Below are positions 1-64,000 of a stretch of DNA of 64,000 nucleotides, one piece after another (within the stretch, counting starts at the first letter, position 1; the number at the start of each line of letters is the position of its first letter). Origin of the DNA: Candidatus Fermentibacter danicus (GTDB lineage Bacteria; Fermentibacterota; Fermentibacteria; Fermentibacterales; Fermentibacteraceae). The stretch spans positions 1 to 64,000 of the forward strand of contig LKHC01000110.1 of the NCBI GenBank assembly GCA_001618605.1. Reading direction: 5' to 3'. A program made the translations under genes and the position numbers. The notes below the pieces were generated by a model. It was not told the DNA's origin and searched no databases. It was given only the letters and a program-made list of their open reading frames with translations.

Positions 1-392
1 CGGGCGAGCGTGCGGGCGAGGAGGGTCTTGCCGACCCCCGTGGGGCCGAGCAGGAGGATGTTGCTCTTCTCGATCTCGACGTCCGCATCCGGGTCCTCGG
101 CGGCCCTGAGCCTCTTGTAGTGGTTGTACACCGCCACCGAGAGAACGCGCTTGGCCTTCTCCTGGCCGATGACCCACTCGTCGAGCCTTCTCTTGATCTC
201 GTCCGGGGGCGGGATCGGCCGCTCGGATACGGGCGTCGCCCCGGAGGGCTCGACGGGCGCGCTGTCCTCTTCCAGGAGTTCCGCGCAGTAGCGTATGCAC
301 TCGTCGCAGATGCTGACTCCCGGCCCCTGGATTATCCGGGAGACCTGTCCTGCAGCCCTGTTGCAGAATGAACACCTGCCCGGCCTGGCCAT
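1..392 (-). CDS. clpX: ATP-dependent Clp protease ATP-binding subunit ClpX (partial, N-terminal part)
   Basis: Unfoldase of the ClpXP protease, which unfolds substrates and feeds them to ClpP in the cytoplasm. Only the first 130 codons are present because the gene runs off the left edge. The N-terminal zinc-binding domain shows the pattern C7-x2-C10 and C29-x2-C32. A Walker A motif GPTGVGKT lies at residues 116-123, opening the AAA+ domain. The ATG shares one base with the clpP stop (TGATG), so translation is coupled to clpP. It is the last visible gene of the tRNA-Leu/tig/clpP/clpX unit. Identity is clear; nothing can be said of the missing C-terminal part. Confidence 0.95.
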
Positions 393-979
393 CACTGCCT
401 CTTGGAGTTCAGGATGTTGTCCACGAGCCCGTAGGAGACGGCTTCCGAGGCGTCCATCCAGAAGTTCCTGTCGGTATCGATCTCGATCTTCTCCAGCGGC
501 TGGCCGGTGTGGTCGGCGAGTATCCGGTTCAGCTCGTGGCGGGTCTTGATGATCTCCCTGGCCTCGATCTCGATGTCGCTTGCCTGGCCCTGCACGCCGC
601 CCATGGGCTGGTGCAGCATGACCCTCGCGTGCGGGAGGATGTTCCTCTTGCCGCGCGCACCGGCCGAGAGCAGCAGAGCCGCCATGCTGGCCGCGGAGCC
701 GAGGCAGAATGTGGCGACGTCGGGCTTTATGAAGTTCATGGTGTCGTATATGGCCAGGCCGGACGAGACGATTCCGCCGGGGCTGTTGATGTACATGTTG
801 ATGTCGCGTTCGGGGTCCTCGCCGGCCAGGAAGAGGAGCTGGGCGACCACCACGCTGGCGCTCGCGTTCGTTATCACGTCGCCCACGAACACGATCCTCT
901 CCTTGAGCAGCCGGGAGTAGATGTCGTAGGATCGCTCGGTATTGCCGACGCGTTCGACTACAAACGGGATTATCGACAC
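392..979 (-). CDS. clpP: ATP-dependent Clp protease proteolytic subunit ClpP
   Basis: Serine peptidase that forms the double-heptamer chamber of ClpXP. The 195 residues match the family length. The nucleophile is Ser98 in GSAASMAA and the histidine is His123 in HQPMGG. The third triad position, normally Asp in the TDRD-type motif, aligns with Asn172 in DTDRNFWM (codon AAC at 464-466 on the complement). Asn is also known at this place in some ClpP1 paralogues such as Listeria ClpP1. The gene sits between tig and clpX, the usual chaperone-protease order. Whether a second clpP with a full triad exists elsewhere cannot be seen here. Confidence 0.96.
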
Positions 980-992
980 AGTCCCGCTCCCT

Positions 993-2237
993 TCAGTCGG
1001 CGGCCGGGGCGGCCGGGGCGCAGATCCGCCAGGACCAGCCCTGGCCGCCTGCGCTTGCGGTGGTGGAGGGTTGCTCCTTCCGCTCCTCGACGGTCGCTTT
1101 CGACAGAATGTGTTCGAGTGTCATGCGGTTCCTGATCCTGTCGATCACCGACGACCTGGAGCCGCCGTTGGCCGTCTCCCTGTCGAGTTCCTCCGGAGAG
1201 GGGCCGAGGGATTCCTTCATCCCGATGGCTCTGAGGACGAGGAACTCCTTCACCTTCCTCTCGGAGATCTCGCGCAGGGCCTTGTCGGTGTTCTCGTCCC
1301 TCTCCCCTTCGAGATTCCTGGCGAAGTCCCCGGCCAGGTTGTCCACCATGTACGCAGGAGGCTCGAAATCCACTCTGGAGAGCAGGATGTCGAGAGCCTG
1401 CGTCTCGAGAGCCTCCCGCCTGTCTACCTTCCAGCGGGCCTCCGCCCTTTCCCTGATGGACGCCCTGAATTCGTCCATGGTCTGGAAACGGCCAGCCTTC
1501 CGGGCGAGTTCGTCGTCCAGAGCAGGCAGGACCGGCTCCCTGACCTCGATCACCTCGAAGTCGGTAGGCTTGCCGTTCTCCGCGCCCTCCACCGGCTTGT
1601 CGAACTCGATCCTGGCGGTGAATCCGTCGCCGGGAACCCTGTCCTTCAGCAGGTCGTCGAGGCCGGCGCCGAGATCTTCCATCCCGATCCTCAGAGCCAT
1701 CTTCTCGGGCTCCCTGCCTTCGGACGGTCTGCCTGCCTGAACCAGGACCAGATCCTTGTCCCTGGAGGCCCTGTCGACCTTCTGATAGTCCACGAGCCGC
1801 CACTGGACGCTCTCCAGCGTCCTCTCGACGGCTTCGTCGGCGTCGAAGGCCGGCAGCGTGAGGGCGAGTCCGTCGTATCCCTCCGGGGCCTCGAGCTCGA
1901 AGAGAGTGAACTTCTGCTCGAAGACGTAATCCTCGTTCTCCGCCGGGAGGGCATCCCCGCCCGACTGATCCTTGCCGGACAGCACCCAGTCCTGCTCGTC
2001 GAGCATCGATGCGGCGAGGGACTCGCGCAGGCTCTCGGCCACCTCGGTCCTGATCAGGTTGCCGAACCGCTGTTCGAGCATGCTCCTCGGGATGTGTCCC
2101 GGCCGGAATCCGGGGATCTGGAGCTCCTTGTTGATCCTGGCTCTCACCTTGCCGAACAGGGCGTTCACCTCGCCCGCACCGGCGGTGAACCTGACGACCA
2201 CACCGTCGCCGTCCCTGCTGATTATTTCGTAGCCCAT
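993..2237 (-). CDS. tig: Trigger factor, ribosome-associated chaperone and peptidyl-prolyl isomerase
   Basis: Binds at the ribosomal exit tunnel and shields nascent chains. The N-terminal ribosome-docking loop reads GFRPGHIP at about residues 43-50, a variant of the family signature GFRxGKxP with His in place of Lys. A diverged central PPIase region and a long helical C-terminal chaperone region follow. The product is about 414 residues, near the usual 430. An ATG lies three codons upstream (2246), but the AGGA motif abuts that codon and stands 9 bases from the ATG at 2237, so the latter is preferred. Followed 13 bases later by clpP and preceded by tRNA-Leu in the same direction. Confidence 0.93.
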
Positions 2238-2256
2238 TGCTCCCATTCCTGTTTGA

Positions 2257-2341
2257 TGGTGCGAGAGGGGGGACTCGAACCCCCACAGGTTTCCCTACCA
2301 GATCCTAAATCTGGCGCGTCTGCCGGTTCCGCCACTCTCGC
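2257..2341 (-). tRNA. tRNA-Leu (anticodon UAG)
   Basis: A class II tRNA with acceptor stem GCGAGAG paired with CTCTCGC, discriminator A and an encoded CCA end. The anticodon stem CCAGA/TCTGG holds the loop TTTAGGA, giving anticodon UAG. The T arm contains GGTTCGAGTCC, and a long variable arm fits leucine tRNAs. It is the first element downstream of the promoter at 2373-2401 and lies only 19 bases before tig, so it is probably processed from the tig-clpP-clpX transcript. Confidence 0.96.
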
Positions 2342-2372
2342 CTGAGCTGCTGATTCCTTATGGCAGACCTCG

Positions 2373-2401
2373 ATTATCCGAAACCGGAGGGCTTCGGTCA
2401 A
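2373..2401 (-). promoter_or_regulatory. Sigma-70 type promoter for tRNA-Leu/tig/clpPX
   Basis: On the minus strand TTGACC (2396-2401) and GATAAT (2373-2378) are separated by exactly 17 bases, each hexamer one mismatch from consensus. Transcription would begin near 2366, about 25 bases before the tRNA 5 prime end. Confidence 0.75.
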
Positions 2402-2427
2402 AGAGCGGACCGGCCCGGACGGGAGCG

Positions 2428-3102
2428 TCAGCCGCCGAGAGCGTCCCTAGCCAGGACGGCTTCCTCTGTTCCGGGATACTTTTCCACTATCAGTTCGAGC
2501 AGCCTCCGTCTGTCACCCGCGGCGCCGTGCGCACCGTATATCGCCGCGGCCCTGGACAGGGCGGCGGGGGCGCGTTCCGATCCGGGGAACATGATGGCGA
2601 CGGCCACGAGTTCCTCGATGGCCCTGTGGGGCTGCGACATGCCCTCATGGCACAGGGCCGCGTAGTACAGCGCATCGTCGGCCAGCGGACCGTCCGGGTT
2701 GCGCGCCATCAGCGACATGAAGCCCTCGGATGCAGTCGCGAAGCTCCTCTGCTGGTACTGCATGTACGCCTCGTCGAATGTCACCTGTTCGCCGCGCCGG
2801 ACGGTGTCCGAGGCGATCATGGCGGAACCCGTGGAGCCCATCCGTCCGATGAGCGTCTGCATTTCGGAGGTCAGCTCTCCGAGCTGCTCGACCAGTTCGA
2901 CCGTCCTGCTTCCGGACTGGGCCTGGAGGCCTCTGAGGAGGTTCTCCTGCCTGGCCATGGCCGTGCCCATGGAGTCAAGCGTCGCCTCGACGCGCTCCTG
3001 GCCGGTCTCCATACGCTCCACACGGCCCGGCATGTCGATGAACCGCCCTCCCCAACATCCGCAGAAGACGGCGGCAGCGGCCAGGATCGATATCCTGAGC
3101 AT
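2428..3102 (-). CDS. cpoB: CpoB/YbgF-like Tol-Pal accessory protein (coiled coil plus TPR)
   Basis: Periplasmic helper of the Tol-Pal machine; in E. coli CpoB links Tol to cell-wall synthesis at division. The 224-residue product begins with a hydrophobic signal segment and a possible lipobox ending in FCGC (Cys16). A coiled-coil stretch follows at about residues 28-95, and a C-terminal TPR-like region at about 107-220 contains the YYAALCHEGM and EKYPGTEEA repeats. It follows pal by 6 bases and is the last gene of the tol cluster, the standard position. The symbol rests on architecture and context rather than close similarity. Confidence 0.8.
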   Translation of the reverse strand: MLRISILAAAAVFCGCWGGRFIDMPGRVERMETGQERVEATLDSMGTAMARQENLLRGLQAQSGSRTVELVEQLGELTSEMQTLIGRMGSTGSAMIASDTVRRGEQVTFDEAYMQYQQRSFATASEGFMSLMARNPDGPLADDALYYAALCHEGMSQPHRAIEELVAVAIMFPGSERAPAALSRAAAIYGAHGAAGDRRRLLELIVEKYPGTEEAVLARDALGG

Positions 3103-3108
3103 CGGCCG

Positions 3109-3642
3109 CTACTCCGGGAGGGCCCGGAAGTGCGCCCTGCGGTTCTGCGCCATGGAGGCCTCGTCCGCGCCGGTCGAGAAGGGCCTCTCCTTGCCGTAGC
3201 TCACGTACTGGAGGCGGGTTGCGTCCACGCCGTAGTTGACGAGGAAGTCCCTCACCATGATCGCGCGGCGCTCGCCGAGAGCCAGGTTGTAGTCGATCGT
3301 GCCGCGCTCGTCGCAGTGCCCCTCTATGAGGATCTTGAAGCCCGGGTTGGACATGATGTAGGCCGCATCCTGCATCAGGGTCTCGGTGGCGGCCCGGGTC
3401 AGCTCGTTCGAGTCGTAATCGAAGAAAACGTCCCTGAGGTTGCCCTGATGGGTGTCGAGCCAGCTCAGGTCCGAGGTCAGGGTATCGGTCTCCCACACGC
3501 CGTAGTCGAGCGTGTCGGACGAGAAGACGATGGTGGAATCGCCATCGTCGCCGGTGTCCCGGCGGCACCCCGACGTGCCCGGTACGAGTACGGCCGCCAT
3601 CACGATCACCGGCAGCAGAACGGACACCTTCCTCCAGTTCAT
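3109..3642 (-). CDS. pal: Peptidoglycan-associated lipoprotein Pal
   Basis: Outer-membrane lipoprotein that binds peptidoglycan and TolB. The start at 3642 is chosen because GAGAGGAGAG lies just upstream; an earlier ATG overlaps tolB and lacks such a site. The 177 residues contain a signal peptide with lipid-attachment Cys26 (TSGC), a short acidic linker, and an OmpA-like domain. That domain carries the peptidoglycan-binding motif GHCDERGT and the helix NLALGERRA near residues 110-130. Located between tolB and cpoB, as in most Tol operons. Confidence 0.93.
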   Translation of the reverse strand: MNWRKVSVLLPVIVMAAVLVPGTSGCRRDTGDDGDSTIVFSSDTLDYGVWETDTLTSDLSWLDTHQGNLRDVFFDYDSNELTRAATETLMQDAAYIMSNPGFKILIEGHCDERGTIDYNLALGERRAIMVRDFLVNYGVDATRLQYVSYGKERPFSTGADEASMAQNRRAHFRALPE

Positions 3643-3653
3643 ATTCTCTCCTC

Positions 3654-4853
3654 TCAGTCGGTCGTCTGGCCCGCTCTCGCGGGGGACCAGGTCGGACAGT
3701 AGCATTCTCCCGATTCAGTGAGCCTCCTGACGGCGAGGCTGTTGAGTTCCAGAACGTAGATGGACCTGCGTCCGTCCATGTTGCTCGAGAAGGCGATGTG
3801 CCTTCCGGTCGGACCCCAGACGGGGTCCTCGTTCAGCGTGCCGCTGGATGTGACCTGCCTGACTTCGCTCCCATCGGCCCTGCAGACGAAGATCTGAATC
3901 GATCCTCCAGCCCTCGCGGCATAGGCGATCATGTCTCCCCGGGGCGACCAGGACGGGCTGTCGCAGTATCCATGAGCATAATTGAGCCTCGTCGTACCGG
4001 AGCCGGTGATGTCCATCACATAGATCTGCGGGGAGCCGGCGCGATCGCTGGTGAACGCAATCTGCTGCCCGGTCGGGGAGACCGTCGGGGAGGTGTCGAT
4101 CGAGTTCCTGGCGGTAAGCCTGGTGACGGTGCCGGATGCGCACGAGTAGAGGAATATCTCGGCATTGCCGTCGGCCGTGGCCGAGAGCGCGATCCTCGAG
4201 CCGTCGGGCGTCCAGCAGGGTGTCGTGTTCAGGCCCTGCCTGGAGAGCAGCTTCCGCGCCCTGGCCCCGGCGATGTCGTACAGGAACAGATCGCCGTTGT
4301 CCGAGCGGAACGAGGTGAACGCAATGCTCGATCCGTCCGGGCTCCAGGCCGGTGTGGTGATGACGGAGGTGTCGCGTAGCAGTGCGGAATACCCCCTCGG
4401 GTCGAAGCCCCTCGCCGCCAGGGTGTATCCGTCGGAGGTCCTGACCACGAAGGCGATGCGCGTGCCGGCGATCCCCTGCTCTCCCGTGAGGATGAAGACG
4501 GCGTCGTCGGCGAGGGCGTGGACCATCGTGAAGAGATCGGAGGCGGGAGCCCGGTATTCGCGGGTCATCAGGGTCTCTCCTCCGGCGGTGATCTCGGCGG
4601 TAAGCCGGAGCCTCGATCCGGCGGACTCCACCCTGGCGGAGATGCGGGCATCGGCGCCGGAGGACGAGACGAGCAGGCCGGAGAAGTCGATGTCGGCCTT
4701 GAGCTGTTCGAGCGCCGGACGGGAATAGTCGCGGTCGCCCTCGACAGAGATCCTTACAGGCAGGCAATCCGATCCGATCGGCGTCATCGGCAGGAAGTCG
4801 CCTCCCAGCAGGGCGGAGAACAAGATCGGGCAGAATGCGGAAAGTACCGTCAC
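3654..4853 (-). CDS. tolB: Tol-Pal system beta-propeller protein TolB
   Basis: Periplasmic protein that connects Pal with the inner-membrane TolQRA complex. The 399-residue sequence starts with a signal peptide, has an N-terminal alpha/beta domain (about 25-150), and then several WD40-like PD40 repeats of the type TPAWSPDGSSIAFTS, PSWSPRGDMIAYAA and DPVWGPTGRHIAFSS. These form the expected six-bladed propeller. It starts with GTG, preceded by AAGGA at 6 bases. It lies 19 bases after tolA and 11 bases before pal. Confidence 0.93.
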   Translation of the reverse strand: MTVLSAFCPILFSALLGGDFLPMTPIGSDCLPVRISVEGDRDYSRPALEQLKADIDFSGLLVSSSGADARISARVESAGSRLRLTAEITAGGETLMTREYRAPASDLFTMVHALADDAVFILTGEQGIAGTRIAFVVRTSDGYTLAARGFDPRGYSALLRDTSVITTPAWSPDGSSIAFTSFRSDNGDLFLYDIAGARARKLLSRQGLNTTPCWTPDGSRIALSATADGNAEIFLYSCASGTVTRLTARNSIDTSPTVSPTGQQIAFTSDRAGSPQIYVMDITGSGTTRLNYAHGYCDSPSWSPRGDMIAYAARAGGSIQIFVCRADGSEVRQVTSSGTLNEDPVWGPTGRHIAFSSNMDGRRSIYVLELNSLAVRRLTESGECYCPTWSPARAGQTTD

Positions 4854-4872
4854 TGCTATTCCTTTCGTCCTG

Positions 4873-5592
4873 TCACTGCTCTTCGGAGAGGCCCAGGAAC
4901 TCTATTCTGAGGACGGCCGGAGAGGTCCTGCCGGGTGGGAAGGGCGGCATCTGCGCCATGGCCAGCGCGTGCTCCACGGCCCGGTCGAAGAGATCGACTC
5001 CGCTCTTGCGGAGGGTATCCACCAGCATGGAGCCGTCGGGCCTCACCGTGACCTCGATCCGGTAGCTCTGCTGCGGCACTGCGGAAGTGCGGAAATTGCG
5101 CCTTATGGCGGAAAAGACCCTGCCCTCGTATGTCGCCGGACCGGGGGCGCCTCCCCCCGCCTCTCCGGAGCCGCCGACGGACGCATAACCGCCTCCCTGG
5201 GAGCCGGGAGTATCGACTCTTTCCGCCTGAGTACGGTCCGGCTGAACGGGTTCCTCCTGCCTGTCCCGTTCGTCCTCCACGGGAGGGTCGATCCGGACAG
5301 GCTCCTCGATCACGGGGGATTCGATGTCCTCGGTCTGCACGGGTTCCTCGACTACATCCTCGGCTTCGTCGACCGGGTCCTGCGGCTCGACCTGAGCATG
5401 CGGCTCAACCCGATCCGTGACATCCGGGCGAACCGGCGGGGGGCCTGGCGTTCCCAGCGTGACCATTTCGACCATCACTGCGTCACCACCGCCCAGAGGA
5501 GGCGTGCTGCCGGAGAAACCCTGCATCAGGAGAGCGAGGAGTATCACCGCGGCATGCCCGGCGGAAGAGATCAGCAGAGAGCTTCTGTTCAC
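4873..5592 (-). CDS. tolA: TolA/TonB-family energy-transducing protein
   Basis: Spans from the inner membrane through the periplasm to carry proton-motive energy from TolQR to the outer membrane. The 239 residues show one N-terminal membrane segment (about 6-25), a long Pro/Glu/Asp-rich linker (about 50-140), and a C-terminal domain of the TonB C type (about 150-235) containing VTVRPDGSM and MPPFPPG. The tail is closer to TonB than to the E. coli TolA domain, so TonB is an alternative name. The position between tolR and tolB favours the Tol role. GTG start overlaps the tolR stop by four bases (GTGA). Confidence 0.8.
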   Translation of the reverse strand: MNRSSLLISSAGHAAVILLALLMQGFSGSTPPLGGGDAVMVEMVTLGTPGPPPVRPDVTDRVEPHAQVEPQDPVDEAEDVVEEPVQTEDIESPVIEEPVRIDPPVEDERDRQEEPVQPDRTQAERVDTPGSQGGGYASVGGSGEAGGGAPGPATYEGRVFSAIRRNFRTSAVPQQSYRIEVTVRPDGSMLVDTLRKSGVDLFDRAVEHALAMAQMPPFPPGRTSPAVLRIEFLGLSEEQ

Positions 5593-6008
5593 CGTTCCAC
5601 TCCGGCCACGGACTCCTGGACGAGACCTACGCTCTCGTAGCCGCCCCTGCGGAGTTCGGTGAGGGTTGCGGCCACCGCCTCGTACCTGGCGGACCCGTCC
5701 GCCCGGACGAACGCCTCCGTGCGACCGGACGAGACCGCAGCCTCGGCGAGAAGGGCGAGTTCGTTCATGGCGACGGGCTCCCCCGCCACATAGATGTTGC
5801 CCAGGGAGTCCACCTCGACCACGAGCGAGGTTCCCGGGTCGAGCCGCTGGATGATCCTGCCCTGATCGCTCGCGGGAGGGCGGATGTCGACGCTGCGGTG
5901 CATGACCGGACCCGCCAGCATGAACACGACGAGAAGGGTCATCGTGACGTCCACCAGGTTGGTCACGTTTATCGTCGAGAACTGGCTGTACCGGGTGGGC
6001 CTTATCAC
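5589..6008 (-). CDS. tolR: TolR/ExbD-family biopolymer transport protein
   Basis: Inner-membrane partner of TolQ in the proton channel that energises TolA. The single membrane helix near residues 14-35 contains NLVDVTMTLLVVF, whose Asp is the conserved channel residue of the family, followed by a periplasmic domain of about 90 residues. The GTG start at 6008 overlaps the tolQ stop by four bases and has GGCGGGG six bases upstream. A TTG codon at 6026 is open but poorly placed. Length is 139 residues, normal for the family. Confidence 0.9.
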   Translation of the reverse strand: MIRPTRYSQFSTINVTNLVDVTMTLLVVFMLAGPVMHRSVDIRPPASDQGRIIQRLDPGTSLVVEVDSLGNIYVAGEPVAMNELALLAEAAVSSGRTEAFVRADGSARYEAVAATLTELRRGGYESVGLVQESVAGVER

Positions 6009-6667
6009 AGCGAACCCCGCCTGCAAACGTCGACGAGCTCGGAGAGGAATCTGTCCATGTCGCCGGCGAGAGAATTGATCCTTCCTACGACGAAGTTGTG
6101 GAAGATGTTGGCGGGTATGGCCGCGAGGAGACCGGCGACCGTAGTGGTGAGGGCGTTGGCCACCCCTGCCCCGATGACGCTGAGGTCCGCCGTTCCGTAC
6201 TCCTTCATGCCGATGAAGCTAGTGAGTATGCCCCAGACCGTGCCGAGGAGGCCCAGCAGCGGGGAGATCGACGTCACCGTGGCCAGGAACCCGATGTTTC
6301 TCTCGCGTTCGGCGAGATCCTCTCCGGCCTCGCGCTCGAGCGAGGATCTGAGAAGACCGGCCTCGTCCGCGTCGAGCGATCCGGTTATGCCGGCATCAGA
6401 CCTCCGCTGCAGGAAATGTCCGGCTTCGGCGTACATGCGCGCAAGCGGGCCTATCTCGCGGCTGCGGCTCCAGAAGTCGCCCCCGGGAGGTTTCCCCGTC
6501 GTCCTGAGAGCGTCCATGAAGAGCCTGGAGGAGCTGAGCACCTTCCTGAACTCCCTCAGCTTGGCGATGGCGACGGCCCACGACCCTACGGAGAGGATGA
6601 GTATCGTTATCAGGATCAGCGTCGTAACGAAGTCGGACTGGCCGAGGACCTCGATGACCTTTCCCAT
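6005..6667 (-). CDS. tolQ: TolQ/ExbB-family proton channel protein
   Basis: Multi-pass inner-membrane protein that forms the Tol motor with TolR. The 220 residues include a first membrane helix (about 12-34), a cytoplasmic loop, and two C-terminal helices. The conserved core reads ATVTSISPLLGLLGTVWGIL followed by VANALTTTVAGLLAAIPA. The ATG at 6667 shares its first base with the ridA stop (TGATG) and has GGGAGG four bases before it; an adjacent ATG at 6670 is possible. Translationally coupled on both sides. Confidence 0.93.
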   Translation of the reverse strand: MGKVIEVLGQSDFVTTLILITILILSVGSWAVAIAKLREFRKVLSSSRLFMDALRTTGKPPGGDFWSRSREIGPLARMYAEAGHFLQRRSDAGITGSLDADEAGLLRSSLEREAGEDLAERERNIGFLATVTSISPLLGLLGTVWGILTSFIGMKEYGTADLSVIGAGVANALTTTVAGLLAAIPANIFHNFVVGRINSLAGDMDRFLSELVDVCRRGSL

Positions 6668-7059
6668 CATGCCTCCCGGGATGAAGCGGAGGCGACCGCC
6701 TCGATCTCGACGAGTGCGCCCAGCGGAAGGGCCCTGACGGCGAAGGCGGCCCTGGCCGGGAAGGGCTCCGCGAAATGAAGGGCATACCGGGCGTTCACCC
6801 GGGCGAAATCCCCCATGTCGGCCAGGAGGACCGTCGTCTTCACCACGTCGCGGGTGGACAGGCCGGCAGCCGAGAGGACGGCTTCGAGGTTGGCGAGAGC
6901 CCGGTCGGCCTGGGCCTCCACCCCTTCCTCCAGACGACCGGAGGACGGGTCGATGCCGAGCTGTCCAGAGACGAAGACGAATCCGCCGGCCAGTACGGCC
7001 TGGCTGTATGGACCGACCGGAGCGGGAGCCCTGTCCGTGCAAATACCTTCGGGTCTCAA
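6667..7059 (-). CDS. ridA: RidA family reactive intermediate deaminase
   Basis: RidA hydrolyses reactive enamine/imine intermediates made by PLP enzymes. The 130-residue sequence has the family hallmarks PVGPYSQAV near the start, FVSGQLGIDP, and PARAAFAVRALPLGALVEIE, in which the first Arg corresponds to the substrate-binding Arg105 of E. coli RidA. It begins with TTG, with GGAGG seven bases upstream, and is the first gene of the tol unit, sharing its stop with the tolQ start. A RidA gene heading a Tol operon is not the textbook order. Confidence 0.9.
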   Translation of the reverse strand: MRPEGICTDRAPAPVGPYSQAVLAGGFVFVSGQLGIDPSSGRLEEGVEAQADRALANLEAVLSAAGLSTRDVVKTTVLLADMGDFARVNARYALHFAEPFPARAAFAVRALPLGALVEIEAVASASSREA

Positions 7060-7082
7060 ATCTGGCCCTCCCTGGTGTACGG

Positions 7083-7117
7083 TTTTGTCAGAGGATTATA
7101 CATACTCTGCGACAAAA
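7083..7117 (-). promoter_or_regulatory. Minus-strand TATAAT box inside an imperfect inverted repeat (candidate operator)
   Basis: A perfect TATAAT lies at 7095-7100 on the minus strand, upstream of ridA-tol. It is flanked by TTTTGTCAGAG (7083-7093) and CTCTGCGACAAAA (7105-7117), which are inverted copies apart from two extra bases. No good -35 hexamer is found 16-18 bases upstream, so the promoter may depend on a factor binding this repeat. The pairing is seen; the regulatory role is inferred. Confidence 0.45.
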
Positions 7118-7264
7118 TTGTTCCGCGAGCGGCGTCATACCGCCCGTCCGCCGGCGGGCGCCCGGCGGCGGACGATTTCCAGAGAGGTCTTCATGCATTG
7201 CCGTATCCGGCCGGCGGAGCCCTCCGTCCCGCTGGAACGCCCTCCCGAACGGAGCCCGGGCATC

Positions 7265-7293
7265 TTTTCCCGATCCGGTGCGTGTGTTATGTT
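7265..7293 (+). promoter_or_regulatory. Weak sigma-70 promoter candidate for the desulforedoxin-like gene
   Basis: TTTTCC (7265-7270) and TATGTT (7288-7293) are 17 bases apart and end 36 bases before the gene start. The -10 matches four of six positions, the -35 only three. Confidence 0.3.
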
Positions 7294-7329
7294 CGGTGGA
7301 GAAAGAGACACCTGGAAAGGCGGTACGAC

Positions 7330-7485
7330 ATGAAGAAGGACGACGTCTACGTCTGCGGCAAGTGCGGCATGGAGGTGACGGTCTCCAAGGCCTGCGGCTG
7401 CGGCGACCATTGCGCAACCTTCACCTGCTGCGGAGAGCAGATGCGGAAGAAGGAGCCCGGGAAGGGCTGCTGCTGCTGCGGGTGA
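7330..7485 (+). CDS. Small cysteine-rich desulforedoxin-like metal-binding protein
   Basis: A 51-residue cytoplasmic protein. The pattern VYVCGKCGMEV ... FTCCGEQM matches the iron-binding motif of desulforedoxin and of the N-terminal domain of desulfoferrodoxin (C-x2-C then CCG-x2-M). Two extra features are a C-G-C-x3-C insertion in the middle and a C-terminal CCCC run, so it has far more cysteines than the four needed for an Fe(Cys)4 site. AAAGGCGG is placed well before the ATG. It has its own terminator at 7508 and diverges from ridA-tol. Function is unknown; a redox or metal-handling role is inferred. Confidence 0.75.
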   Translation: MKKDDVYVCGKCGMEVTVSKACGCGDHCATFTCCGEQMRKKEPGKGCCCCG

Positions 7486-7507
7486 ACCGCTGAGGCCGTA
7501 ACGGTCC

Positions 7508-7543
7508 GGGGCCGGGGCTCGAACGCTCCGGCCCCGTCTTTTT
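7508..7543 (+). terminator. Rho-independent terminator
   Basis: An eight-base-pair stem GGGGCCGG/CCGGCCCC (7508-7515 and 7528-7535) with a 12-base loop is followed by GTCTTTTT on the plus strand. It ends the short cysteine-rich gene and lies just before the stop of the convergent gene at 7553. Confidence 0.88.
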
Positions 7544-7552
7544 CGTGCGGCG

Positions 7553-8266
7553 TCAGGCGAACCGGGAGAAGAAACGCTTCACGGAAGCAGGGAACATCCG
7601 CCTGAGCCACTTCGGTGTGAGCGCGCCGAGCAGGCCCTTCCGCTTCAGGCCCCTCTCGTAGAGCCTCCTGTTGTACCCCTGGAGCCACCATCCATCCGCG
7701 TACGGGTCGAGGAGGGGGGCGTCCGTCCTCTCGAAGAAGGCCATGTTGTCGACGGTCCTGATGAGCCTCCACATGTCGCAGGCCTTCAGGATGCGGTACA
7801 TCCTGCCTATCGAGGGGATGTGGATGTCGTCGACCAGCAGCAGCCCGCCCTTTCTGACGCGCGGGTAGAAATAGAAGTACTCGAGGTCGGGGAAGGGGTA
7901 GCCGTGGGGGCCGTCGATTAGAACGACGTCGTACTCGCCGTCGAAACTGTATGAGGGCAGGGTCTTCTGAGTCGGGCCCTCCACCAGTTCCACGACGGAG
8001 GGGTCGAGAAGGGAGGACTCCATCGCCGCGGAGATGCTTCTGTTGCCGGTGTCGAGAGCGAACACGGTGTGGCGGGGCGACAGCGACGAGAACAGCAGAG
8101 TGGTCTTTCCGGAGCCGGTCTCCGCGGTTCTGACGAGCGGGGAGAGTCTGACACATTCGTCCGCAATGGCTTTCAGGACGCGCTCCGAGGCCATACCGGC
8201 CAGGTGCCAGTCCTCCGGGAGAGCGGCCAGTTTCTCGAGTATCGCACGGGTCTCGATACCATGCAT
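7553..8266 (-). CDS. Class I SAM-dependent methyltransferase-like protein
   Basis: About 237 residues. The core looks like a Rossmann methyltransferase of the Methyltransf_24 type: a glycine-rich loop ETGSGKTTLL (about 47-56), an acidic strand end VFALDTGN, the segment YDVVLIDGPHGYPF, and GGLLLVDDIH. The loop resembles a P-loop by coincidence; the rest does not support an ATPase. The start at 8266 is preferred because AAGGAGG lies 11 bases upstream and the promoter at 8318-8346 would leave almost no leader for the ATG at 8305. A C-terminal basic tail may bind membrane. The substrate is unknown. Confidence 0.6.
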   Translation of the reverse strand: MHGIETRAILEKLAALPEDWHLAGMASERVLKAIADECVRLSPLVRTAETGSGKTTLLFSSLSPRHTVFALDTGNRSISAAMESSLLDPSVVELVEGPTQKTLPSYSFDGEYDVVLIDGPHGYPFPDLEYFYFYPRVRKGGLLLVDDIHIPSIGRMYRILKACDMWRLIRTVDNMAFFERTDAPLLDPYADGWWLQGYNRRLYERGLKRKGLLGALTPKWLRRMFPASVKRFFSRFA

Positions 8267-8317
8267 CGCGTCTACACCCTCCTTGGAAGAGCAGTAAGGT
8301 TTCACCCGATGAACCGG

Positions 8318-8346
8318 ATACTAGCCCATGCGCTCCCCCCGGGCAA
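8318..8346 (-). promoter_or_regulatory. Sigma-70 type promoter for the methyltransferase-like gene
   Basis: On the minus strand TTGCCC (8341-8346) and TAGTAT (8318-8323) are separated by 17 bases. Transcription would start near 8311. It lies in the otherwise featureless gap downstream of pfkA. Confidence 0.55.
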
Positions 8347-8440
8347 ACGGCTGCAGGACCCGCAGGGCGGTCCGGAGGGGCCGGGGGAAGGGAAACACCC
8401 CGGGGATGACGACGGGCGTTCCGGGGAGGCGCATTCCCGT

Positions 8441-9403
8441 CTAGATCAGGGGAGCTAGCTTCACAAGCTCGGTGTCGATTTCCTTCACGAACGTCCAGGA
8501 GTCGGCGAGCGGATGGCGTACGATCCTCCTCGACACCTCGCCAACCATGCAGGGCGCCGCGCCCGAGCACAGGGCGTCCACCGCCGCCCAGCCGAGCTTC
8601 GAGGCGAGAACCCTGTCCGAGGTGGTCGGAGAGCCGCCTCTCTGGACATGGCCCAGCACCGTCACCTGGCTGTCTATCCCGTGAACAGTCTTCAGTTCGG
8701 AGGCGACCGCCCGGGCGCCGCCGTTCTCGTCGCCTTCGGCGCAGATGATGATGCTGGACCTCCGGCCGTTCAGAATGCGCTCGGTTATGAGCGCGGCCAG
8801 CGCCGAGACGTCCGTGGGCGTCTCCGGGAGGAGGATGGCTTCGGCGCCGGAACCCACGCCCACCTCGAGCGCTATGAAACCCGCGCTGCGCCCCATGACC
8901 TCGACGATGAAGACCCTCTCGTGGGAGGCCGCCGTATCCTTTATCCGGTCCACCGAGTCGAGGGCGGTGTTGACGGCAGTGTCGTAGCCGATCGTGTAAT
9001 CGGTTCCCCAGACGTCGTTGTCGATCGTTGCGGGTACGCCGACAACCGCAATGCCCTGCTCGCGGGCGATCGCGTCAGCCCCCCGGAAACTCCCGTTGCC
9101 TCCTATGACTATCAGGCCGTCGATGCTCCTGTCGCGCAGATTCCGGGCGGCTTCCGCCCTTCCTTCGACCGTCTGGAAGGCTTCGCTCCGGGCCGAGAAA
9201 AGGATCGATCCGCCTCTCTGGATGATGTTGCTGACATCGCCCGTGGAGAACTCTCTGAATTCGCCCTCTATGAGTCCCCTGTAACCGTGAAGGACGCCGG
9301 ATGCGGAAAGGCCGTGGTGAAGAGCGCTCCTCACCACGGCCCTTATGCATGCGTTCATTCCGGGTGCGTCGCCGCCGCTGGCCAGGACGGCAATACGCTT
9401 CAT
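8441..9403 (-). CDS. pfkA: ATP-dependent 6-phosphofructokinase
   Basis: Phosphorylates fructose 6-phosphate in glycolysis. The 320 residues match bacterial ATP-PFK length. Motifs include the N-terminal LASGGDAPGMNA, the catalytic PATIDNDVWGTDYTIGYDTA with the proton-accepting Asp, and VMGRSAGFIA for sugar phosphate. The nucleotide loop reads GGNGSFRGA. The Gly after the Asn is the one associated with ATP rather than pyrophosphate use, but the usual Mg-ATP-contacting Asp is Asn here. It starts 7 bases after the rplQ stop with GAGG before the ATG, so it is cotranscribed with the ribosomal alpha operon. Confidence 0.93.
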   Translation of the reverse strand: MKRIAVLASGGDAPGMNACIRAVVRSALHHGLSASGVLHGYRGLIEGEFREFSTGDVSNIIQRGGSILFSARSEAFQTVEGRAEAARNLRDRSIDGLIVIGGNGSFRGADAIAREQGIAVVGVPATIDNDVWGTDYTIGYDTAVNTALDSVDRIKDTAASHERVFIVEVMGRSAGFIALEVGVGSGAEAILLPETPTDVSALAALITERILNGRRSSIIICAEGDENGGARAVASELKTVHGIDSQVTVLGHVQRGGSPTTSDRVLASKLGWAAVDALCSGAAPCMVGEVSRRIVRHPLADSWTFVKEIDTELVKLAPLI

Positions 9404-9410
9404 GTGGACC

Positions 9411-9866
9411 TCAGTCCTTCTGCTCTCTGGATTCCTTCAGAGGGCTCCTGGTCTCCCTGCGGTCCTTCTTCTCCTTCCTGGATTCCTTCTCGGAGGGCTT
9501 GAAGGCCACCGGGGAGTCCACGAACTCGATTATCACGGCTTCGCCGGCGTCGCCTGCACGCGGCCCGAGCTTCATGAGCCTGGTATAGCCGCCGGGCCTC
9601 TGCGCGTACCTGGGGCCGAGTTCGTTGAACACCTTCCTGACGGCTTCCGCCCCGTAGACGTGACGGGCCACCATGCGTCTCGCGTGGACGGTATCCGTCC
9701 TGCCCCTTGTGACGATCTTCTCCACCATGCTGCGGGCGGCGCGGGCCTTGGCCTCGCTCGTTACGACCCTTTCATGGATGATGACGGAAGTGACGAGGTT
9801 CCTGAGGAGTTTTACCCTCTCCTCCGGCTTCCTTCCCAGCTTGGGCGTAGTCTTCCTGTGTCGCAT
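9411..9866 (-). CDS. rplQ: Large ribosomal subunit protein bL17
   Basis: Component of the 50S subunit near the exit tunnel. The N-terminus MRHRKTTPKLGRKPEER is the typical L17 start, and the core ends with RPGGYTRLMKLGPRAGDAGE. At 151 residues it is longer than the E. coli protein (127) owing to a highly charged Lys/Glu/Arg tail of about 35 residues. AGGAGAC precedes the ATG, and it follows rpoA by 13 bases as in the conserved alpha operon. Confidence 0.97.
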   Translation of the reverse strand: MRHRKTTPKLGRKPEERVKLLRNLVTSVIIHERVVTSEAKARAARSMVEKIVTRGRTDTVHARRMVARHVYGAEAVRKVFNELGPRYAQRPGGYTRLMKLGPRAGDAGEAVIIEFVDSPVAFKPSEKESRKEKKDRRETRSPLKESREQKD

Positions 9867-9879
9867 AGGTCTCCTAGTT

Positions 9880-10830
9880 TCATCTTTCCGAAAGCCCGAG
9901 GTCGTACTGCGCCAGCAGCTCCTCGAGTATCTTGAGGGAGGCCGGGCCGAGGTTCTTCACGGAGAGAAGCTCGGCCCTGGTCTTCGATGAGAGCCGGCCG
10001 AGCGTGTCTATCCCGGCGGTTGCGAGTATCGCCGCCAGGCGCGGAGCGATGGCGGTCTCGCCGAGGGGGAGGTTCGAATAATTCTCCTCGCCGCCGTCAT
10101 CCTCTTCCGATTCCGACCCGGAGGCGACGGACCTGCCGCCGAGGATCATCTCGAAGTGCTTCAGGAGTATGTCGCAGGCGGAGTCCATCGCTTCCCGGGG
10201 ACCGATGGTCCCGTCCGTCTGGATCTCCATAGAGAGCTTGTCGTAGTCGGTCCGGTCGCCGACACGCGCGCTCTCCACCTCGAAGTTCACCTTCCGCACG
10301 GGACCGAACCAGGAATCGAGCAGGATGTCGCCGATCTCCTTGCCGCGGCCCAGATCGTGCCAGTCCTCGGCGGTGACGTATCCCTTGCCGCGCTCCACGA
10401 TGAGTTCGATGTGGAGCCTGGAGCCCTGCCCGACCTCCGCGACGGGGAGGTCTCCGTTCAGGATGTGCAGGAAGGAGTCGCCCTTGAAGTCGGACGCCTT
10501 TGCGCTCGCGGGCCCCTTCATGTCCAGAACGAGCTTGCCCGGCCCGGTTCCGTCGTGCCTTATGTCGAGGGACTTGATGTTCAGGACGATGTCGGGCACG
10601 TCCTGATAGACGCCGGGGAGCGGGGTGAACTCGTGGCTGGCCCCGGTGATCCTCGCCACCACGGGCGCGGCACCCTCCAGCGATGAAAGGAGCACTCGCC
10701 TCAGGGCGGTGCCAAGGGTACGGCCGAAACCGCGTTCGAGAGGGGTTACGACGATCCTGCCGTACGTGTCGGTCAGGCTGTCCTCGTCCCACTCGATGCG
10801 ATCCGGAAGATGAAGGCTCCTGTACTCCAT
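9880..10830 (-). CDS. rpoA: DNA-directed RNA polymerase subunit alpha
   Basis: Assembles RNA polymerase and contacts activators and UP elements. The 316 residues comprise the N-terminal dimerisation domain (about 1-230, with GFGRTLGTALRRVLLSS) and the C-terminal DNA-binding domain (about 250-310, with TLGRLSSKTRAELLSVKNLG). An acidic linker rich in Glu and Asp joins them. A run of G residues before the ATG serves as ribosome site. In most bacteria rpsD lies directly upstream; here the neighbour is rpsK, 79 bases away. Confidence 0.98.
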   Translation of the reverse strand: MEYRSLHLPDRIEWDEDSLTDTYGRIVVTPLERGFGRTLGTALRRVLLSSLEGAAPVVARITGASHEFTPLPGVYQDVPDIVLNIKSLDIRHDGTGPGKLVLDMKGPASAKASDFKGDSFLHILNGDLPVAEVGQGSRLHIELIVERGKGYVTAEDWHDLGRGKEIGDILLDSWFGPVRKVNFEVESARVGDRTDYDKLSMEIQTDGTIGPREAMDSACDILLKHFEMILGGRSVASGSESEEDDGGEENYSNLPLGETAIAPRLAAILATAGIDTLGRLSSKTRAELLSVKNLGPASLKILEELLAQYDLGLSER

Positions 10831-10865
10831 GTGTTCCCCCCGACCGGAAAACAGCTTCTTTTAGC

Positions 10866-10888
10866 GCCCCGTCAAGACGATGCGGGGC
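10866..10888 (-). other. Hairpin in the rpsK-rpoA gap, where rpsD is expected
   Basis: GCCCCG (10866-10871) pairs with CGGGGC (10883-10888) around an 11-base loop. Closer to rpoA, a near-perfect pair involving GTTTTCC could cover the G-rich ribosome site of rpoA. No uridine run follows, so this is not a classical terminator; a regulatory or processing role is possible. Confidence 0.4.
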
Positions 10889-10909
10889 TGCAGCGTCCGA
10901 ACAGCGACC

Positions 10910-11317
10910 CTACATGTGGCGCCGCTTGGTCTGGCGGCAGCCGTTGTGGGGGATCATCGTGATGTCCTTGATGCCGGTGACTTCCAGCCCTGAGGATTGA
11001 AGGGCGCGAACCGCCGACTCGCGGCCGGCTCCCGGTCCTCTGACCCAGATCTCCACCTTGCGGAGTCCGGACTCGACAGCCCGCTCGGCCGCCTGAACAG
11101 CCGCCTGGGAGGCGGCGAAGGCCGTCCCCTTCCGGGTACCCTTCACGCCGGTGGTTCCTCCGCTGGACCAGGTTATCACGTTCCCCCGGAGGTCCGTGAT
11201 CGTGATCATCGTGTTGTTGAAGGAAGACTTCACATGAGCGATGCCGTTGACATCGGTGACCTTCGTGATCTTCCTGGCGGTCGAGCGGCCTCTGGCCTGA
11301 GACTGAGACTTGGGCAA
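10910..11317 (-). CDS. rpsK: Small ribosomal subunit protein uS11
   Basis: Component of the 30S platform. The 135 residues contain the S11 signatures [15 protein letters not shown] and [17 protein letters not shown] and the C-terminal [17 protein letters not shown]. Translation starts at TTG with GGAGG eight bases upstream. It lies 15 bases after rpsM. The next gene is rpoA, not the usual rpsD. Confidence 0.97.
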
Positions 11318-11332
11318 CGCGTGCTCCTCCTT

Positions 11333-11698
11333 CTAACGCTTTTTCATGTGGCCGATGCGCGGCCCTTTTCTGGTACGGGCGTTCGTGTGAGTCCTCTGAC
11401 CCCTCACGGGAAGGCCCCTGCGGTGCCGCAGGCCGCGATAGCAACTGATGTCCATCAGGCGCTTCCTGTTCATGGCTATCTCGGCTCTGAGGGCCCCCTC
11501 GACCTTGTATTCCGCGTCGATGAGCTTCCTGAGGACAGCCACCTCGTCCTCGGTGAGCTCGTCGGTCTTCTTCTCAGGAGGAATGTCGGTGCGGGAGAGG
11601 ATCTCCCTGGCCGAAGTCAGCCCGATGCCGTAGATGTACGGAAGGGCGTAGAGCACCATCTTGTTCCTGGGAAGATCCACACCTGCAATCCTTGCCAC
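11333..11698 (-). CDS. rpsM: Small ribosomal subunit protein uS13
   Basis: Component of the 30S head that touches the 50S subunit and P-site tRNA. The 121-residue sequence has the classic start [12 protein letters not shown], the motif YIYGIG, and the end [18 protein letters not shown] start with GGAGG six bases upstream. It stands between rpmJ and rpsK as in most alpha operons. Confidence 0.97.
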
Positions 11699-11728
11699 CG
11701 TTGACCTCCGAAAACCGGCGGATCGCCG

Positions 11729-11845
11729 CTAACCCTGACGCTGCTTGTGCTTGGGATTACGCGGGCAGATCACGAGAACCTTGCCCTGGCGGCGCACTAT
11801 GCGGCAGTAGTCGCAGATCCGCTTGACAGAACTCCGAACCTTCAT
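11729..11845 (-). CDS. rpmJ: Large ribosomal subunit protein bL36 (zinc-binding form)
   Basis: A 38-residue 50S protein with one zinc ion. It begins [14 protein letters not shown] and ends NPKHKQRQG. The ligands Cys11, Cys14, Cys27 and His33 are all present, so this is the zinc-containing (C plus) form. It lies 10 bases after infA and 30 bases before rpsM. Confidence 0.96.
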
Positions 11846-11855
11846 TCGTGTATCC

Positions 11856-12080
11856 TCACTTGTAGCGATAGGTGATCCGGCCCCGCGCCAGATCGTAGGG
11901 ACACAGCTCCACCGTGACCCTGTCGCCGACCAGGATCCTGATGTAGTTCATCCTCATCTTGCCGGAAACGTGGCAGAGGACTACGTGCCCTTCCGGCTTG
12001 TCGAGCCTGACCCTGCACATGTTGTTCGGAAGGGTCTCATCGACCGTGCCGTCGACAACTACACCCTGGTCCTTGGCCAC
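11856..12080 (-). CDS. infA: Translation initiation factor IF-1
   Basis: Binds the 30S A site during initiation. The GTG at 12080 gives 74 residues, matching the family (about 72), and has AGAGG seven bases upstream. The reading frame is open further upstream, but that would add 18 residues with no counterpart in known IF-1. Conserved blocks include [30 protein letters not shown] and the C-terminal [14 protein letters not shown]. It follows map by 54 bases. Confidence 0.95.
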
Positions 12081-12134
12081 TTGCAAACCTCTTTCAGCGA
12101 ACCCGCGTAGAATGCGAAGTATCGCAAATGCCAA

Positions 12135-12872
12135 TCAGGCAGTCAACACCAGCGGTTCCCCATCCGTCACCACGACCGTCTGTTCGGCGTGCGCAGACAG
12201 GCTGCCGTCCTCGGTGACGATGGTCCATCCGTCTTCGAGCATCCGCACCCTCCAGCCGCCCTGGTTGACCATCGGCTCGATGGCCAGGGCCATGCCCTGC
12301 TTCAGGAGAATGCCGGTGCCCCTCCTGCCGTAGTTGGGCACCTGGGGCTCCTCGTGGAGCCTCTTTCCGATCCCGTGGCCGACCAGATCCCTGACTACGC
12401 TGTACCCGGCCTGCTCGACCCTCTGCTGGACCACGGCGCCTATGTCCCCTGTGCGGTTCCCGGGGCGTGCCGCGTCGATGCCGAGTTGCAGTGCTTCATA
12501 GGTCACGTCGACGAGCCTGGACGAATCGGGGTGCGCAGGCGATCCGCCCACGAAGAAACTGTCCGCGGCGTCACCGTGATAACCGTTCTTGACCACTCCG
12601 ACATCCAGACTCACGAGATCCCCGCAGGCGAGCGGTGCGTTCCCCGGAATGCCGTGCACCACCACGCAATTGACCGAGATGCACACGGACGCGGGATATC
12701 CCCTGTATCCGAGGAAGGACGGAATCCCGCCCTCGCTGCGTATCAGGCGCAGAGCGAGGTCGTCCAGCTCGGCGGTGGTGACGCCTGGAACTGCCGCCTG
12801 CCTCAGCTCCCGCAGGACGAGGCGGACTATCCTGCCGCTCTCCTGCATCTTCCTGATCTGGGAGGAGGACAT
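12135..12872 (-). CDS. map: Methionine aminopeptidase, type I
   Basis: Removes the initiator methionine from new proteins using two metal ions. The five ligands are visible: Asp in LVSLDVGV, Asp in HGDAADSFF, His in GHGIGKRLHEE, Glu in IEPMVNQGG and Glu in AHAEQTVVVT. The ATG at 12872 shares a base with the adk stop (TGATG) and gives 245 residues; an ATG nine bases upstream (12881) is possible. Its place between adk and infA is the common Gram-positive and FCB-type spc/alpha order. Confidence 0.95.
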   Translation of the reverse strand: MSSSQIRKMQESGRIVRLVLRELRQAAVPGVTTAELDDLALRLIRSEGGIPSFLGYRGYPASVCISVNCVVVHGIPGNAPLACGDLVSLDVGVVKNGYHGDAADSFFVGGSPAHPDSSRLVDVTYEALQLGIDAARPGNRTGDIGAVVQQRVEQAGYSVVRDLVGHGIGKRLHEEPQVPNYGRRGTGILLKQGMALAIEPMVNQGGWRVRMLEDGWTIVTEDGSLSAHAEQTVVVTDGEPLVLTA

Positions 12873-13483
12873 CACGCCCATGTCTTCAACGCTTCCTCGA
12901 GCTTCGACCAGACTTCCTCCACTCCCATGTTCCCGTCGACCGTGCAAAGCCTGTCGCCGAAGTAGGACAGCAGCGGGCCGGTGGCCCTGTGGTACTCCTG
13001 GAAGCGCCTCCTGATCACTGTGGGTTCGTCGTCCGGACGGCGATCGAGAGCGTTCCCGCAGACCGGGCAGGCTCCGCCGGGGGCGCGCACGGGCCCGCAG
13101 GAGGGACAGTCGTACCTGCCGCACAGCCTCTTCAGGACCTCCTCCTCGCTCACGTCGAGGAAGACGGCTCCGTCCAGCGGCAGCGACCGATCGAGAAACG
13201 AATCGAGGCTGCGCGCCTGGGCCAGGGTTCGAGGGTAGCCGTCGAGGATGAACCCGCCTTCGCCCCCGATGCGGGAGAACACCACCCGGTCGACCGTCCC
13301 GTCCGCGACGAGAAGACCGGCCTTCACGGTTTCCTCGATCTCCCTGCCCAGAACCGTACCCTTCGCGATCTCCTCGCGGAAGATCGCGCCCGTCGAAAGG
13401 TGGGCCAGGCCGAAACGGGCAGCCGCCCGCGCAGCCTGGGTGCCCTTCCCGGCTCCGGGAGGTCCGAGCAGAGAGATCCTCAT
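12872..13483 (-). CDS. adk: Adenylate kinase with zinc-binding lid
   Basis: Interconverts ATP plus AMP and two ADP. The 203 residues begin with the P-loop GPPGAGKGTQ, followed by HLSTGAIFREEI and GFILDGYPRTLAQA for AMP binding. The lid contains C-x2-C (CPSC) and C-x2-C (CPVC), so it is the zinc-stabilised type. It starts next to the secY stop and overlaps map by one base. Normal length for the family, slightly short at the C terminus. Confidence 0.96.
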   Translation of the reverse strand: MRISLLGPPGAGKGTQAARAAARFGLAHLSTGAIFREEIAKGTVLGREIEETVKAGLLVADGTVDRVVFSRIGGEGGFILDGYPRTLAQARSLDSFLDRSLPLDGAVFLDVSEEEVLKRLCGRYDCPSCGPVRAPGGACPVCGNALDRRPDDEPTVIRRRFQEYHRATGPLLSYFGDRLCTVDGNMGVEEVWSKLEEALKTWA

Positions 13484-13484
13484 G

Positions 13485-14792
13485 CTACCTGCGTCCCCTT
13501 ATCCTGCCCTTGGACAGGAAGCCATCGTAGTGCCTCATGAGGAGGTGGGTCTCGATCTGCCTGAGCGTTTCGAGAGCCACGCCCACCACGATCAGCAGGC
13601 TGGTGCCGCCGAAGGCGAAGTCGATGTTGGCGGTTCTGGCCATGAGCATGGGCAGGATCGCGATGAGCGCGAGGAAGAGCGATCCGGGCAGCGTGACCCT
13701 TATCAGGACGCGCTCGATGTAGCTGGACGTGCTCTTCCCGGGCTTCCTTCCGGGGATGAACCCGCCGTACTTCTTCATGTTGTCGGCCAGATCCTGCGGG
13801 TTGAAGACTATCGCCGTGTACACATAGGTGAAGAGGATGATGAGCGCCGCATAGACGATCATGTAGAGCGCGCTCGTGGGAGAGAAGACCCTGTTCACCG
13901 TCTCGACTATGCCGCTGTTCGGGAAGAACATGGCGATGCTCGCAGGGAACATCAGGAACGACTGCGCGAAGATGATGGGGATCACCCCGGCGGTGTTCAG
14001 CCTCAGCGGGATGTGGGTGCTCTGCCCGCCGTAGACCTTGCGGCCGCGCACCTGCCGGGCGTAGGTGACCGGAATCTTCCTCTGGGCCTCTGTCATCAGC
14101 ACGACGAAGGCCACCACCGCGAACATGAACACCGCCAGGAAGATCACGGTGACGAGGGAGGTCTGCTGAAGGACGAATACGTCCCTGTACAGGCCGGCGA
14201 GCCCGTCGGGGATTCTGCCCACGATGCCCGCGAAGATTATCAGGCTTATCCCGTTGCCGATGCCGCGCTCGGTGATCCTCTCCCCGAGCCACATCACGAA
14301 GATGGTCCCCGTGATCAGAGTGAGCACGGTCTGGATCGTGAAGGCGAACCCCGGATGCGGAACGACTCCGGGCGCCTGGGCGTTCAGGCCGACTATGTAC
14401 TGGGAGATGCCGAGCCCTTGGATAAGCCCAAGTCCTACCGTCGAGTACCTAGTGATCTCCGTCATCTTCTGGCGGCCGGCCTCGCCCTCCTTCTTGAGCT
14501 TTTCGAAGTAGGGCATCACCGAGGTCAGAAGCTGGATGATGATCGAGGCGGAGATGTAGGGCATTATGCCCAGGGCGAAGATGCTGGCCCTGCTGAGGGC
14601 TCCTCCGACGAAGAGGTCGTAGATCCCCATCATGTTGCCGGACATCCCCCGGAAGGCTTCCTCCAGGGCGTTCACGTCGATCCCCGGGACCGGTATGAAC
14701 CCGCCGACACGGTAGACGGCAAGCAGGAGGAGCGTGTAGACGATCTTCTTCCTCAGCTCGGGAATCTTCAGAATGTTCTCGAATCCCCGCAT
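13485..14792 (-). CDS. secY: Preprotein translocase subunit SecY
   Basis: Central channel of the SecYEG translocon in the inner membrane. The 435 residues carry ten predicted membrane helices, the N-terminal motif KIPELRKKIVYTLLLL, the plug-region sequence around GGALSRASIFALGIMPYISA, and the basic loop YARQVRGRK. The ATG at 14792 shares its A with the rplO stop (TGATG). The start is supported by the family N terminus; the open frame extends upstream inside rplO without similarity. Confidence 0.97.
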   Translation of the reverse strand: MRGFENILKIPELRKKIVYTLLLLAVYRVGGFIPVPGIDVNALEEAFRGMSGNMMGIYDLFVGGALSRASIFALGIMPYISASIIIQLLTSVMPYFEKLKKEGEAGRQKMTEITRYSTVGLGLIQGLGISQYIVGLNAQAPGVVPHPGFAFTIQTVLTLITGTIFVMWLGERITERGIGNGISLIIFAGIVGRIPDGLAGLYRDVFVLQQTSLVTVIFLAVFMFAVVAFVVLMTEAQRKIPVTYARQVRGRKVYGGQSTHIPLRLNTAGVIPIIFAQSFLMFPASIAMFFPNSGIVETVNRVFSPTSALYMIVYAALIILFTYVYTAIVFNPQDLADNMKKYGGFIPGRKPGKSTSSYIERVLIRVTLPGSLFLALIAILPMLMARTANIDFAFGGTSLLIVVGVALETLRQIETHLLMRHYDGFLSKGRIRGRR

Positions 14793-15235
14793 CAGTCGAG
14801 CACCTCTACTGCTCCGCCGGCCTGTCGTATGGCGCCGGCCGCCGTGGAGCTGAACGCATGGGCGCACACCGTGAGCCTGGTCGAAAGCGCGCCCGTCCCG
14901 AGTATCTTCACGGGTCTGAGCCTGCTGGAGATGAGACCGGCGTCCCTCAGTTCATCCGGCGTAACCACGGTGTCCTCGGGGAACCTGGAGAGATCGCCCA
15001 CGTTGACGACCTGGAACACCGAGGCGAACCTCGCGTTGTTGAAGCCTCTGTGGCTCAGCCTGCGCTGCAGCGGAAGCTGCCCTCCCTCGAACCAGGGATG
15101 TACGCGGCCCCTGGCGCGCTGACCCTTGTGGCCCTTGCCGGCCGTTCCGCCGTTGCCCGTTCCGTCGCCGCATCCGCGACGCCTGGGCCTGCGGGTCGCG
15201 CCGACCGCAGGCCTGAGGTTCTGCAGCCGTCTCAT
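14792..15235 (-). CDS. rplO: Large ribosomal subunit protein uL15
   Basis: 50S protein of 147 residues. The glycine-rich N terminus contains GCGDGTGNGGTAGKGHKGQR and the motif FEGGQLPLQRRLSHRGF, followed by the C-terminal domain with LGTGALSTRLTV. It starts inside the last codons of rpmD with a four-base overlap and is coupled to secY. Confidence 0.96.
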   Translation of the reverse strand: MRRLQNLRPAVGATRRPRRRGCGDGTGNGGTAGKGHKGQRARGRVHPWFEGGQLPLQRRLSHRGFNNARFASVFQVVNVGDLSRFPEDTVVTPDELRDAGLISSRLRPVKILGTGALSTRLTVCAHAFSSTAAGAIRQAGGAVEVLD

Positions 15236-15423
15236 TCCTTCACCTCCTCGACTTCGACGAGGTGCCGGACCCTGAAGATCATCCCGCGGATCTCGGGTCT
15301 GTCCTCATGTATGACCGTCTGATTCATCCTGCGAAGACCCAGCGCCTCCAGCGTCCGCTTCTGGACGAGCTGACGGTGGATGCCGCTCCTGATCTTTGTG
15401 ATGGCAAGCTTCTTCTCAGCCAT
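15232..15423 (-). CDS. rpmD: Large ribosomal subunit protein uL30
   Basis: 50S protein of 63 residues with the core [18 protein letters not shown] and [19 protein letters not shown], characteristic of bacterial L30. The ATG lies within rpsE (eight-base overlap) and the stop overlaps rplO by four bases. Confidence 0.94.
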
Positions 15424-15967
15424 CGGTACGCTTCCTCCGCTGGATCATTCCCCTGCGGGCGGTGCTGATCCTGTCGATGGTTCCCAGATCCCTCAGGCCG
15501 GCCAGCGTGGCCTTGACGACGTTGTGAGGGTTGTGCGTCCCCTGGGTCTTCGTGAGAACGTCGCGGATGCCGGCGCATTCCATTATCGCACGCACCGTGG
15601 AGCCGGCTATCACTCCGGTGCCGGGGCTGGCGGGCCTCAGGAGAACCCTGCCCGCGCCATACTCGCCGATGATGTCGTGAGTCAGGGTTCTGCCGTCGAC
15701 CAGGGGGACCTCGATCATGTCCTTCTTGGCTTCCTCGGTCGCCTTGCGGATCGCCTCCGGAAGCTCGGTCGCCTTGCCGAGGCCGACTCCGACCCTTCCC
15801 CTGCCGTCGCCGACGGCCACGAGGGCGTTGAAGCCGAATCTCCTGCCGCCCTTGATGACCTTTGCGACACGGTTGACGGAGATCAGCCTGTCCATCATCT
15901 CGAGCTCGGGTTCGACCTGGGGGGTCTTGTCGAGCTTCTCTTCCATAGCCTCTGGTCTGTTACTCAC
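15416..15967 (-). CDS. rpsE: Small ribosomal subunit protein uS5
   Basis: 30S protein involved in decoding accuracy. The 183 residues include the dsRBD-like N-terminal domain with [19 protein letters not shown] and the C-terminal domain with [22 protein letters not shown] start at 15967 behind a G-rich site; an internal ATG seven codons later is a less likely start. Length is slightly above that of E. coli (167) because of an acidic N-terminal extension. Confidence 0.96.
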
Positions 15968-15979
15968 TGGATTCCCCCA

Positions 15980-16342
15980 TCAGAACCTGAGACCGCCCTC
16001 GCGGGCCTTCTCGGCAAGAGCCTTGACTCTTCCATGGAACGGATGCCCGCCACGGTCGAAAACCACTGCTTCTATCCCGATCTCGAGGGCTCTGCGGGCC
16101 ACGATCAGCCCCAGCCTCTCCGCCTGCTCGGTCTTGGTTCCGGTGCGGTCGCCGTCGAAGTAGTCTGCCGCGGAAGTCACGCTGAGGAGCGTCTTCCCGG
16201 TGGAATCGTCGACGATGTTGGCGACCATGTGCCTGTTGGTGCGGTGCACGCACAGCCTGGGGCGCTCTGTGGTCCCCGAGATCTTCCTGCGCACGCGGAG
16301 GTGACGCCGCTTTAGTTTCTGAGAGCTCGTGAGTCCGGCCAT
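15980..16342 (-). CDS. rplR: Large ribosomal subunit protein uL18
   Basis: Binds 5S rRNA on the 50S subunit. The 120-residue sequence has RRHLRVRRKISGTTERPRL, the motif VHRTNRHMVANIVDD, and the C-terminal FDRGGHPFHGRVKALAEKAR. It lies 12 bases after rplF and 12 bases before rpsE. Confidence 0.96.
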   Translation of the reverse strand: MAGLTSSQKLKRRHLRVRRKISGTTERPRLCVHRTNRHMVANIVDDSTGKTLLSVTSAADYFDGDRTGTKTEQAERLGLIVARRALEIGIEAVVFDRGGHPFHGRVKALAEKAREGGLRF

Positions 16343-16354
16343 GTCCCCTCCTTC

Positions 16355-16900
16355 CTACTTTGTGGTCTTCGCGGCCTTGCGCCGCACTACCTGATCAGAA
16401 TACCTGAACCCGATCATGTTGTAGGGCTCCACCGGCCTGAGCCTGTAGAGCACCGATGCGAACGATCCGGTCAGCTCGCGGCTGGCGCCGGTGATCGTGA
16501 GGGTGAAGGTGTTCTGGCCCTGGGCGAGCTTGACCTCGATCCCTGACGGGATGTCCATGAGAACCTTGTGCGAGAGGCCGATCTGCATCTCGAGGATCTT
16601 CCCGTTCACTTCTCCCTGGAAGCCCTTGCCGTTCACGATCAGAGTGATCGTGTGGCCTTCGCTGACGCCCTTCACCTTGTTGGCCAGATGGGCCCTGGTG
16701 ACCCCGTGCATTCTCCTGAGCTCCGTGGTCTCCCCGGAGCGGTCGAGGGAGAGGAGCCCACCCTCGAGGGTGGCGGATATGCCGTCGGGGAGGACATGGG
16801 ATGTTTCGCCCCTGGAGCCCTTGACCTTCACCATCCTGCCGTCCAGAGCCACACTGACTCCGGCGGGGATGGCAATCGGCAGCTTTCCTATGCGTGACAT
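16355..16900 (-). CDS. rplF: Large ribosomal subunit protein uL6
   Basis: 50S protein near the factor-binding site. The 181 residues have the family start MSRIGKLPIAIPAGV, the middle motif LANKVKGVSEGH, and the C-terminal RPVEPYNMIGFRYSDQVVRR (typical bacteria have EPYKGKGIRY here). Follows rpsH by 10 bases. Confidence 0.96.
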   Translation of the reverse strand: MSRIGKLPIAIPAGVSVALDGRMVKVKGSRGETSHVLPDGISATLEGGLLSLDRSGETTELRRMHGVTRAHLANKVKGVSEGHTITLIVNGKGFQGEVNGKILEMQIGLSHKVLMDIPSGIEVKLAQGQNTFTLTITGASRELTGSFASVLYRLRPVEPYNMIGFRYSDQVVRRKAAKTTK

Positions 16901-16910
16901 CGGATCCCTC

Positions 16911-17306
16911 CTACCAGACGTGCAGCAGCACTTCGCCGCCGACGCCTTCCCTGCGGGCTTCCGAATCCGTCAGGATGCCCTTGGGGGTGGAAAGGACCGC
17001 TACGCCCCGCCCTGCCATCACGCGCTGGATTTCGGCCACACCGCGGTAGACCCTGCAGCCCGGCGTGGATATCCTCTTCATCCCGACTATCAGCGACTTG
17101 CCGTTCTGATAGGCGAGATAGACCCTGAGGATGCCCTGCCTGTTGTCCTCGAGCCGGCGGTAGCCCTTGATGAAGCCGCGCTTGTAGAGGACGTTGGCTA
17201 TCGCCGCCTTCATGTTCGACGCGGGGATGTCCACCATCACGTGCCCCGCCATGGAGGCGTTGCGTATTCTGGTGAGCATGTCGGAGATGGGATCGGTCAT
17301 CGACAT
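16911..17306 (-). CDS. rpsH: Small ribosomal subunit protein uS8
   Basis: Early-assembly 30S protein that binds 16S rRNA helix 21 and in E. coli represses the spc operon. The 131 residues show the start DPISDMLTRIRNA, the middle YLAYQNGKSLIVGMKRISTPG, and the C-terminal ATPKGILTD-like block SVLSTPKGILTDSEA in the variant VLSTPKGILTDSEARREG. Near-perfect length for the family. Confidence 0.96.
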   Translation of the reverse strand: MSMTDPISDMLTRIRNASMAGHVMVDIPASNMKAAIANVLYKRGFIKGYRRLEDNRQGILRVYLAYQNGKSLIVGMKRISTPGCRVYRGVAEIQRVMAGRGVAVLSTPKGILTDSEARREGVGGEVLLHVW

Positions 17307-17316
17307 CTTCCACCCC

Positions 17317-17502
17317 CTACCAACTGGCCTTGCGGACGCCGGGTATCAGGCCCCTGTTGGCCATGTCCCTGAAGCAAATGCGGCAGATGCCGAACTTGCG
17401 CAGAAAGGCCCTGGGGCGACCGCACAGCGCGCAACGGTTGTACTTGCGCACGCCGAACCGCGGAGTGCGCTTCTGCTTTTCTACCAGACACTTTTTGGCC
17501 AA
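17317..17502 (-). CDS. rpsN: Small ribosomal subunit protein uS14, zinc-binding short form
   Basis: 30S head protein of 61 residues. It carries two CxxC pairs, CALCGRPR and CRICFRDM, which bind zinc, so it is the short C plus form rather than the about 100-residue form of E. coli. Translation begins at TTG with GGGGG five bases upstream. Sits between rplE and rpsH. Confidence 0.96.
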
Positions 17503-17511
17503 CTTTGCCCC

Positions 17512-18078
17512 CTACCTGGCCGAGCCGGACCTGCGGAAAGGCAGTCCGAGGAGCCTCAGAAGCTCGAGGCCCTCCTCGTCCGTCCGGGCGCTTGTAACCA
17601 GAGTTATGTTCATTCCTCTGAACTTGTCGATCTTGTCGACATCTATCTCCGGGAAGATCGCCTGCTCCTCGATGCCGAAGTTGTAGTTGCCCCTGCCGTC
17701 GAAACCCTTCGGAGAAAGCCCCCTGAAGTCTCTGACCTGGGGCAGCGAGAAGTTGGCCAGCCTGTCCAGGAACTCCCACATCGTATTGCCCCGCAGGGTG
17801 ACGAACACGCCGATCGGCATGCCCTCGCGGAGCCTGAAGGCGGCTATCGACCGGCGGGCCTTCGAGACCACCGGCTTCTGGCCGGTTATCTTGCCGAGCT
17901 GCTCCGACGCGTTCGTGATGTTGTTCGCGTTCTCGATGGCTTCCTTCCCGAGGCCCATGTTGACCACGATCTTCACGAGGCGCGGTATCTGATGGGGGTT
18001 CGCGAAGCCGAACCTCTCACGCAGACTGGGCGAGATCTCCTCCCGGTACAGCTTCTTGAGTCTGGGCATTTCCGTCAT
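17512..18078 (-). CDS. rplE: Large ribosomal subunit protein uL5
   Basis: Binds 5S rRNA and contacts P-site tRNA. The 188 residues contain [18 protein letters not shown], the motif [19 protein letters not shown], and the C-terminal [20 protein letters not shown]. It follows rplX by 15 bases; an ATG four codons into the gene is a possible alternative start. Confidence 0.97.
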
Positions 18079-18093
18079 TTCACCACCAGACCC

Positions 18094-18402
18094 TTACAGT
18101 GTCTCGCCGCAGGACTTGCAGACCCTGCGGGCCTTGCCGTCCGCGTCGCGCTTCCGGCTCAGGCCGGCGCTCTCTCCGCATCCGGGGCACACCACTCTGA
18201 GGTTGGACGCGTGGACCGGGGCTTCCTTCTCCACGATTCCTCCCTGCGGGTTCTTCTGGTTCGGCCTGGTATGCTTCTTGACGAAGTTCACGCCCTCGAC
18301 CAGAACCCTGTCCTTGTCGGGAAGAACCTTCAGCACCTTCCCCTTCTTCCCTCTGTCGTCCCCGGTCGATACGAGGACCTTGTCCCCCTTGCGTATCTGC
18401 AT
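18094..18402 (-). CDS. rplX: Large ribosomal subunit protein uL24
   Basis: Assembly-initiating 50S protein of 102 residues. The KOW motif IRKGDKVLVSTGDDRGKKGK is at the N terminus, followed by VEGVNFVKKHTRPNQ. The C-terminal half has CPGC and CKSC cysteine pairs, a possible zinc site found in some lineages. The ATG directly abuts the rplN stop. Confidence 0.96.
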   Translation of the reverse strand: MQIRKGDKVLVSTGDDRGKKGKVLKVLPDKDRVLVEGVNFVKKHTRPNQKNPQGGIVEKEAPVHASNLRVVCPGCGESAGLSRKRDADGKARRVCKSCGETL

Positions 18403-18768
18403 CTAGATCACCTCCGGGGCCAGCGACACGATCTTCATGAACCTGGCCCGGAGCTCCCTGCCCACCGGTCCGAAGATGCGGGTGGCGACAGGCTGCATGG
18501 CGTCGTCGATTATCACGGCGGCATTGTCGTCGAAGCGCACCGAGGAACCGTCTTTCCTGTTCAGCTCCTTCTTAACCCTCACCACGACTGCCTTCCGGAC
18601 CTCACCCTTCTTCACCGTGCCGGCCGGCGCGGACTCCTTCACGGTAACGATTATCACGTCGCCTATCGTTGCGTACCTGCGCCCCGTTCCGCCGAGGACC
18701 TTTATGCAGAGAACCTCGCGGGCACCGGAGTTGTCGGCGACGTTGAGCCTGGTCTCCTGTTGGATCAT
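18403..18768 (-). CDS. rplN: Large ribosomal subunit protein uL14
   Basis: 50S protein at the intersubunit face. The 121-residue sequence starts [20 protein letters not shown] and includes [12 protein letters not shown] and [11 protein letters not shown], with the C-terminal [11 protein letters not shown]. This matches bacterial L14 along its whole length. Between rpsQ and rplX. Confidence 0.98.
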
Positions 18769-18780
18769 ACCGACATCCTC

Positions 18781-19047
18781 CTACCGGGCCTTCTCCACTA
18801 TTTCGAGGAGACGCCAGCGCTTCAGCCTGGAGAGGGGCCGGGTCTCGGCGATGCGGACCACGTCCCCGGCGCCGCACTGGCCGTCCTCGTCGTGTGCGTA
18901 GTAGCGGCGCGTCTGGCGGAACCTCTTCTTGTAGACGGGGTGGGCCTTGAGAGTGACCACCTCGACGATCACCGTCTTCTCCATCTTTCCGGCGGAAACA
19001 ACAGTGCCCCTGACAACCTGCCTGTCTCCGGTTCTGGACTGTGACAT
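18781..19047 (-). CDS. rpsQ: Small ribosomal subunit protein uS17
   Basis: 30S protein of 88 residues. Conserved OB-fold features are GTVVSAGKMEKTVIVEV, the KKRFRQTRRYYAHDED loop, and GDVVRIAETRPLSRLKRWRL. It follows rpmC by 10 bases and precedes rplN by 12. Confidence 0.96.
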   Translation of the reverse strand: MSQSRTGDRQVVRGTVVSAGKMEKTVIVEVVTLKAHPVYKKRFRQTRRYYAHDEDGQCGAGDVVRIAETRPLSRLKRWRLLEIVEKAR

Positions 19048-19057
19048 CTACTGCACC

Positions 19058-19273
19058 TCACTTCCCGCCGGTTTCGCCGGTCAGGCCGAGTTCCTTCTCG
19101 CGGAGAACGGTCAGCGCCCTTGCGAGTTCGTGCCTTGCCAGCCTTATCCTGACAGGATTGTCCACCTGCCCGGCGGACTTGCGGAATCGCAGGTTGAAGA
19201 TCTCCTGCCTCAGTTCCCGGGTGTGCCCGGTCAGCTCATCGACGGTCATGGACCGCATCTCTGAAGATTTCAC
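19058..19273 (-). CDS. rpmC: Large ribosomal subunit protein uL29
   Basis: Small helical-hairpin 50S protein at the tunnel exit, 71 residues. It contains [17 protein letters not shown] and the basic [22 protein letters not shown] start overlaps the rplP stop by four bases (GTGA). Confidence 0.94.
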
Positions 19274-19692
19274 TGTGCGGCCCCCCTGTCCCTCTCCACG
19301 AACCTGGTCAGGAGCGGCAGCTTGTGTCCTGCGAGACGCATGGCCTCCCTGGCGACGGACACTTCCACGCCTTCGATCTCGAACATCACTCTTCCGGGCT
19401 TTATCACCGCGACCCAGTGGTCGACGGCGCCCTTGCCCTTGCCCATGCGGGTCTCGAGCGGAAGCGACGTGATGGGCTTGTCGGGGAAGATCCGTATCCA
19501 GATCTTGCCGCCGCGCTTCACGTGCCTCGTCATGGCGACTCTGGCCGCCTCGATCTGAGCGCTCGTGATGTGGCCGGGCTCTATGGCCTGGAGCCCGTAC
19601 TCCCCGAAGGAGACGGCGGTCCCGCCCTTTGCGCGGCCTCTCAGACGGCCCTTCTGCTGCTTGCGGTACTTCGTCCTCTTAGGCATCAACAT
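19270..19692 (-). CDS. rplP: Large ribosomal subunit protein uL16
   Basis: 50S protein that organises the A site. The 140 residues include [36 protein letters not shown] and [20 protein letters not shown]. An ATG two codons downstream (19686) would give the more usual N terminus MPKRTKYRK; the upstream ATG has GGGTGAT nearby and is kept with mild doubt. Confidence 0.96.
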
Positions 19693-19705
19693 GGGGCATC
19701 ACCCG

Positions 19706-20362
19706 CTACTCGGCCGGGCCGGTCTGGCCCGGATAGTCGTGGATCTCGCCGTTGTAGATCCAAACCTTCACGCCGATGACTCCGTAGGTGGTCCTCGCTA
19801 TGGAACGGGCGAAGTCCACGTCGGCCCTCAGCGTGTGAAGAGGCACACGCCCCTCGTGATAGGTGTTGGTCCTGGACATCTCGGCCCCACCGAGCCGGCC
19901 GGAACAGCACACCTTGATGCCTTCCGCCCCGGCCTTCATGGAGTCGGATATGGCTCTCTTCATGGCGCGCCTGATCGAGATGCGGCTCTCGACCTGTCTG
20001 GCGATGGAGTCGGCCACGAGGCTGGCGTTGCGCTCGGGGTGCCTTATCTCCTCGACCTTCGTCCTCACGGTCTTGCCGGTGTAGATCTTCAGCTCCCGGG
20101 TGAGCAGATCGATCATGCTCCCCCTGGCTCCGATCACAAGACCTGCGCGCGCGGTATGGATGGTGACCTGGACTTCCTGGGGCTTGCGCTCGATCTCGAT
20201 CTTGGAGATCTGTGCCTTCTCCAGACGCTTCATGATGTACTGGCGAAGCATGGCGTCTTCCTTGAGGTACTCGGGGTAGCGCTTCCCACGAGCGAACCAG
20301 ACCGAGTTCCATCCGCGGATGATGCCGAGTCTCAGGCCGACTGGATTGGTCTTCTGCCCCAT
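19706..20362 (-). CDS. rpsC: Small ribosomal subunit protein uS3
   Basis: 30S protein at the mRNA entry channel. The 218 residues start MGQKTNPVGLRLGIIRGWNS, contain the KH domain with GLVIGARGSMIDLLTREL, and end with the S3 C-terminal domain IARTTYGVIGVKVWIYNGE. One base separates it from the rplV stop. Confidence 0.97.
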   Translation of the reverse strand: MGQKTNPVGLRLGIIRGWNSVWFARGKRYPEYLKEDAMLRQYIMKRLEKAQISKIEIERKPQEVQVTIHTARAGLVIGARGSMIDLLTRELKIYTGKTVRTKVEEIRHPERNASLVADSIARQVESRISIRRAMKRAISDSMKAGAEGIKVCCSGRLGGAEMSRTNTYHEGRVPLHTLRADVDFARSIARTTYGVIGVKVWIYNGEIHDYPGQTGPAE

Positions 20363-20363
20363 A

Positions 20364-20726
20364 TCAGCCCTCTTTCTTCTCCTGGGAGCCCACGCTGACC
20401 GTGAGGGAGATGTGGCAGAGCCTCTGCCTCACCCTGTTGGCCCTGCCGCGGGCCCGGGGCCTTATCCTCTTCACGATCGGTCCGTTGTCTATCGTTATGT
20501 GCGACACTGTAAGTTCGTCGATGTCCAGCCTCGCGCCCTCCGCCCTGTTGACGGCGTTGGCAACGGCGGAGTCCAGCGTCTTCTCTATCTCCCTCGACGC
20601 GTTCTTCGGAACGGTCATGAGGATGGAGAGAGCCTGGTTCACCGACTTGCCGCGGATGAGATCCGCCACCTGCCTCGCCTTCCGGGGAGGCACCCTCACG
20701 AACTTGGCCCTTGCGGAAGCTTCCAT
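20364..20726 (-). CDS. rplV: Large ribosomal subunit protein uL22
   Basis: 50S tunnel-wall protein of 120 residues. Conserved features are VRVPPRKARQVADLIRGKSV, LDSAVANAVNRAEG and the tip-loop region KRIRPRARGRANRVRQR. GGGAGG lies five bases before the ATG. Between rpsS and rpsC. Confidence 0.97.
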   Translation of the reverse strand: MEASARAKFVRVPPRKARQVADLIRGKSVNQALSILMTVPKNASREIEKTLDSAVANAVNRAEGARLDIDELTVSHITIDNGPIVKRIRPRARGRANRVRQRLCHISLTVSVGSQEKKEG

Positions 20727-20741
20727 CTCGACCTCCCGGTC

Positions 20742-21008
20742 CTACTTCTTCTTCTCGCGGTGGCCGCGGAACGTACGGGAGGGAGAGAACTCCCCGAGTT
20801 TGTGGCCGACCATGTTTTCGACTACATAGACGGGCACGAACTTGCGCCCGTTGTGAACTGCGAACGTATGCCCGACGAACTCAGGCGGGATCGTCGACCG
20901 GCGCGCCCAGGTCCTTATGACCTTCTTGTCGCCTTCTCCGGCCATGGCGAGAACCTTACGCAACAGCCCGGCATCGACATACGGGCCCTTCTTGATCGAG
21001 CGGGACAC
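20742..21008 (-). CDS. rpsS: Small ribosomal subunit protein uS19
   Basis: 30S head protein of 88 residues starting [15 protein letters not shown] and ending [15 protein letters not shown]. The start is a GTG at 21008, chosen because GGAGG stands five bases upstream and the protein then aligns with the family; the open frame continues back into rplB without meaning. Two bases separate it from rplB. Confidence 0.96.
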
Positions 21009-21010
21009 TG

Positions 21011-21847
21011 CTACCTCCTCCCGCCTGTCGGCCTGCGCCTGGTTATGAGCTTGTCGGAAGGCTTGTGCTTCCTCGTGCGCAGACCCTTGGAGAGCTGTCC
21101 CCAGGGCGAGCATGGATGGCGGCCTCCGCTGGACTTACCTTCTCCTCCGCCCATCGGGTGATCGATGGGGTTCATCGCGACGCCTCTGACGCCGGGTCTG
21201 ATGCCGAGCCAGCGGGAGCGGCCGGCCTTGCCGATCCTGGTGTTGGAGTGCTCGGCGTTGCCGATGGTTCCTATCGTGGCCATGCAGGTCAGGGGAACCA
21301 TCCTCATCTCACGGGAGGGCATCCTGAGGGTGGCCATCCCGCTCTCCCGGGCCAGGAGCTGTACGCCGGCGCCGGCGCTTCGGGCGATCTGTCCGCCGTA
21401 ACCGGGCCTGAGTTCGACATTGTGGATGATCGTTCCCAGGGGAATCCTGCCGAGGGGAAGATGATTGCCGACCTCGGGAGGGGCTTCGGCCCCGGACAGA
21501 ACGGTCTGACCTACGGACAGGCCTTCGGGGGCGAGGATGTAGCGCTTCTCGCCGTCGGGGTAGACGATGAGGGCGATGCGCGCCGAGCGGTTGGGATCGT
21601 ACTCGATGGCCCTCACCGAACCCGGTATGCCGAACTTGTTGCGCTTGAAGTCTATCTTCCTGTAGCGCCTCTTGTGACCGCCGCCCTGGTGCCGGCAGGT
21701 CACGCGGCCGTGGTTGTTCCTCCCGGCCTTGCTCTTCAGGGGCTCCATGAGCGACTTCTCTCCGCCCGTGCGGGTGATCTCAGAGAAGTCGGGCAGTATC
21801 GTGAATCTGCTCCCGGGGGTTACGGGCTTGAGCTTCCTGGTTCCCAT
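21011..21847 (-). CDS. rplB: Large ribosomal subunit protein uL2
   Basis: 50S protein needed for subunit joining and peptidyl transfer. The 278 residues begin [18 protein letters not shown], with [16 protein letters not shown] in the middle and the C-terminal [18 protein letters not shown], whose His is the functionally important residue. The ATG at 21847 is followed two bases downstream of the rplW stop, with GAGGGGG as ribosome site. Confidence 0.98.
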
Positions 21848-21849
21848 GC

Positions 21850-22140
21850 CTACACCCCCTCGAAGAACTCGACCGTCTGGCCGGCCGCCAGGGTCACTAT
21901 TGCCTTCTTCCAAGAGGGCCTCCTGCCGAGGTTCCTCCCGAGGCGCTTCTTCTTGCCCTGCATGTTCATCGTGTGAACCGCGAGGACGTTGACGCCGAAC
22001 ACTTCCTCGACCGCGCGTGCGATCTCGTGCTTCGTGACTGTCCTGGGAACGCGGAAGCTGTACATGTTGTGATCCTCGCGCTGCCGGGTCGACTTCTCAG
22101 TGACCAGCGGCGTAAGGATCAGGTGCCTTGCGTCCATCAT
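21850..22140 (-). CDS. rplW: Large ribosomal subunit protein uL23
   Basis: 50S protein at the tunnel exit, docking site for trigger factor and SRP. The 96 residues include [35 protein letters not shown] and [23 protein letters not shown] overlaps the rplD stop by four bases (ATGA). Confidence 0.96.
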
Positions 22141-22760
22141 ATCACCCTCTCCTTGAGGAGATCGACGGCCGTTTCGGAGAGGAGTACGACCTCGGAGTTC
22201 ACCAGTGTGGAGAGACTGACGCTCCTGGCGTTGACCGCAATGGCCCTGGGGATGTTCCTCACCGCACGGATGACGGTGTCGTCGGCATCGTTTACCAGGA
22301 CCACGGTTCTCCGGCCGTTGCAGCCGTTGTTGGAGAGCATCTCCGCCATTTCGCGGGTCTTGCCTGTGGAGACGAGATCGCGCAGGAGCCTGAGGTTGCC
22401 CTCGGACAGGCGCTCGCTGAGGATGCCGGCTACGGCCTTCCTCCTCACCTTGCGGTTGATCTTGAGGGACCAGGTGCGCGGATGCGGGCCATGAGCCACG
22501 CCGCCGCCCACCCAGATCGGCGAGCGGAAGCTGCCGGCCCTGGCGTGACCCGTGTGCTTCTGCTTCCAGGGCTTGGCCCCGGAGAGGCGTACCTCGCCGC
22601 GGCGCTTCGTGCTTGCGGTGCCGGCGCGGGAGTTGAGCATCTCCGCCCTGGTGACCTCCCAGAGAACGTGCGTCGAGACGCTGACTCCGAAGATCTCCTC
22701 GGGGAGATCCACGGTGCCGACCTCTTCGCCCTTCATGTTGTAGACTCTGGCTTCAGGCAT
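22137..22760 (-). CDS. rplD: Large ribosomal subunit protein uL4
   Basis: 50S protein with a tunnel loop; in E. coli it also represses the S10 operon. The start at 22760 gives MPEARVYNMKGEEVG, matching the usual MPKVALYN-type N terminus, with GGAGG 11 bases upstream. A GTG at 22772 is open but too close to that site. The tunnel loop contains NSRAGTASTKRRGEVRLSG, and WKQKHTGHARAGSFRSPIWV follows. About 207 residues. Confidence 0.96.
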   Translation of the reverse strand: MPEARVYNMKGEEVGTVDLPEEIFGVSVSTHVLWEVTRAEMLNSRAGTASTKRRGEVRLSGAKPWKQKHTGHARAGSFRSPIWVGGGVAHGPHPRTWSLKINRKVRRKAVAGILSERLSEGNLRLLRDLVSTGKTREMAEMLSNNGCNGRRTVVLVNDADDTVIRAVRNIPRAIAVNARSVSLSTLVNSEVVLLSETAVDLLKERVI

Positions 22761-22761
22761 C

Positions 22762-23394
22762 TTATCTGCCACCTCCCCTCTTCTTGCTGACGAGGAGGTA
22801 GGTGTTGCGCGACCCCGGCACGGCGCCCTTGAGAAGCAGGAGATTGTTCTCGAGATCGACCCTTACCACCTCGAGGTTCTTCACCGTGGTCTTCTCGCCG
22901 CCGGTCCTGCCGGGCATGCGCCTGTTCTTTCTCACCTCTCCGGGTGTCGTGTGCTGTCCGATCGACCCGGGCACCCTCTTGGACTTGCATCCGTGGGCGT
23001 TGTCGCCGCCCGCGAATCCGTGGCGCTTTACGCACCCCTGGAATCCCTTTCCCTTGGTGAGGCCGGTTACGTCGACCCTCTCGCCGGGCAGGAATATCGA
23101 CAGGTCGATGAATTCACCCGGGGCCACCTGTCTGTCGGCCGGCACCGGCACTTCCTTGAGGCAGGCGACCGGGGGGGCCCCGGCCTTGTCCAGATGCCCG
23201 ATCTCGGGTCTGGTCAGCCTGCTCTTCCTCTGCTGCCTGTAGCCGATCTGGATAGCCTCGTAGCCGTCGGTTTCCAGGGTCTTCACCTGGACAACCGGGC
23301 ACGGGCGGGCTTCCAGAACGGTGACCGGCAGTACCTTCCCGTCATCGCGGAAGATACGGGTCATGCCCACCTTGCGAGCCATGAGACCGCTCAT
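22762..23394 (-). CDS. rplC: Large ribosomal subunit protein uL3
   Basis: 50S protein close to the peptidyl-transferase centre. The 210 residues contain ARKVGMTRIFRDDGKVLPVT, the Gln/Gly-rich region VTGLTKGKGFQGCVKRHGF, and PGRTGGEKTTVKNLEVVRV. It is separated from rpsJ by an unusually long gap of 159 bases. Confidence 0.97.
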   Translation of the reverse strand: MSGLMARKVGMTRIFRDDGKVLPVTVLEARPCPVVQVKTLETDGYEAIQIGYRQQRKSRLTRPEIGHLDKAGAPPVACLKEVPVPADRQVAPGEFIDLSIFLPGERVDVTGLTKGKGFQGCVKRHGFAGGDNAHGCKSKRVPGSIGQHTTPGEVRKNRRMPGRTGGEKTTVKNLEVVRVDLENNLLLLKGAVPGSRNTYLLVSKKRGGGR

Positions 23395-23553
23395 CGGTTC
23401 TTCTCTCCCGTCGCTGAAGTCCCCTATCGGCGGAGGGACAAGCGTTTCTGTTCTGCACGGGCCGTCTTGCTGCCGCCTTCGCTTCGACGGACCTCTGACA
23501 CTCTTAGCCCGGCTGTGCCGGACCAGTCAGTAGGCGGCCGGAATGCCTCCCGG
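23395..23553 (-). other. 159-base rpsJ-rplC spacer with two small hairpins
   Basis: The spacer is long for two adjacent S10-operon genes and has no open frame worth naming. A five-base-pair stem with a three-base loop lies at 23509-23521 and another, GTCCC/GGGAC, at 23419-23439 just upstream of the rplC ribosome site. It might hold an internal control element or a processing site; no sequence match to the E. coli S10 leader was recognised. Confidence 0.35.
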
Positions 23554-23859
23554 CTACCTCACCTCGACGTCGACCCCTGCGGGGACGTCGAGCTGTCGCA
23601 ACACTTCGGTGGTCTGCTCACCGGGATCCTCGATCTCGATGAGCCTGGAATGGATCTTCATCTCGAACTGCTCGCGCGACTTCTTGTCCACGTGCGGACT
23701 GCGGAGGACCGTGAAGAGAGTCCTCTTCGTGGGAAGCGGTATCGGCCCCGCCACGGTGGCTCCCGTCTGCTTGACGCCGCGCACGATGCTCTGGGCCGAC
23801 CTGTCGAGGAGTCGATGGTCGTAGGCCCTCAGTCTGATCCTCAGTTTGGCTCCGTTCAC
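23554..23859 (-). CDS. rpsJ: Small ribosomal subunit protein uS10
   Basis: 30S protein that also partners NusB in antitermination. The 101 residues include [38 protein letters not shown] and [20 protein letters not shown] start with GGGGGAG five bases upstream. It directly follows fusA (82-base gap); tuf, which often stands here, is elsewhere. Confidence 0.97.
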
Positions 23860-23941
23860 TCTCGCTCCCCCGGAATACGAAAACCTGCCCCGCGCCCGCC
23901 GGCGCGGATTCCATGACCGGAGACGGTCGGCTGGAGGCCGA

Positions 23942-26014
23942 TCACTGCCGGCACGAGATGCCCATCCTCGTCATGAGCGCCTGTGCCGCTGCCGGCGGCA
24001 CTTCGGCGTATTCGAGGAGCTGCATTGAATATCCTGCGCGACCTTGAGTCAGGGAACGCAGGGCGGTAGTATAGCCAAAAAGTTCGGCAAGGGGTACCCT
24101 CGCGGAAAGGGCCGTGGATTCCGCGCCGGGATCCATCGAGGTGACTCTTCCACGCCTCGAACCCAGGTCTCCTATGACATCGCCCACGTAGTCGGACGGC
24201 GAGAGGATGTCCAGCTTCATTACCGGCTCCCTGAGTATGGGGGAGGCGGACTGGAGCGCGGAGCGGATCGCCGTTGCGGCGGCGGACGAGTATCCCAGTT
24301 CGCTGGAATCCGTCTCGTGAAGCCTGATGGACAGAATCCTGACGATGACGCCGTCCACGGGGAAACCTGCGAGCGGACCCCCTCCCGTCGAGCCTGTGAC
24401 ACCCGCCTTCACCGCCTCGATGAAGGGTTCGGGCACGGCGGGCGAGAAGTCGGGAATCTCGAACTCCACTCCGCTCTCGGACGGAACGATCGAGAGCTTC
24501 ACGTGTCCGAAGTGCCTCTTTCCGCCGATCTCCCTCTCGAAGACGGACTCCGCCTCGGCCGGCCTGGAGATGCCCTCGCGGTACGAAACCTGCGGCTTCC
24601 CGGTCTTCACCGAGAGACGGTGCTCGCGCCGCAGCCTGTCCACCACCACCTCGAGATGCAGCTCGCCCATGCCCCTTATCAGGATCTGGCCGGTATCCTC
24701 GTCCGGACGGACCTGGAGCGTGGGATCCTCGCCACTCAGGTCGGAGAGGGCCTGTTCGAGAGCCTTCTCGTCCCTCGTGCTCTCCGGCTCGATGGCCATC
24801 TGAATCACCGGCTCCGGGAACTTCATCGACTCCAGGGAGAAGGGGTTGTCCATGTCCGTCAGCGTGTCGCCGGTCGCCGCGTTGCGCAGGCCGACGGCGG
24901 CGATGTCCCCCGCCGCGATCTCCTCCAGATGGGTCCTCTTGTCCGCGTGCATGCGGACGAGCCTCGCAAGACGCTCCCTCTTGCCGGTCCTGTTGTTGAG
25001 GACGGTATCCCCGTCGGCTGCGAAACCCGAGTAGACCCTCATGTAGGCCAGGCGGCCGAGATGATCGTCGCTCTGGATCTTGAACACGAGGGCCGTGAAG
25101 GGATCCTCGTCCGTCCTCTCGCGTGTTCCCGGCCCGTCGCCGGGGATGGTCCCCTCGACCGGCGGGAGGTCCACCGGCGAGGGCAGCCAGTCCACGATCG
25201 CATCGAGCAGGGGCTGGACGCCGATGTTCTTCAGGGCCGCGCCGCAGAGAACCGGAGTGAATCTGCCCTCCAGGGTTCCCCGGCGGATGAGACTCCTCAC
25301 CTCGGGCTCCTCCAGCGTGCCGGACAGGTAGCGTTCGAGTGCGCCGTCGTCCATTTCCGCCGCCGCGGACCAGACGTCCTCCCTGGCCTTCTCGTACGCC
25401 TGGATCATGTCGGAGGGAATCTCCGACCTGATGATCGATCCACCCTGGTCATCCTGCTGGAAGACGAGCGCCCTGCCCTCGAGTACGCTGACTATGCCCG
25501 AGAATGTCGTCGAATTTCCTATGGGCAGCATTACAGGCAGCGGGTTTGCACCCAGCCGTTCGCGCATCATGGAAAGAACCCTGTCGAAGTCCGCCCCGGA
25601 ACGGTCCAGCTTGTTGACGAAGGCCAGCCTGGGAATCGAATACCTGTCGGCCTGGCGCCAGACCGTCTCGGACTGGGGCTCGACGCCGCCTACCGCACAG
25701 AAGACGGCCACCGCCCCGTCGAGGATTCTGAGCGAGCGCTCGACCTCGACGGTGAAATCCACGTGTCCGGGAGTGTCGATGATGTTAATCTGAAAGCCGC
25801 GCCAGTGGCATGTGGTCGCGGCGGAAGTGATGGTGATGCCGCGCTCGCGCTCCTGGGGCATCCAGTCCATGGTGGCCGTGCCGTAGTCCACGTCGCCCAT
25901 CCTGTGGACCCGGCCCGTGTAGAAGAGGATCCTCTCCGTAACGGTCGTCTTTCCGGCATCGATGTGGGCCATGATGCCGATGTTCCGGATGAGTTCCGGA
26001 TCAGGCCTGTTCAT
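23942..26014 (-). CDS. fusA: Elongation factor G
   Basis: GTPase that drives ribosomal translocation. The 690 residues show the G domain with AHIDAGKTT (P-loop), [11 protein letters not shown] (switch I), DTPGHVDF and NKLD, then domains II-V. The domain IV loop is [12 protein letters not shown], keeping the His and DSS of the usual GSYHDVDSSELAF but losing the Gly-Ser-Tyr before it, so the tip is somewhat diverged. The ATG at 26014 is preceded by GGAAGGTGGG. It lies 96 bases after rpsG in a classic str operon arrangement. Confidence 0.96.
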
Positions 26015-26043
26015 GTCCCACCTTCCGAAGAACCGGCATAATC

Positions 26044-26106
26044 CCGGCCTCGTGCGGGCCGGAGCCGTCTGCAATATTGCGGGGACCCCCCGGGCTTCCG
26101 CCCGGG
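26044..26106 (-). other. Two GC-rich hairpins between rpsG and fusA
   Basis: CCGGCC/GGCCGG (26044-26049 with 26057-26062) and CCCGGGC/GCCCGGG (26089-26095 with 26100-26106, tetraloop GGAA on the transcript) lie in the gap, the second only four bases after the rpsG stop. Neither is followed by a uridine run. They may be transcript-processing, pausing or ribosomal-protein-binding structures. Confidence 0.45.
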
Positions 26107-26110
26107 AGGG

Positions 26111-26584
26111 TTACCAGCGGTAGTGGGCGAAGGCCTTGTTGGCCTCGGCCATCTTGTGGGTCTCGTCCTTCTTCTTCACGCTTCCGGCGTTCTCGCCCCT
26201 TGCGGCGTCCATTATCTCGCCGGAAAGCTTCTCGGCCATGGAATGCCCCTTGCGGGACCTGGAGTACTGGATGATCCAGCGGATCGCGAGGGCGTCCCGC
26301 TCGGAGGGCTTTACCTCCATCGGGACCTGGTAGGTGGAGCCGCCGACCCTCCGCGACTTGACCTTCAGCACGGGCCGGACGTTGTTCATGGCCCTGTTGA
26401 AGACCCCGAGCCCATCCTGGCCCGTCTTCTCCTCGATGATGTCCATCGAGCCGTAGAATATCCTCTCGGCAACGGGCCTCCTGCCCTCGGACATCAGCGC
26501 GTTGATGAACTTGGACACGAGGGTGTTCCCGTATCGCCTGTCGGGCGCCGGCTCCCTCTTCTTCGGTATCGTGCGCCTCGGCAT
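26111..26584 (-). CDS. rpsG: Small ribosomal subunit protein uS7
   Basis: Primary 16S-binding protein of the 30S head. The 157 residues start MPRRTIPKKREPAPDRRYGN, contain LVSKFINALMSEGRR and RRVGGSTYQVPMEV, and end with KMAEANKAFAHYRW. It follows rpsL by 37 bases. Confidence 0.97.
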   Translation of the reverse strand: MPRRTIPKKREPAPDRRYGNTLVSKFINALMSEGRRPVAERIFYGSMDIIEEKTGQDGLGVFNRAMNNVRPVLKVKSRRVGGSTYQVPMEVKPSERDALAIRWIIQYSRSRKGHSMAEKLSGEIMDAARGENAGSVKKKDETHKMAEANKAFAHYRW

Positions 26585-26621
26585 TTCAGACGCCTCCTGA
26601 CGTTTTCATCGGTTTGTCTCC

Positions 26622-26993
26622 CTACGAAGGTTTCTTGGCTCCGTACTTGGATCTGCTCTGGCGCCTGCCCTCGACTCCCGAGGTGTCCTCGACACCCCGG
26701 ATGATGTGGTAGCGGACGCCCGGGAGGTCCTTCACCCTGCCGCCCCTGACGAGGACGACCGAGTGCTCGTTCAGATTGTGGCCTTCTCCCGGAATGTAGC
26801 AGGTCACTTCGTATCCGTTGCGGAGCCTGACTCTTGCAACTTTCCTGAGCGCCGAGTTGGGCTTCTTGGGGGTGCTGGTGTACACCCTGGTGCAGATGCC
26901 CTTCTTCTGAGGGCAGCCGGTGAGCGCCGGCGCCTTGGTCTTCGATACGGGTTTGGACCGTCCGAAACGGACGAGCTGGTTGATGGTCGGCAA
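26622..26993 (-). CDS. rpsL: Small ribosomal subunit protein uS12
   Basis: 30S decoding-centre protein of 123 residues. It has the conserved [17 protein letters not shown] and [20 protein letters not shown]. The Lys residues at the two classical streptomycin-resistance positions (42/43 and 87/88) look like the wild-type, drug-sensitive state: KKPNSALRK is intact, and GGRVKDLPG keeps its Lys. Translation begins at TTG with AGGAG five bases before. First gene of the str block, 61 bases after rpoC. Confidence 0.97.
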
Positions 26994-27054
26994 CTATACT
27001 CCTTTCTGCGCCGGCTTCCGGCCAACCCGGTCCGGCAGTTCGGAAGCCCGTACT

Positions 27055-31839
<4,785 letters not shown>

Positions 31840-31841
31840 CG

Positions 31842-34800
31842 CTACTTCTCCTCCTCGGTGACGAGCTCTACATCGAGGGCCAGGCTCCTCATCTCGTTCA
31901 GCAGGACGTTGAACGATTCGGGGACTCCAGGGTCCGGAATGTTCTCGTTGTTCACTATCGCACTGTACGCCCTGGACCGGCCTTCCGCGTCGTCCGACTT
32001 GATGGTGAGCATCTCGCGGAGAGTGTATGCCGCTCCGTAGGCCTCCAGAGCCCAGACCTCCATCTCGCCAAGCCTCTGGCCGCCCTTCTGGGCCTTGCCG
32101 CCCAGAGGCTGCTGGGTGACCATCGCATACGGTCCGGTGGAGCGTGCGTGCATCTTGTCCTCGACCTGGTGGGCCAGCTTCATCATGTACATGACCCCGA
32201 CGGTGACGGGGCTCGCCATGGCTTCGCCGGTCCTGCCGTCGTAGAGGATGCTCTTTCCGCTCTCGGGGAGGCCTGCTTCGGAGAGGAGCTTCCGGATCTC
32301 GGGGCTCTTCGCGGAATCGAAGACCGGGGTGACCGCGTCGAAGCCGAGCTTGTCGGCCGCCCATCCGAGGTTCATCTCGAGTATCTGGCCCACGTTCATT
32401 CTCGACGGGACGCCGAGCGGGTTGATGCAGATGTCGACCGGAGTGCCGTCAGGCAGATACGGCATGTCCTCCTCGGGGACGATTATGCTCACCACGCCCT
32501 TGTTCCCGTGCCTGCCCGCCATCTTGTCGCCCACCTGCAGCTTCCTGCGGCTGGCGATGAGGACCTTCACGAGCTTGAGAGTGCCGGGCTGGAGGTCGTC
32601 GCCGCGGTTGAGCTTGTCGATCTCTATCTCGTACTCGCGCTGCATTCTGTCCAGGACCAGCGCCGACCGGCGGAGAACCTGCCTCGCCTTGTCGTCCGTC
32701 TCGAGGTTGTCGACTATCTGTCTGCCGTAGTCGAGTTCCATGAAGTTTATCTTGTTGAGAACGGTGGATGTGAGCTTCCTGCCGGCCGGCACCTCGACTT
32801 CGCCCGTGAGCGTGTCGATCATGTCCACGGCCTTGTGGTCCTTCAGGAGTTCCTTGAGTATCGAGTCGCGCTCCTCGCAGAGCTTCGACTTCTTGAGATC
32901 GTGCGCGGCCGAGAGCTTCTGGAGCTTGTCCTCGAGTTCCCGCCTGGCCCTCTCGGACTTGTCGCGCCTGGCGTAGACCTTCACGTCTATCACCACGCCG
33001 TCCATCCCGGTAGGGGCCTTCAGCGAGACATCCTTCACGTCCCCGGCCTTCTGGCCGAAGATGGCCCGGATCAGCCTCTCCTCGGGGGACTGGTCCTGCT
33101 CGCCCTTGGGCGTGACCTTGCCCACGAGGTAGTCGTCGGCCTTCACCCTGGAGCCTACCCGGATGATTCCGTCGGCGTCGAGGTTGCGCTTGGCGTCCTC
33201 GCCGACGTTGGGGATCTCCCGCGTCAGCTCCTCGGGGCCCAGCTTGGTCTCGCGGAACTGGGTCTCGAGTTCGAATACGTGGACGCTGGTGAAGATGTCC
33301 TTCTTTATCAGCCTCTCGCTGACCACCACCGCGTCCTCGAAATTGTAGCCGTTCCACGGGCACAGGGCGACTATGGCGTTCACTCCGAGCGCGAGCCTGC
33401 CCTGGCTGGTGGCCATGCCGTCGGCCAGAGGCTGCCCGGCGGCAACGATCTCGCCCTCGTGGACGAGCGGCTTCTGGTTGATGGAGGTGTCCTGGTTGGT
33501 GCGCACGAACTTCTTGAGCTTGTAGGTGTCGTACCTGTTGAAGTCGAGCGGATCGCTGTCGGCGCGGACGATGATCATCGCCGAATCGGCATAGGTCACC
33601 GTTCCGCCCCTTCGCGCGGATACCAGGGCGCCGGAGTCCTTCGCGGCCCTGCCCTCGAGTCCGGTGCCGACCACCGGGGCTTCGGTGTAGAGAAGAGGAA
33701 CCGCCTGGCGCTGCATGTTTGAGCCCATCAGAGCGCGGTTTGCGTCATCGTGCTCGAGGAAGGGTATGAGCGCGGCGGACACTCCGACGAGCTGCTGGGG
33801 GCTGACATCGATGAACTCCACCTCGGAAGGGGGGACCATCGGGAAGTTGCCGGCCCGCCTGGCGCGGACGAGAGGGCCTTGAAGATTGCCCTTCCTGTCG
33901 ACGTGCGTATTGGCCTCGGCTATCGTGGTCCTGTCCTCCCGGTCGGCCGAGAGATAGACGATCTCGTTCGTGACCCTGCCGTGGATCACCCTTCTGTACG
34001 GAGCCTCCAGGAACCCGAAGCGATTGATCGAGGCGTAGACGGCGAGGGTCGTTATGAGCCCGATGTTCGGACCCTCGGGGGTCTCGACGGGACATACCCT
34101 GCCGTAATGGGTGTGGTGGACGTCGCGGACGTCGAATCCCGCCCTCTCGCGGGTGAGCCCGCCTTCGCCGAGCGCGCTGGTTCTTCTCTTGTGGGTGAGT
34201 TCGGCCAGCGGGTTCGTCTGCTCCATGAACTGTGAGAGCTGACTGGAACCGAAGAACGTGTTGATGACGCTCGACAGCGTGCGGGAATTGACCAGTTCGG
34301 TGGGCGTGAGCTTGTCGCGGTCCTGATGGCCCATCCTGTCGCGGATCGTCCGGGCCATTCTGCTCAGGCCCTTCGAGAACTCCTGCCCGAGAAGCTCGCC
34401 CACGGTCTTCACCCTGCGGTTGCCCAGGTGGTCGATGTCGTCCGCGGTTATCTTGCCCTCGCGCAGCTTGATGAGATTGTCCACGATGGCCACCAGATCG
34501 TCGACCGACAGGGTGAGCCTGTCCATCGTGGTGTCTATGTTGAGGCGCTCGTTGAGCTTGTAGCGTCCGACCTCGCTCAGGCTGTACCTCTTCGAGTCGA
34601 AGAACATCGACCGGAGATAGCTCTTGGCGTGGTCCAGCGACGGGGCCTCGGTGCCCCTCAGGGCCTCGTAGATCCAGAGCGTGGCGTTGTCCTCGTTCTT
34701 CTCCTGCCCGGTGCCCAGGCTGCTCTCCTCCTTGGCGAGAGTCTTCCTGATCCCGTCGAAGTCGGTTTTCTCGCTTCTTATCTCCAGGAACGAGGTCTTC

Positions 34801-35645
34801 CTGATGCCTCTGGCCACGAGGTTCTCGATCTTCTCGATCGTCTCCACCGGCTCGTCGACGGTGGCGAGAAGCTCGCCGGTCTCGGGGTCGACAATGTCGT
34901 CGGCGAAGGACTTGAGGGTCAGGTCGACCGCTCTCCCGCGGTTCTTCAGAGCAGCCTCGAGATCCTTCTCGACCTTGGGGTAGAACCGGCTGAGGATTTC
35001 GGCATCGGTCGAGAGTCCAAGCGCCCTGAGGAGCATCGTGATAGGAATCCTCTTGGGGCGCTTGTCGATGTTGGCGAAGATCACGTCGTTCGTGTCGAGC
35101 ATCAGGTCGAGCCAGGAACCCCTCTGCGGGATGACGCGGGCGCTGCAGACGCGCCGCCCTCTCTGCACCGTCTTCTCCTCGAAGAAGACGCCCGGGCTCC
35201 TGTGGAGCTGGCTCACGATAACGCGCTCGGCGCCGTTGATGATGAACGACCCCGTCTCCGTCATGAGCGGCAGCTCGCCGTGGAAGACGGACTGCTGCAC
35301 GATCCTGGAGACCTTCTTCTCCTCGGGGGTGCCGCGGAAGACCAGCCGGAGCTTGGCGTTGAGGGGAGCCGAATATGTAAGATGCTTGTCCAGGGCCTCC
35401 TGGATGCTCCAGCGCGGAGTTCCCACGGTGTACTCCACGTATTCGAGGGAGAACTCCTTGTTCGAGCTCTCGATCGGGAACGTATCGAGGAATATCTTGT
35501 GGAGGCCCTGTGGAAGGCGATCATCCGGAGGCACGTCCGCCTGCAGGAACATGTCGAATGACTTCTTCTGGATCTCCAGGAGATCCGGCATCTCGATCGC
35601 CGGTATCGCGCGCGAGAAATCCCTTATCTGCCTCTTAGGATTCAC
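31842..35645 (-). CDS. rpoB: DNA-directed RNA polymerase subunit beta
   Basis: Catalytic RNA polymerase subunit of 1267 residues. The rifampicin region reads [20 protein letters not shown] followed by [10 protein letters not shown], with Glu at the position of E. coli Asp516 and His and Ser at 526 and 531. Other landmarks are [17 protein letters not shown], the active-site block [15 protein letters not shown], and the C-terminal [21 protein letters not shown] long charged coiled segment around residues 905-1010 corresponds to the E. coli lineage insertion before GDDLQPG. GTG start with AGGAG six bases upstream. Confidence 0.98.
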
Positions 35646-35707
35646 CTGGCTCTCCTAACGATGACTCGTTGCCGCAATGACGGGGGCCAACACGGTCCGG
35701 GACAAAC

Positions 35708-35739
35708 GGCGAGAGAAGGCCTGCAAGCCTTCTCCCGCC
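35708..35739 (-). other. Strong hairpin between rplL and rpoB (attenuator candidate)
   Basis: GGCGAGAGAAGGC (35708-35720) pairs with GCCTTCTCCCGCC (35727-35739) over 13 positions with one mismatch around a six-base loop. On the transcript it is followed by GTTTGTCC, a weak uridine stretch. E. coli has a partial terminator at the same place that sets the ratio of ribosomal protein to polymerase mRNA; the same use is inferred here. Confidence 0.55.
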
Positions 35740-35761
35740 GGTGGATCTCCGAGATGCGTCA

Positions 35762-36151
35762 CTACTGCAGCTTGACAGTAGCTCCAGCCTCCTCGAGCTG
35801 CTTTTTGAAGCTCTCGGCCTCGGCCTTCTCGGCGGCTTCCTTGATCTTCGAGGGAACGCCGTCGACGAGATCCTTGGCTTCCTTGAGTCCGAGTCCGGTT
35901 ATCTCGCGGAGAACCTTTATGACCTGGATCTTCTTGTCCCCGAAACTCTCGAGGATGACGTCGAACTCGGTCTTCTCCTCGACAGCGGCGGCGACGGCGG
36001 CGGCGGGGGCCGCGGCGACGGCAGCGACGGGTGCGGCTGCGGAGACGCCGAACTTCTCCTCCATCATCTTCACGAGCTCCGCGAGCTCGAGGACGGTCAT
36101 ACCGGAGATGGTCTCGATTACGAGAGCCTTCTTGTCTTCAGACATCTTCAT
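35762..36151 (-). CDS. rplL: Large ribosomal subunit protein bL12 (L7/L12)
   Basis: Stalk protein that recruits translation GTPases. The 129 residues show the N-terminal dimer helix region, an Ala-rich hinge (about 38-55), and the C-terminal domain [21 protein letters not shown] with [16 protein letters not shown]. It follows rplJ by 50 bases and is separated from rpoB by the hairpin at 35708. Confidence 0.98.
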
Positions 36152-36201
36152 TCTCCTTCACGGCCCGCGGGCATCCGCCGGCGAAGCCGCCTGATCGTGG
36201 T

Positions 36202-36738
36202 CTACTGGTTCTGCTCCTGCTTTTCCTTCACCGCGTTCACGGCGTTGAGGAAACCGCGCAGGAGACCGCCCGTCACATTCACGAAGCCCTGAAGCGGCGC
36301 ATTCATCGACCCGAGCAGTCTGGCGAGCAGCTCATCGCGGCTCGGAAGCTCGGCCAGGGCCAGCATCTCGGTCGCCGAGTAGGAGCGTCCCGAGACGAAC
36401 CCGCCCTTGATGGACGGCTTGCCGTCGTTGCCCCTGGAAAAATTCTTGAGGGCCTTTACCGCCTGTATCTCGTCATCCGCCCAGGCGACCGCCGTGGGAC
36501 CCTTCGCGAGGGAAACCACGGATTCGCCGCCTGCCCCGATGTCATCGAACACCTTTCGGAGGATCGTGTTCTTTACGACCATGAACTTCACACCGGAGGA
36601 GCGGAGCTCTCTCCGGAGGCCCGTGATCTTCGCCACGTCGATGCCCGAGAAGTCCGCGAGCACGATCGAACCGCTGCCTTTCAGATCCCTGGAGAGATCA
36701 TCCAGGATCTGTTCCTTCTGCTGTCTTGTGATGCTCAC
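36202..36738 (-). CDS. rplJ: Large ribosomal subunit protein uL10
   Basis: Stalk base protein that anchors L12 dimers; its complex with L12 represses its own operon in E. coli. The 178 residues include GSIVLADFSGIDVAKITGLR, VKNTILRKVF and the C-terminal helix LQGFVNVTGGLLRGFLNAVN. GTG start. Confidence 0.95.
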   Translation of the reverse strand: MSITRQQKEQILDDLSRDLKGSGSIVLADFSGIDVAKITGLRRELRSSGVKFMVVKNTILRKVFDDIGAGGESVVSLAKGPTAVAWADDEIQAVKALKNFSRGNDGKPSIKGGFVSGRSYSATEMLALAELPSRDELLARLLGSMNAPLQGFVNVTGGLLRGFLNAVNAVKEKQEQNQ

Positions 36739-36755
36739 CGTCCGCCGCCTTCCGC

Positions 36756-37460
36756 CTAGCGCAGGTGCGCCCGGACGTCGTTGACGTCCATGTGAACACC
36801 GGGACCCATCGTCGATGAAACGCTGATGGACATGAGATAGCGGCCTTTCGCACCGGACGGCTTGAGCTGGACGATCCTCTCGATGAACGCCACGGCGTTT
36901 TCCTCGAGAGCCTTCTGCTCGAAGCTGACCTTTCCGATAGGCACGTTCACGTTCCCCTGCTTGTCGGTGCGGAACGCGATCTTGCCGCCCTTGGACTCAC
37001 GCACCGCGTCACCGACATCCGTCGTGACGGTGCCTGTCTTGGGGTTGGGCATGAGGCTGCGGGGGCCGAGTATCTTGCCCAGCCTGCCCACTACCTTCAT
37101 CATGTCGGGCGTGGCTATGACGACCTGGAAATCGATCCAGCCCTGAGAGATTTTCTCGGCGAGATCGTCCTCGCCGACATAGTCGGCTCCGGCCGCCCTG
37201 GCCTCCTCGGCCTTGTCGCCGCGGGCGAACACCAGGACCTTCACGGTCCTGCCCGTCCCGTGCGGAAGGACGCAGGTGCCCCTGACCATCTGGTCGCTGT
37301 ACTTGGGATCGACGCCCAGTGCCACGGCCATCTCCACAGTCTCGTCGAACCTGGCGGTCGCCAGCTTCTTTACGAGCCCCACGGCATCCTCGAGAGAGTA
37401 CTGGATAGTGCGATCGACCTGGCTCTTCGCCTGTGCGAAGCGCTTGCTGACCCTGCCCAT
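36756..37460 (-). CDS. rplA: Large ribosomal subunit protein uL1
   Basis: Forms the L1 stalk that guides E-site tRNA. The 234 residues include [20 protein letters not shown] in the variant [40 protein letters not shown], and [20 protein letters not shown]. The ATG shares a base with the rplK stop (TGATG). Confidence 0.97.
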
Positions 37461-37885
37461 CAGTCGGTCACCTCCAGCCCCATGCTCCTCGCGGTGCCGC
37501 TGACCATCATTACCGCCGCTTCGAGCGAGGCGGCGTTGAGGTCGGCCATCTTCGTCCGCGCGATCTCGCGGACCTGATCCATCGTGACCGAACCGACCTT
37601 CTGGCGGTTCGGCTCGCCCGACCCCTTGGCGAGTCCCGCTGCGCGCTTCAGCAGGACGGCCGCCGGGGGCGACTTCAGCTCGAACGAGAAGCTCCTGTCG
37701 GCATAGACAGTTATCACTGCCGGGAACACAAGGCCCTCCTGCCCCTGGGTGCGGGCATTGAAGTCCTTGCAGAACCCGGGCAGGTTTATGCCGTACTGTC
37801 CGAGGGCGGGGCCTACCGGCGGGGCCGGGGTAGCCTGTCCTGCGGGCAGTTGCAGCTTCACCACGCCCAGGATCTTCTTAGCCAT
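37460..37885 (-). CDS. rplK: Large ribosomal subunit protein uL11
   Basis: GTPase-centre protein of 141 residues. It shows [20 protein letters not shown], the thiostrepton-region prolines, [16 protein letters not shown] and the C-terminal [20 protein letters not shown]-like block. Follows nusG by 85 bases. Confidence 0.97.
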
Positions 37886-37970
37886 GCCACTCCTCTCTGC
37901 CGCCTCGGCGCCTCCCCTTTACCGGCGCCGGCGGGTTACAGACGATCTGCGGGACGATCGGCCCGTGGCC

Positions 37971-38546
37971 TCAGACCAGCTTGACCTGCGCGAAGTCGAG
38001 CTCGACCGGGGCCTTCCGGCCGAAGATCGTAAAGATCACCCGGACCCGTCCCCGCTCCGGGTTGATCGATTCCACGACACCCGAGAAATTGTTGAATGGT
38101 CCGTCGACGACCCTGACGGTCTGTCCGACGGAGAACGGAACCCGCACGACCCTGTGGGTCTCCCTGCCGTCCGCCTGGCCGATGATCCTCTTTATCTCGT
38201 CATCGGTGAGCGGCTGTGGATAGCTCCTGTTCATCGGCGGGAAACCGCTCACGTTCGTCATGGAGCGGATGTCCAGCACCATCTCGTCGCATATCTCCAG
38301 CTCGACGAACACGTATCCCGGATAGAGCCTCTTCTCGCGGGTCGTCCTCTTCGCGCCCCGTGTCAGAGTGACCTCCTCGACGGGGATCATGCTCTTTCCT
38401 ACCCTGCCGGGATACTTCAGAGCCAGGGGGCCTTCGAGCCATTTCCTGACCCTGAGTTCGTAGCCGGAGAAGACATGTACCACGTACCACTTCAGGTTCG
38501 TCTCGACGGCGGGATCTTCCGCGCTCGCCAACGCCTCGTCAGTCAT
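37971..38546 (-). CDS. nusG: Transcription termination/antitermination protein NusG
   Basis: Binds the RNA polymerase clamp and links transcription to Rho or ribosomes. The 191 residues contain the NGN domain (KWYVVHVFSGYELRVRKWLE, YPGYVFVELEICDEM) and a C-terminal KOW domain (FSVGQTVRVVDGPFNNFSGV). A short acidic N-terminal extension precedes the usual start. Located after secE, as is standard. Confidence 0.97.
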   Translation of the reverse strand: MTDEALASAEDPAVETNLKWYVVHVFSGYELRVRKWLEGPLALKYPGRVGKSMIPVEEVTLTRGAKRTTREKRLYPGYVFVELEICDEMVLDIRSMTNVSGFPPMNRSYPQPLTDDEIKRIIGQADGRETHRVVRVPFSVGQTVRVVDGPFNNFSGVVESINPERGRVRVIFTIFGRKAPVELDFAQVKLV

Positions 38547-38571
38547 CGGACTCCGTACCTAACTCCGTCCG

Positions 38572-38805
38572 TCAGCCCAGAATGCTGCGGAGAACGGTCA
38601 TGAGGACGCTGCTGGCGCGGTCCGCCACGAAGATCCAGGCGGAGACGATCGCGACGGCGAAGATCACGACCCAGGTGGACGCGACTATCTCCTGCCGGGA
38701 AGGCCAGGCGACCTTCATCATCTCGGCCTTGACCTCGAGCACGAACTCGACGACGCTGCGCCAGATCCTGACAATGAAGTTCCCTTTCGAGGTCTTCTCA
38801 GTCAT
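38572..38805 (-). CDS. secE: Preprotein translocase subunit SecE
   Basis: Clamp subunit of the SecYEG channel. The ATG at 38805 gives 77 residues with the conserved amphipathic segment ELKAEMMKVAWPSRQEI in the form EVKAEMMKVAWPSRQEIV, followed by one membrane helix (about 44-65). An upstream ATG in the same frame overlaps tRNA-Trp and is not used. Between tRNA-Trp and nusG. Confidence 0.95.
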   Translation of the reverse strand: MTEKTSKGNFIVRIWRSVVEFVLEVKAEMMKVAWPSRQEIVASTWVVIFAVAIVSAWIFVADRASSVLMTVLRSILG

Positions 38806-38838
38806 CGCTTCCTCCGGATCCTGCACGGGTGGAACGGC

Positions 38839-38914
38839 TGGCAGGGCAGGAAGGACTTGAACCCTCAACCGCCGGATTTGGAGTCCGGTGCACTGCCAAT
38901 TGTGCTACTGCCCT
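38839..38914 (-). tRNA. tRNA-Trp (anticodon CCA)
   Basis: Acceptor stem AGGGCAG/CTGCCCT, discriminator G and encoded CCA. The anticodon stem CCGGA/TCCGG encloses CTCCAAA, giving anticodon CCA. It sits between rpmG and secE, a position shared by many bacteria. Confidence 0.97.
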
Positions 38915-38937
38915 GCAGCTCTCACCCTGCATGGACC

Positions 38938-39087
38938 CTACTTGCTCTCCCTGTGGGTCGTATGCTTCCTGCAGAACCTGCAGTACTTGCTGGTCTCCAT
39001 CCTGTCGGGATGCGTGCGCTTGTCCTTCGTCGTCGTGTAGTTGCGGCGCTTGCAGTCCTGGCAGGCGAGTGTGATTATGACTCTCAC
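38938..39087 (-). CDS. rpmG: Large ribosomal subunit protein bL33 (zinc-binding form)
   Basis: A 49-residue 50S protein, [20 protein letters not shown] at the start and [14 protein letters not shown] at the end. The two CxxC pairs (Cys9/Cys12, Cys36/Cys39) mark the zinc-binding form. GTG start with AGGA about five bases upstream, 7 bases after the tuf stop. Confidence 0.95.
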
Positions 39088-39094
39088 TTCGTTC

Positions 39095-40288
<1,194 letters not shown>

Positions 40289-40325
40289 TACTCACTCCTC
40301 CGTTTTGGCATGGTCATAAAACCCA

Positions 40326-40401
<76 letters not shown>

Positions 40402-40439
40402 ACCCGAAAGAACAACCCGATTCAAGCACCTTCCGTAAT

Positions 40440-40516
40440 TGGAGCGGGAAACGGGATTCGAACCCGCGACCCTCAGCTTGGAAGGCTGATGCTCTAGCCA
40501 GCTGAGCTATTCCCGC
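40440..40516 (-). tRNA. tRNA-Gly (anticodon UCC)
   Basis: Acceptor GCGGGAA/TTCCCGC, discriminator T and encoded CCA; anticodon loop CTTCCAAG region gives UCC. T arm GGTTCGAATCC. Equivalent to E. coli glyT in position. Confidence 0.96.
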
Positions 40517-40527
40517 TCCGTAACAGA

Positions 40528-40614
40528 TGGTGGCGAGGGGTGGATTCGAACCACCGAAGGCGTTGAGCCAACAGATTTACAGTCTGCCCCCTTTGACCGC
40601 TCGGGAACCCCGCC
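40528..40614 (-). tRNA. tRNA-Tyr (anticodon GUA)
   Basis: Class II tRNA of 87 bases including the encoded CCA. Acceptor GGCGGGG pairs with CCTCGCC through one G-U pair, the anticodon stem AGA/TCT region holds CTGTAAA with GUA, and a long variable arm GGCTCAACGCC is present. Equivalent to E. coli tyrU in position. Confidence 0.97.
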
Positions 40615-40630
40615 ACGCGAACACCTTGCC

Positions 40631-40706
40631 TGGAGCTGGCGAAGGGAGTTGAACCCATAACCTGCGGATTACAAATCCGCTGCTCTGCCGATTGAGCTAC
40701 GCCAGC
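40631..40706 (-). tRNA. tRNA-Thr (anticodon UGU)
   Basis: Acceptor GCTGGCG/CGCCAGC, discriminator T and encoded CCA; loop TTTGTAA gives UGU. First gene of the tRNA-tuf unit, equivalent to E. coli thrU. Confidence 0.97.
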
Positions 40707-40719
40707 AACGCGAATGTCG

Positions 40720-40748
40720 TACATACGCACCGGCGGAGAAGGCGTCAA
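40720..40748 (-). promoter_or_regulatory. Promoter of the tRNA-tuf operon
   Basis: On the minus strand TTGACG (40743-40748) and TATGTA (40720-40725) are 17 bases apart. Transcription would start near 40713, just before the tRNA-Thr 5 prime end. The -35 is strong; the -10 matches consensus only in its first three bases. Confidence 0.55.
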
Positions 40749-40919
40749 TACCGGCGCAAAACGGCCTCTGCGCCCTCCACTGGAGCGTTTCAGGACTCTT
40801 CGGATCGTGCCGGAGGGCGGTCACCCCCGGGCGCAGTAAATTACTCGCCCCGGCACCCCCGGTCAATCCCATTCCTCGATCCGGAGGGGAGCGAGTGAAC
40901 CCCCGGGGAGGCGGGGTTG

Positions 40920-40925
40920 TATATT
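40920..40925 (+). promoter_or_regulatory. Candidate -10 box for the lipoprotein-ABC operon
   Basis: TATATT lies 20 bases before the lipoprotein start and directly ahead of its ribosome site. No clear -35 hexamer is found at the proper distance, so this is tentative. Confidence 0.3.
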
Positions 40926-40945
40926 CGACGGGAAAGGCGGTGAAG

Positions 40946-41767
40946 ATGAAGAATTGGAAAACATTTGCGGCGTTCGCCGCCTGCCTCGTCTCCGCGTGCG
41001 GCGGCAGGACCCTGAGGCAGGAACTGGAAATGGTCCCCTCGACCGCGCTGGCCCACATACACGTCGAATCCACCCTTCCGGCCGAACTGTGGGCCCTGCT
41101 CCCGGAGGAGGCCCTTCCGGTCGATGCGGCAATGTTGCGGGAGATGATCGATCGCGGCCCGCTCGGCATAACCGTCTCGGGAATCAGCCTGACCGACTTC
41201 GAGCCCCAGCTCCTGCTGCTGTCCCGCGACATGCCCCCCGATACGATGCTCGCAATAGCGACCAGATATTTCCAGTTTTCCATCGACAGCACCGCCGGGC
41301 GTTCGGACCTGACCTCACCAGCGGGAGCCATACTGGGCTCCCTGGCCTCGCGGGACGGCTGGACCTGCCTCTACCTCGGCCCCTCCCCCCGGTCCGTCAT
41401 GACCGCCTGGCTCGGACTCGACCGATCCCGCAGCCTCGGCGCCGACAGCTCGCTCGCGAGGATCTCCGGTCCGGGGGGTGACATCTCCCTGTTCATTCCG
41501 CCCGGCATGATCTCGTTCCTCAGGGTCGCCCCGATCGAGAACTGGGTCGACGGCTGGGAGAGCGTGGAGAGCGCCATGTCGCTCGTCCAGCCTACCGCGG
41601 CGAGGCTCGACGCCTCCTTCGACTCGTTCGTGAGCCTGGAGGCCCGGCTCGTCCGCCATGACGGCAAGGTTTCCCGTGTCCGCGTCGAGGTCGAGGACTC
41701 GGGATTCACCCCGGAGGAGATGCTTTCTTCCCTGAAGCTGCTCCTGATGGCCGGAGGGATGCTCTGA
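40946..41767 (+). CDS. Lipoprotein of unknown function, first gene of an ABC exporter operon
   Basis: The 273-residue product starts with a classical lipoprotein signal ending VSAC, lipid-attachment Cys18. The ATG at 40946 has AAAGGCGG upstream; an in-frame ATG 17 codons earlier lacks a signal context. The mature part has no motif I recognise. It shares one base with the ATPase start (CTCTGATGG), so it is coupled to the ABC genes and probably acts with that transporter at the cell envelope. Function is inferred only from this context. Confidence 0.75.
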   Translation: MKNWKTFAAFAACLVSACGGRTLRQELEMVPSTALAHIHVESTLPAELWALLPEEALPVDAAMLREMIDRGPLGITVSGISLTDFEPQLLLLSRDMPPDTMLAIATRYFQFSIDSTAGRSDLTSPAGAILGSLASRDGWTCLYLGPSPRSVMTAWLGLDRSRSLGADSSLARISGPGGDISLFIPPGMISFLRVAPIENWVDGWESVESAMSLVQPTAARLDASFDSFVSLEARLVRHDGKVSRVRVEVEDSGFTPEEMLSSLKLLLMAGGML

Positions 41768-42450
41768 TGGACACGATCCTCAGGGCCGAGGGGATCGGGA
41801 GGTCGTTCGGGGATCTGCGCGTCCTGGACGGGCTCGACCTCACGATGGACCAGGGCGAGTTCATCGGGATCGTAGGCAGAAGCGGCACGGGCAAGAGCAC
41901 CCTTCTCGGGATTCTCGGCACCCACGATCTCGAATACGAGGGCAGGCTCGAACTCGGCGGAAGGGACGTCAAGGCCGAGGATTCCGCCGGGCTCGCCTCT
42001 CTGAGACGCGACTTCCTCGGATACGTCTTCCAGGACTTCCATCTCCTGCCCGAACTCACCGCGGTCGAAAACGCCATACTGCCCGCGGTGTTCTCCGGAA
42101 GGGACGCAGAATCCGCCCGGAACAGCGCGATCGACGTCATGTCGCACCTCGGCGTCAGGATGGACGGAACTCCGACAGCCATGCTCTCGCGGGGGGAGCG
42201 CCAGCGTGTGGCGGTGGCCAGAGGCCTCGTGAACAGGCCGCGCCTCCTGCTGGCGGACGAGCCCAGCGCCAGCCTGGACGACGAAAACGAAAACATCCTG
42301 TTCGACATGCTGGACGACCTGAGAAAAAGGCAGGGTTTCGCCATGATCGCGGTGGTCCATTCTCTTTCCGTCCTTTCGAGGGTGGACAGGGTCATGGAGC
42401 TGTCCGAAGGACGCCTCCACCCGGTCCGGAAACCGGGAGGCGCGGTGTGA
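41767..42450 (+). CDS. ABC transporter ATP-binding protein (LolD/MacB-type)
   Basis: ATPase of 227 residues that would power the permease encoded next. Walker A is GRSGTGKST (37-45), the signature is LSRGERQRVAVARGL, and Walker B is RLLLADEPSASLD. The Q-loop reads GYVFQDFHLL. The sequence fits the LolD/MacB/FtsE group, which works with FtsX-like permeases on lipoproteins, peptides or cell-wall enzymes rather than importing nutrients. The signature has SRGE instead of SGGQ/E, a mild change. GTGA overlap with the permease gene. Confidence 0.92.
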   Translation: MDTILRAEGIGRSFGDLRVLDGLDLTMDQGEFIGIVGRSGTGKSTLLGILGTHDLEYEGRLELGGRDVKAEDSAGLASLRRDFLGYVFQDFHLLPELTAVENAILPAVFSGRDAESARNSAIDVMSHLGVRMDGTPTAMLSRGERQRVAVARGLVNRPRLLLADEPSASLDDENENILFDMLDDLRKRQGFAMIAVVHSLSVLSRVDRVMELSEGRLHPVRKPGGAV

Positions 42451-43736
42451 AGACGAAGGATACGTCCTACGCGATAAGGCTGTGGAACCGCGGACACTGG
42501 CGCGATTACCTCTTCAGCCAGCTCATGCTCGTCACGGCGGCCCTGTTCCTCGTTTTCTTCATCTCCATCGGCCTCGGGGTGCAGAAGGTGCTGGACAGGT
42601 TCATGTCGCGCGACATCCCCGCCGAGCAGGTGAGGGTGACGCCCCCGGGAATACAGGCCGGATTCTTCCTGAGCGAGCAGGGCGGGCTCGAGATCACGGA
42701 AGCCCTCAGGGACTCCATCGTGAACCTGCCCGAAGTCTCCAGGATCGACCCGCAGATCTACGCACACGTGCCGGCCTACCTCCAGGGGCTCCTCGGCGGA
42801 CAGCCCTACTACACGGACATCACGCTCGAGGGAGTGACCGGCGAGTTCCTCGGGGATTCGATACTCGAGGATGTCGACTGGTCCTACGACGCGGCCGACA
42901 GCGCGACGAAATACCTTCCGATCGTACTCAGCGAAAACCTGCTGCTCCTGTACAACGCCGGTTTCGCCGAAGCGAACGACCTAGTGGGGCTGAGCCCCGA
43001 AGGAGTGGTCGGGCTCGAATGCAGGGTCACGGTCGGAAGCAGCTCCATCGCCAGATCGTCGCACAGGCCGGTGACCGTCAGGGCGCGGATCGTCGCCACC
43101 TCCAACAACCTGGCTCTTTTCGCCCTGGCCGTGCCGATCGAGTTCGTGGACGGGATGAACACCCTCTTTCTCCCGGACAGGCAGAGGAGCTACAGCGCTC
43201 TCATGGTCACCGCGGAACGCGCCGAGGACGTCCCGGAGATAGTCAGGATCGTGGAGGGCCTGGGGCTCCGCGCGGAGACCAGGAGAGGCATAGCGCAGAA
43301 GGCCGAGATGCTGGTCGCCATAGTTACCACCGCCCTCTCCGCCCTGGCCCTGGCGATCCTGGTGTCGGCCGTCACCAGCGCCGTACACACCCTGGTCGCC
43401 GACATCCGGAGCAGGAAGTTCGCGATAGGCGTCCTCGTCGCTCTCGGCACGCCCCGGGAGAAGCTCGCGGCCGTCTTCTCCTTCCAGATACTCTTCATGT
43501 CGGCGTTGTCATTGATCACGGGGGGGCTTCTCGGGGCGCTCGTCTCGTGGGGGGTGAGCGAGGCCCTGCTGTCGCTCTCCACCGTGCTCTCGACGGCCCT
43601 CGACTCGCTGGCCGTGTTCCCGGCGGGCTGGATGGCGGCGGGACTTGTGATCGTACTGGCCGTCTCCACGGGGCTCTCTTACGTGACCTTCAGGAGGCTG
43701 CTGAACCAGCCGGTGGCCGATCTGCTGAGGCGCTAG
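42447..43736 (+). CDS. ABC transporter permease, FtsX/LolC/MacB-like
   Basis: Inner-membrane protein of 429 residues with one N-terminal membrane helix (about 24-45), a large periplasmic domain (about 46-285), and three C-terminal helices (about 290-420). The cytoplasmic loop DIRSRKFAIGVLVALGTPRE is the FtsX-family signature. The GTG start overlaps the ATPase stop by four bases and has GGGAGG six bases upstream. Together with the ATPase and lipoprotein it looks like a mechanotransmission-type exporter; LolCDE-like or MacB-like roles are both possible. Confidence 0.88.
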   Translation: MKTKDTSYAIRLWNRGHWRDYLFSQLMLVTAALFLVFFISIGLGVQKVLDRFMSRDIPAEQVRVTPPGIQAGFFLSEQGGLEITEALRDSIVNLPEVSRIDPQIYAHVPAYLQGLLGGQPYYTDITLEGVTGEFLGDSILEDVDWSYDAADSATKYLPIVLSENLLLLYNAGFAEANDLVGLSPEGVVGLECRVTVGSSSIARSSHRPVTVRARIVATSNNLALFALAVPIEFVDGMNTLFLPDRQRSYSALMVTAERAEDVPEIVRIVEGLGLRAETRRGIAQKAEMLVAIVTTALSALALAILVSAVTSAVHTLVADIRSRKFAIGVLVALGTPREKLAAVFSFQILFMSALSLITGGLLGALVSWGVSEALLSLSTVLSTALDSLAVFPAGWMAAGLVIVLAVSTGLSYVTFRRLLNQPVADLLRR

Positions 43737-43746
43737 GCGGACGGGA

Positions 43747-46545
43747 TCAGAACAGGGACAGGTTGATCCTGGAATAGATCTCCGAGTCCAGCTTCTCCCA
43801 GCTCGAGAAGAACGGGCGGTTCGTGTAGTCGAGGCTGCAGCCCAGCGAGAGGCTCAGCCTGTCCATGGCGTCGAAGGAGATCTCCGCGTTGCCGAAGGCA
43901 TAGTAGCCTTCAGTGTCGTCCGGCGGCAGGTAGAGGTCTGCTCCCAGCCACAGCGAGGGCAGGAGGGAATCGTCCCTGTCCATCCAGAGGCCCATCGACA
44001 TGTAGGCCGTCCAGTCGTCGGTCCTCTTTTCGGCGATGAACCACTGGCTCGTGACCATGCCGAGGCCCGCCTCGGGGGAGACATAGAGCCAGTCGGTGAT
44101 CCATTCCCTGTATCCGAAGGCGGTGTAGGAACTCACCTGCCACGGCCGGACCGTTGCGGGCTGGCGGTCCCAGTTGGCGTGCGCCTTGACGTAGAGTTCA
44201 TCCGTCAGGAAATAGTCGATCCCGACCGAGGCCCACGCGGTGTTCTCCCTCTCCTTGGTGTAGATCCTCTCGATGTTTCCCCGGAACTCGACGTCCAGGC
44301 TGCTCCCGCCGGGACCGTAGAGCCAGGAGGCTTCCGCTCCCCCCCGGTATCTGCTTCTCTCCCTGTTGCCTCTCTCGAAGGACAGGTCAGCCCAGATGGA
44401 GGCCGAGAACCTGCGGGACTTGGACCTCCAGTAGCCCACGTCGTAGGAGGGATCGGAGATGTACCTGATCCTGTCCTCGGCGTAGGCATAGCCCGGGGAG
44501 ATCCGCAGGGCCTCCAGATAGTAGTCCAGCGCGCCGTCCGGATCGCCCATACGCTCCCGGATCAGGCCCAGGTAGCAGATCGAGAAGACAGCCGAGGGGG
44601 CGATCTCCAGGGAGCGCTCGAGCCATCTCTTCGCTTCGTCGTATCTGTTCTGGAAGAGGAACGCCTCGCCCAGACCGCTGGCGGCTTCATACGAGGTGCT
44701 GTCCAGGGAGTAGGCCGTGGCGAGTACCTCCGCGGCCTCTGGATACCTCTCCGCGGTGCTGAGAATGATGCCGCGCGCCCTCCAGACGGCGGGATCGTCC
44801 GGGAATCTGGTGGTTGCGGCCTCGCAGAGGCTGTCCGCGAGATCGTGCCTGGACGAGTACGAGAGGAGATCGCAGATGGAGACGAGCCCGACCGGATCGT
44901 CCGGCGCGAGGGAGGCGGCGAGCAGACCGGCTCGTACCGCCTCTTCCTCCATCCGGTTGTAGAGATAGCTCCAGGCCAGTACGGAAGCGGCATCCGGATC
45001 GGCTTCCAGGGCCAGCCGTTCGAGGCTGTCCGCCGCAGCCGCGTCCCCGGCCGCCCTCCTGATCGAGGCGATCTCCATCAGGGTCATGCCCTCCTCGCCG
45101 GAAACCGACATGTAGCGCATCAGAAGGGATTCGGCCTCCGCGGCATTCCCCCGGCGGGACTCGATCCGCGCCAGCCTCTGGAGTCCGAAGGAATAGAGGC
45201 TGTCCTCCTCGATGGATCTCCTGAAGAAGACGGCGGCGGAATCGGTCTTTCCGGCTTCCTCGAGCAGCATCCCGAGTTCGCCGAGCAGCCAGGGGCTCTG
45301 CCGGGCGGACATGGCGGCCAGCCCGTACCAGGCGATGGCCTCGTCCGTTCTACTTTCCTCTTCGTAGAGGAGCCCTCTCTGCTCCCAACCCCACCGGTAG
45401 GACGAATCGGCCTCGATCGAGGCCTCGTATGCGGAAGCGGCCTCGTCGCGCATCCCAAGCTCATGGTAGACATACCCCAGCTCGCCCCAGATCCATGCGT
45501 TCGAAGGATCGATCTCCAGAGCTCTCCTGTAGTTCCGCGCGGCCTCCTCCAGGCGGCCGGCGTCCTCATCGAGGAGCCCCAGGCTGACCCACGCCTCGCC
45601 GATGGACGGATCGATCTCCAGTGCTGTGCGGAACCAGGTCCGGGCGGAATCCGGGCGACCCTCGTCCTGGACCAGGAGCCCGAGCCTGTAGGCGGCCCAG
45701 GCGTAGTCGGGGTCGATCTCCAGCCCGGCCAGATACCAGTCCCGCGCGAGCTCCGTGCTGCCGACCGCTTCGAAGCACCAGCCCAGTTCCCCGTAGGCCC
45801 ACGAGTACCCCGGATCGGCCTCTACGAGCCGCCTGTAGCATTTTACTGCCGCTCCGAAGGCGCCCCTCTCCTCCTCGATCAGCCCGAGCCTCCTCAGCGC
45901 CTCCACGCTGGTGGAATCGTCCCCGATCATCCTCCTGTAGACGGACGCGGCGGAATCGGCCATCCCCGACGATTCCAGCAGCGAGCCCAGCAGGAGGGAC
46001 ATGTCGTCGTCCTCCGGGAAGCTTCGCGAGAATGCGGCGGCCCGGTCCAGCGCGGCGGCTGAGTCGCCCGAGAGGTGGAGTGCGCTCACGAGAGGCATGC
46101 AGGCGGGGCGGTAGAATCCGTTCAGATCGATTATCGAAGCCAGCAGCCCCGCGGCTGCGGCGTAGTCCCCCCCGGCCATGCGTATGCCAGCCAGCCCCTC
46201 CAGCGCCGGGATACAGTCCCCGTCGAGATCGAGCGCCTTCGTCAGGACGGCCTCGGCCGTATCGGGATCGGTCTCTCCCAGGACGACGCCCATCGAAGCC
46301 CAGGCGAGTGGGGAAAGCGAATCCATTCCGACAGCCGTCCGGGACCACCCGAGGGCGTCGGAATCGATCCCGCCCCGGACGGCGGCGATGGCGGCCCCGG
46401 CCCAGGCGTCGGAATCGGTGGAATCGGCCTCGACAGCCAGGCAGGCCAGGGCGTATGCGCCCTGCCAGTCGCCGTTAGAGCAGGCCTCCATCCACCCGGA
46501 CGGCGGGAGCGCGGTCGATGCAGCGAGGAGTAGAGCGTTCAGCAA
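43747..46545 (-). CDS. Large TPR protein with a C-terminal outer-membrane beta-barrel-like domain
   Basis: 932 residues. The start is a TTG at 46545 with GGAGG six bases upstream, giving a short signal peptide (LLNALLLAASTALP). Residues about 20-700 are tandem tetratricopeptide repeats, recognisable from recurring patterns such as DPSNAWIWGELGYVYHELGM and DPDYAWAAYRLGLLVQDEGR. Residues about 710-932 alternate polar and aromatic residues, end in Phe, and resemble DUF481 (YdiY-type) outer-membrane barrels. A periplasmic TPR array tethered to the outer membrane is inferred. The start overlaps the uppP stop by seven bases. The role is unknown; the neighbours uppP and aspartokinase hint at envelope or cell-wall metabolism. 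Confidence 0.75.
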   Translation of the reverse strand: MLNALLLAASTALPPSGWMEACSNGDWQGAYALACLAVEADSTDSDAWAGAAIAAVRGGIDSDALGWSRTAVGMDSLSPLAWASMGVVLGETDPDTAEAVLTKALDLDGDCIPALEGLAGIRMAGGDYAAAAGLLASIIDLNGFYRPACMPLVSALHLSGDSAAALDRAAAFSRSFPEDDDMSLLLGSLLESSGMADSAASVYRRMIGDDSTSVEALRRLGLIEEERGAFGAAVKCYRRLVEADPGYSWAYGELGWCFEAVGSTELARDWYLAGLEIDPDYAWAAYRLGLLVQDEGRPDSARTWFRTALEIDPSIGEAWVSLGLLDEDAGRLEEAARNYRRALEIDPSNAWIWGELGYVYHELGMRDEAASAYEASIEADSSYRWGWEQRGLLYEEESRTDEAIAWYGLAAMSARQSPWLLGELGMLLEEAGKTDSAAVFFRRSIEEDSLYSFGLQRLARIESRRGNAAEAESLLMRYMSVSGEEGMTLMEIASIRRAAGDAAAADSLERLALEADPDAASVLAWSYLYNRMEEEAVRAGLLAASLAPDDPVGLVSICDLLSYSSRHDLADSLCEAATTRFPDDPAVWRARGIILSTAERYPEAAEVLATAYSLDSTSYEAASGLGEAFLFQNRYDEAKRWLERSLEIAPSAVFSICYLGLIRERMGDPDGALDYYLEALRISPGYAYAEDRIRYISDPSYDVGYWRSKSRRFSASIWADLSFERGNRERSRYRGGAEASWLYGPGGSSLDVEFRGNIERIYTKERENTAWASVGIDYFLTDELYVKAHANWDRQPATVRPWQVSSYTAFGYREWITDWLYVSPEAGLGMVTSQWFIAEKRTDDWTAYMSMGLWMDRDDSLLPSLWLGADLYLPPDDTEGYYAFGNAEISFDAMDRLSLSLGCSLDYTNRPFFSSWEKLDSEIYSRINLSLF

Positions 46546-47342
46546 CCGGAGCCTCCGCAGAGGATGACCGCCGCCGACACGATCGAGGCGGCGATGCAGT
46601 ATACCCCGAAGACCCAGAGCCTGTTCCGGCCCAGGATGCCTATCAGCAGACGCAGAGAGAGATAGCCGACGACCGCCGACACCGCGAAGCCGACGGCGGC
46701 CGGCGCCATGTCGCCCGGAGGTATGGAGGAGATGTCGCGGGCGGACAGCAGCCCGGCTCCGGCGATGGCGGGGATCGACATGAAGAAGGAGAACCTGGCC
46801 GATTCCTCCTGGGAGACGCCGGTGGCGGTTATGGCCGAGATCGTCGAGCCGGAGCGGGATATGCCCGGAAGGAGGGCGACAGCCTGTGCGAACCCGCCTG
46901 CCAGCGCTGAAAGCGGGCCGGGGGCGCGGCCGGCGCCGCCTCGGGGGCGGAGCAGCCCCGCGGAGAGCAGAACCAGGCCGTTCAGGCCCAGGAGCGCAGC
47001 TATGAGAAGAGGAGAGGAGAAGGCTTCCTCCACCCGGTCCCCCAGCAGGATGCCGCAGATGCCGGCCGGTATCGAGGCGACGAACAGCAGCAGAAGAAGC
47101 CGGACAGCCCCGTGCTCGAAGCGGAGGATTCCCCGCGCAAGGGCCGCCAGATCGCTGCGGTAGAAGAACAGCACCGAACAGAGCGTGCCCAGATGCAGCA
47201 CGACTTCGAGCAGCACCCCGTTTCCGGGCGAACGGGTTCCCATAAAATGGCCCAGGAGGGCCAGATGACCCGAACTGGAGATGGGCAGGAACTCGGCGAC
47301 CCCCTGGACCACCGCGAGGATCAGGACGGGGATGAGCTTCAT
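46539..47342 (-). CDS. uppP: Undecaprenyl-diphosphate phosphatase UppP (BacA family)
   Basis: Inner-membrane enzyme that recycles the lipid carrier of peptidoglycan and other surface polymers by removing a phosphate from undecaprenyl diphosphate. The 267 residues show the two family motifs, QGVAEFLPISSSGHL (14-28) with catalytic acidic and serine residues, and PGISRSGSTI. About eight membrane helices are predicted. The ATG overlaps the aspartokinase stop by four bases. Confidence 0.95.
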   Translation of the reverse strand: MKLIPVLILAVVQGVAEFLPISSSGHLALLGHFMGTRSPGNGVLLEVVLHLGTLCSVLFFYRSDLAALARGILRFEHGAVRLLLLLFVASIPAGICGILLGDRVEEAFSSPLLIAALLGLNGLVLLSAGLLRPRGGAGRAPGPLSALAGGFAQAVALLPGISRSGSTISAITATGVSQEESARFSFFMSIPAIAGAGLLSARDISSIPPGDMAPAAVGFAVSAVVGYLSLRLLIGILGRNRLWVFGVYCIAASIVSAAVILCGGSGC

Positions 47343-48541
47343 TCCTCCTGCTCCAGGAACTCGGCGTGCAGGGCGGCCAGGGCGCGGTCACGGTCGTCCC
47401 TGCCGACGAGGGCCGAGATCGTGGCATGCGAATCCGCTGTCTGGAGCATCTCTACGCCGGCTGCGTCAAGAGCGCCCGAGAAGCGGGCCATGACTCCGCG
47501 GAGCCCGTGCATGCCCGCGCCGACGATAGAGACCTTGGAACAGGGTCCGTTCAGCCGCACGGAGGCGAAGGCCCCCGACAGGATCGAGGCCGTCGATTCC
47601 GCGTCGGCCGCAGGGACGGTGAAGAGGACGGCGCCGCCCATGACGGAGAACATGTCCATCGATATGCCTGCCCGCGCGACCCTTCCGAACACGTCGGCAT
47701 GAAAGCGGCCGGCCCCGGTTCCCGGGAGTCCCTCCACGGCCACCTGGAAGACGTCCGGCCCGGATGCGACACCGGTGACGTACCTGCCCCCCCGGAGTAC
47801 GAAGGGTTCTATCCGGGTGACTCTTTCTCCCGAGGAATGGTTCCTTATGACCACGGGGACGCCGGCCTCCCCGGCGATCTCCGCCGCCCGCGGGTGTACC
47901 ACCCCGGCCCCCTGCCAGGACATCTGCCTCAGGTCTTCGGCGCTGATCCTCTCGATCCGGATGGCGGAGGGGATTATGGAGGGGTCGGCGGACCTTATCG
48001 CGTCGACGTTCTTGAAGAGCACCGCCTCGCAGGCGCCGAGGGCCGCGGCGAGAGCGAGGGCGGTGGTGTCCGATCCGCCCCTGCCCAGAGTCGTGGCGGC
48101 TCCATCCGGGCCGGCTCCCTGGAAGCCGGCCACCACCGGGATGCGGCCCACCTCGACGAGGGCTCTGATCCTGGAGGTGTCGATGCTTCTTATCTCCGCG
48201 TCCCCGGAAACTCCGTCCGTCGCGATACCCGCATCCCAGCCCGTCAGCGATTCCGCTTCCAGGCCGACCCGGCGGAGTTCTCCGGCCATGGCGGAGGCAG
48301 CGATGATCTCCCCGGCGCAGAGGAGCCTGTCGCGCTCGGCGGGAAGGGCTCCCGGAGCCATGTCGTAAAGAGTGTCGGTGGCGTAGGGATCGCCCCTCCT
48401 GCCCATGGCCGACACCACGACGACAAGGGAACAGCCCTCTCGGACGGCTTCGAGGCAGTATCCCGCCGCAGTGCCCCTGCCCGCGGCGTCCACTATGCAG
48501 GTACCCCCGAACTTGAACACGACGATCCGCCTGTCAGGCAC
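47339..48541 (-). CDS. Aspartate kinase
   Basis: First enzyme of the aspartate pathway to lysine/diaminopimelate, threonine and methionine. The 400 residues start with the kinase motif FKFGGTCI, include GRGGSDTTALALAAAL for substrate binding, and end with two ACT domains (about 255-400). The N-terminal motif usually reads KFGGTS; here Ser is Cys. GTG start with CCGGAGG six bases upstream and a good promoter at 48569. Cotranscription with uppP may link diaminopimelate supply to cell-wall synthesis. Which isozyme (lysC, thrA-like) cannot be told. Confidence 0.92.
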   Translation of the reverse strand: MPDRRIVVFKFGGTCIVDAAGRGTAAGYCLEAVREGCSLVVVVSAMGRRGDPYATDTLYDMAPGALPAERDRLLCAGEIIAASAMAGELRRVGLEAESLTGWDAGIATDGVSGDAEIRSIDTSRIRALVEVGRIPVVAGFQGAGPDGAATTLGRGGSDTTALALAAALGACEAVLFKNVDAIRSADPSIIPSAIRIERISAEDLRQMSWQGAGVVHPRAAEIAGEAGVPVVIRNHSSGERVTRIEPFVLRGGRYVTGVASGPDVFQVAVEGLPGTGAGRFHADVFGRVARAGISMDMFSVMGGAVLFTVPAADAESTASILSGAFASVRLNGPCSKVSIVGAGMHGLRGVMARFSGALDAAGVEMLQTADSHATISALVGRDDRDRALAALHAEFLEQEE

Positions 48542-48568
48542 TGGAGACCTCCGGTTGGTTGCCTCAGG

Positions 48569-48598
48569 ATTCTACGGAACGGGCCCGGCATACGCCAA
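48569..48598 (-). promoter_or_regulatory. Promoter of the aspartokinase-uppP-TPR operon
   Basis: TTGGCG (48593-48598) and TAGAAT (48569-48574) on the minus strand are 18 bases apart. The start point would be near 48562, about 20 bases before the GTG. It stands head to head with the promoter at 48611. Confidence 0.55.
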
Positions 48599-48610
48599 CG
48601 GAAGGATGGA

Positions 48611-48639
48611 TTGCCGCCCGGACCGCCCGGTCTTATTCT
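48611..48639 (+). promoter_or_regulatory. Promoter of the glycosyltransferase gene
   Basis: TTGCCG (48611-48616) and TATTCT (48634-48639) are 17 bases apart. The start point would be near 48646, just before AAGGAGG and the TTG start at 48666. This supports the choice of that TTG over earlier in-frame ATG codons. Confidence 0.6.
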
Positions 48640-48665
48640 TCACCGACCGAAAGGAGGCTCCTGGC

Positions 48666-49922
48666 TTGCATGTCTGCATGATGCTGAAGAACAGGCTCCG
48701 CGGTGACGCCAGGGTGAAGAAGGAAGCGCTCTCCCTGAAATCGGCCGGTTGGGACGTGACGATCATCTGCTGGCAGGAACCCGGAGTCGCCGACGACGAG
48801 GACTGGAACGGCATCCGTGTCCGGAGGATCCGCTACAGGTCGGCGATGGCCGCCAGGGTGACCGGAGGGCTCGACTCCGACGGCGGAACCCGGAATCTCG
48901 CCGGCAGGTTCCTCTCCGCCCTGAGGCACAGCCGTGCCAGGAGGCGCGCCGCAGACTTCTTCAGGAACGCCGTGTGCGACCTGCGCCTTCTCTCGAAGGC
49001 CCTGGAGGCGAAGCCGGACGTACTGCACGCCAACGACCTGGACACGCTGCTTCCGGCCTGGGCGGCATCCCGGCTCTGCCGTGCCCGCCTGATCTACGAC
49101 TCTCACGAACTCTGGCTCGGATCGGCCAGATACCTGAGGGAGACGGGATTCGTGGGAAGGCTCAGGGACAGGCTGGTGGAACGCCGCCTCATCCGCAGGG
49201 CCGATGCCGTGATAGCCGTCACCCCGGGCCGGATCGGGGCGATGGAGAGGATGTATCCGGGGCTGCACATAGACCTGGTCGAGAACTGCCCCTATCCTGC
49301 ACCCGACCGTCGGCGCTCCTCCTACCTCGACGACGTCCTGGGCGGGGGGGAGGGTCCGATAGTGCTCTATCAGGGCGCGATATCGTTCGAGAGGGGTCTC
49401 GAGAACCTGATTGACGCCTGCGGTCTCCTTCCCCGGGGATCCGTGCGGGTGGTCATGATCGGCCCCGACATGACCTCGGGGATACTTCCAGGCATGGCGA
49501 AGGCCCGCGACGTCAACGGAGTGCTGTCCATCCTGCCGGCGGTCCCCTCGGAGCGCCTGCCGGAAGTGACGGCGTCGGCCGACATGGGGCTCATACTCTT
49601 CCAGAACACCTGCCCCAACCACTACTACTCACTGCCCAACAAGCTCTACGAATACATGATGGCCGGGCTGCCGATAATCGCGAGCGACCTGCCGGAGATG
49701 TCCGACCTCATACTGCGGGAGAGATGCGGAGTCCTGGTTGATCCGGAGGATTCCGGGGCCATCGCCGGACGGATACTGGAACTGGCTTCGGATCCCGGCC
49801 TCCGCGAAGAGATGGGCGGGAGGGGCCGCAGGGCCGCCCTGGAACGCTACACCTGGCCCGATCAGGAAGTCTCGCTGCTCGGCGTCTACGCGCGTGTTGC
49901 GAACCGTATCGGCCCGCGGTGA
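48666..49922 (+). CDS. GT4-family glycosyltransferase
   Basis: A 418-residue protein of the GT-B fold. The TTG at 48666 has AAGGAGG eight bases upstream and yields the N terminus LHVCMMLKNRLRGDARVKKEA, typical of GT4 enzymes. The C-terminal half shows the donor-binding pattern LPNKLYEYMMAGLPIIASDL. It probably transfers a sugar from a nucleotide donor during surface polysaccharide or glycolipid synthesis; donor and acceptor are unknown. It stands alone behind its own promoter. Confidence 0.85.
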   Translation: MHVCMMLKNRLRGDARVKKEALSLKSAGWDVTIICWQEPGVADDEDWNGIRVRRIRYRSAMAARVTGGLDSDGGTRNLAGRFLSALRHSRARRRAADFFRNAVCDLRLLSKALEAKPDVLHANDLDTLLPAWAASRLCRARLIYDSHELWLGSARYLRETGFVGRLRDRLVERRLIRRADAVIAVTPGRIGAMERMYPGLHIDLVENCPYPAPDRRRSSYLDDVLGGGEGPIVLYQGAISFERGLENLIDACGLLPRGSVRVVMIGPDMTSGILPGMAKARDVNGVLSILPAVPSERLPEVTASADMGLILFQNTCPNHYYSLPNKLYEYMMAGLPIIASDLPEMSDLILRERCGVLVDPEDSGAIAGRILELASDPGLREEMGGRGRRAALERYTWPDQEVSLLGVYARVANRIGPR

Positions 49923-49938
49923 GGGTGTTCATCGCCTC

Positions 49939-49944
49939 TTGACC
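49939..49944 (+). promoter_or_regulatory. Candidate -35 box before the acidic protein gene
   Basis: TTGACC lies 52 bases before the TTG start at 49996. The stretch at the expected -10 distance (around CTATTT) matches poorly. Confidence 0.3.
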
Positions 49945-49995
49945 CGGGCCGGACGTTTTCAGCTATTTCCGGCACCTCAGAAAAGGGGGCTAGAA

Positions 49996-50220
49996 TTGGT
50001 CTGGGAAGACGACGAAGACTTCGAGGACGATACGGACCTCGACGAAGAGGACGACGGGAACGATCCGGACGATTCCGGTGACGACACAGTCATCGACGAT
50101 GACGATTTCCTCCCTCCCGGAGACGACGACTGGTCCTGGGAGGACGGGGACGTCGAAGACGAGGAAGACGAAGAAGACGAGGATGAAATCTACGAGGAGG
50201 AGGACGAGGAGGAGGACTAG
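49996..50220 (+). CDS. Small extremely acidic protein
   Basis: A 74-residue protein with 48 Asp or Glu residues (about 65 percent) and no Lys, Arg, His or Cys. The TTG start has AAGGGGG six bases upstream. The few other residues are Trp, Phe, Gly and Pro in short islands (DDDWSWEDGD, DDFLPPGDD). It should be unfolded and very negatively charged, able to bind cations, a basic protein or a nucleic-acid-binding surface as a DNA mimic. Repetitive GA-rich codons could also create chance open frames, but the start site and strict acidity argue for a gene. Confidence 0.6.
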   Translation: MVWEDDEDFEDDTDLDEEDDGNDPDDSGDDTVIDDDDFLPPGDDDWSWEDGDVEDEEDEEDEDEIYEEEDEEED

Positions 50221-50261
50221 ACTGCTTCCCCTCCGTTCCGATTGAAGTCATCCCCGCAGCT

Positions 50262-51509
50262 TCAGTCGCCGGCCTTCTCCACGTCCATGCGCATCACCAT
50301 CGAGGGCGAATCGTAGAAGGCCGAGATATCGTCCGCGGACTGCCCCATCCAGTCATCCCCGAACATCCTGAACAGATGGGATGAGATGCGGAGTTCGGGA
50401 AGCCTGCCCACGAACCGGGTTCCGTCGTGCAGCATCGCGAGCTGCACCGGTGTCGCAAAAGCCCCCTCGGGCGTGAAGTCGCCGCCTGATGCCAGGGCGA
50501 TATACACCGCCGGCTCCCCGCCCAGCAGTTCGGACAGCGTTCTGTCGCTCCGCTCGACTCTCAGATGATCCGCCGATGCCTGCGGGATGGTGTCGTAGCC
50601 GCCCGAGGCCGAACCTGTATGCGGCAGCGAGAACCTGGCTGCCGTCCTGCGGTCGGTGCAGACCGCCCTGAGGACTCCGCCGCCGATCAGCCCGAGCGAG
50701 TATCCTTCGTGGAATACGCCCTCCGCATCGAAGAACGAACAGTCGTCGATGGATGGAACCCTGGACTGGGACAGCGAGAAGCCTTCCGAGAACACCTTCT
50801 CCCCGACGCAGCCTGCTAGAAGGGATGTGCCCGTCCCGTACCTGTGCCCGGAGAGTTCCAGCGACAGCCTGTTGAGCGGAAGCGAGGATTCGCCGAAGAC
50901 CACGGGAAGTCTCCCGCTGCGGGGCAGATCCACGGGTTCGTGCCATGCCTCGAGGAACTCGTCGAACTCGGCTCTTATGCCGTCCGGGTCCCACCTCCGG
51001 CAGGGTCCCGCCGAGACCCACCCGTCTATGATCCCGGTGGAGCCCAGCGCTCTGTAGGTCAGCACGACCGCGACCGAGGACAGCACGGTCGAGAGGTCGA
51101 GGCCCCTGTCGTTCCGGATCGAGATCCCGGTGTCCTCGACGGTGAAGCTCTCGGAGAATACGAGGTCGGGCCACTTCGAACGCATGGCCGCCATGAACGA
51201 CCCGGCCTCGCCCGCCAGCGTATCGTGGCCTATGCCCTTCAGAGAGACCGTCTCGCGCCTGACCGCCGGACCCTGGATCTCCCAGGGGTATTCGATGCCG
51301 CATGATATCGAGTCGAGAGCCCGCTTCTCGAGTTCCGCGGGGTCGAAGGAACCTATCGCGCCGGCGGTTCCGATGTTCCTGCCGTCATAGAGTCTGAGGC
51401 CGGTCTGCAGAACGTCCGATCTGCGGATCGACTTCACCTCGGACCCGGCGATCCTCGCGGTTGTCTTCCGGGTGCCGATGACGACGCGCTCACGGGTCAT
51501 ACCGGGCAT
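50262..51509 (-). CDS. tldE: TldE/PmbA-like metalloprotease partner subunit
   Basis: Subunit of the TldD/TldE heterodimer, which cleaves small unfolded peptides or matures modified peptides. The 415-residue sequence has the family architecture and the C-terminal block GGDFTPEGAFATPVQLAM, and lacks the HExxxH zinc motif, as expected for TldE. The ATG at 51509 shares one base with the tldD stop (TGATG). It is divergent from E. coli PmbA, so the symbol rests on pairing with tldD. Confidence 0.8.
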   Translation of the reverse strand: MPGMTRERVVIGTRKTTARIAGSEVKSIRRSDVLQTGLRLYDGRNIGTAGAIGSFDPAELEKRALDSISCGIEYPWEIQGPAVRRETVSLKGIGHDTLAGEAGSFMAAMRSKWPDLVFSESFTVEDTGISIRNDRGLDLSTVLSSVAVVLTYRALGSTGIIDGWVSAGPCRRWDPDGIRAEFDEFLEAWHEPVDLPRSGRLPVVFGESSLPLNRLSLELSGHRYGTGTSLLAGCVGEKVFSEGFSLSQSRVPSIDDCSFFDAEGVFHEGYSLGLIGGGVLRAVCTDRRTAARFSLPHTGSASGGYDTIPQASADHLRVERSDRTLSELLGGEPAVYIALASGGDFTPEGAFATPVQLAMLHDGTRFVGRLPELRISSHLFRMFGDDWMGQSADDISAFYDSPSMVMRMDVEKAGD

Positions 51510-52846
51510 CACCTCACCTCCATTGCGCCGACCCGCACGAAGGGTCCGCCGAAACCTACGGGGAGCGGGTACTGTTCCATCTTGCCGCATCCGCCGCCCC
51601 CTGCGCCCCTGAGGTCGAGCTCGCCGGAGAGACCGTCTATCAGTCCGAGGGTCTCCATCACGTCGCCCGTGATCACCGACACCCCGACCGGTTCCGCGAG
51701 CCTTCCCCCTCTGATCCGGTAGCTCATGGAGGGGGCGAGCGTGAACGTGGAGAGGCCCGAGCCGTGGTTGACCGTCTTCACGAAGAGGCCGTCGTCGATG
51801 CCCGAGACCAGGCCGTCGAACGTCTCCCTCCCCGGCAGTATGAAGGTGGTCGTCATGCGTGGAATCGGTTCGTACTCGAAGGAGATGCTCCTCGCGTTCC
51901 CGGTTGGTTCCTCGCCCAGCGCGGCTGCGGTGGAGGCGCTGTGCAGCCTGCCTGCCAGCAGTCCGTCCCTGACCAGCCATGTCCTGCGAGACGGAGTCCC
52001 CTCGTCGTCATAGGCGTTGTACCCGGGGCCGGACACCGTCCCGTCGTCGACTATGTTCAACTCTTCCGAGCCGACCCTGCGGCCCATGGCCCACTCGGCC
52101 AGCATGGACTCGTCGCCGAGCATGAAGTCCGCCTCGCTCTTGTGCCCGAAGCTTTCGTGCGCGAAAATCCCTGCCGCCATCGGGGAGAGGACGACCGGCA
52201 TCCGCCCCCCGTCCACGGGCCTCGAGTCACGGACGAAGGAAGCCGCCTCGTCGAGCCTCTCTTCCAGGACAGGGACGAGGTCCGGCAGGTCTGCGAACGT
52301 GCCGGCGCCCACATGGCATTTCTCGCGAAGCCGGGATTCCCCGTGCGCCACCTCGAACGCGGCCACCAGAAGAACGGTCTGGCGGTCGAACTCCAGATCG
52401 GCTCCCAGACTGGATAGAAACGTCTTCCTCTTGTTGTTGTCGATGTAGTAGCAACGACTGTCGGCGAGGCCGGCCCTCCGCTCGAGGGGTTCCGCCGAGG
52501 ACCGGAGCTTCGCGAGCTTGTCGGAAGTCTCGACTCCGGCGACATGACCGGCATCGAACAGGATGCTCCTTCCGGTGGCGCAGCCGAGGCGGCGGACCAC
52601 CGGATCGTCGAGGATGTCTTCCGCAGGCGAGGCCATGGCGGCCAGGGAATCGAGCTCGGACTGAATCGAGTCGACGGAGGAGGTCGAGGCGTAGTACCAG
52701 CGCACGCCGTCCCAGACCCTGATGAATGCGGCCCTGTAGTGCCTGGAGACGAACTGCTCGAGCTTCCCCAGCACGAGGCCCGCCGAGGTGGACCAGACCT
52801 CCTCGATGCGGACGTCCGAATAGAGCCCCCGGGGGAAATTCAGCAT
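51509..52846 (-). CDS. tldD: TldD-like zinc metalloprotease
   Basis: Catalytic subunit of the TldD/TldE peptidase. The 445 residues contain the zinc-binding HESFGH (HExxxH) after MAAGIFA, and the C-terminal glycine-rich GAGGGGCGKMEQYPLPVG region. The ATG at 52846 has AAGGAGG eight bases upstream; an open frame further upstream has no support. The 284-base gap upstream separates it from a divergent gene and presumably holds both promoters; only weak -10 like boxes were found there. Confidence 0.88.
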   Translation of the reverse strand: MLNFPRGLYSDVRIEEVWSTSAGLVLGKLEQFVSRHYRAAFIRVWDGVRWYYASTSSVDSIQSELDSLAAMASPAEDILDDPVVRRLGCATGRSILFDAGHVAGVETSDKLAKLRSSAEPLERRAGLADSRCYYIDNNKRKTFLSSLGADLEFDRQTVLLVAAFEVAHGESRLREKCHVGAGTFADLPDLVPVLEERLDEAASFVRDSRPVDGGRMPVVLSPMAAGIFAHESFGHKSEADFMLGDESMLAEWAMGRRVGSEELNIVDDGTVSGPGYNAYDDEGTPSRRTWLVRDGLLAGRLHSASTAAALGEEPTGNARSISFEYEPIPRMTTTFILPGRETFDGLVSGIDDGLFVKTVNHGSGLSTFTLAPSMSYRIRGGRLAEPVGVSVITGDVMETLGLIDGLSGELDLRGAGGGGCGKMEQYPLPVGFGGPFVRVGAMEVR

Positions 52847-53130
52847 GCGGCAACCCTCCTTGCGAGGCCTGACTTGGCGCGGCCGGGCGCCGCGATGCCA
52901 TATACTACGAAGCGGCCGGCTCCGCAGCACGCGCCGGGAGCCTGCACCACGACGGGGGATTCATACCCGGGCCTTTCGACGGCTGGACCCCTCCTCCGAC
53001 GGCAGGAACGGATGGTTCGGATGCCGGGCCCCTGCCGAACAGGCCCTGCCCGCTCCCCCGAATGCCCTCCCGGCCGTATGATCGGTGATCCTGTCGAGAC
53101 CCATCAGTTCCCGGACACGGAGGATTCACG

Positions 53131-54765
53131 ATGACGGAAACAAGATACTCGATCAGTCCCGATGGCGAGAAGTTCGCTCTTCCCGCCCGCGAGGACCATG
53201 CCGCCGAGCTGGAGAGGCTATCCAGGCTCGTCGAGGAGCACCGTGCCAGGGGCAGGGAGATCGTCTCCGTGGTGGGGCTCGGATTCGTAGGAGCCGTGAT
53301 GGCCGCAGTCGTGGCGGACTCGACCCGGCCGGACGGAACGCCTGGCAAGTTCGTCATAGGGATGCAGAGGCCCAGCACCCGCAGCTACTGGAAGATCCCG
53401 CTGATGAACAGGGGCGTCTCTCCGGTGACAGCGGAGGATCCGGAAGTCGCTCCGATGATCGCACGATGCGTCAACGAGAAGAAGACCCTCGTGGCTACGT
53501 TCGCGGAGGAGGCTCTCAGTCTGGCCGACGTCGTCGTGGTGGACGTCCAGTGCGACTATCTGAAGGAGAGGCTCGGCAACTGCCGCGAGGGCGCAGCCGA
53601 CATGGCCGCCCTGGAGGAGTCCCTCGGCGTCATAGCGCAGCACATCCGGCCCTGCGCCCTCGTACTTATCGAAACGACCGTCCCGCCCGGCACCACCGAG
53701 CAGGTGGCCTATCCCATCATGAAGAAGACCTTCGAGAAGAGGGGGATCACTGCCGATCCGCTCCTCGCCCACAGCTACGAGAGGGTCATGCCCGGGCGGA
53801 ACTACGTGGCCTCGATCCGCGACTTCTGGAGGGTCTGCAGCGGCATCGGACCCGAGGCGAGGGAGAGGGTCGTCGCCTTCCTGTCGGACGTTCTGAACGT
53901 GAAGGACTATCCTCTCACTGTCCTGGACCGCCCGATCGAGTCCGAAACCGCCAAGATAATCGAGAACAGCTACCGGGCGACGATACTGGCGTTCATGGAC
54001 GAGTGGTCGGTGTTCTCCGAGCGCAACGGCGTGGATCTCAAAAAGGTAATCGACGCCATCCGGGTCCGTCCCACGCACTCGAACATGATCTTCCCCGGCC
54101 CCGGCATCGGCGGGTACTGCCTCCCCAAGGACGGAGGACTCGGAGTCTGGGCCTACAGGCACATCCTCGGGTTCGACGACGACATCTTCCGCATCACGCC
54201 GGCCGCGGTGGACATCAACGACACCCGGGCCCTCCGCGTCCCGCAGATGGTCCGTGACGCGCTGCGGAACATGAACAGGCCCATCGCCTCGGCCGACATC
54301 CTCGTCCTCGGAGCGTCGTACCGCGAGGACGTGGGGGATACCAGGTACAGCGGCTCCGAGCTGATCGTGAGAAAACTCACGGAGATGGGCGCCGACGTGA
54401 AGGTTCACGATCCATATCTCGAACACTGGTGGGAGTTCGAGGCCCAGGACACCTATCCGAAACCCGGCTTTTCCTGGTCGCGCTTCTTCCACAGGCAGGC
54501 TCCGCTGGTCAACCTCAGGATACAGAAGGATCTCCGGGCGGCGATGTCCGGCGCGGATGCGATAGTCCTTGCCGTGCGGCACGGGGAATACCTGAAGCTC
54601 GACCCCGACATGGTGTTCGAGGCTGTAGGCGCACCTTTCGCCGTCATAGACTGCTTCTGCATCCTGGACGACGAGAAGATCAGGAGATACCTGGAGCTGG
54701 GCTGCGAAGTGAAGGGGCTGGGCCGCGGCCATGTGAAGCGCATCAAGGAGAGCCTGAAGAGCTGA
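53131..54765 (+). CDS. Nucleotide-sugar dehydrogenase (UDP-glucose/GDP-mannose dehydrogenase family)
   Basis: Oxidises a nucleotide sugar to the uronic acid in two NAD-dependent steps, usually for surface polysaccharide synthesis. The 544 residues include the NAD loop VVGLGFVG (47-54), the conserved ETAKIIENSYRA with Lys275, and GGYCLPKD with catalytic Cys330. The protein is about 100 residues longer than typical, with an N-terminal extension of about 40 residues and extra sequence after the central domain. GGAGG stands seven bases before the ATG. The exact sugar cannot be read from the sequence. Confidence 0.9.
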   Translation: MTETRYSISPDGEKFALPAREDHAAELERLSRLVEEHRARGREIVSVVGLGFVGAVMAAVVADSTRPDGTPGKFVIGMQRPSTRSYWKIPLMNRGVSPVTAEDPEVAPMIARCVNEKKTLVATFAEEALSLADVVVVDVQCDYLKERLGNCREGAADMAALEESLGVIAQHIRPCALVLIETTVPPGTTEQVAYPIMKKTFEKRGITADPLLAHSYERVMPGRNYVASIRDFWRVCSGIGPEARERVVAFLSDVLNVKDYPLTVLDRPIESETAKIIENSYRATILAFMDEWSVFSERNGVDLKKVIDAIRVRPTHSNMIFPGPGIGGYCLPKDGGLGVWAYRHILGFDDDIFRITPAAVDINDTRALRVPQMVRDALRNMNRPIASADILVLGASYREDVGDTRYSGSELIVRKLTEMGADVKVHDPYLEHWWEFEAQDTYPKPGFSWSRFFHRQAPLVNLRIQKDLRAAMSGADAIVLAVRHGEYLKLDPDMVFEAVGAPFAVIDCFCILDDEKIRRYLELGCEVKGLGRGHVKRIKESLKS

Positions 54766-54781
54766 ACGGAGGCGCGGGAGG

Positions 54782-55855
54782 ATGCTCCTCCTCATCGCTG
54801 CGATCGTCGGGACCGGCCCGCCGTCGACCCTGGCGGAAGGGGTCCACATGGCGGCGGCGCTCGATCCGGAGACGATCCTGTTCGGGAAAGGCCCCGATCT
54901 GTTCATCGTCGACGCGGGTACGGGGCTGACCGTTCCCTGGGTTCCGTCCTGGTCGCCCGCGGACGGCGGCTGGGAGGAGGACGGCGGCTTCTACTCCATA
55001 CTCGTGAGCCCGGACGGCGCCCGGGTGTTCCTGGCCGTGTCCGTCTACCTACCGGAGGTCTTCGAGGTGCCCGAGGGGGCTGATGCGATGCGGAGCGCGT
55101 TCCTCGGGATCATCGCAGGAAGCGACGGCTCCGGAGCCATGCCGGTCCTGGTGGGCATGGCGGTCGGGGGAGGGCCTTTCTACGCCTTCACCTCCGATCC
55201 GCAGCTCCTGGCCGGTTCGCCGATGTTCGACTGCGAACCCTCTCCCGTGGGCTATTCCGAACTTCTCTTTCGTCCGTTCGAGAACGGGAACGGAGCCTCC
55301 CCGAACGCCGTGGATGCAGTCACCGGAGAACCCGTCGTGCTCGACATCGCAGGCATCGGAGACTGTTTCCGGAAGTGTCCGTACTCGGACTTCTTCAGCA
55401 TCGGGAACAACTGCTACGGGGAGTATGAGTTCGGATCGTTCGACGAGCCGGGAGTGACGGGGACGTGGCGCACACCTGCGGGACACGACTCGGACTTCCG
55501 GGGGTGGGTACTCCCCGACGCCGTCCTGCTGGGCCTGGACGGGACTCCCCTCCTGCTGTCGGTGGACGGCTCGACCGTGAGCCCGGCCCTGCCGTTCCTC
55601 CCCGACGTCAGGGCCTGGCTACCCGACGGGTCATACATCCTGGCGATCGACGGGAAGCCGGGATCGCTGCACCACGCTCTCGTGGACTGGGAATCCGGAG
55701 AGGTGGAGATCATGTCGACCTTCGAGACGCCCTCCGGGCTGGACAGGGGCCGTCTATCCCCGATGCCCGGGTCTGCCGGCGTCTTCTTCGTCTCTCAGGA
55801 CGGGGAACTCATTTATCTACCCCTGGGGCAGCCTCACGGCGGCCCCGCCTCTTGA
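54782..55855 (+). CDS. Predicted secreted protein of unknown function
   Basis: A 357-residue protein with a short hydrophobic N terminus (MLLLIAAIVGTG) that looks like a signal peptide. The rest has repeated short strands and turns such as FYSILVSPDGARVFLAV and FFVSQDGELIYLPLG, which suggest a beta-propeller-like fold, and several Cys residues in the middle. It follows the dehydrogenase by 16 bases, so cotranscription is likely. Its last 47 bases overlap the convergent gene. No family was recognised. Confidence 0.6.
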   Translation: MLLLIAAIVGTGPPSTLAEGVHMAAALDPETILFGKGPDLFIVDAGTGLTVPWVPSWSPADGGWEEDGGFYSILVSPDGARVFLAVSVYLPEVFEVPEGADAMRSAFLGIIAGSDGSGAMPVLVGMAVGGGPFYAFTSDPQLLAGSPMFDCEPSPVGYSELLFRPFENGNGASPNAVDAVTGEPVVLDIAGIGDCFRKCPYSDFFSIGNNCYGEYEFGSFDEPGVTGTWRTPAGHDSDFRGWVLPDAVLLGLDGTPLLLSVDGSTVSPALPFLPDVRAWLPDGSYILAIDGKPGSLHHALVDWESGEVEIMSTFETPSGLDRGRLSPMPGSAGVFFVSQDGELIYLPLGQPHGGPAS

Positions 55856-56936
55856 GCGGATTCCGGACCGTAATGGCGTTCTCCGGGCAGAGTTCGTGGC
55901 AGCACAGGCATACGATGCACTTCCTCCGGTTCATCCTCGCTCTGCCGTCCCTGATCTCTATGGCCCCTACCGGGCAGCTCCTGGCGCAGAACCCGCACCC
56001 AGTACACTTCCCGCCCGCCGAGGGAACGGTCTTCACGAACGCTCTGGCCAGCGCGCCCGCGAATCCAGGCACGAAGTCGTAGAACCAGGTCGCGGGGATG
56101 TCGAAGTCCGGGAGGACGGCCGTCCCGTCCACCGTGATCTCCTCGAAGGGCTTTCCCAGGCCTCTCTTCAGGGCCTCGCGCGTCGTGTAGAGCTCTTCCG
56201 GCCGGAGCCCTGCGATCTTCGACATCACCATGTCCAGGAGGACTCCATCCCTGGCTACGCCCAGGATTCCGTCCATCCTCGGATGCCCGTCGGTGCCCGG
56301 CCCCCTCCCGTCCATGCTCAGGATCGCATCCATCACGACCATGTCGAACGGGACGAGCTTGTAGATGTCGGCGATGCAGGCCGAGAGGGTGCGGGGTCTG
56401 ACGGCATGGCTGTGGATCATGGCCTTCCCGATGCCCGGGATTACGCCGAAGCTGTTCTTCACGGCGTTGGTCAGGCGGCAGTACATGTGGGTCTTGAACT
56501 TGCACATGTTGATCAGCACATCGTACTCGAACACGGGTTTCGCGATCCGGTAGACCCTTCCGCCGGACTGCAGCTCCACGCTGCCCGCCCTCTCGAAGGA
56601 GACCAGTTCGACGCCGGGGTTCTCCACCAGACGATCGAACCCGCAGTTCCTCCAGTAACGCTCGATGCCGCCGACGGCCCCACCGGGGCTGTCCCCCACG
56701 GCGACGGAGCATCCCCTGTCATGCAGCAGCATGGTCATGGCGGCGACCACCTCCGGATGGGTGGTGATCGCACGCTCGGGCGCCTTGGCGGAGAGCATGT
56801 TCACCTTGAGGAGCACTCTCGCCCCGCGGACAGCCTTCTCCGGCCAGCCGCCCGTGACCTCGATCATCTCCTCGAGCGTTGCGGCCAGGATGTTTCTGTC
56901 GTATTCCAGGCCCTGCCTGAGTGCAACATCCTTCAT
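55809..56936 (-). CDS. DUF362 protein with C-terminal two [4Fe-4S] ferredoxin domain
   Basis: 375 residues. The DUF362 region (about 1-290) contains VLLKVNMLSAKAPERAITTH and LINMCKFKTHMYCRLTNAVK followed by SFGVIPG. The C terminus has two clusters of the form C-x2-C-x2-C-x3-CP (CTGCGFCARSCP and CIVCLCCHELCP), which bind two iron-sulfur centres. Such proteins are redox proteins of unresolved function common in anaerobes. The ATG overlaps the upstream glycosyltransferase stop by four bases; the 3 prime end overlaps a convergent gene by 47 bases. Confidence 0.9.
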   Translation of the reverse strand: MKDVALRQGLEYDRNILAATLEEMIEVTGGWPEKAVRGARVLLKVNMLSAKAPERAITTHPEVVAAMTMLLHDRGCSVAVGDSPGGAVGGIERYWRNCGFDRLVENPGVELVSFERAGSVELQSGGRVYRIAKPVFEYDVLINMCKFKTHMYCRLTNAVKNSFGVIPGIGKAMIHSHAVRPRTLSACIADIYKLVPFDMVVMDAILSMDGRGPGTDGHPRMDGILGVARDGVLLDMVMSKIAGLRPEELYTTREALKRGLGKPFEEITVDGTAVLPDFDIPATWFYDFVPGFAGALARAFVKTVPSAGGKCTGCGFCARSCPVGAIEIRDGRARMNRRKCIVCLCCHELCPENAITVRNPLKRRGRREAAPGVDK

Positions 56937-58078
56937 GGCGTGTCTCCGATCCCTGCCGGGACTTCAAGCCCGGCTATCTCGAGTTCCCTGGACAGGATCG
57001 CGGCGAGCCTTCCAGGCCAGGAGTACGATTCGGCGTGCCTTCTGCAGGCTTCCGGATCGGGCGGGCTGTCCAGGAAGGAAAGCACGGCCTCCGCCAGGCG
57101 TTCCGGGGATGGATCGTCCACGGCGCGTGCTATCGCGGACGGGAAGGTGTCCATCAGCCCGCTGCCGGAGAGGCCTACTACGGGGATCCCGCTGGCCAGG
57201 GCCTCGAGGAACGTCATGCCGAGGGTTTCCGCCGGAGCCGCGGACAGCAGCACGCCGGACCGCCTGTAGACCTCCGCGAGGGCTCCGGGTTCCAGAAAGC
57301 TCAGGAAGGACACCCCTGAGTCGCTGGCGGCGAGTTCCTCGACCTCCCGCCTCATGATGCCGTCTCCCACTATCACCAGCCTCGCCGGTCTCCGCCCGGC
57401 GACCGCCCGGTAGGTTTCCACCACGGTCCCGAGGCCCTTCTCCCCTGTCAGTCTGCCGACGAACAGGATCACGGGGGGGGCGGCGCCTCCGTCCCGGGGC
57501 CTGAACAGCGCGGTATCGACACCGAGGGGAGCCAGCTCCGTGTTCGTGACGCCGTGCCTGGAGAGCATGTCCCGGACGACGGGCGAGGCGACGAAGATCC
57601 TTGCGCTGTCGGAGTAGACCGATCTGAGATAGGCCCATCCGGCCCTCTCCAGGGCACGCCTGAGGGGAGTCGTCCGGGAGCCGAACACGGAAGCGGTGTA
57701 CGAAACCGGGAAATAGGCGTGGTAGTAGTCGAACACCGGTCTCCCGGAGGCCGCCGCCCATGCCGAGAGAGCCTTCCTGAAGCGGAACGGGCAGCCGCCC
57801 TCGGCGAGATCCGGCCTCCAGGCGGAGAGGATCCGCAGGACGGGCCCGATGGCGACGGGCATCCTGTACCCGGGGGAGAAGGGGATGGACGGACAGCGTA
57901 CGACGGAGCGGCGGGCGATCCCGTCTTCAATGCTGGAATCCGAGGCGCCGGGTACCACGAGGAGATGGCGGAACGAGTCGGGGAAGCCGCCCAGCCAGGC
58001 GATCTTCTGTTCGAGGTAGCGCCTGACGCCTCCCCCGGCGGCGCTCCAGAACATTGTGCAGTCGCAGAGACGGTGCAA
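56933..58078 (-). CDS. GT4-family glycosyltransferase
   Basis: A 381-residue GT-B protein. The N terminus HRLCDCTMFWSAAGGGVRRY matches GT4 enzymes of the CDxTxFxSxxGGGVRRY type, and the C-terminal half has VILFVGRLTGEKGLGTVVE and SAAPAETLGMTFLEALASG, the donor-binding signature. The start is a TTG two bases after the stop of the GGDEF gene without a clear ribosome site, so translation is probably coupled; an ATG at 58054 would cut conserved residues. Probably cell-surface glycan synthesis. Confidence 0.85.
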   Translation of the reverse strand: MHRLCDCTMFWSAAGGGVRRYLEQKIAWLGGFPDSFRHLLVVPGASDSSIEDGIARRSVVRCPSIPFSPGYRMPVAIGPVLRILSAWRPDLAEGGCPFRFRKALSAWAAASGRPVFDYYHAYFPVSYTASVFGSRTTPLRRALERAGWAYLRSVYSDSARIFVASPVVRDMLSRHGVTNTELAPLGVDTALFRPRDGGAAPPVILFVGRLTGEKGLGTVVETYRAVAGRRPARLVIVGDGIMRREVEELAASDSGVSFLSFLEPGALAEVYRRSGVLLSAAPAETLGMTFLEALASGIPVVGLSGSGLMDTFPSAIARAVDDPSPERLAEAVLSFLDSPPDPEACRRHAESYSWPGRLAAILSRELEIAGLEVPAGIGDTP

Positions 58079-58079
58079 T

Positions 58080-60521
58080 TCAGGAGATGACGGGGCAGTT
58101 CCCCAGTGAAGGCGCCACGACCCTGTTCTTTCCCGCCCTCTTGCCCATGTACATCCGCTTGTCGGCGATCTCCAGGAGACGGTCCCTGTCCGATACGTCC
58201 GTGGGGAAGGTGGCGACTCCGATGCTCACGCTGACGCATCCGAGAGGCTGCTCGGAGGAGTGCGGAATCTCGGAGTTGTCGTCCAGCACCATCTGCCTTA
58301 TCCGCTCGGCTATCTCGGCGGCCACCTTGCCGGGGGTAAGCGGGAGGATGCTCACGAATTCCTCGCCGCCGTACCTTACCAGTGTGTCGATCTTCTCACG
58401 GAGCGCGCCCGAGATAGTCCGGGCCAGGGTACGGAGGAGGTTGTTGCCCATCGGATGGCCGAAATGATCGTTGTAGTGCTTGAAGTCGTCGACGTCGATC
58501 ATCAGAAGCGAACACTCGTAGTTGTATCTGGTCGCCCTCTCCAGCTCCTCGCGTATCCTCTCCTCGTAGAAGCGGAGATTGCGCAGATTGGTCAGTCTGT
58601 CGCGCTGCGCGGCCTCCCAGGCTTTCGCGTGGAGCTGCGCGTTCTCGATCGCATTGGCGGCGCTGTTGGCGAGACTGGATATCCTGCGGACCGAGTCGGG
58701 ATCGAATCTGTTTCTTGCCTTGCTCTGGATGTCTATCACTCCCGCCGCCTTGTCCTGGATGACTATGGGTACGGCGATCTCGCTCTTCGTTTCTCTGAAG
58801 TCCTCGATGTATCCGGATTCCTGCGAGACGTCGGGTATGTTCAGAACACGGGCGCCCGCGAAAGCGCCCCCCACTATGCCCAGCATCGACGTGCTGGCGG
58901 CCGGGGATTCCTCCCTGTCGTCGTCGTAAGTCGGACCTGCGACGACGATCGGCCTGTCCAGACCCCGTTCGTCCGTCTTGTAGCCGCAGCCGGCCTTCAC
59001 TATGAGCCTCCGGGGAATCCCGTCGTCCGAGTCTTCGTCCGGCAGCAGGATGGATATCGCCTCCTCGGGATAGAAGAGGCGCAGGCTGCGGAGAAGCAGA
59101 TCGCAGATGTCGTCCAGCTCGAGCGTGGAGTTCAGGTCGCGTCCGATGCGCGACATCATCTCCAGCTCCTCGTTCCTCTGATTCAGGTTCGCCTTCAGTT
59201 TCTGCTCCTCGGTCACGTCGATGACCAGCAGCACGGCTCCGGTTATCCTGCCTCCGCTGCGGTAGGGCACGAATCGCAGGTTCACGATGACGGGATCGCC
59301 GCCGGGACGCGTGAGATGCAGGGCGTTCTCGAAGGCGGGCCGGCCCTCGATGAGAACCTTGCAGAGGGTCTCGAGCCTTTCCTCCCCCGCAACGGCCGGG
59401 GCGGCCTCGGAGAGGGTTCTCCCGATGAGGGTTTCCGGGCGGAGGCCCATGAGCGCTTCGGTTCCGGCGGCTTCCGTCACCCTCCCGGACTGATCGACCA
59501 TGATCAGAGCCGAACCCAGGTTCTCCAGGACCAGGGAGTTCCGCTCCTTCGCGCCCGCGATCTGCTCGATGTCGATCGCGTTCCTCAGAACACCGGAAGC
59601 TCTGGAGCAGAAATCCCTCAACGCCTCGAGGTCGTCCGGGCCGATCGCCCTCCCGGTCATGCCGTTGTCGCACCTGACGACTCCCATCACTCCCACGGCA
59701 TCGAACAGCGGGGTGTCGACATAGTCCGTCGATCCGGCCCAGGAGAGGCGTATCTCGGAAACCCCGGCCTCGGACGAGCGGATCTGCCTCTTCTCGCGCA
59801 CGGCCAGGGCCACGGGGAGGCCTTCCATGGCGGAAAGCCTGACTGGCTGCTGCTGGAAGTCGGCCGGCACTCCGCGCCCGAACGCGGCCTCCACTCTCAG
59901 CTCGCCGGCCTCCGGGAGGTACTGGAAGACCTGGACTCTGTCGAAACCGAGATCGGTCAGAACGCCGGAGGCGACGTTGCGGAAGGTCTCCTGCACGGAT
60001 GGGCTGAGGCCGAGCTCCATCATGAAGTCCTGCATGGCCTCGAGCCTGTCCAGCCTGTTCTCGAGTATCCCGGTCAGCTCCTCGAGTATGGAGACGCTGT
60101 CCGGGAAGGACATGGAGGATGGGTGGGAAGGGGACCGGCCGATCGCCGGATCGAGCAGGGACACGCACTCATCCACGAAATCCAGCGGCTCGACGGGCAT
60201 CTCGATCACGGCGTCCGCCCCGGCGCGCCTCGCCCTCGCCGCCGTGGCCCGGTCGAGGCGGGGCAGCAGAACGGCGGTCTTCAGTCTGGCAAAGGCGGGG
60301 TGGCTCTTCAGGTAGCGGACCACTCTCAGCGCCCCGAGGCCGGGAAGATAGAATCCGCAGATCACGAGGTCGGGCATGGTCTGCCAGGCCTTGCGGATGG
60401 CCTCTATCCCGTCGCCGACCGTGTCTGCGTGAAGGCCCTCCATGCGGAGGGCCTTCGACAGCATCAGGGCCAGCTCGGTATCGCTCTCGGCGATTACTAC
60501 GCGCTGGTTCCTCTCTATCAC
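58080..60521 (-). CDS. Pseudo-receiver/GAF/PAS/GAF/GGDEF diguanylate cyclase-like protein
   Basis: 813 residues from a GTG that overlaps the ppdK stop by four bases. Residues about 5-125 look like a response-regulator receiver but lack the phosphoacceptor: PDLVICGFYLPG has Gly56 where Asp is expected, and the conserved Lys near 109 is Met. Then follow a GAF domain (about 165-330), a PAS domain (about 335-450), a second GAF (about 475-625) and a GGDEF domain with intact GGEEF (718-722). No RxxD inhibitory site stands before it. It probably makes cyclic di-GMP in response to signals sensed by GAF/PAS domains. Cytoplasmic; no membrane helix. Confidence 0.88.
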   Translation of the reverse strand: MIERNQRVVIAESDTELALMLSKALRMEGLHADTVGDGIEAIRKAWQTMPDLVICGFYLPGLGALRVVRYLKSHPAFARLKTAVLLPRLDRATAARARRAGADAVIEMPVEPLDFVDECVSLLDPAIGRSPSHPSSMSFPDSVSILEELTGILENRLDRLEAMQDFMMELGLSPSVQETFRNVASGVLTDLGFDRVQVFQYLPEAGELRVEAAFGRGVPADFQQQPVRLSAMEGLPVALAVREKRQIRSSEAGVSEIRLSWAGSTDYVDTPLFDAVGVMGVVRCDNGMTGRAIGPDDLEALRDFCSRASGVLRNAIDIEQIAGAKERNSLVLENLGSALIMVDQSGRVTEAAGTEALMGLRPETLIGRTLSEAAPAVAGEERLETLCKVLIEGRPAFENALHLTRPGGDPVIVNLRFVPYRSGGRITGAVLLVIDVTEEQKLKANLNQRNEELEMMSRIGRDLNSTLELDDICDLLLRSLRLFYPEEAISILLPDEDSDDGIPRRLIVKAGCGYKTDERGLDRPIVVAGPTYDDDREESPAASTSMLGIVGGAFAGARVLNIPDVSQESGYIEDFRETKSEIAVPIVIQDKAAGVIDIQSKARNRFDPDSVRRISSLANSAANAIENAQLHAKAWEAAQRDRLTNLRNLRFYEERIREELERATRYNYECSLLMIDVDDFKHYNDHFGHPMGNNLLRTLARTISGALREKIDTLVRYGGEEFVSILPLTPGKVAAEIAERIRQMVLDDNSEIPHSSEQPLGCVSVSIGVATFPTDVSDRDRLLEIADKRMYMGKRAGKNRVVAPSLGNCPVIS

Positions 60522-63277
60522 TTCGCCTTTTCCAGAACCGACTGGGCGGCAGCCAGCCTGGCTACCGGCACCCTGTACGGGGAGCATGAGACATAGTCCA
60601 GGCCGACGTTGTGGAAGAACCTGATCGAGGACGGATCTCCTCCATGCTCGCCGCACACGCCCAGCTTGATGCCGGGCCTGGCGCCGCGTCCGCGCTCGAC
60701 GGCCAGCCTCACGAGTTCACCGACACCCTCCTCGTCGATCGAGGCGAACGGATCCTTGTCGTAGATCCCCATCCTGACGTAATCGCCAAGGAACTTTCCG
60801 GCGTCGTCGCGCGAGAACCCGCAGCCCATCTGCGTGAGATCGTTTGTACCGAAGCTGAAGAAGTCGGCATGGGCGGCCACCTTCCCCGCATCGACAGCGG
60901 CCCTGGGAACCTCGATCATCGTTCCGATACGGTAGTCGATATAGTCGGCAGGCTTGCCGCGCTCGACCAGAACGGCGTCCACGACGGCCTGTGCCCTCTC
61001 CCGGGAGATCCTGAGTTCGGCGGGATGCCCCACCAGCGGTATCATTATCTCGGGGAGAACCTTGATGCCTCTGTCGGTGCAGTCTATCGCGGCCTCCATG
61101 ATGGCCCTCACCTGCATGTCCGAGATCTCGGGGTACGTCAGGCCGATCCTGATGCCGCGGTGGCCGAGCATGGGGTTGAACTCGTGGAGGGTTTCGACGA
61201 CCTCGGCGATCCTTTCGACGGACACGCCCATGACTTTGGCCATCTCGAGCTGGCCTTCGCGGTCCTGAGGCAGGAACTCGTGCAGAGGCGGATCGAGCAG
61301 CCTGATGTTGCAGGGCTTCCCGTCGAGAACGCTGAAGATCCCTTCGAAGTCGCTCCTCTGAAGCGGGAGCAGCACGGAGAGAGCATGGGTATAGGTGGCG
61401 AGGGGCGCTTCCAGCTTCCTGCGTATCTCCTCGTTGCCGGGATCGGCCTCGGCCTGCTCGCGCAGCCTCTTCACCTCATCGGCCACGAGGATCATCTCGC
61501 GGAAGGGGACTATCCTGTCGCCCTCGAAGAACATATGCTCGGTCCGGCAGAGTCCGATGCCCTCGGCCCCGAACAGGACCGCCATCTCGGCGTCCCGGGG
61601 GGTGTCCGCATTGGTTCTGACGCCCAGCCTGCGCACCTCGTCGGCCCACCCGACCAGCCGCTTGTAGTTGCGGTACAGCCTGGATTCGGATTCGGACATC
61701 ATCCCCCGGAGAACCTGCACGATCTCGGAGGGATTGACGTCGACGGCTCCGAGGAAGACCTCGCCGGAGAACCCGTCGATCGCCAGCAGATCGCCTTCGC
61801 GGATGACGACGTCGCCGCAGGTGATCGTCCTGGAGCCTGCATCCACGTGGAGGCTGCTCGCGCCGGCCACGCACGGAGCGCCCATCCCGCGGGCCACGAC
61901 GGCGGCGTGGGAAGTCATCCCTCCGCGTGCGGTGAGGATGCCCTTGGCCACGGCCATTCCGCCTATGTCCTCGGGGCTGGTCTCCAGGCGGCAGAGGATG
62001 ACGCTCTCGCCTCTGCCGGCCCAGGCCTCGGCGTCCTCGGCCGTGAACACGGCCCTGCCGGAGGCGCCGCCGGGGGAAGCGTTGAGACCCTTCGTGATGA
62101 GCCGGGCCTTTTCCTTGCTCTTTCTGTCGAGGACGGGGGCGAAGAGCTGATTGAAGCTGCCGGCGGGAATCCTCATCAGGGCGGTGTCCCTGTCGATGAG
62201 ACCCTCGTCCACCATGTCCACGGCTGCGTTGAGAGCGGCGAAGATGGTGCGCTTGCCGGCGCGGGTCTGGAGCATGAAGAGCTTGCCGTCTTCGATTGTG
62301 AACTCGATGTCCTGCATGTCCTTGTAATGGGCTTCGAGCTTGGAGCGGATGTCGAGGAGCTGCCTGTAGATGGCGGGGTTCTGCTCGCCGAGGGTCGATA
62401 TCGGGTGGGGGGTCCTGATGCCCGCGACCACATCCTCGCCCTGGGCGTTCATGAGATACTCGCCGTAGAAGACGTTGTCCCCGTTTGCCGGATCCCTGGT
62501 GAAGCATACTCCTGTGCCCGATTCGTCCCCCATGTTGCCGAACACCATCGCCTGGATGTTGACTGCGGTGCCGTTCAACCCTTTGATGTCGTTGAGCTGG
62601 CGGTAGCGTATGGCCCTGGGGTTGTTCCAGGAACCGAACACGGCGTCGATCGAATGCTTGAGCTGAATCCAGGGGTCGGTCGGGAACCCGCCCCCCACGT
62701 GCCTGTGGTAAAGTTCGCTGTAGAGAGCCACGACCTTCTTCAGGTCGTCGACGTCGAGATCGGTGTCCTGCCGGACGCCCCTGGCATCCTTAACCGACTG
62801 GAGGGCCAGCTCGAAGTCGTGATGCGGGACTCCCATCACAACGTCTCCGAACATCTGCATGAACCGGCGGTAGGAGTCCCAGGCGAAGCGGGGGTTGCCG
62901 CTGCGTCTGGCGAGGGCTTCCAGCGTCGTCTCGTTTATCCCGAGGTTCAGGACGGTGTCCATCATGCCGGGCATGGACGCCGCCGCACCGCTGCGGACGG
63001 ATACCAGGAGAGGGTTTTCGGGGTCGCCGAAGCGCTTGCCGGTGGCCTGCTCGAGTTCGGCGAGCTTGCCTCTGACCTCGGCCTCGAGGCCCTCCGGCCA
63101 GGTCTTGCCGGCAGTGTAGAAGGACTCGCAGGCCTCGGTCGTGATGGTGAACCCCGGGGGCACGGGAAGACCCAGACGGGACATCTCCGCGAGATTGGCG
63201 CCCTTCCCGCCCAACAGGTTCTTCTGCTCCCTGGTGCCCTCGGTCCTGCCCGCTCCAAAGAAGTACACGTATTTCAC
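60518..63277 (-). CDS. ppdK: Pyruvate, phosphate dikinase
   Basis: Interconverts pyruvate, ATP and phosphate with phosphoenolpyruvate, AMP and pyrophosphate. The 919 residues include the nucleotide-binding N terminus (NLLGGKGANLAEMSRLGLPV, VSVRSGAAASMPGMMDTVLN), the phosphohistidine His457 in GGMTSHAAVVARG, and the catalytic Cys875 in GVCGEHGGDP. GTG start. A hairpin at 63315 separates it from the upstream gene. With pfkA in the window, a pyrophosphate- or phosphate-linked glycolysis variant is possible. Coupled by GTGA to the downstream GGDEF gene. Confidence 0.96.
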   Translation of the reverse strand: MKYVYFFGAGRTEGTREQKNLLGGKGANLAEMSRLGLPVPPGFTITTEACESFYTAGKTWPEGLEAEVRGKLAELEQATGKRFGDPENPLLVSVRSGAAASMPGMMDTVLNLGINETTLEALARRSGNPRFAWDSYRRFMQMFGDVVMGVPHHDFELALQSVKDARGVRQDTDLDVDDLKKVVALYSELYHRHVGGGFPTDPWIQLKHSIDAVFGSWNNPRAIRYRQLNDIKGLNGTAVNIQAMVFGNMGDESGTGVCFTRDPANGDNVFYGEYLMNAQGEDVVAGIRTPHPISTLGEQNPAIYRQLLDIRSKLEAHYKDMQDIEFTIEDGKLFMLQTRAGKRTIFAALNAAVDMVDEGLIDRDTALMRIPAGSFNQLFAPVLDRKSKEKARLITKGLNASPGGASGRAVFTAEDAEAWAGRGESVILCRLETSPEDIGGMAVAKGILTARGGMTSHAAVVARGMGAPCVAGASSLHVDAGSRTITCGDVVIREGDLLAIDGFSGEVFLGAVDVNPSEIVQVLRGMMSESESRLYRNYKRLVGWADEVRRLGVRTNADTPRDAEMAVLFGAEGIGLCRTEHMFFEGDRIVPFREMILVADEVKRLREQAEADPGNEEIRRKLEAPLATYTHALSVLLPLQRSDFEGIFSVLDGKPCNIRLLDPPLHEFLPQDREGQLEMAKVMGVSVERIAEVVETLHEFNPMLGHRGIRIGLTYPEISDMQVRAIMEAAIDCTDRGIKVLPEIMIPLVGHPAELRISRERAQAVVDAVLVERGKPADYIDYRIGTMIEVPRAAVDAGKVAAHADFFSFGTNDLTQMGCGFSRDDAGKFLGDYVRMGIYDKDPFASIDEEGVGELVRLAVERGRGARPGIKLGVCGEHGGDPSSIRFFHNVGLDYVSCSPYRVPVARLAAAQSVLEKAK

Positions 63278-63314
63278 AGTCGATCACCAACCAATAAGTT
63301 AGGGACATTAACGC

Positions 63315-63332
63315 GGCGGCTGAGATGCCGCC
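63315..63332 (-). other. Small hairpin between the right-edge gene and ppdK
   Basis: GGCGGC/GCCGCC (63315-63320 and 63327-63332) with a six-base loop, followed on the minus strand by GCGTTAATG. It lacks a proper uridine run, so it is at most a weak terminator. Confidence 0.35.
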
Positions 63333-63339
63333 CTCCGGA

Positions 63340-63933
63340 TCAATCTTTCGAATATACTCCAGGGCAGGGTCCTGTGGACAAGCCGGCCGACGATCCGCTC
63401 CTCCACATCCAGCCCACGAATTCCTCTATCTCGGAGCGTTCCTGCTCGCTCTGCGGAGAGAACCTCGCCAGCACCCAGGAGACGGCGTCGGCGGGCGAGG
63501 AGAACTGCCCCATGCATGCGGCGAGGGATGCCAGGACATCCGACAGTTCGCTGCTCTTGATGTTCAGGAGCAGGTCGCGGCCCTCTCCCGCGGTCCTCGC
63601 GAGGAGGTCCATCCTGTTGAATGAATTGAGGTCGACCGCCCTGCACATCTCCGAGAACCTCTTCTTCAGACTGGTCTTCGACACTCCGTAATCCGAAGCC
63701 AGCTCCTCCTGGGTGTAATGCGGGCCGTTCATGGTGACCGCATACTCGAGGGCGGCGGCCCAGATCGCCGGCTTTCTGCCGGCTGGCTCCGAACCTGTCG
63801 AGGAGAGGAATGCCGCCCAGAGGGCCTTCGCCTTCTCCTCCAGCTCCTTCCCGTACCCGTGGAGCCGCATCATACCGGTGGCCATGGCCGGGACGAGATC
63901 CCTCGTGCGCATCGGGGCGGCGTCACGGCTCAT
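63340..63933 (-). CDS. Helix-turn-helix-like protein (DUF6398-like), possibly partial
   Basis: 197 residues from the ATG at 63933. Residues about 53-100 read GRKPAIWAAALEYAVTMNG then YTQEELASDYGVSKTSLKKR, resembling the cyclin/TFIIB-like helix-turn-helix of DUF6398-type proteins. The rest is helical and unassigned. The frame stays open to the right edge (22 more codons, DDRIEHTLLRIEALR and beyond), so the true start may lie outside the window; GGAGAG two bases before the ATG is a poor site. It is upstream of ppdK in the same direction and could regulate it, but this is conjecture. Confidence 0.55.
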   Translation of the reverse strand: MSRDAAPMRTRDLVPAMATGMMRLHGYGKELEEKAKALWAAFLSSTGSEPAGRKPAIWAAALEYAVTMNGPHYTQEELASDYGVSKTSLKKRFSEMCRAVDLNSFNRMDLLARTAGEGRDLLLNIKSSELSDVLASLAACMGQFSSPADAVSWVLARFSPQSEQERSEIEEFVGWMWRSGSSAGLSTGPCPGVYSKD

Positions 63934-64000
63934 GGCTCTCCGCTTGGTCGAAACCCTGAGGGCCTCTATCCGGAGCAGGGTGTGCTCTATCCTGTCGTCG

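Follow-up and report, generated by a model that had tools for sequence, protein, structure and literature searches.

A conserved protein of the Fermentibacterales joining a TPR array to a DUF481-type domain: a candidate outer-membrane-anchored scaffold

The window (i.e., the whole stretch of 64,000 nucleotides from Candidatus Fermentibacter danicus that was analysed) contains the gene of a protein in which a long N-terminal array of TPR and helical repeats is followed by a DUF481-type domain, hereafter called the TPR-DUF481 protein. This domain make-up is conserved across the order (Fermentibacterales), together with a fixed spacing between landmarks of the chain and with synteny, and purifying selection is seen in two close pairs. 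The account of it to which we give somewhat better than even prospects is that of a periplasmic scaffold of fixed reach, anchored in the outer membrane and made of a single chain; its barrel fold, its orientation, its partner and its role in envelope assembly are presumed. No description of a TPR-DUF481 protein was found in the open-licence literature of PubMed Central.

Domain make-up and constraint

The initial annotation had taken 43747–46545 as one gene without stating its strand. The span is indeed a gene on the minus strand, where 932 codons are read without interruption from a TTG at 46545 to the stop at 43747–43749 (as shown in Table 1), while the plus-strand reading of the same span is interrupted by stops. 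The 627-aa plus-strand frame at 44179–46062 was rejected as a mechanical shadow of the minus-strand gene. As for the domains, many Pfam TPR families match the N-terminal part (best E 1.8e-47), and DUF481 (PF04338) matches residues 722–912 with E 5.3e-8 and 33.6 bits, or with E 2.6e-9 and 37.9 bits when the last 234 residues are scanned alone, so that the cut-off of 21.1 is exceeded in both cases. These scores bear out the annotated order, a TPR array and then a DUF481-type domain, and the protein does end in Phe (Phe932), as had been read from the sequence. In the source genome, the gene is the sole DUF481 match (E <= 0.01).

Table 1. Features of the TPR-DUF481 gene and its neighbours in the window.
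Feature	Position	Strand	Remarks and basis
TPR-DUF481 protein gene	43747..46545	minus	932 aa, TTG start, TGA stop; Pfam, relatives
GGAGG, ribosome-binding-like site	46552..46556	minus	6 nt before TTG; read from sequence
Hydrophobic leader, residues 1-17	46495..46545	minus	without Lys/Arg
TPR/helical-repeat array, residues 20-696	44458..46488	minus	Pfam TPR families, helical periodicity, helices in low-confidence model
C-terminal DUF481 barrel-like region, residues 700-932, last residue Phe	43750..44448	minus	Pfam, alignment, strand periodicity
DUF481 (PF04338) Pfam match	43810..44382	minus	Pfam scan
Conserved stretch WDRQPxTVRPWQ, residues 792-803	44137..44172	minus	aligned with WxRDxFxG of other DUF481 proteins
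uppP (BacA family)	46539..47342	minus	PF02673, E 1e-67; overlaps TPR-DUF481 gene by 7 nt
Aspartokinase	47339..48541	minus	AA_kinase and ACT domains; overlaps uppP by 4 nt
FtsX-like permease, convergent neighbour	42447..43736	plus	PF02687
ABC ATPase adjoining permease	41767..42450	plus	PF00005

The conserved Trp18 and the WDRQ motif stand 764–777 residues apart in 32/32 aligned members; this spacing varies by less than half a repeat, at identities to the window protein of 32–63% (down to 29% over all pairs). The 32 members leave out G003, G005, G031, G034, G037, G038 and G041, which are broken, partial or not fetched whole, and include G004, which is cut at its contig end. A rough internal contrast to this fixed length is given by the shorter tandem paralogues described below (439–607 aa). 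In addition, two close pairs are under purifying selection, with dN/dS of about 0.12 (0.008/0.067) and 0.14 (0.024/0.174), and the barrel of the first pair has a dN/dS of 0.02 (0.002/0.088).

Repeat arm, barrel-like domain and leader

The repeats were counted with a home-made profile, for which seven in-register repeats were the starting set and relatives served for re-training. In the window protein, it recognises 7 repeats (E < 0.01) or 9 (E < 1); for the 32 members, the corresponding ranges are 5–10 and 7–12. A single-sequence model of low confidence (pLDDT 42, pTM 0.29) has 41 helices between residues 15 and 696. Set against these 41 modelled helices, the 7–9 profile repeats imply that the remaining repeats are degenerate or of another helical kind. 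Therefore, the annotated figure of about twenty TPRs is plausible as a count of helix pairs in the low-confidence model, but only about half of them are recognisable TPRs by the profile. In the TPR part, none of 1000 column shuffles reached as high a helical moment, and 973 of 1000 reached as high a strand-like alternation. Conservation in blocks of 34 residues peaks in the arm at 341–408 and 613–714, and some parts of the barrel are equally among its maxima; within the seven clear repeats it is 0.75 at the structural TPR positions, 0.56 at the concave positions and 0.54 at the rest. Since the concave positions are conserved no more than the rest, a ligand groove is not evident.

In the barrel part, strand-like alternation was equalled by 7 of 1000 column shuffles and helix-like periodicity by 899. 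According to the available excerpt of PMC4827864, DUF481 (TCDB 1.B.75) is one of the putative outer-membrane pore families, its proteins having 12 predicted strands and a listed size of 277 +/- 41 aa; such strand predictions are described there as about fifty percent accurate for single proteins. The C-terminal domain is homologous to these DUF481 proteins over nearly its whole length; the 932-aa fusion differs from them in length as listed in that excerpt, which is a usual trait outside the domain definition. When profiles are aligned, the family and 14 other DUF481 domains run colinear through 204 columns with a probability of 98% (E 1.1e-13), and 33 of 40 family barrel sequences (33 main genes and 7 tandem paralogues) have a DUF481 match at E <= 0.1. 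The alignment of the 40 sequences contains 18 invariant columns, seven of which fall within WDRQPxTVRPWQ; the profile alignment sets this stretch opposite WxRDxFxG of the 14 other DUF481 proteins, and WDRQ or RPW is absent from all 17 other DUF481-type proteins fetched. If both chain ends are periplasmic, WDRQPxTVRPWQ would form the third outer loop, and the most length-variable places would be outer loops too.

The single-sequence model of the barrel is also of low confidence (pLDDT 45) and lists 14 short strands. Foldseek found nothing at E <= 0.001 with this model, so its top listing (OmpG, Occ channels, NalP and also beta-galactosidase) is not counted as evidence. A PDB search with the single sequence gave no match, and the eight matches of a PDB profile search, all at E 0.18 or more (antibodies and a prenyltransferase), were taken as chance. 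Omp85 genes are present in the source genome, and the search for LptD at E <= 0.01 found none, which is neutral for the scaffold reading. An Omp85-type domain lies in a 1121-aa frame of this genome (C81:18619-19239); no more than about 1.5 kb beyond it comes a TPR gene whose start resembles that of a lipoprotein (L106 1714-3033, i.e., C81 20.7–22.0 kb).

A hydrophobic stretch of 8–22 residues, counted from the chosen start, precedes the conserved Trp in the 32 members, and Lys and Arg are absent from it in 31 of them (a start at the second ATG of the exception would drop its Arg). The leader is thus without positive charge, and a clear cleavage site is not seen in it by eye. In two members (L071 of G010 and L080 of G024) the aligned start codon is ATA, with no in-frame ATG, GTG or TTG where one is expected; it is perhaps a rare start. 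In contrast, Lys or Arg stands close to the start of the lipoprotein encoded past the ABC genes in 19/20 loci (the other is cut; judged by eye, with starts partly uncertain). Of six stand-alone DUF481 proteins from the order, three start with MK or MR and a fourth has MK if read from an inner ATG; the other two carry Lys or Arg inside longer N-terminal parts. The leader, being hydrophobic but uncharged, is therefore export-like yet unusual, and export of the TPR-DUF481 protein is presumed mainly from its DUF481 homology.

An uncleaved leader would turn the protein into a one-chain bridge or ruler, held in or at the inner membrane near UppP and by its barrel in the outer membrane, with an arm that sets the intermembrane distance or connects the recycling of the lipid carrier with the outer membrane. 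An arm length held within 13 residues over 32 species would suit such a ruler, but the hydrophobic stretch of the leader is about 10–13 residues by eye, short for a true membrane helix, and we consider this arrangement highly unlikely.

Distribution and gene neighbourhood

Relatives occur in 39/42 searched genomes of the order, one of them a broken remnant (G005). A search of 60 genomes with the barrel part matched 39, all among the 42 members of the order (source genome included); the profile of the 40 sequences matched the same 39 among 385 genomes (E <= 0.001), with none of the other 346 (3 order members and 343 genomes outside the order) among the matches listed at this threshold. The order members without a match are G006 (80% complete), in which uppP lies at a contig edge, and G035 (66%) and G040 (61%), in which no uppP was found at E <= 1e-10. 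In G005 (98% complete, 1.9 Mb), the remnant, with two stops, lies between an intact uppP and the permease (L078, about 9548-10312), and uppP, aspartokinase and the ABC genes are retained despite the gene loss.

A DUF481 survey of 290 genomes gave matches in 72 at E <= 1e-5, including nine DUF481 frames of 628 aa or more, every one from this order. Since it caught only 7 main genes of the order (those of G000-G004, G008 and G018), the survey is insensitive, and divergent fusions elsewhere could escape it. Six TPR-region matches from other groups, found by scanning the genome contigs with the whole protein, were set aside, as none reaches the barrel, and 15 pattern matches on viral contigs included no relative.

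In genera g4 and g9, the main gene is followed by a shorter tandem paralogue (at L063-L071, L073-L077, L080 and L081), 439–607 aa long in the 8 of 12 inspected cases with a clear start; 7 of these 8 have no Lys or Arg before the first conserved Trp, by eye. A third type, found on other contigs in G020 (L092) and G025 (L093), has 638 and 627 aa; its N-terminal part is long and looks helical, and its end is distantly DUF481-like.

For the synteny, 36 loci were fetched, many of them short, and 33 contain the main gene. uppP lies upstream on the same strand in 33/33 and aspartokinase in 32/33 (the other contig ends), and downstream a convergent FtsX-like permease is found in 23/33 and the ATPase in 22/33, the rest being cut or without it; in the window, the permease ends ten bases past the TPR-DUF481 stop and is preceded by the ABC ATPase. 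Further neighbours seen are the lipoprotein (18), EF-Tu (11) and TldD (1) among the 33 loci, many of which are too short to tell. For loci outside genus g8, the spacing between uppP and the start ranges from -19 to +3 nt (21/21 measured). In g8, it is 439–463 nt in 8 of 10 measured loci, 220 nt in one and 55 nt in one, the last belonging to a gene whose start is doubtful. Among five g8 gaps inspected, three are filled by a frame of 129–148 aa, one has a frame of 79 aa and one has no frame of 70 aa or more. The small g8 gene between uppP and the TPR gene (L053 9287-9733, L054 7918-8307 and L061 8609-8998) resembles, by eye, a pyridoxamine-phosphate-oxidase-type protein.

The translational link to uppP and aspartokinase proposed by the initial annotation thus stands as operon-like synteny, but a tight linkage is not general, as the g8 gaps show. 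Coupling to UppP is unsupported, because G005, without the gene, still keeps uppP, aspartokinase and the ABC genes. The TPR-DUF481 protein may therefore have no role tied to uppP or aspartokinase and may be an outer-membrane protein kept in place by slow change of gene order, which is compatible with a scaffold and which we give a real, though less than even, chance. Neighbours without obvious relation (permease, lipoprotein and EF-Tu) are often kept as well, although many loci are cut, and the g8 gap, with its small gene in some, separates uppP from the TPR-DUF481 gene. On the other hand, uppP and aspartokinase are kept more tightly than any other neighbour tested, and outside g8 the start never leaves the narrow interval around the uppP stop in the measured loci.

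Known TPR-barrel systems and the proposed role

According to the available part of PMC9384988, BcsC, PelB and PgaA consist of an N-terminal TPR array and then an outer-membrane barrel, with 19 predicted TPRs in BcsC and PelB and 8 in PgaA, and with barrels of 16 strands in BcsC and PgaA; their TPR parts are described there as hubs or scaffolds. The TPR-DUF481 protein shares this order, and the earlier statement that no named family has it does not hold. It differs in other respects: the DUF481 barrel is predicted with 12 strands, as far as the excerpt of PMC4827864 goes, instead of the 16 of PgaA and BcsC; the NCBIfam models of BcsC (NF008520, 33.6 bits, cut-off 858) and PgaA (TIGR03939, 36.1 bits, cut-off 366.65) stay far under their cut-offs; and the synthase gene found in the operons of the BcsC/PgaA/PelB class was not found among the scanned neighbours here.

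These systems suggest a glycan exporter, in which the barrel would be the exit pore and the TPR arm would guide the polymer, as in BcsC, PgaA and PelB. Besides the domain order, two glycosyltransferase genes and a nucleotide-sugar dehydrogenase gene lie in the window at 48–58 kb, and 5/8 genomes searched have an OPX gene (Wza-type, PF02563) on the contig of the TPR-DUF481 gene, about 10–37 kb off. However, a polysaccharide synthase is absent among the window neighbours scanned, of which the co-directional ones are uppP and aspartokinase, and the strand number and the lack of any exporter-barrel match in Pfam also speak against export. In G007, the genes between OPX and the TPR-DUF481 locus look unrelated by eye. 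The idea of OPX as a partner is weakened by the distance and by G005, where an OPX gene persists 10 kb away from what is left of the TPR-DUF481 gene. An exporter is therefore regarded as unlikely. Farther along the contig of the window, at 80.8–89.2 kb (L111 846-9150), lies a likely surface-polysaccharide cluster with an OPX match, in which dTDP-sugar genes and a chain-length-type protein are also recognised by eye; at 68.4–72.2 kb (L079 4391-8155), a 1255-aa frame contains a Peptidase_C25 (gingipain-type) domain (E 3e-59).

Slam is likewise a TPR part plus a barrel, and the protein might, in a Slam-like way, help to assemble either surface lipoproteins or proteins of the outer membrane, acting with the convergent ABC/FtsX (Lol-like) genes. 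This agrees with the presence of these genes at most of the 33 loci and with a weak match to TPR_Slam (PF24575). The match, at 25.1 bits, is below the cut-off of 35.2, no Slam barrel match was obtained in the 40 barrel sequences (Pfam, E <= 0.1), and the ABC genes lie on the opposite strand, several kb away in some genomes, and persist in G005, which makes a Slam-like factor distinctly improbable, more so than an exporter.

A TPR fusion to a barrel of the PomS/T family, listed with 12 strands, is recorded in the available part of PMC4827864 (TCDB 1.B.72.2.4, 1086 aa, alpha-Proteobacteria), where the mentions of DUF481 and of TPRs concern different proteins. The TPR-DUF481 protein resembles it in its long, TPR-containing N-terminal part and its putative outer-membrane domain at the C-terminus, and its barrel belongs to another family of that list, set apart by the listing and not by sequence. 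In summary, the design of a TPR array followed by a barrel is already known, and what is unusual here is the barrel type, the missing adjacent synthase gene and the short, uncharged leader.

Under the favoured scaffold reading, the leader would send the chain across the inner membrane, and the C-terminal DUF481 domain would fold via BamA into a small outer-membrane barrel, perhaps of 12 strands. About 20 helix pairs, largely TPRs, would then project into the periplasm and form an arm whose reach is fixed. This arm may dock a glycan or envelope proteins (one or several), like the TPR arms of BcsC, PelB and PgaA. The uncharged leader, the limited accuracy of the predicted strand number, the poor models, the lack of an evident groove and the absence of an intact gene from G005 count against such a scaffold.

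DUF481 is widespread (72/290 genomes) and uncharacterised, and this order offers a handle on the role of its barrel, since DUF481 here probably anchors a long periplasmic arm of conserved length in the membrane. Should the arm prove to be a scaffold of fixed length with a tie to undecaprenyl recycling, the recycling of cell-wall precursors would be connected with the outer membrane in a new way.
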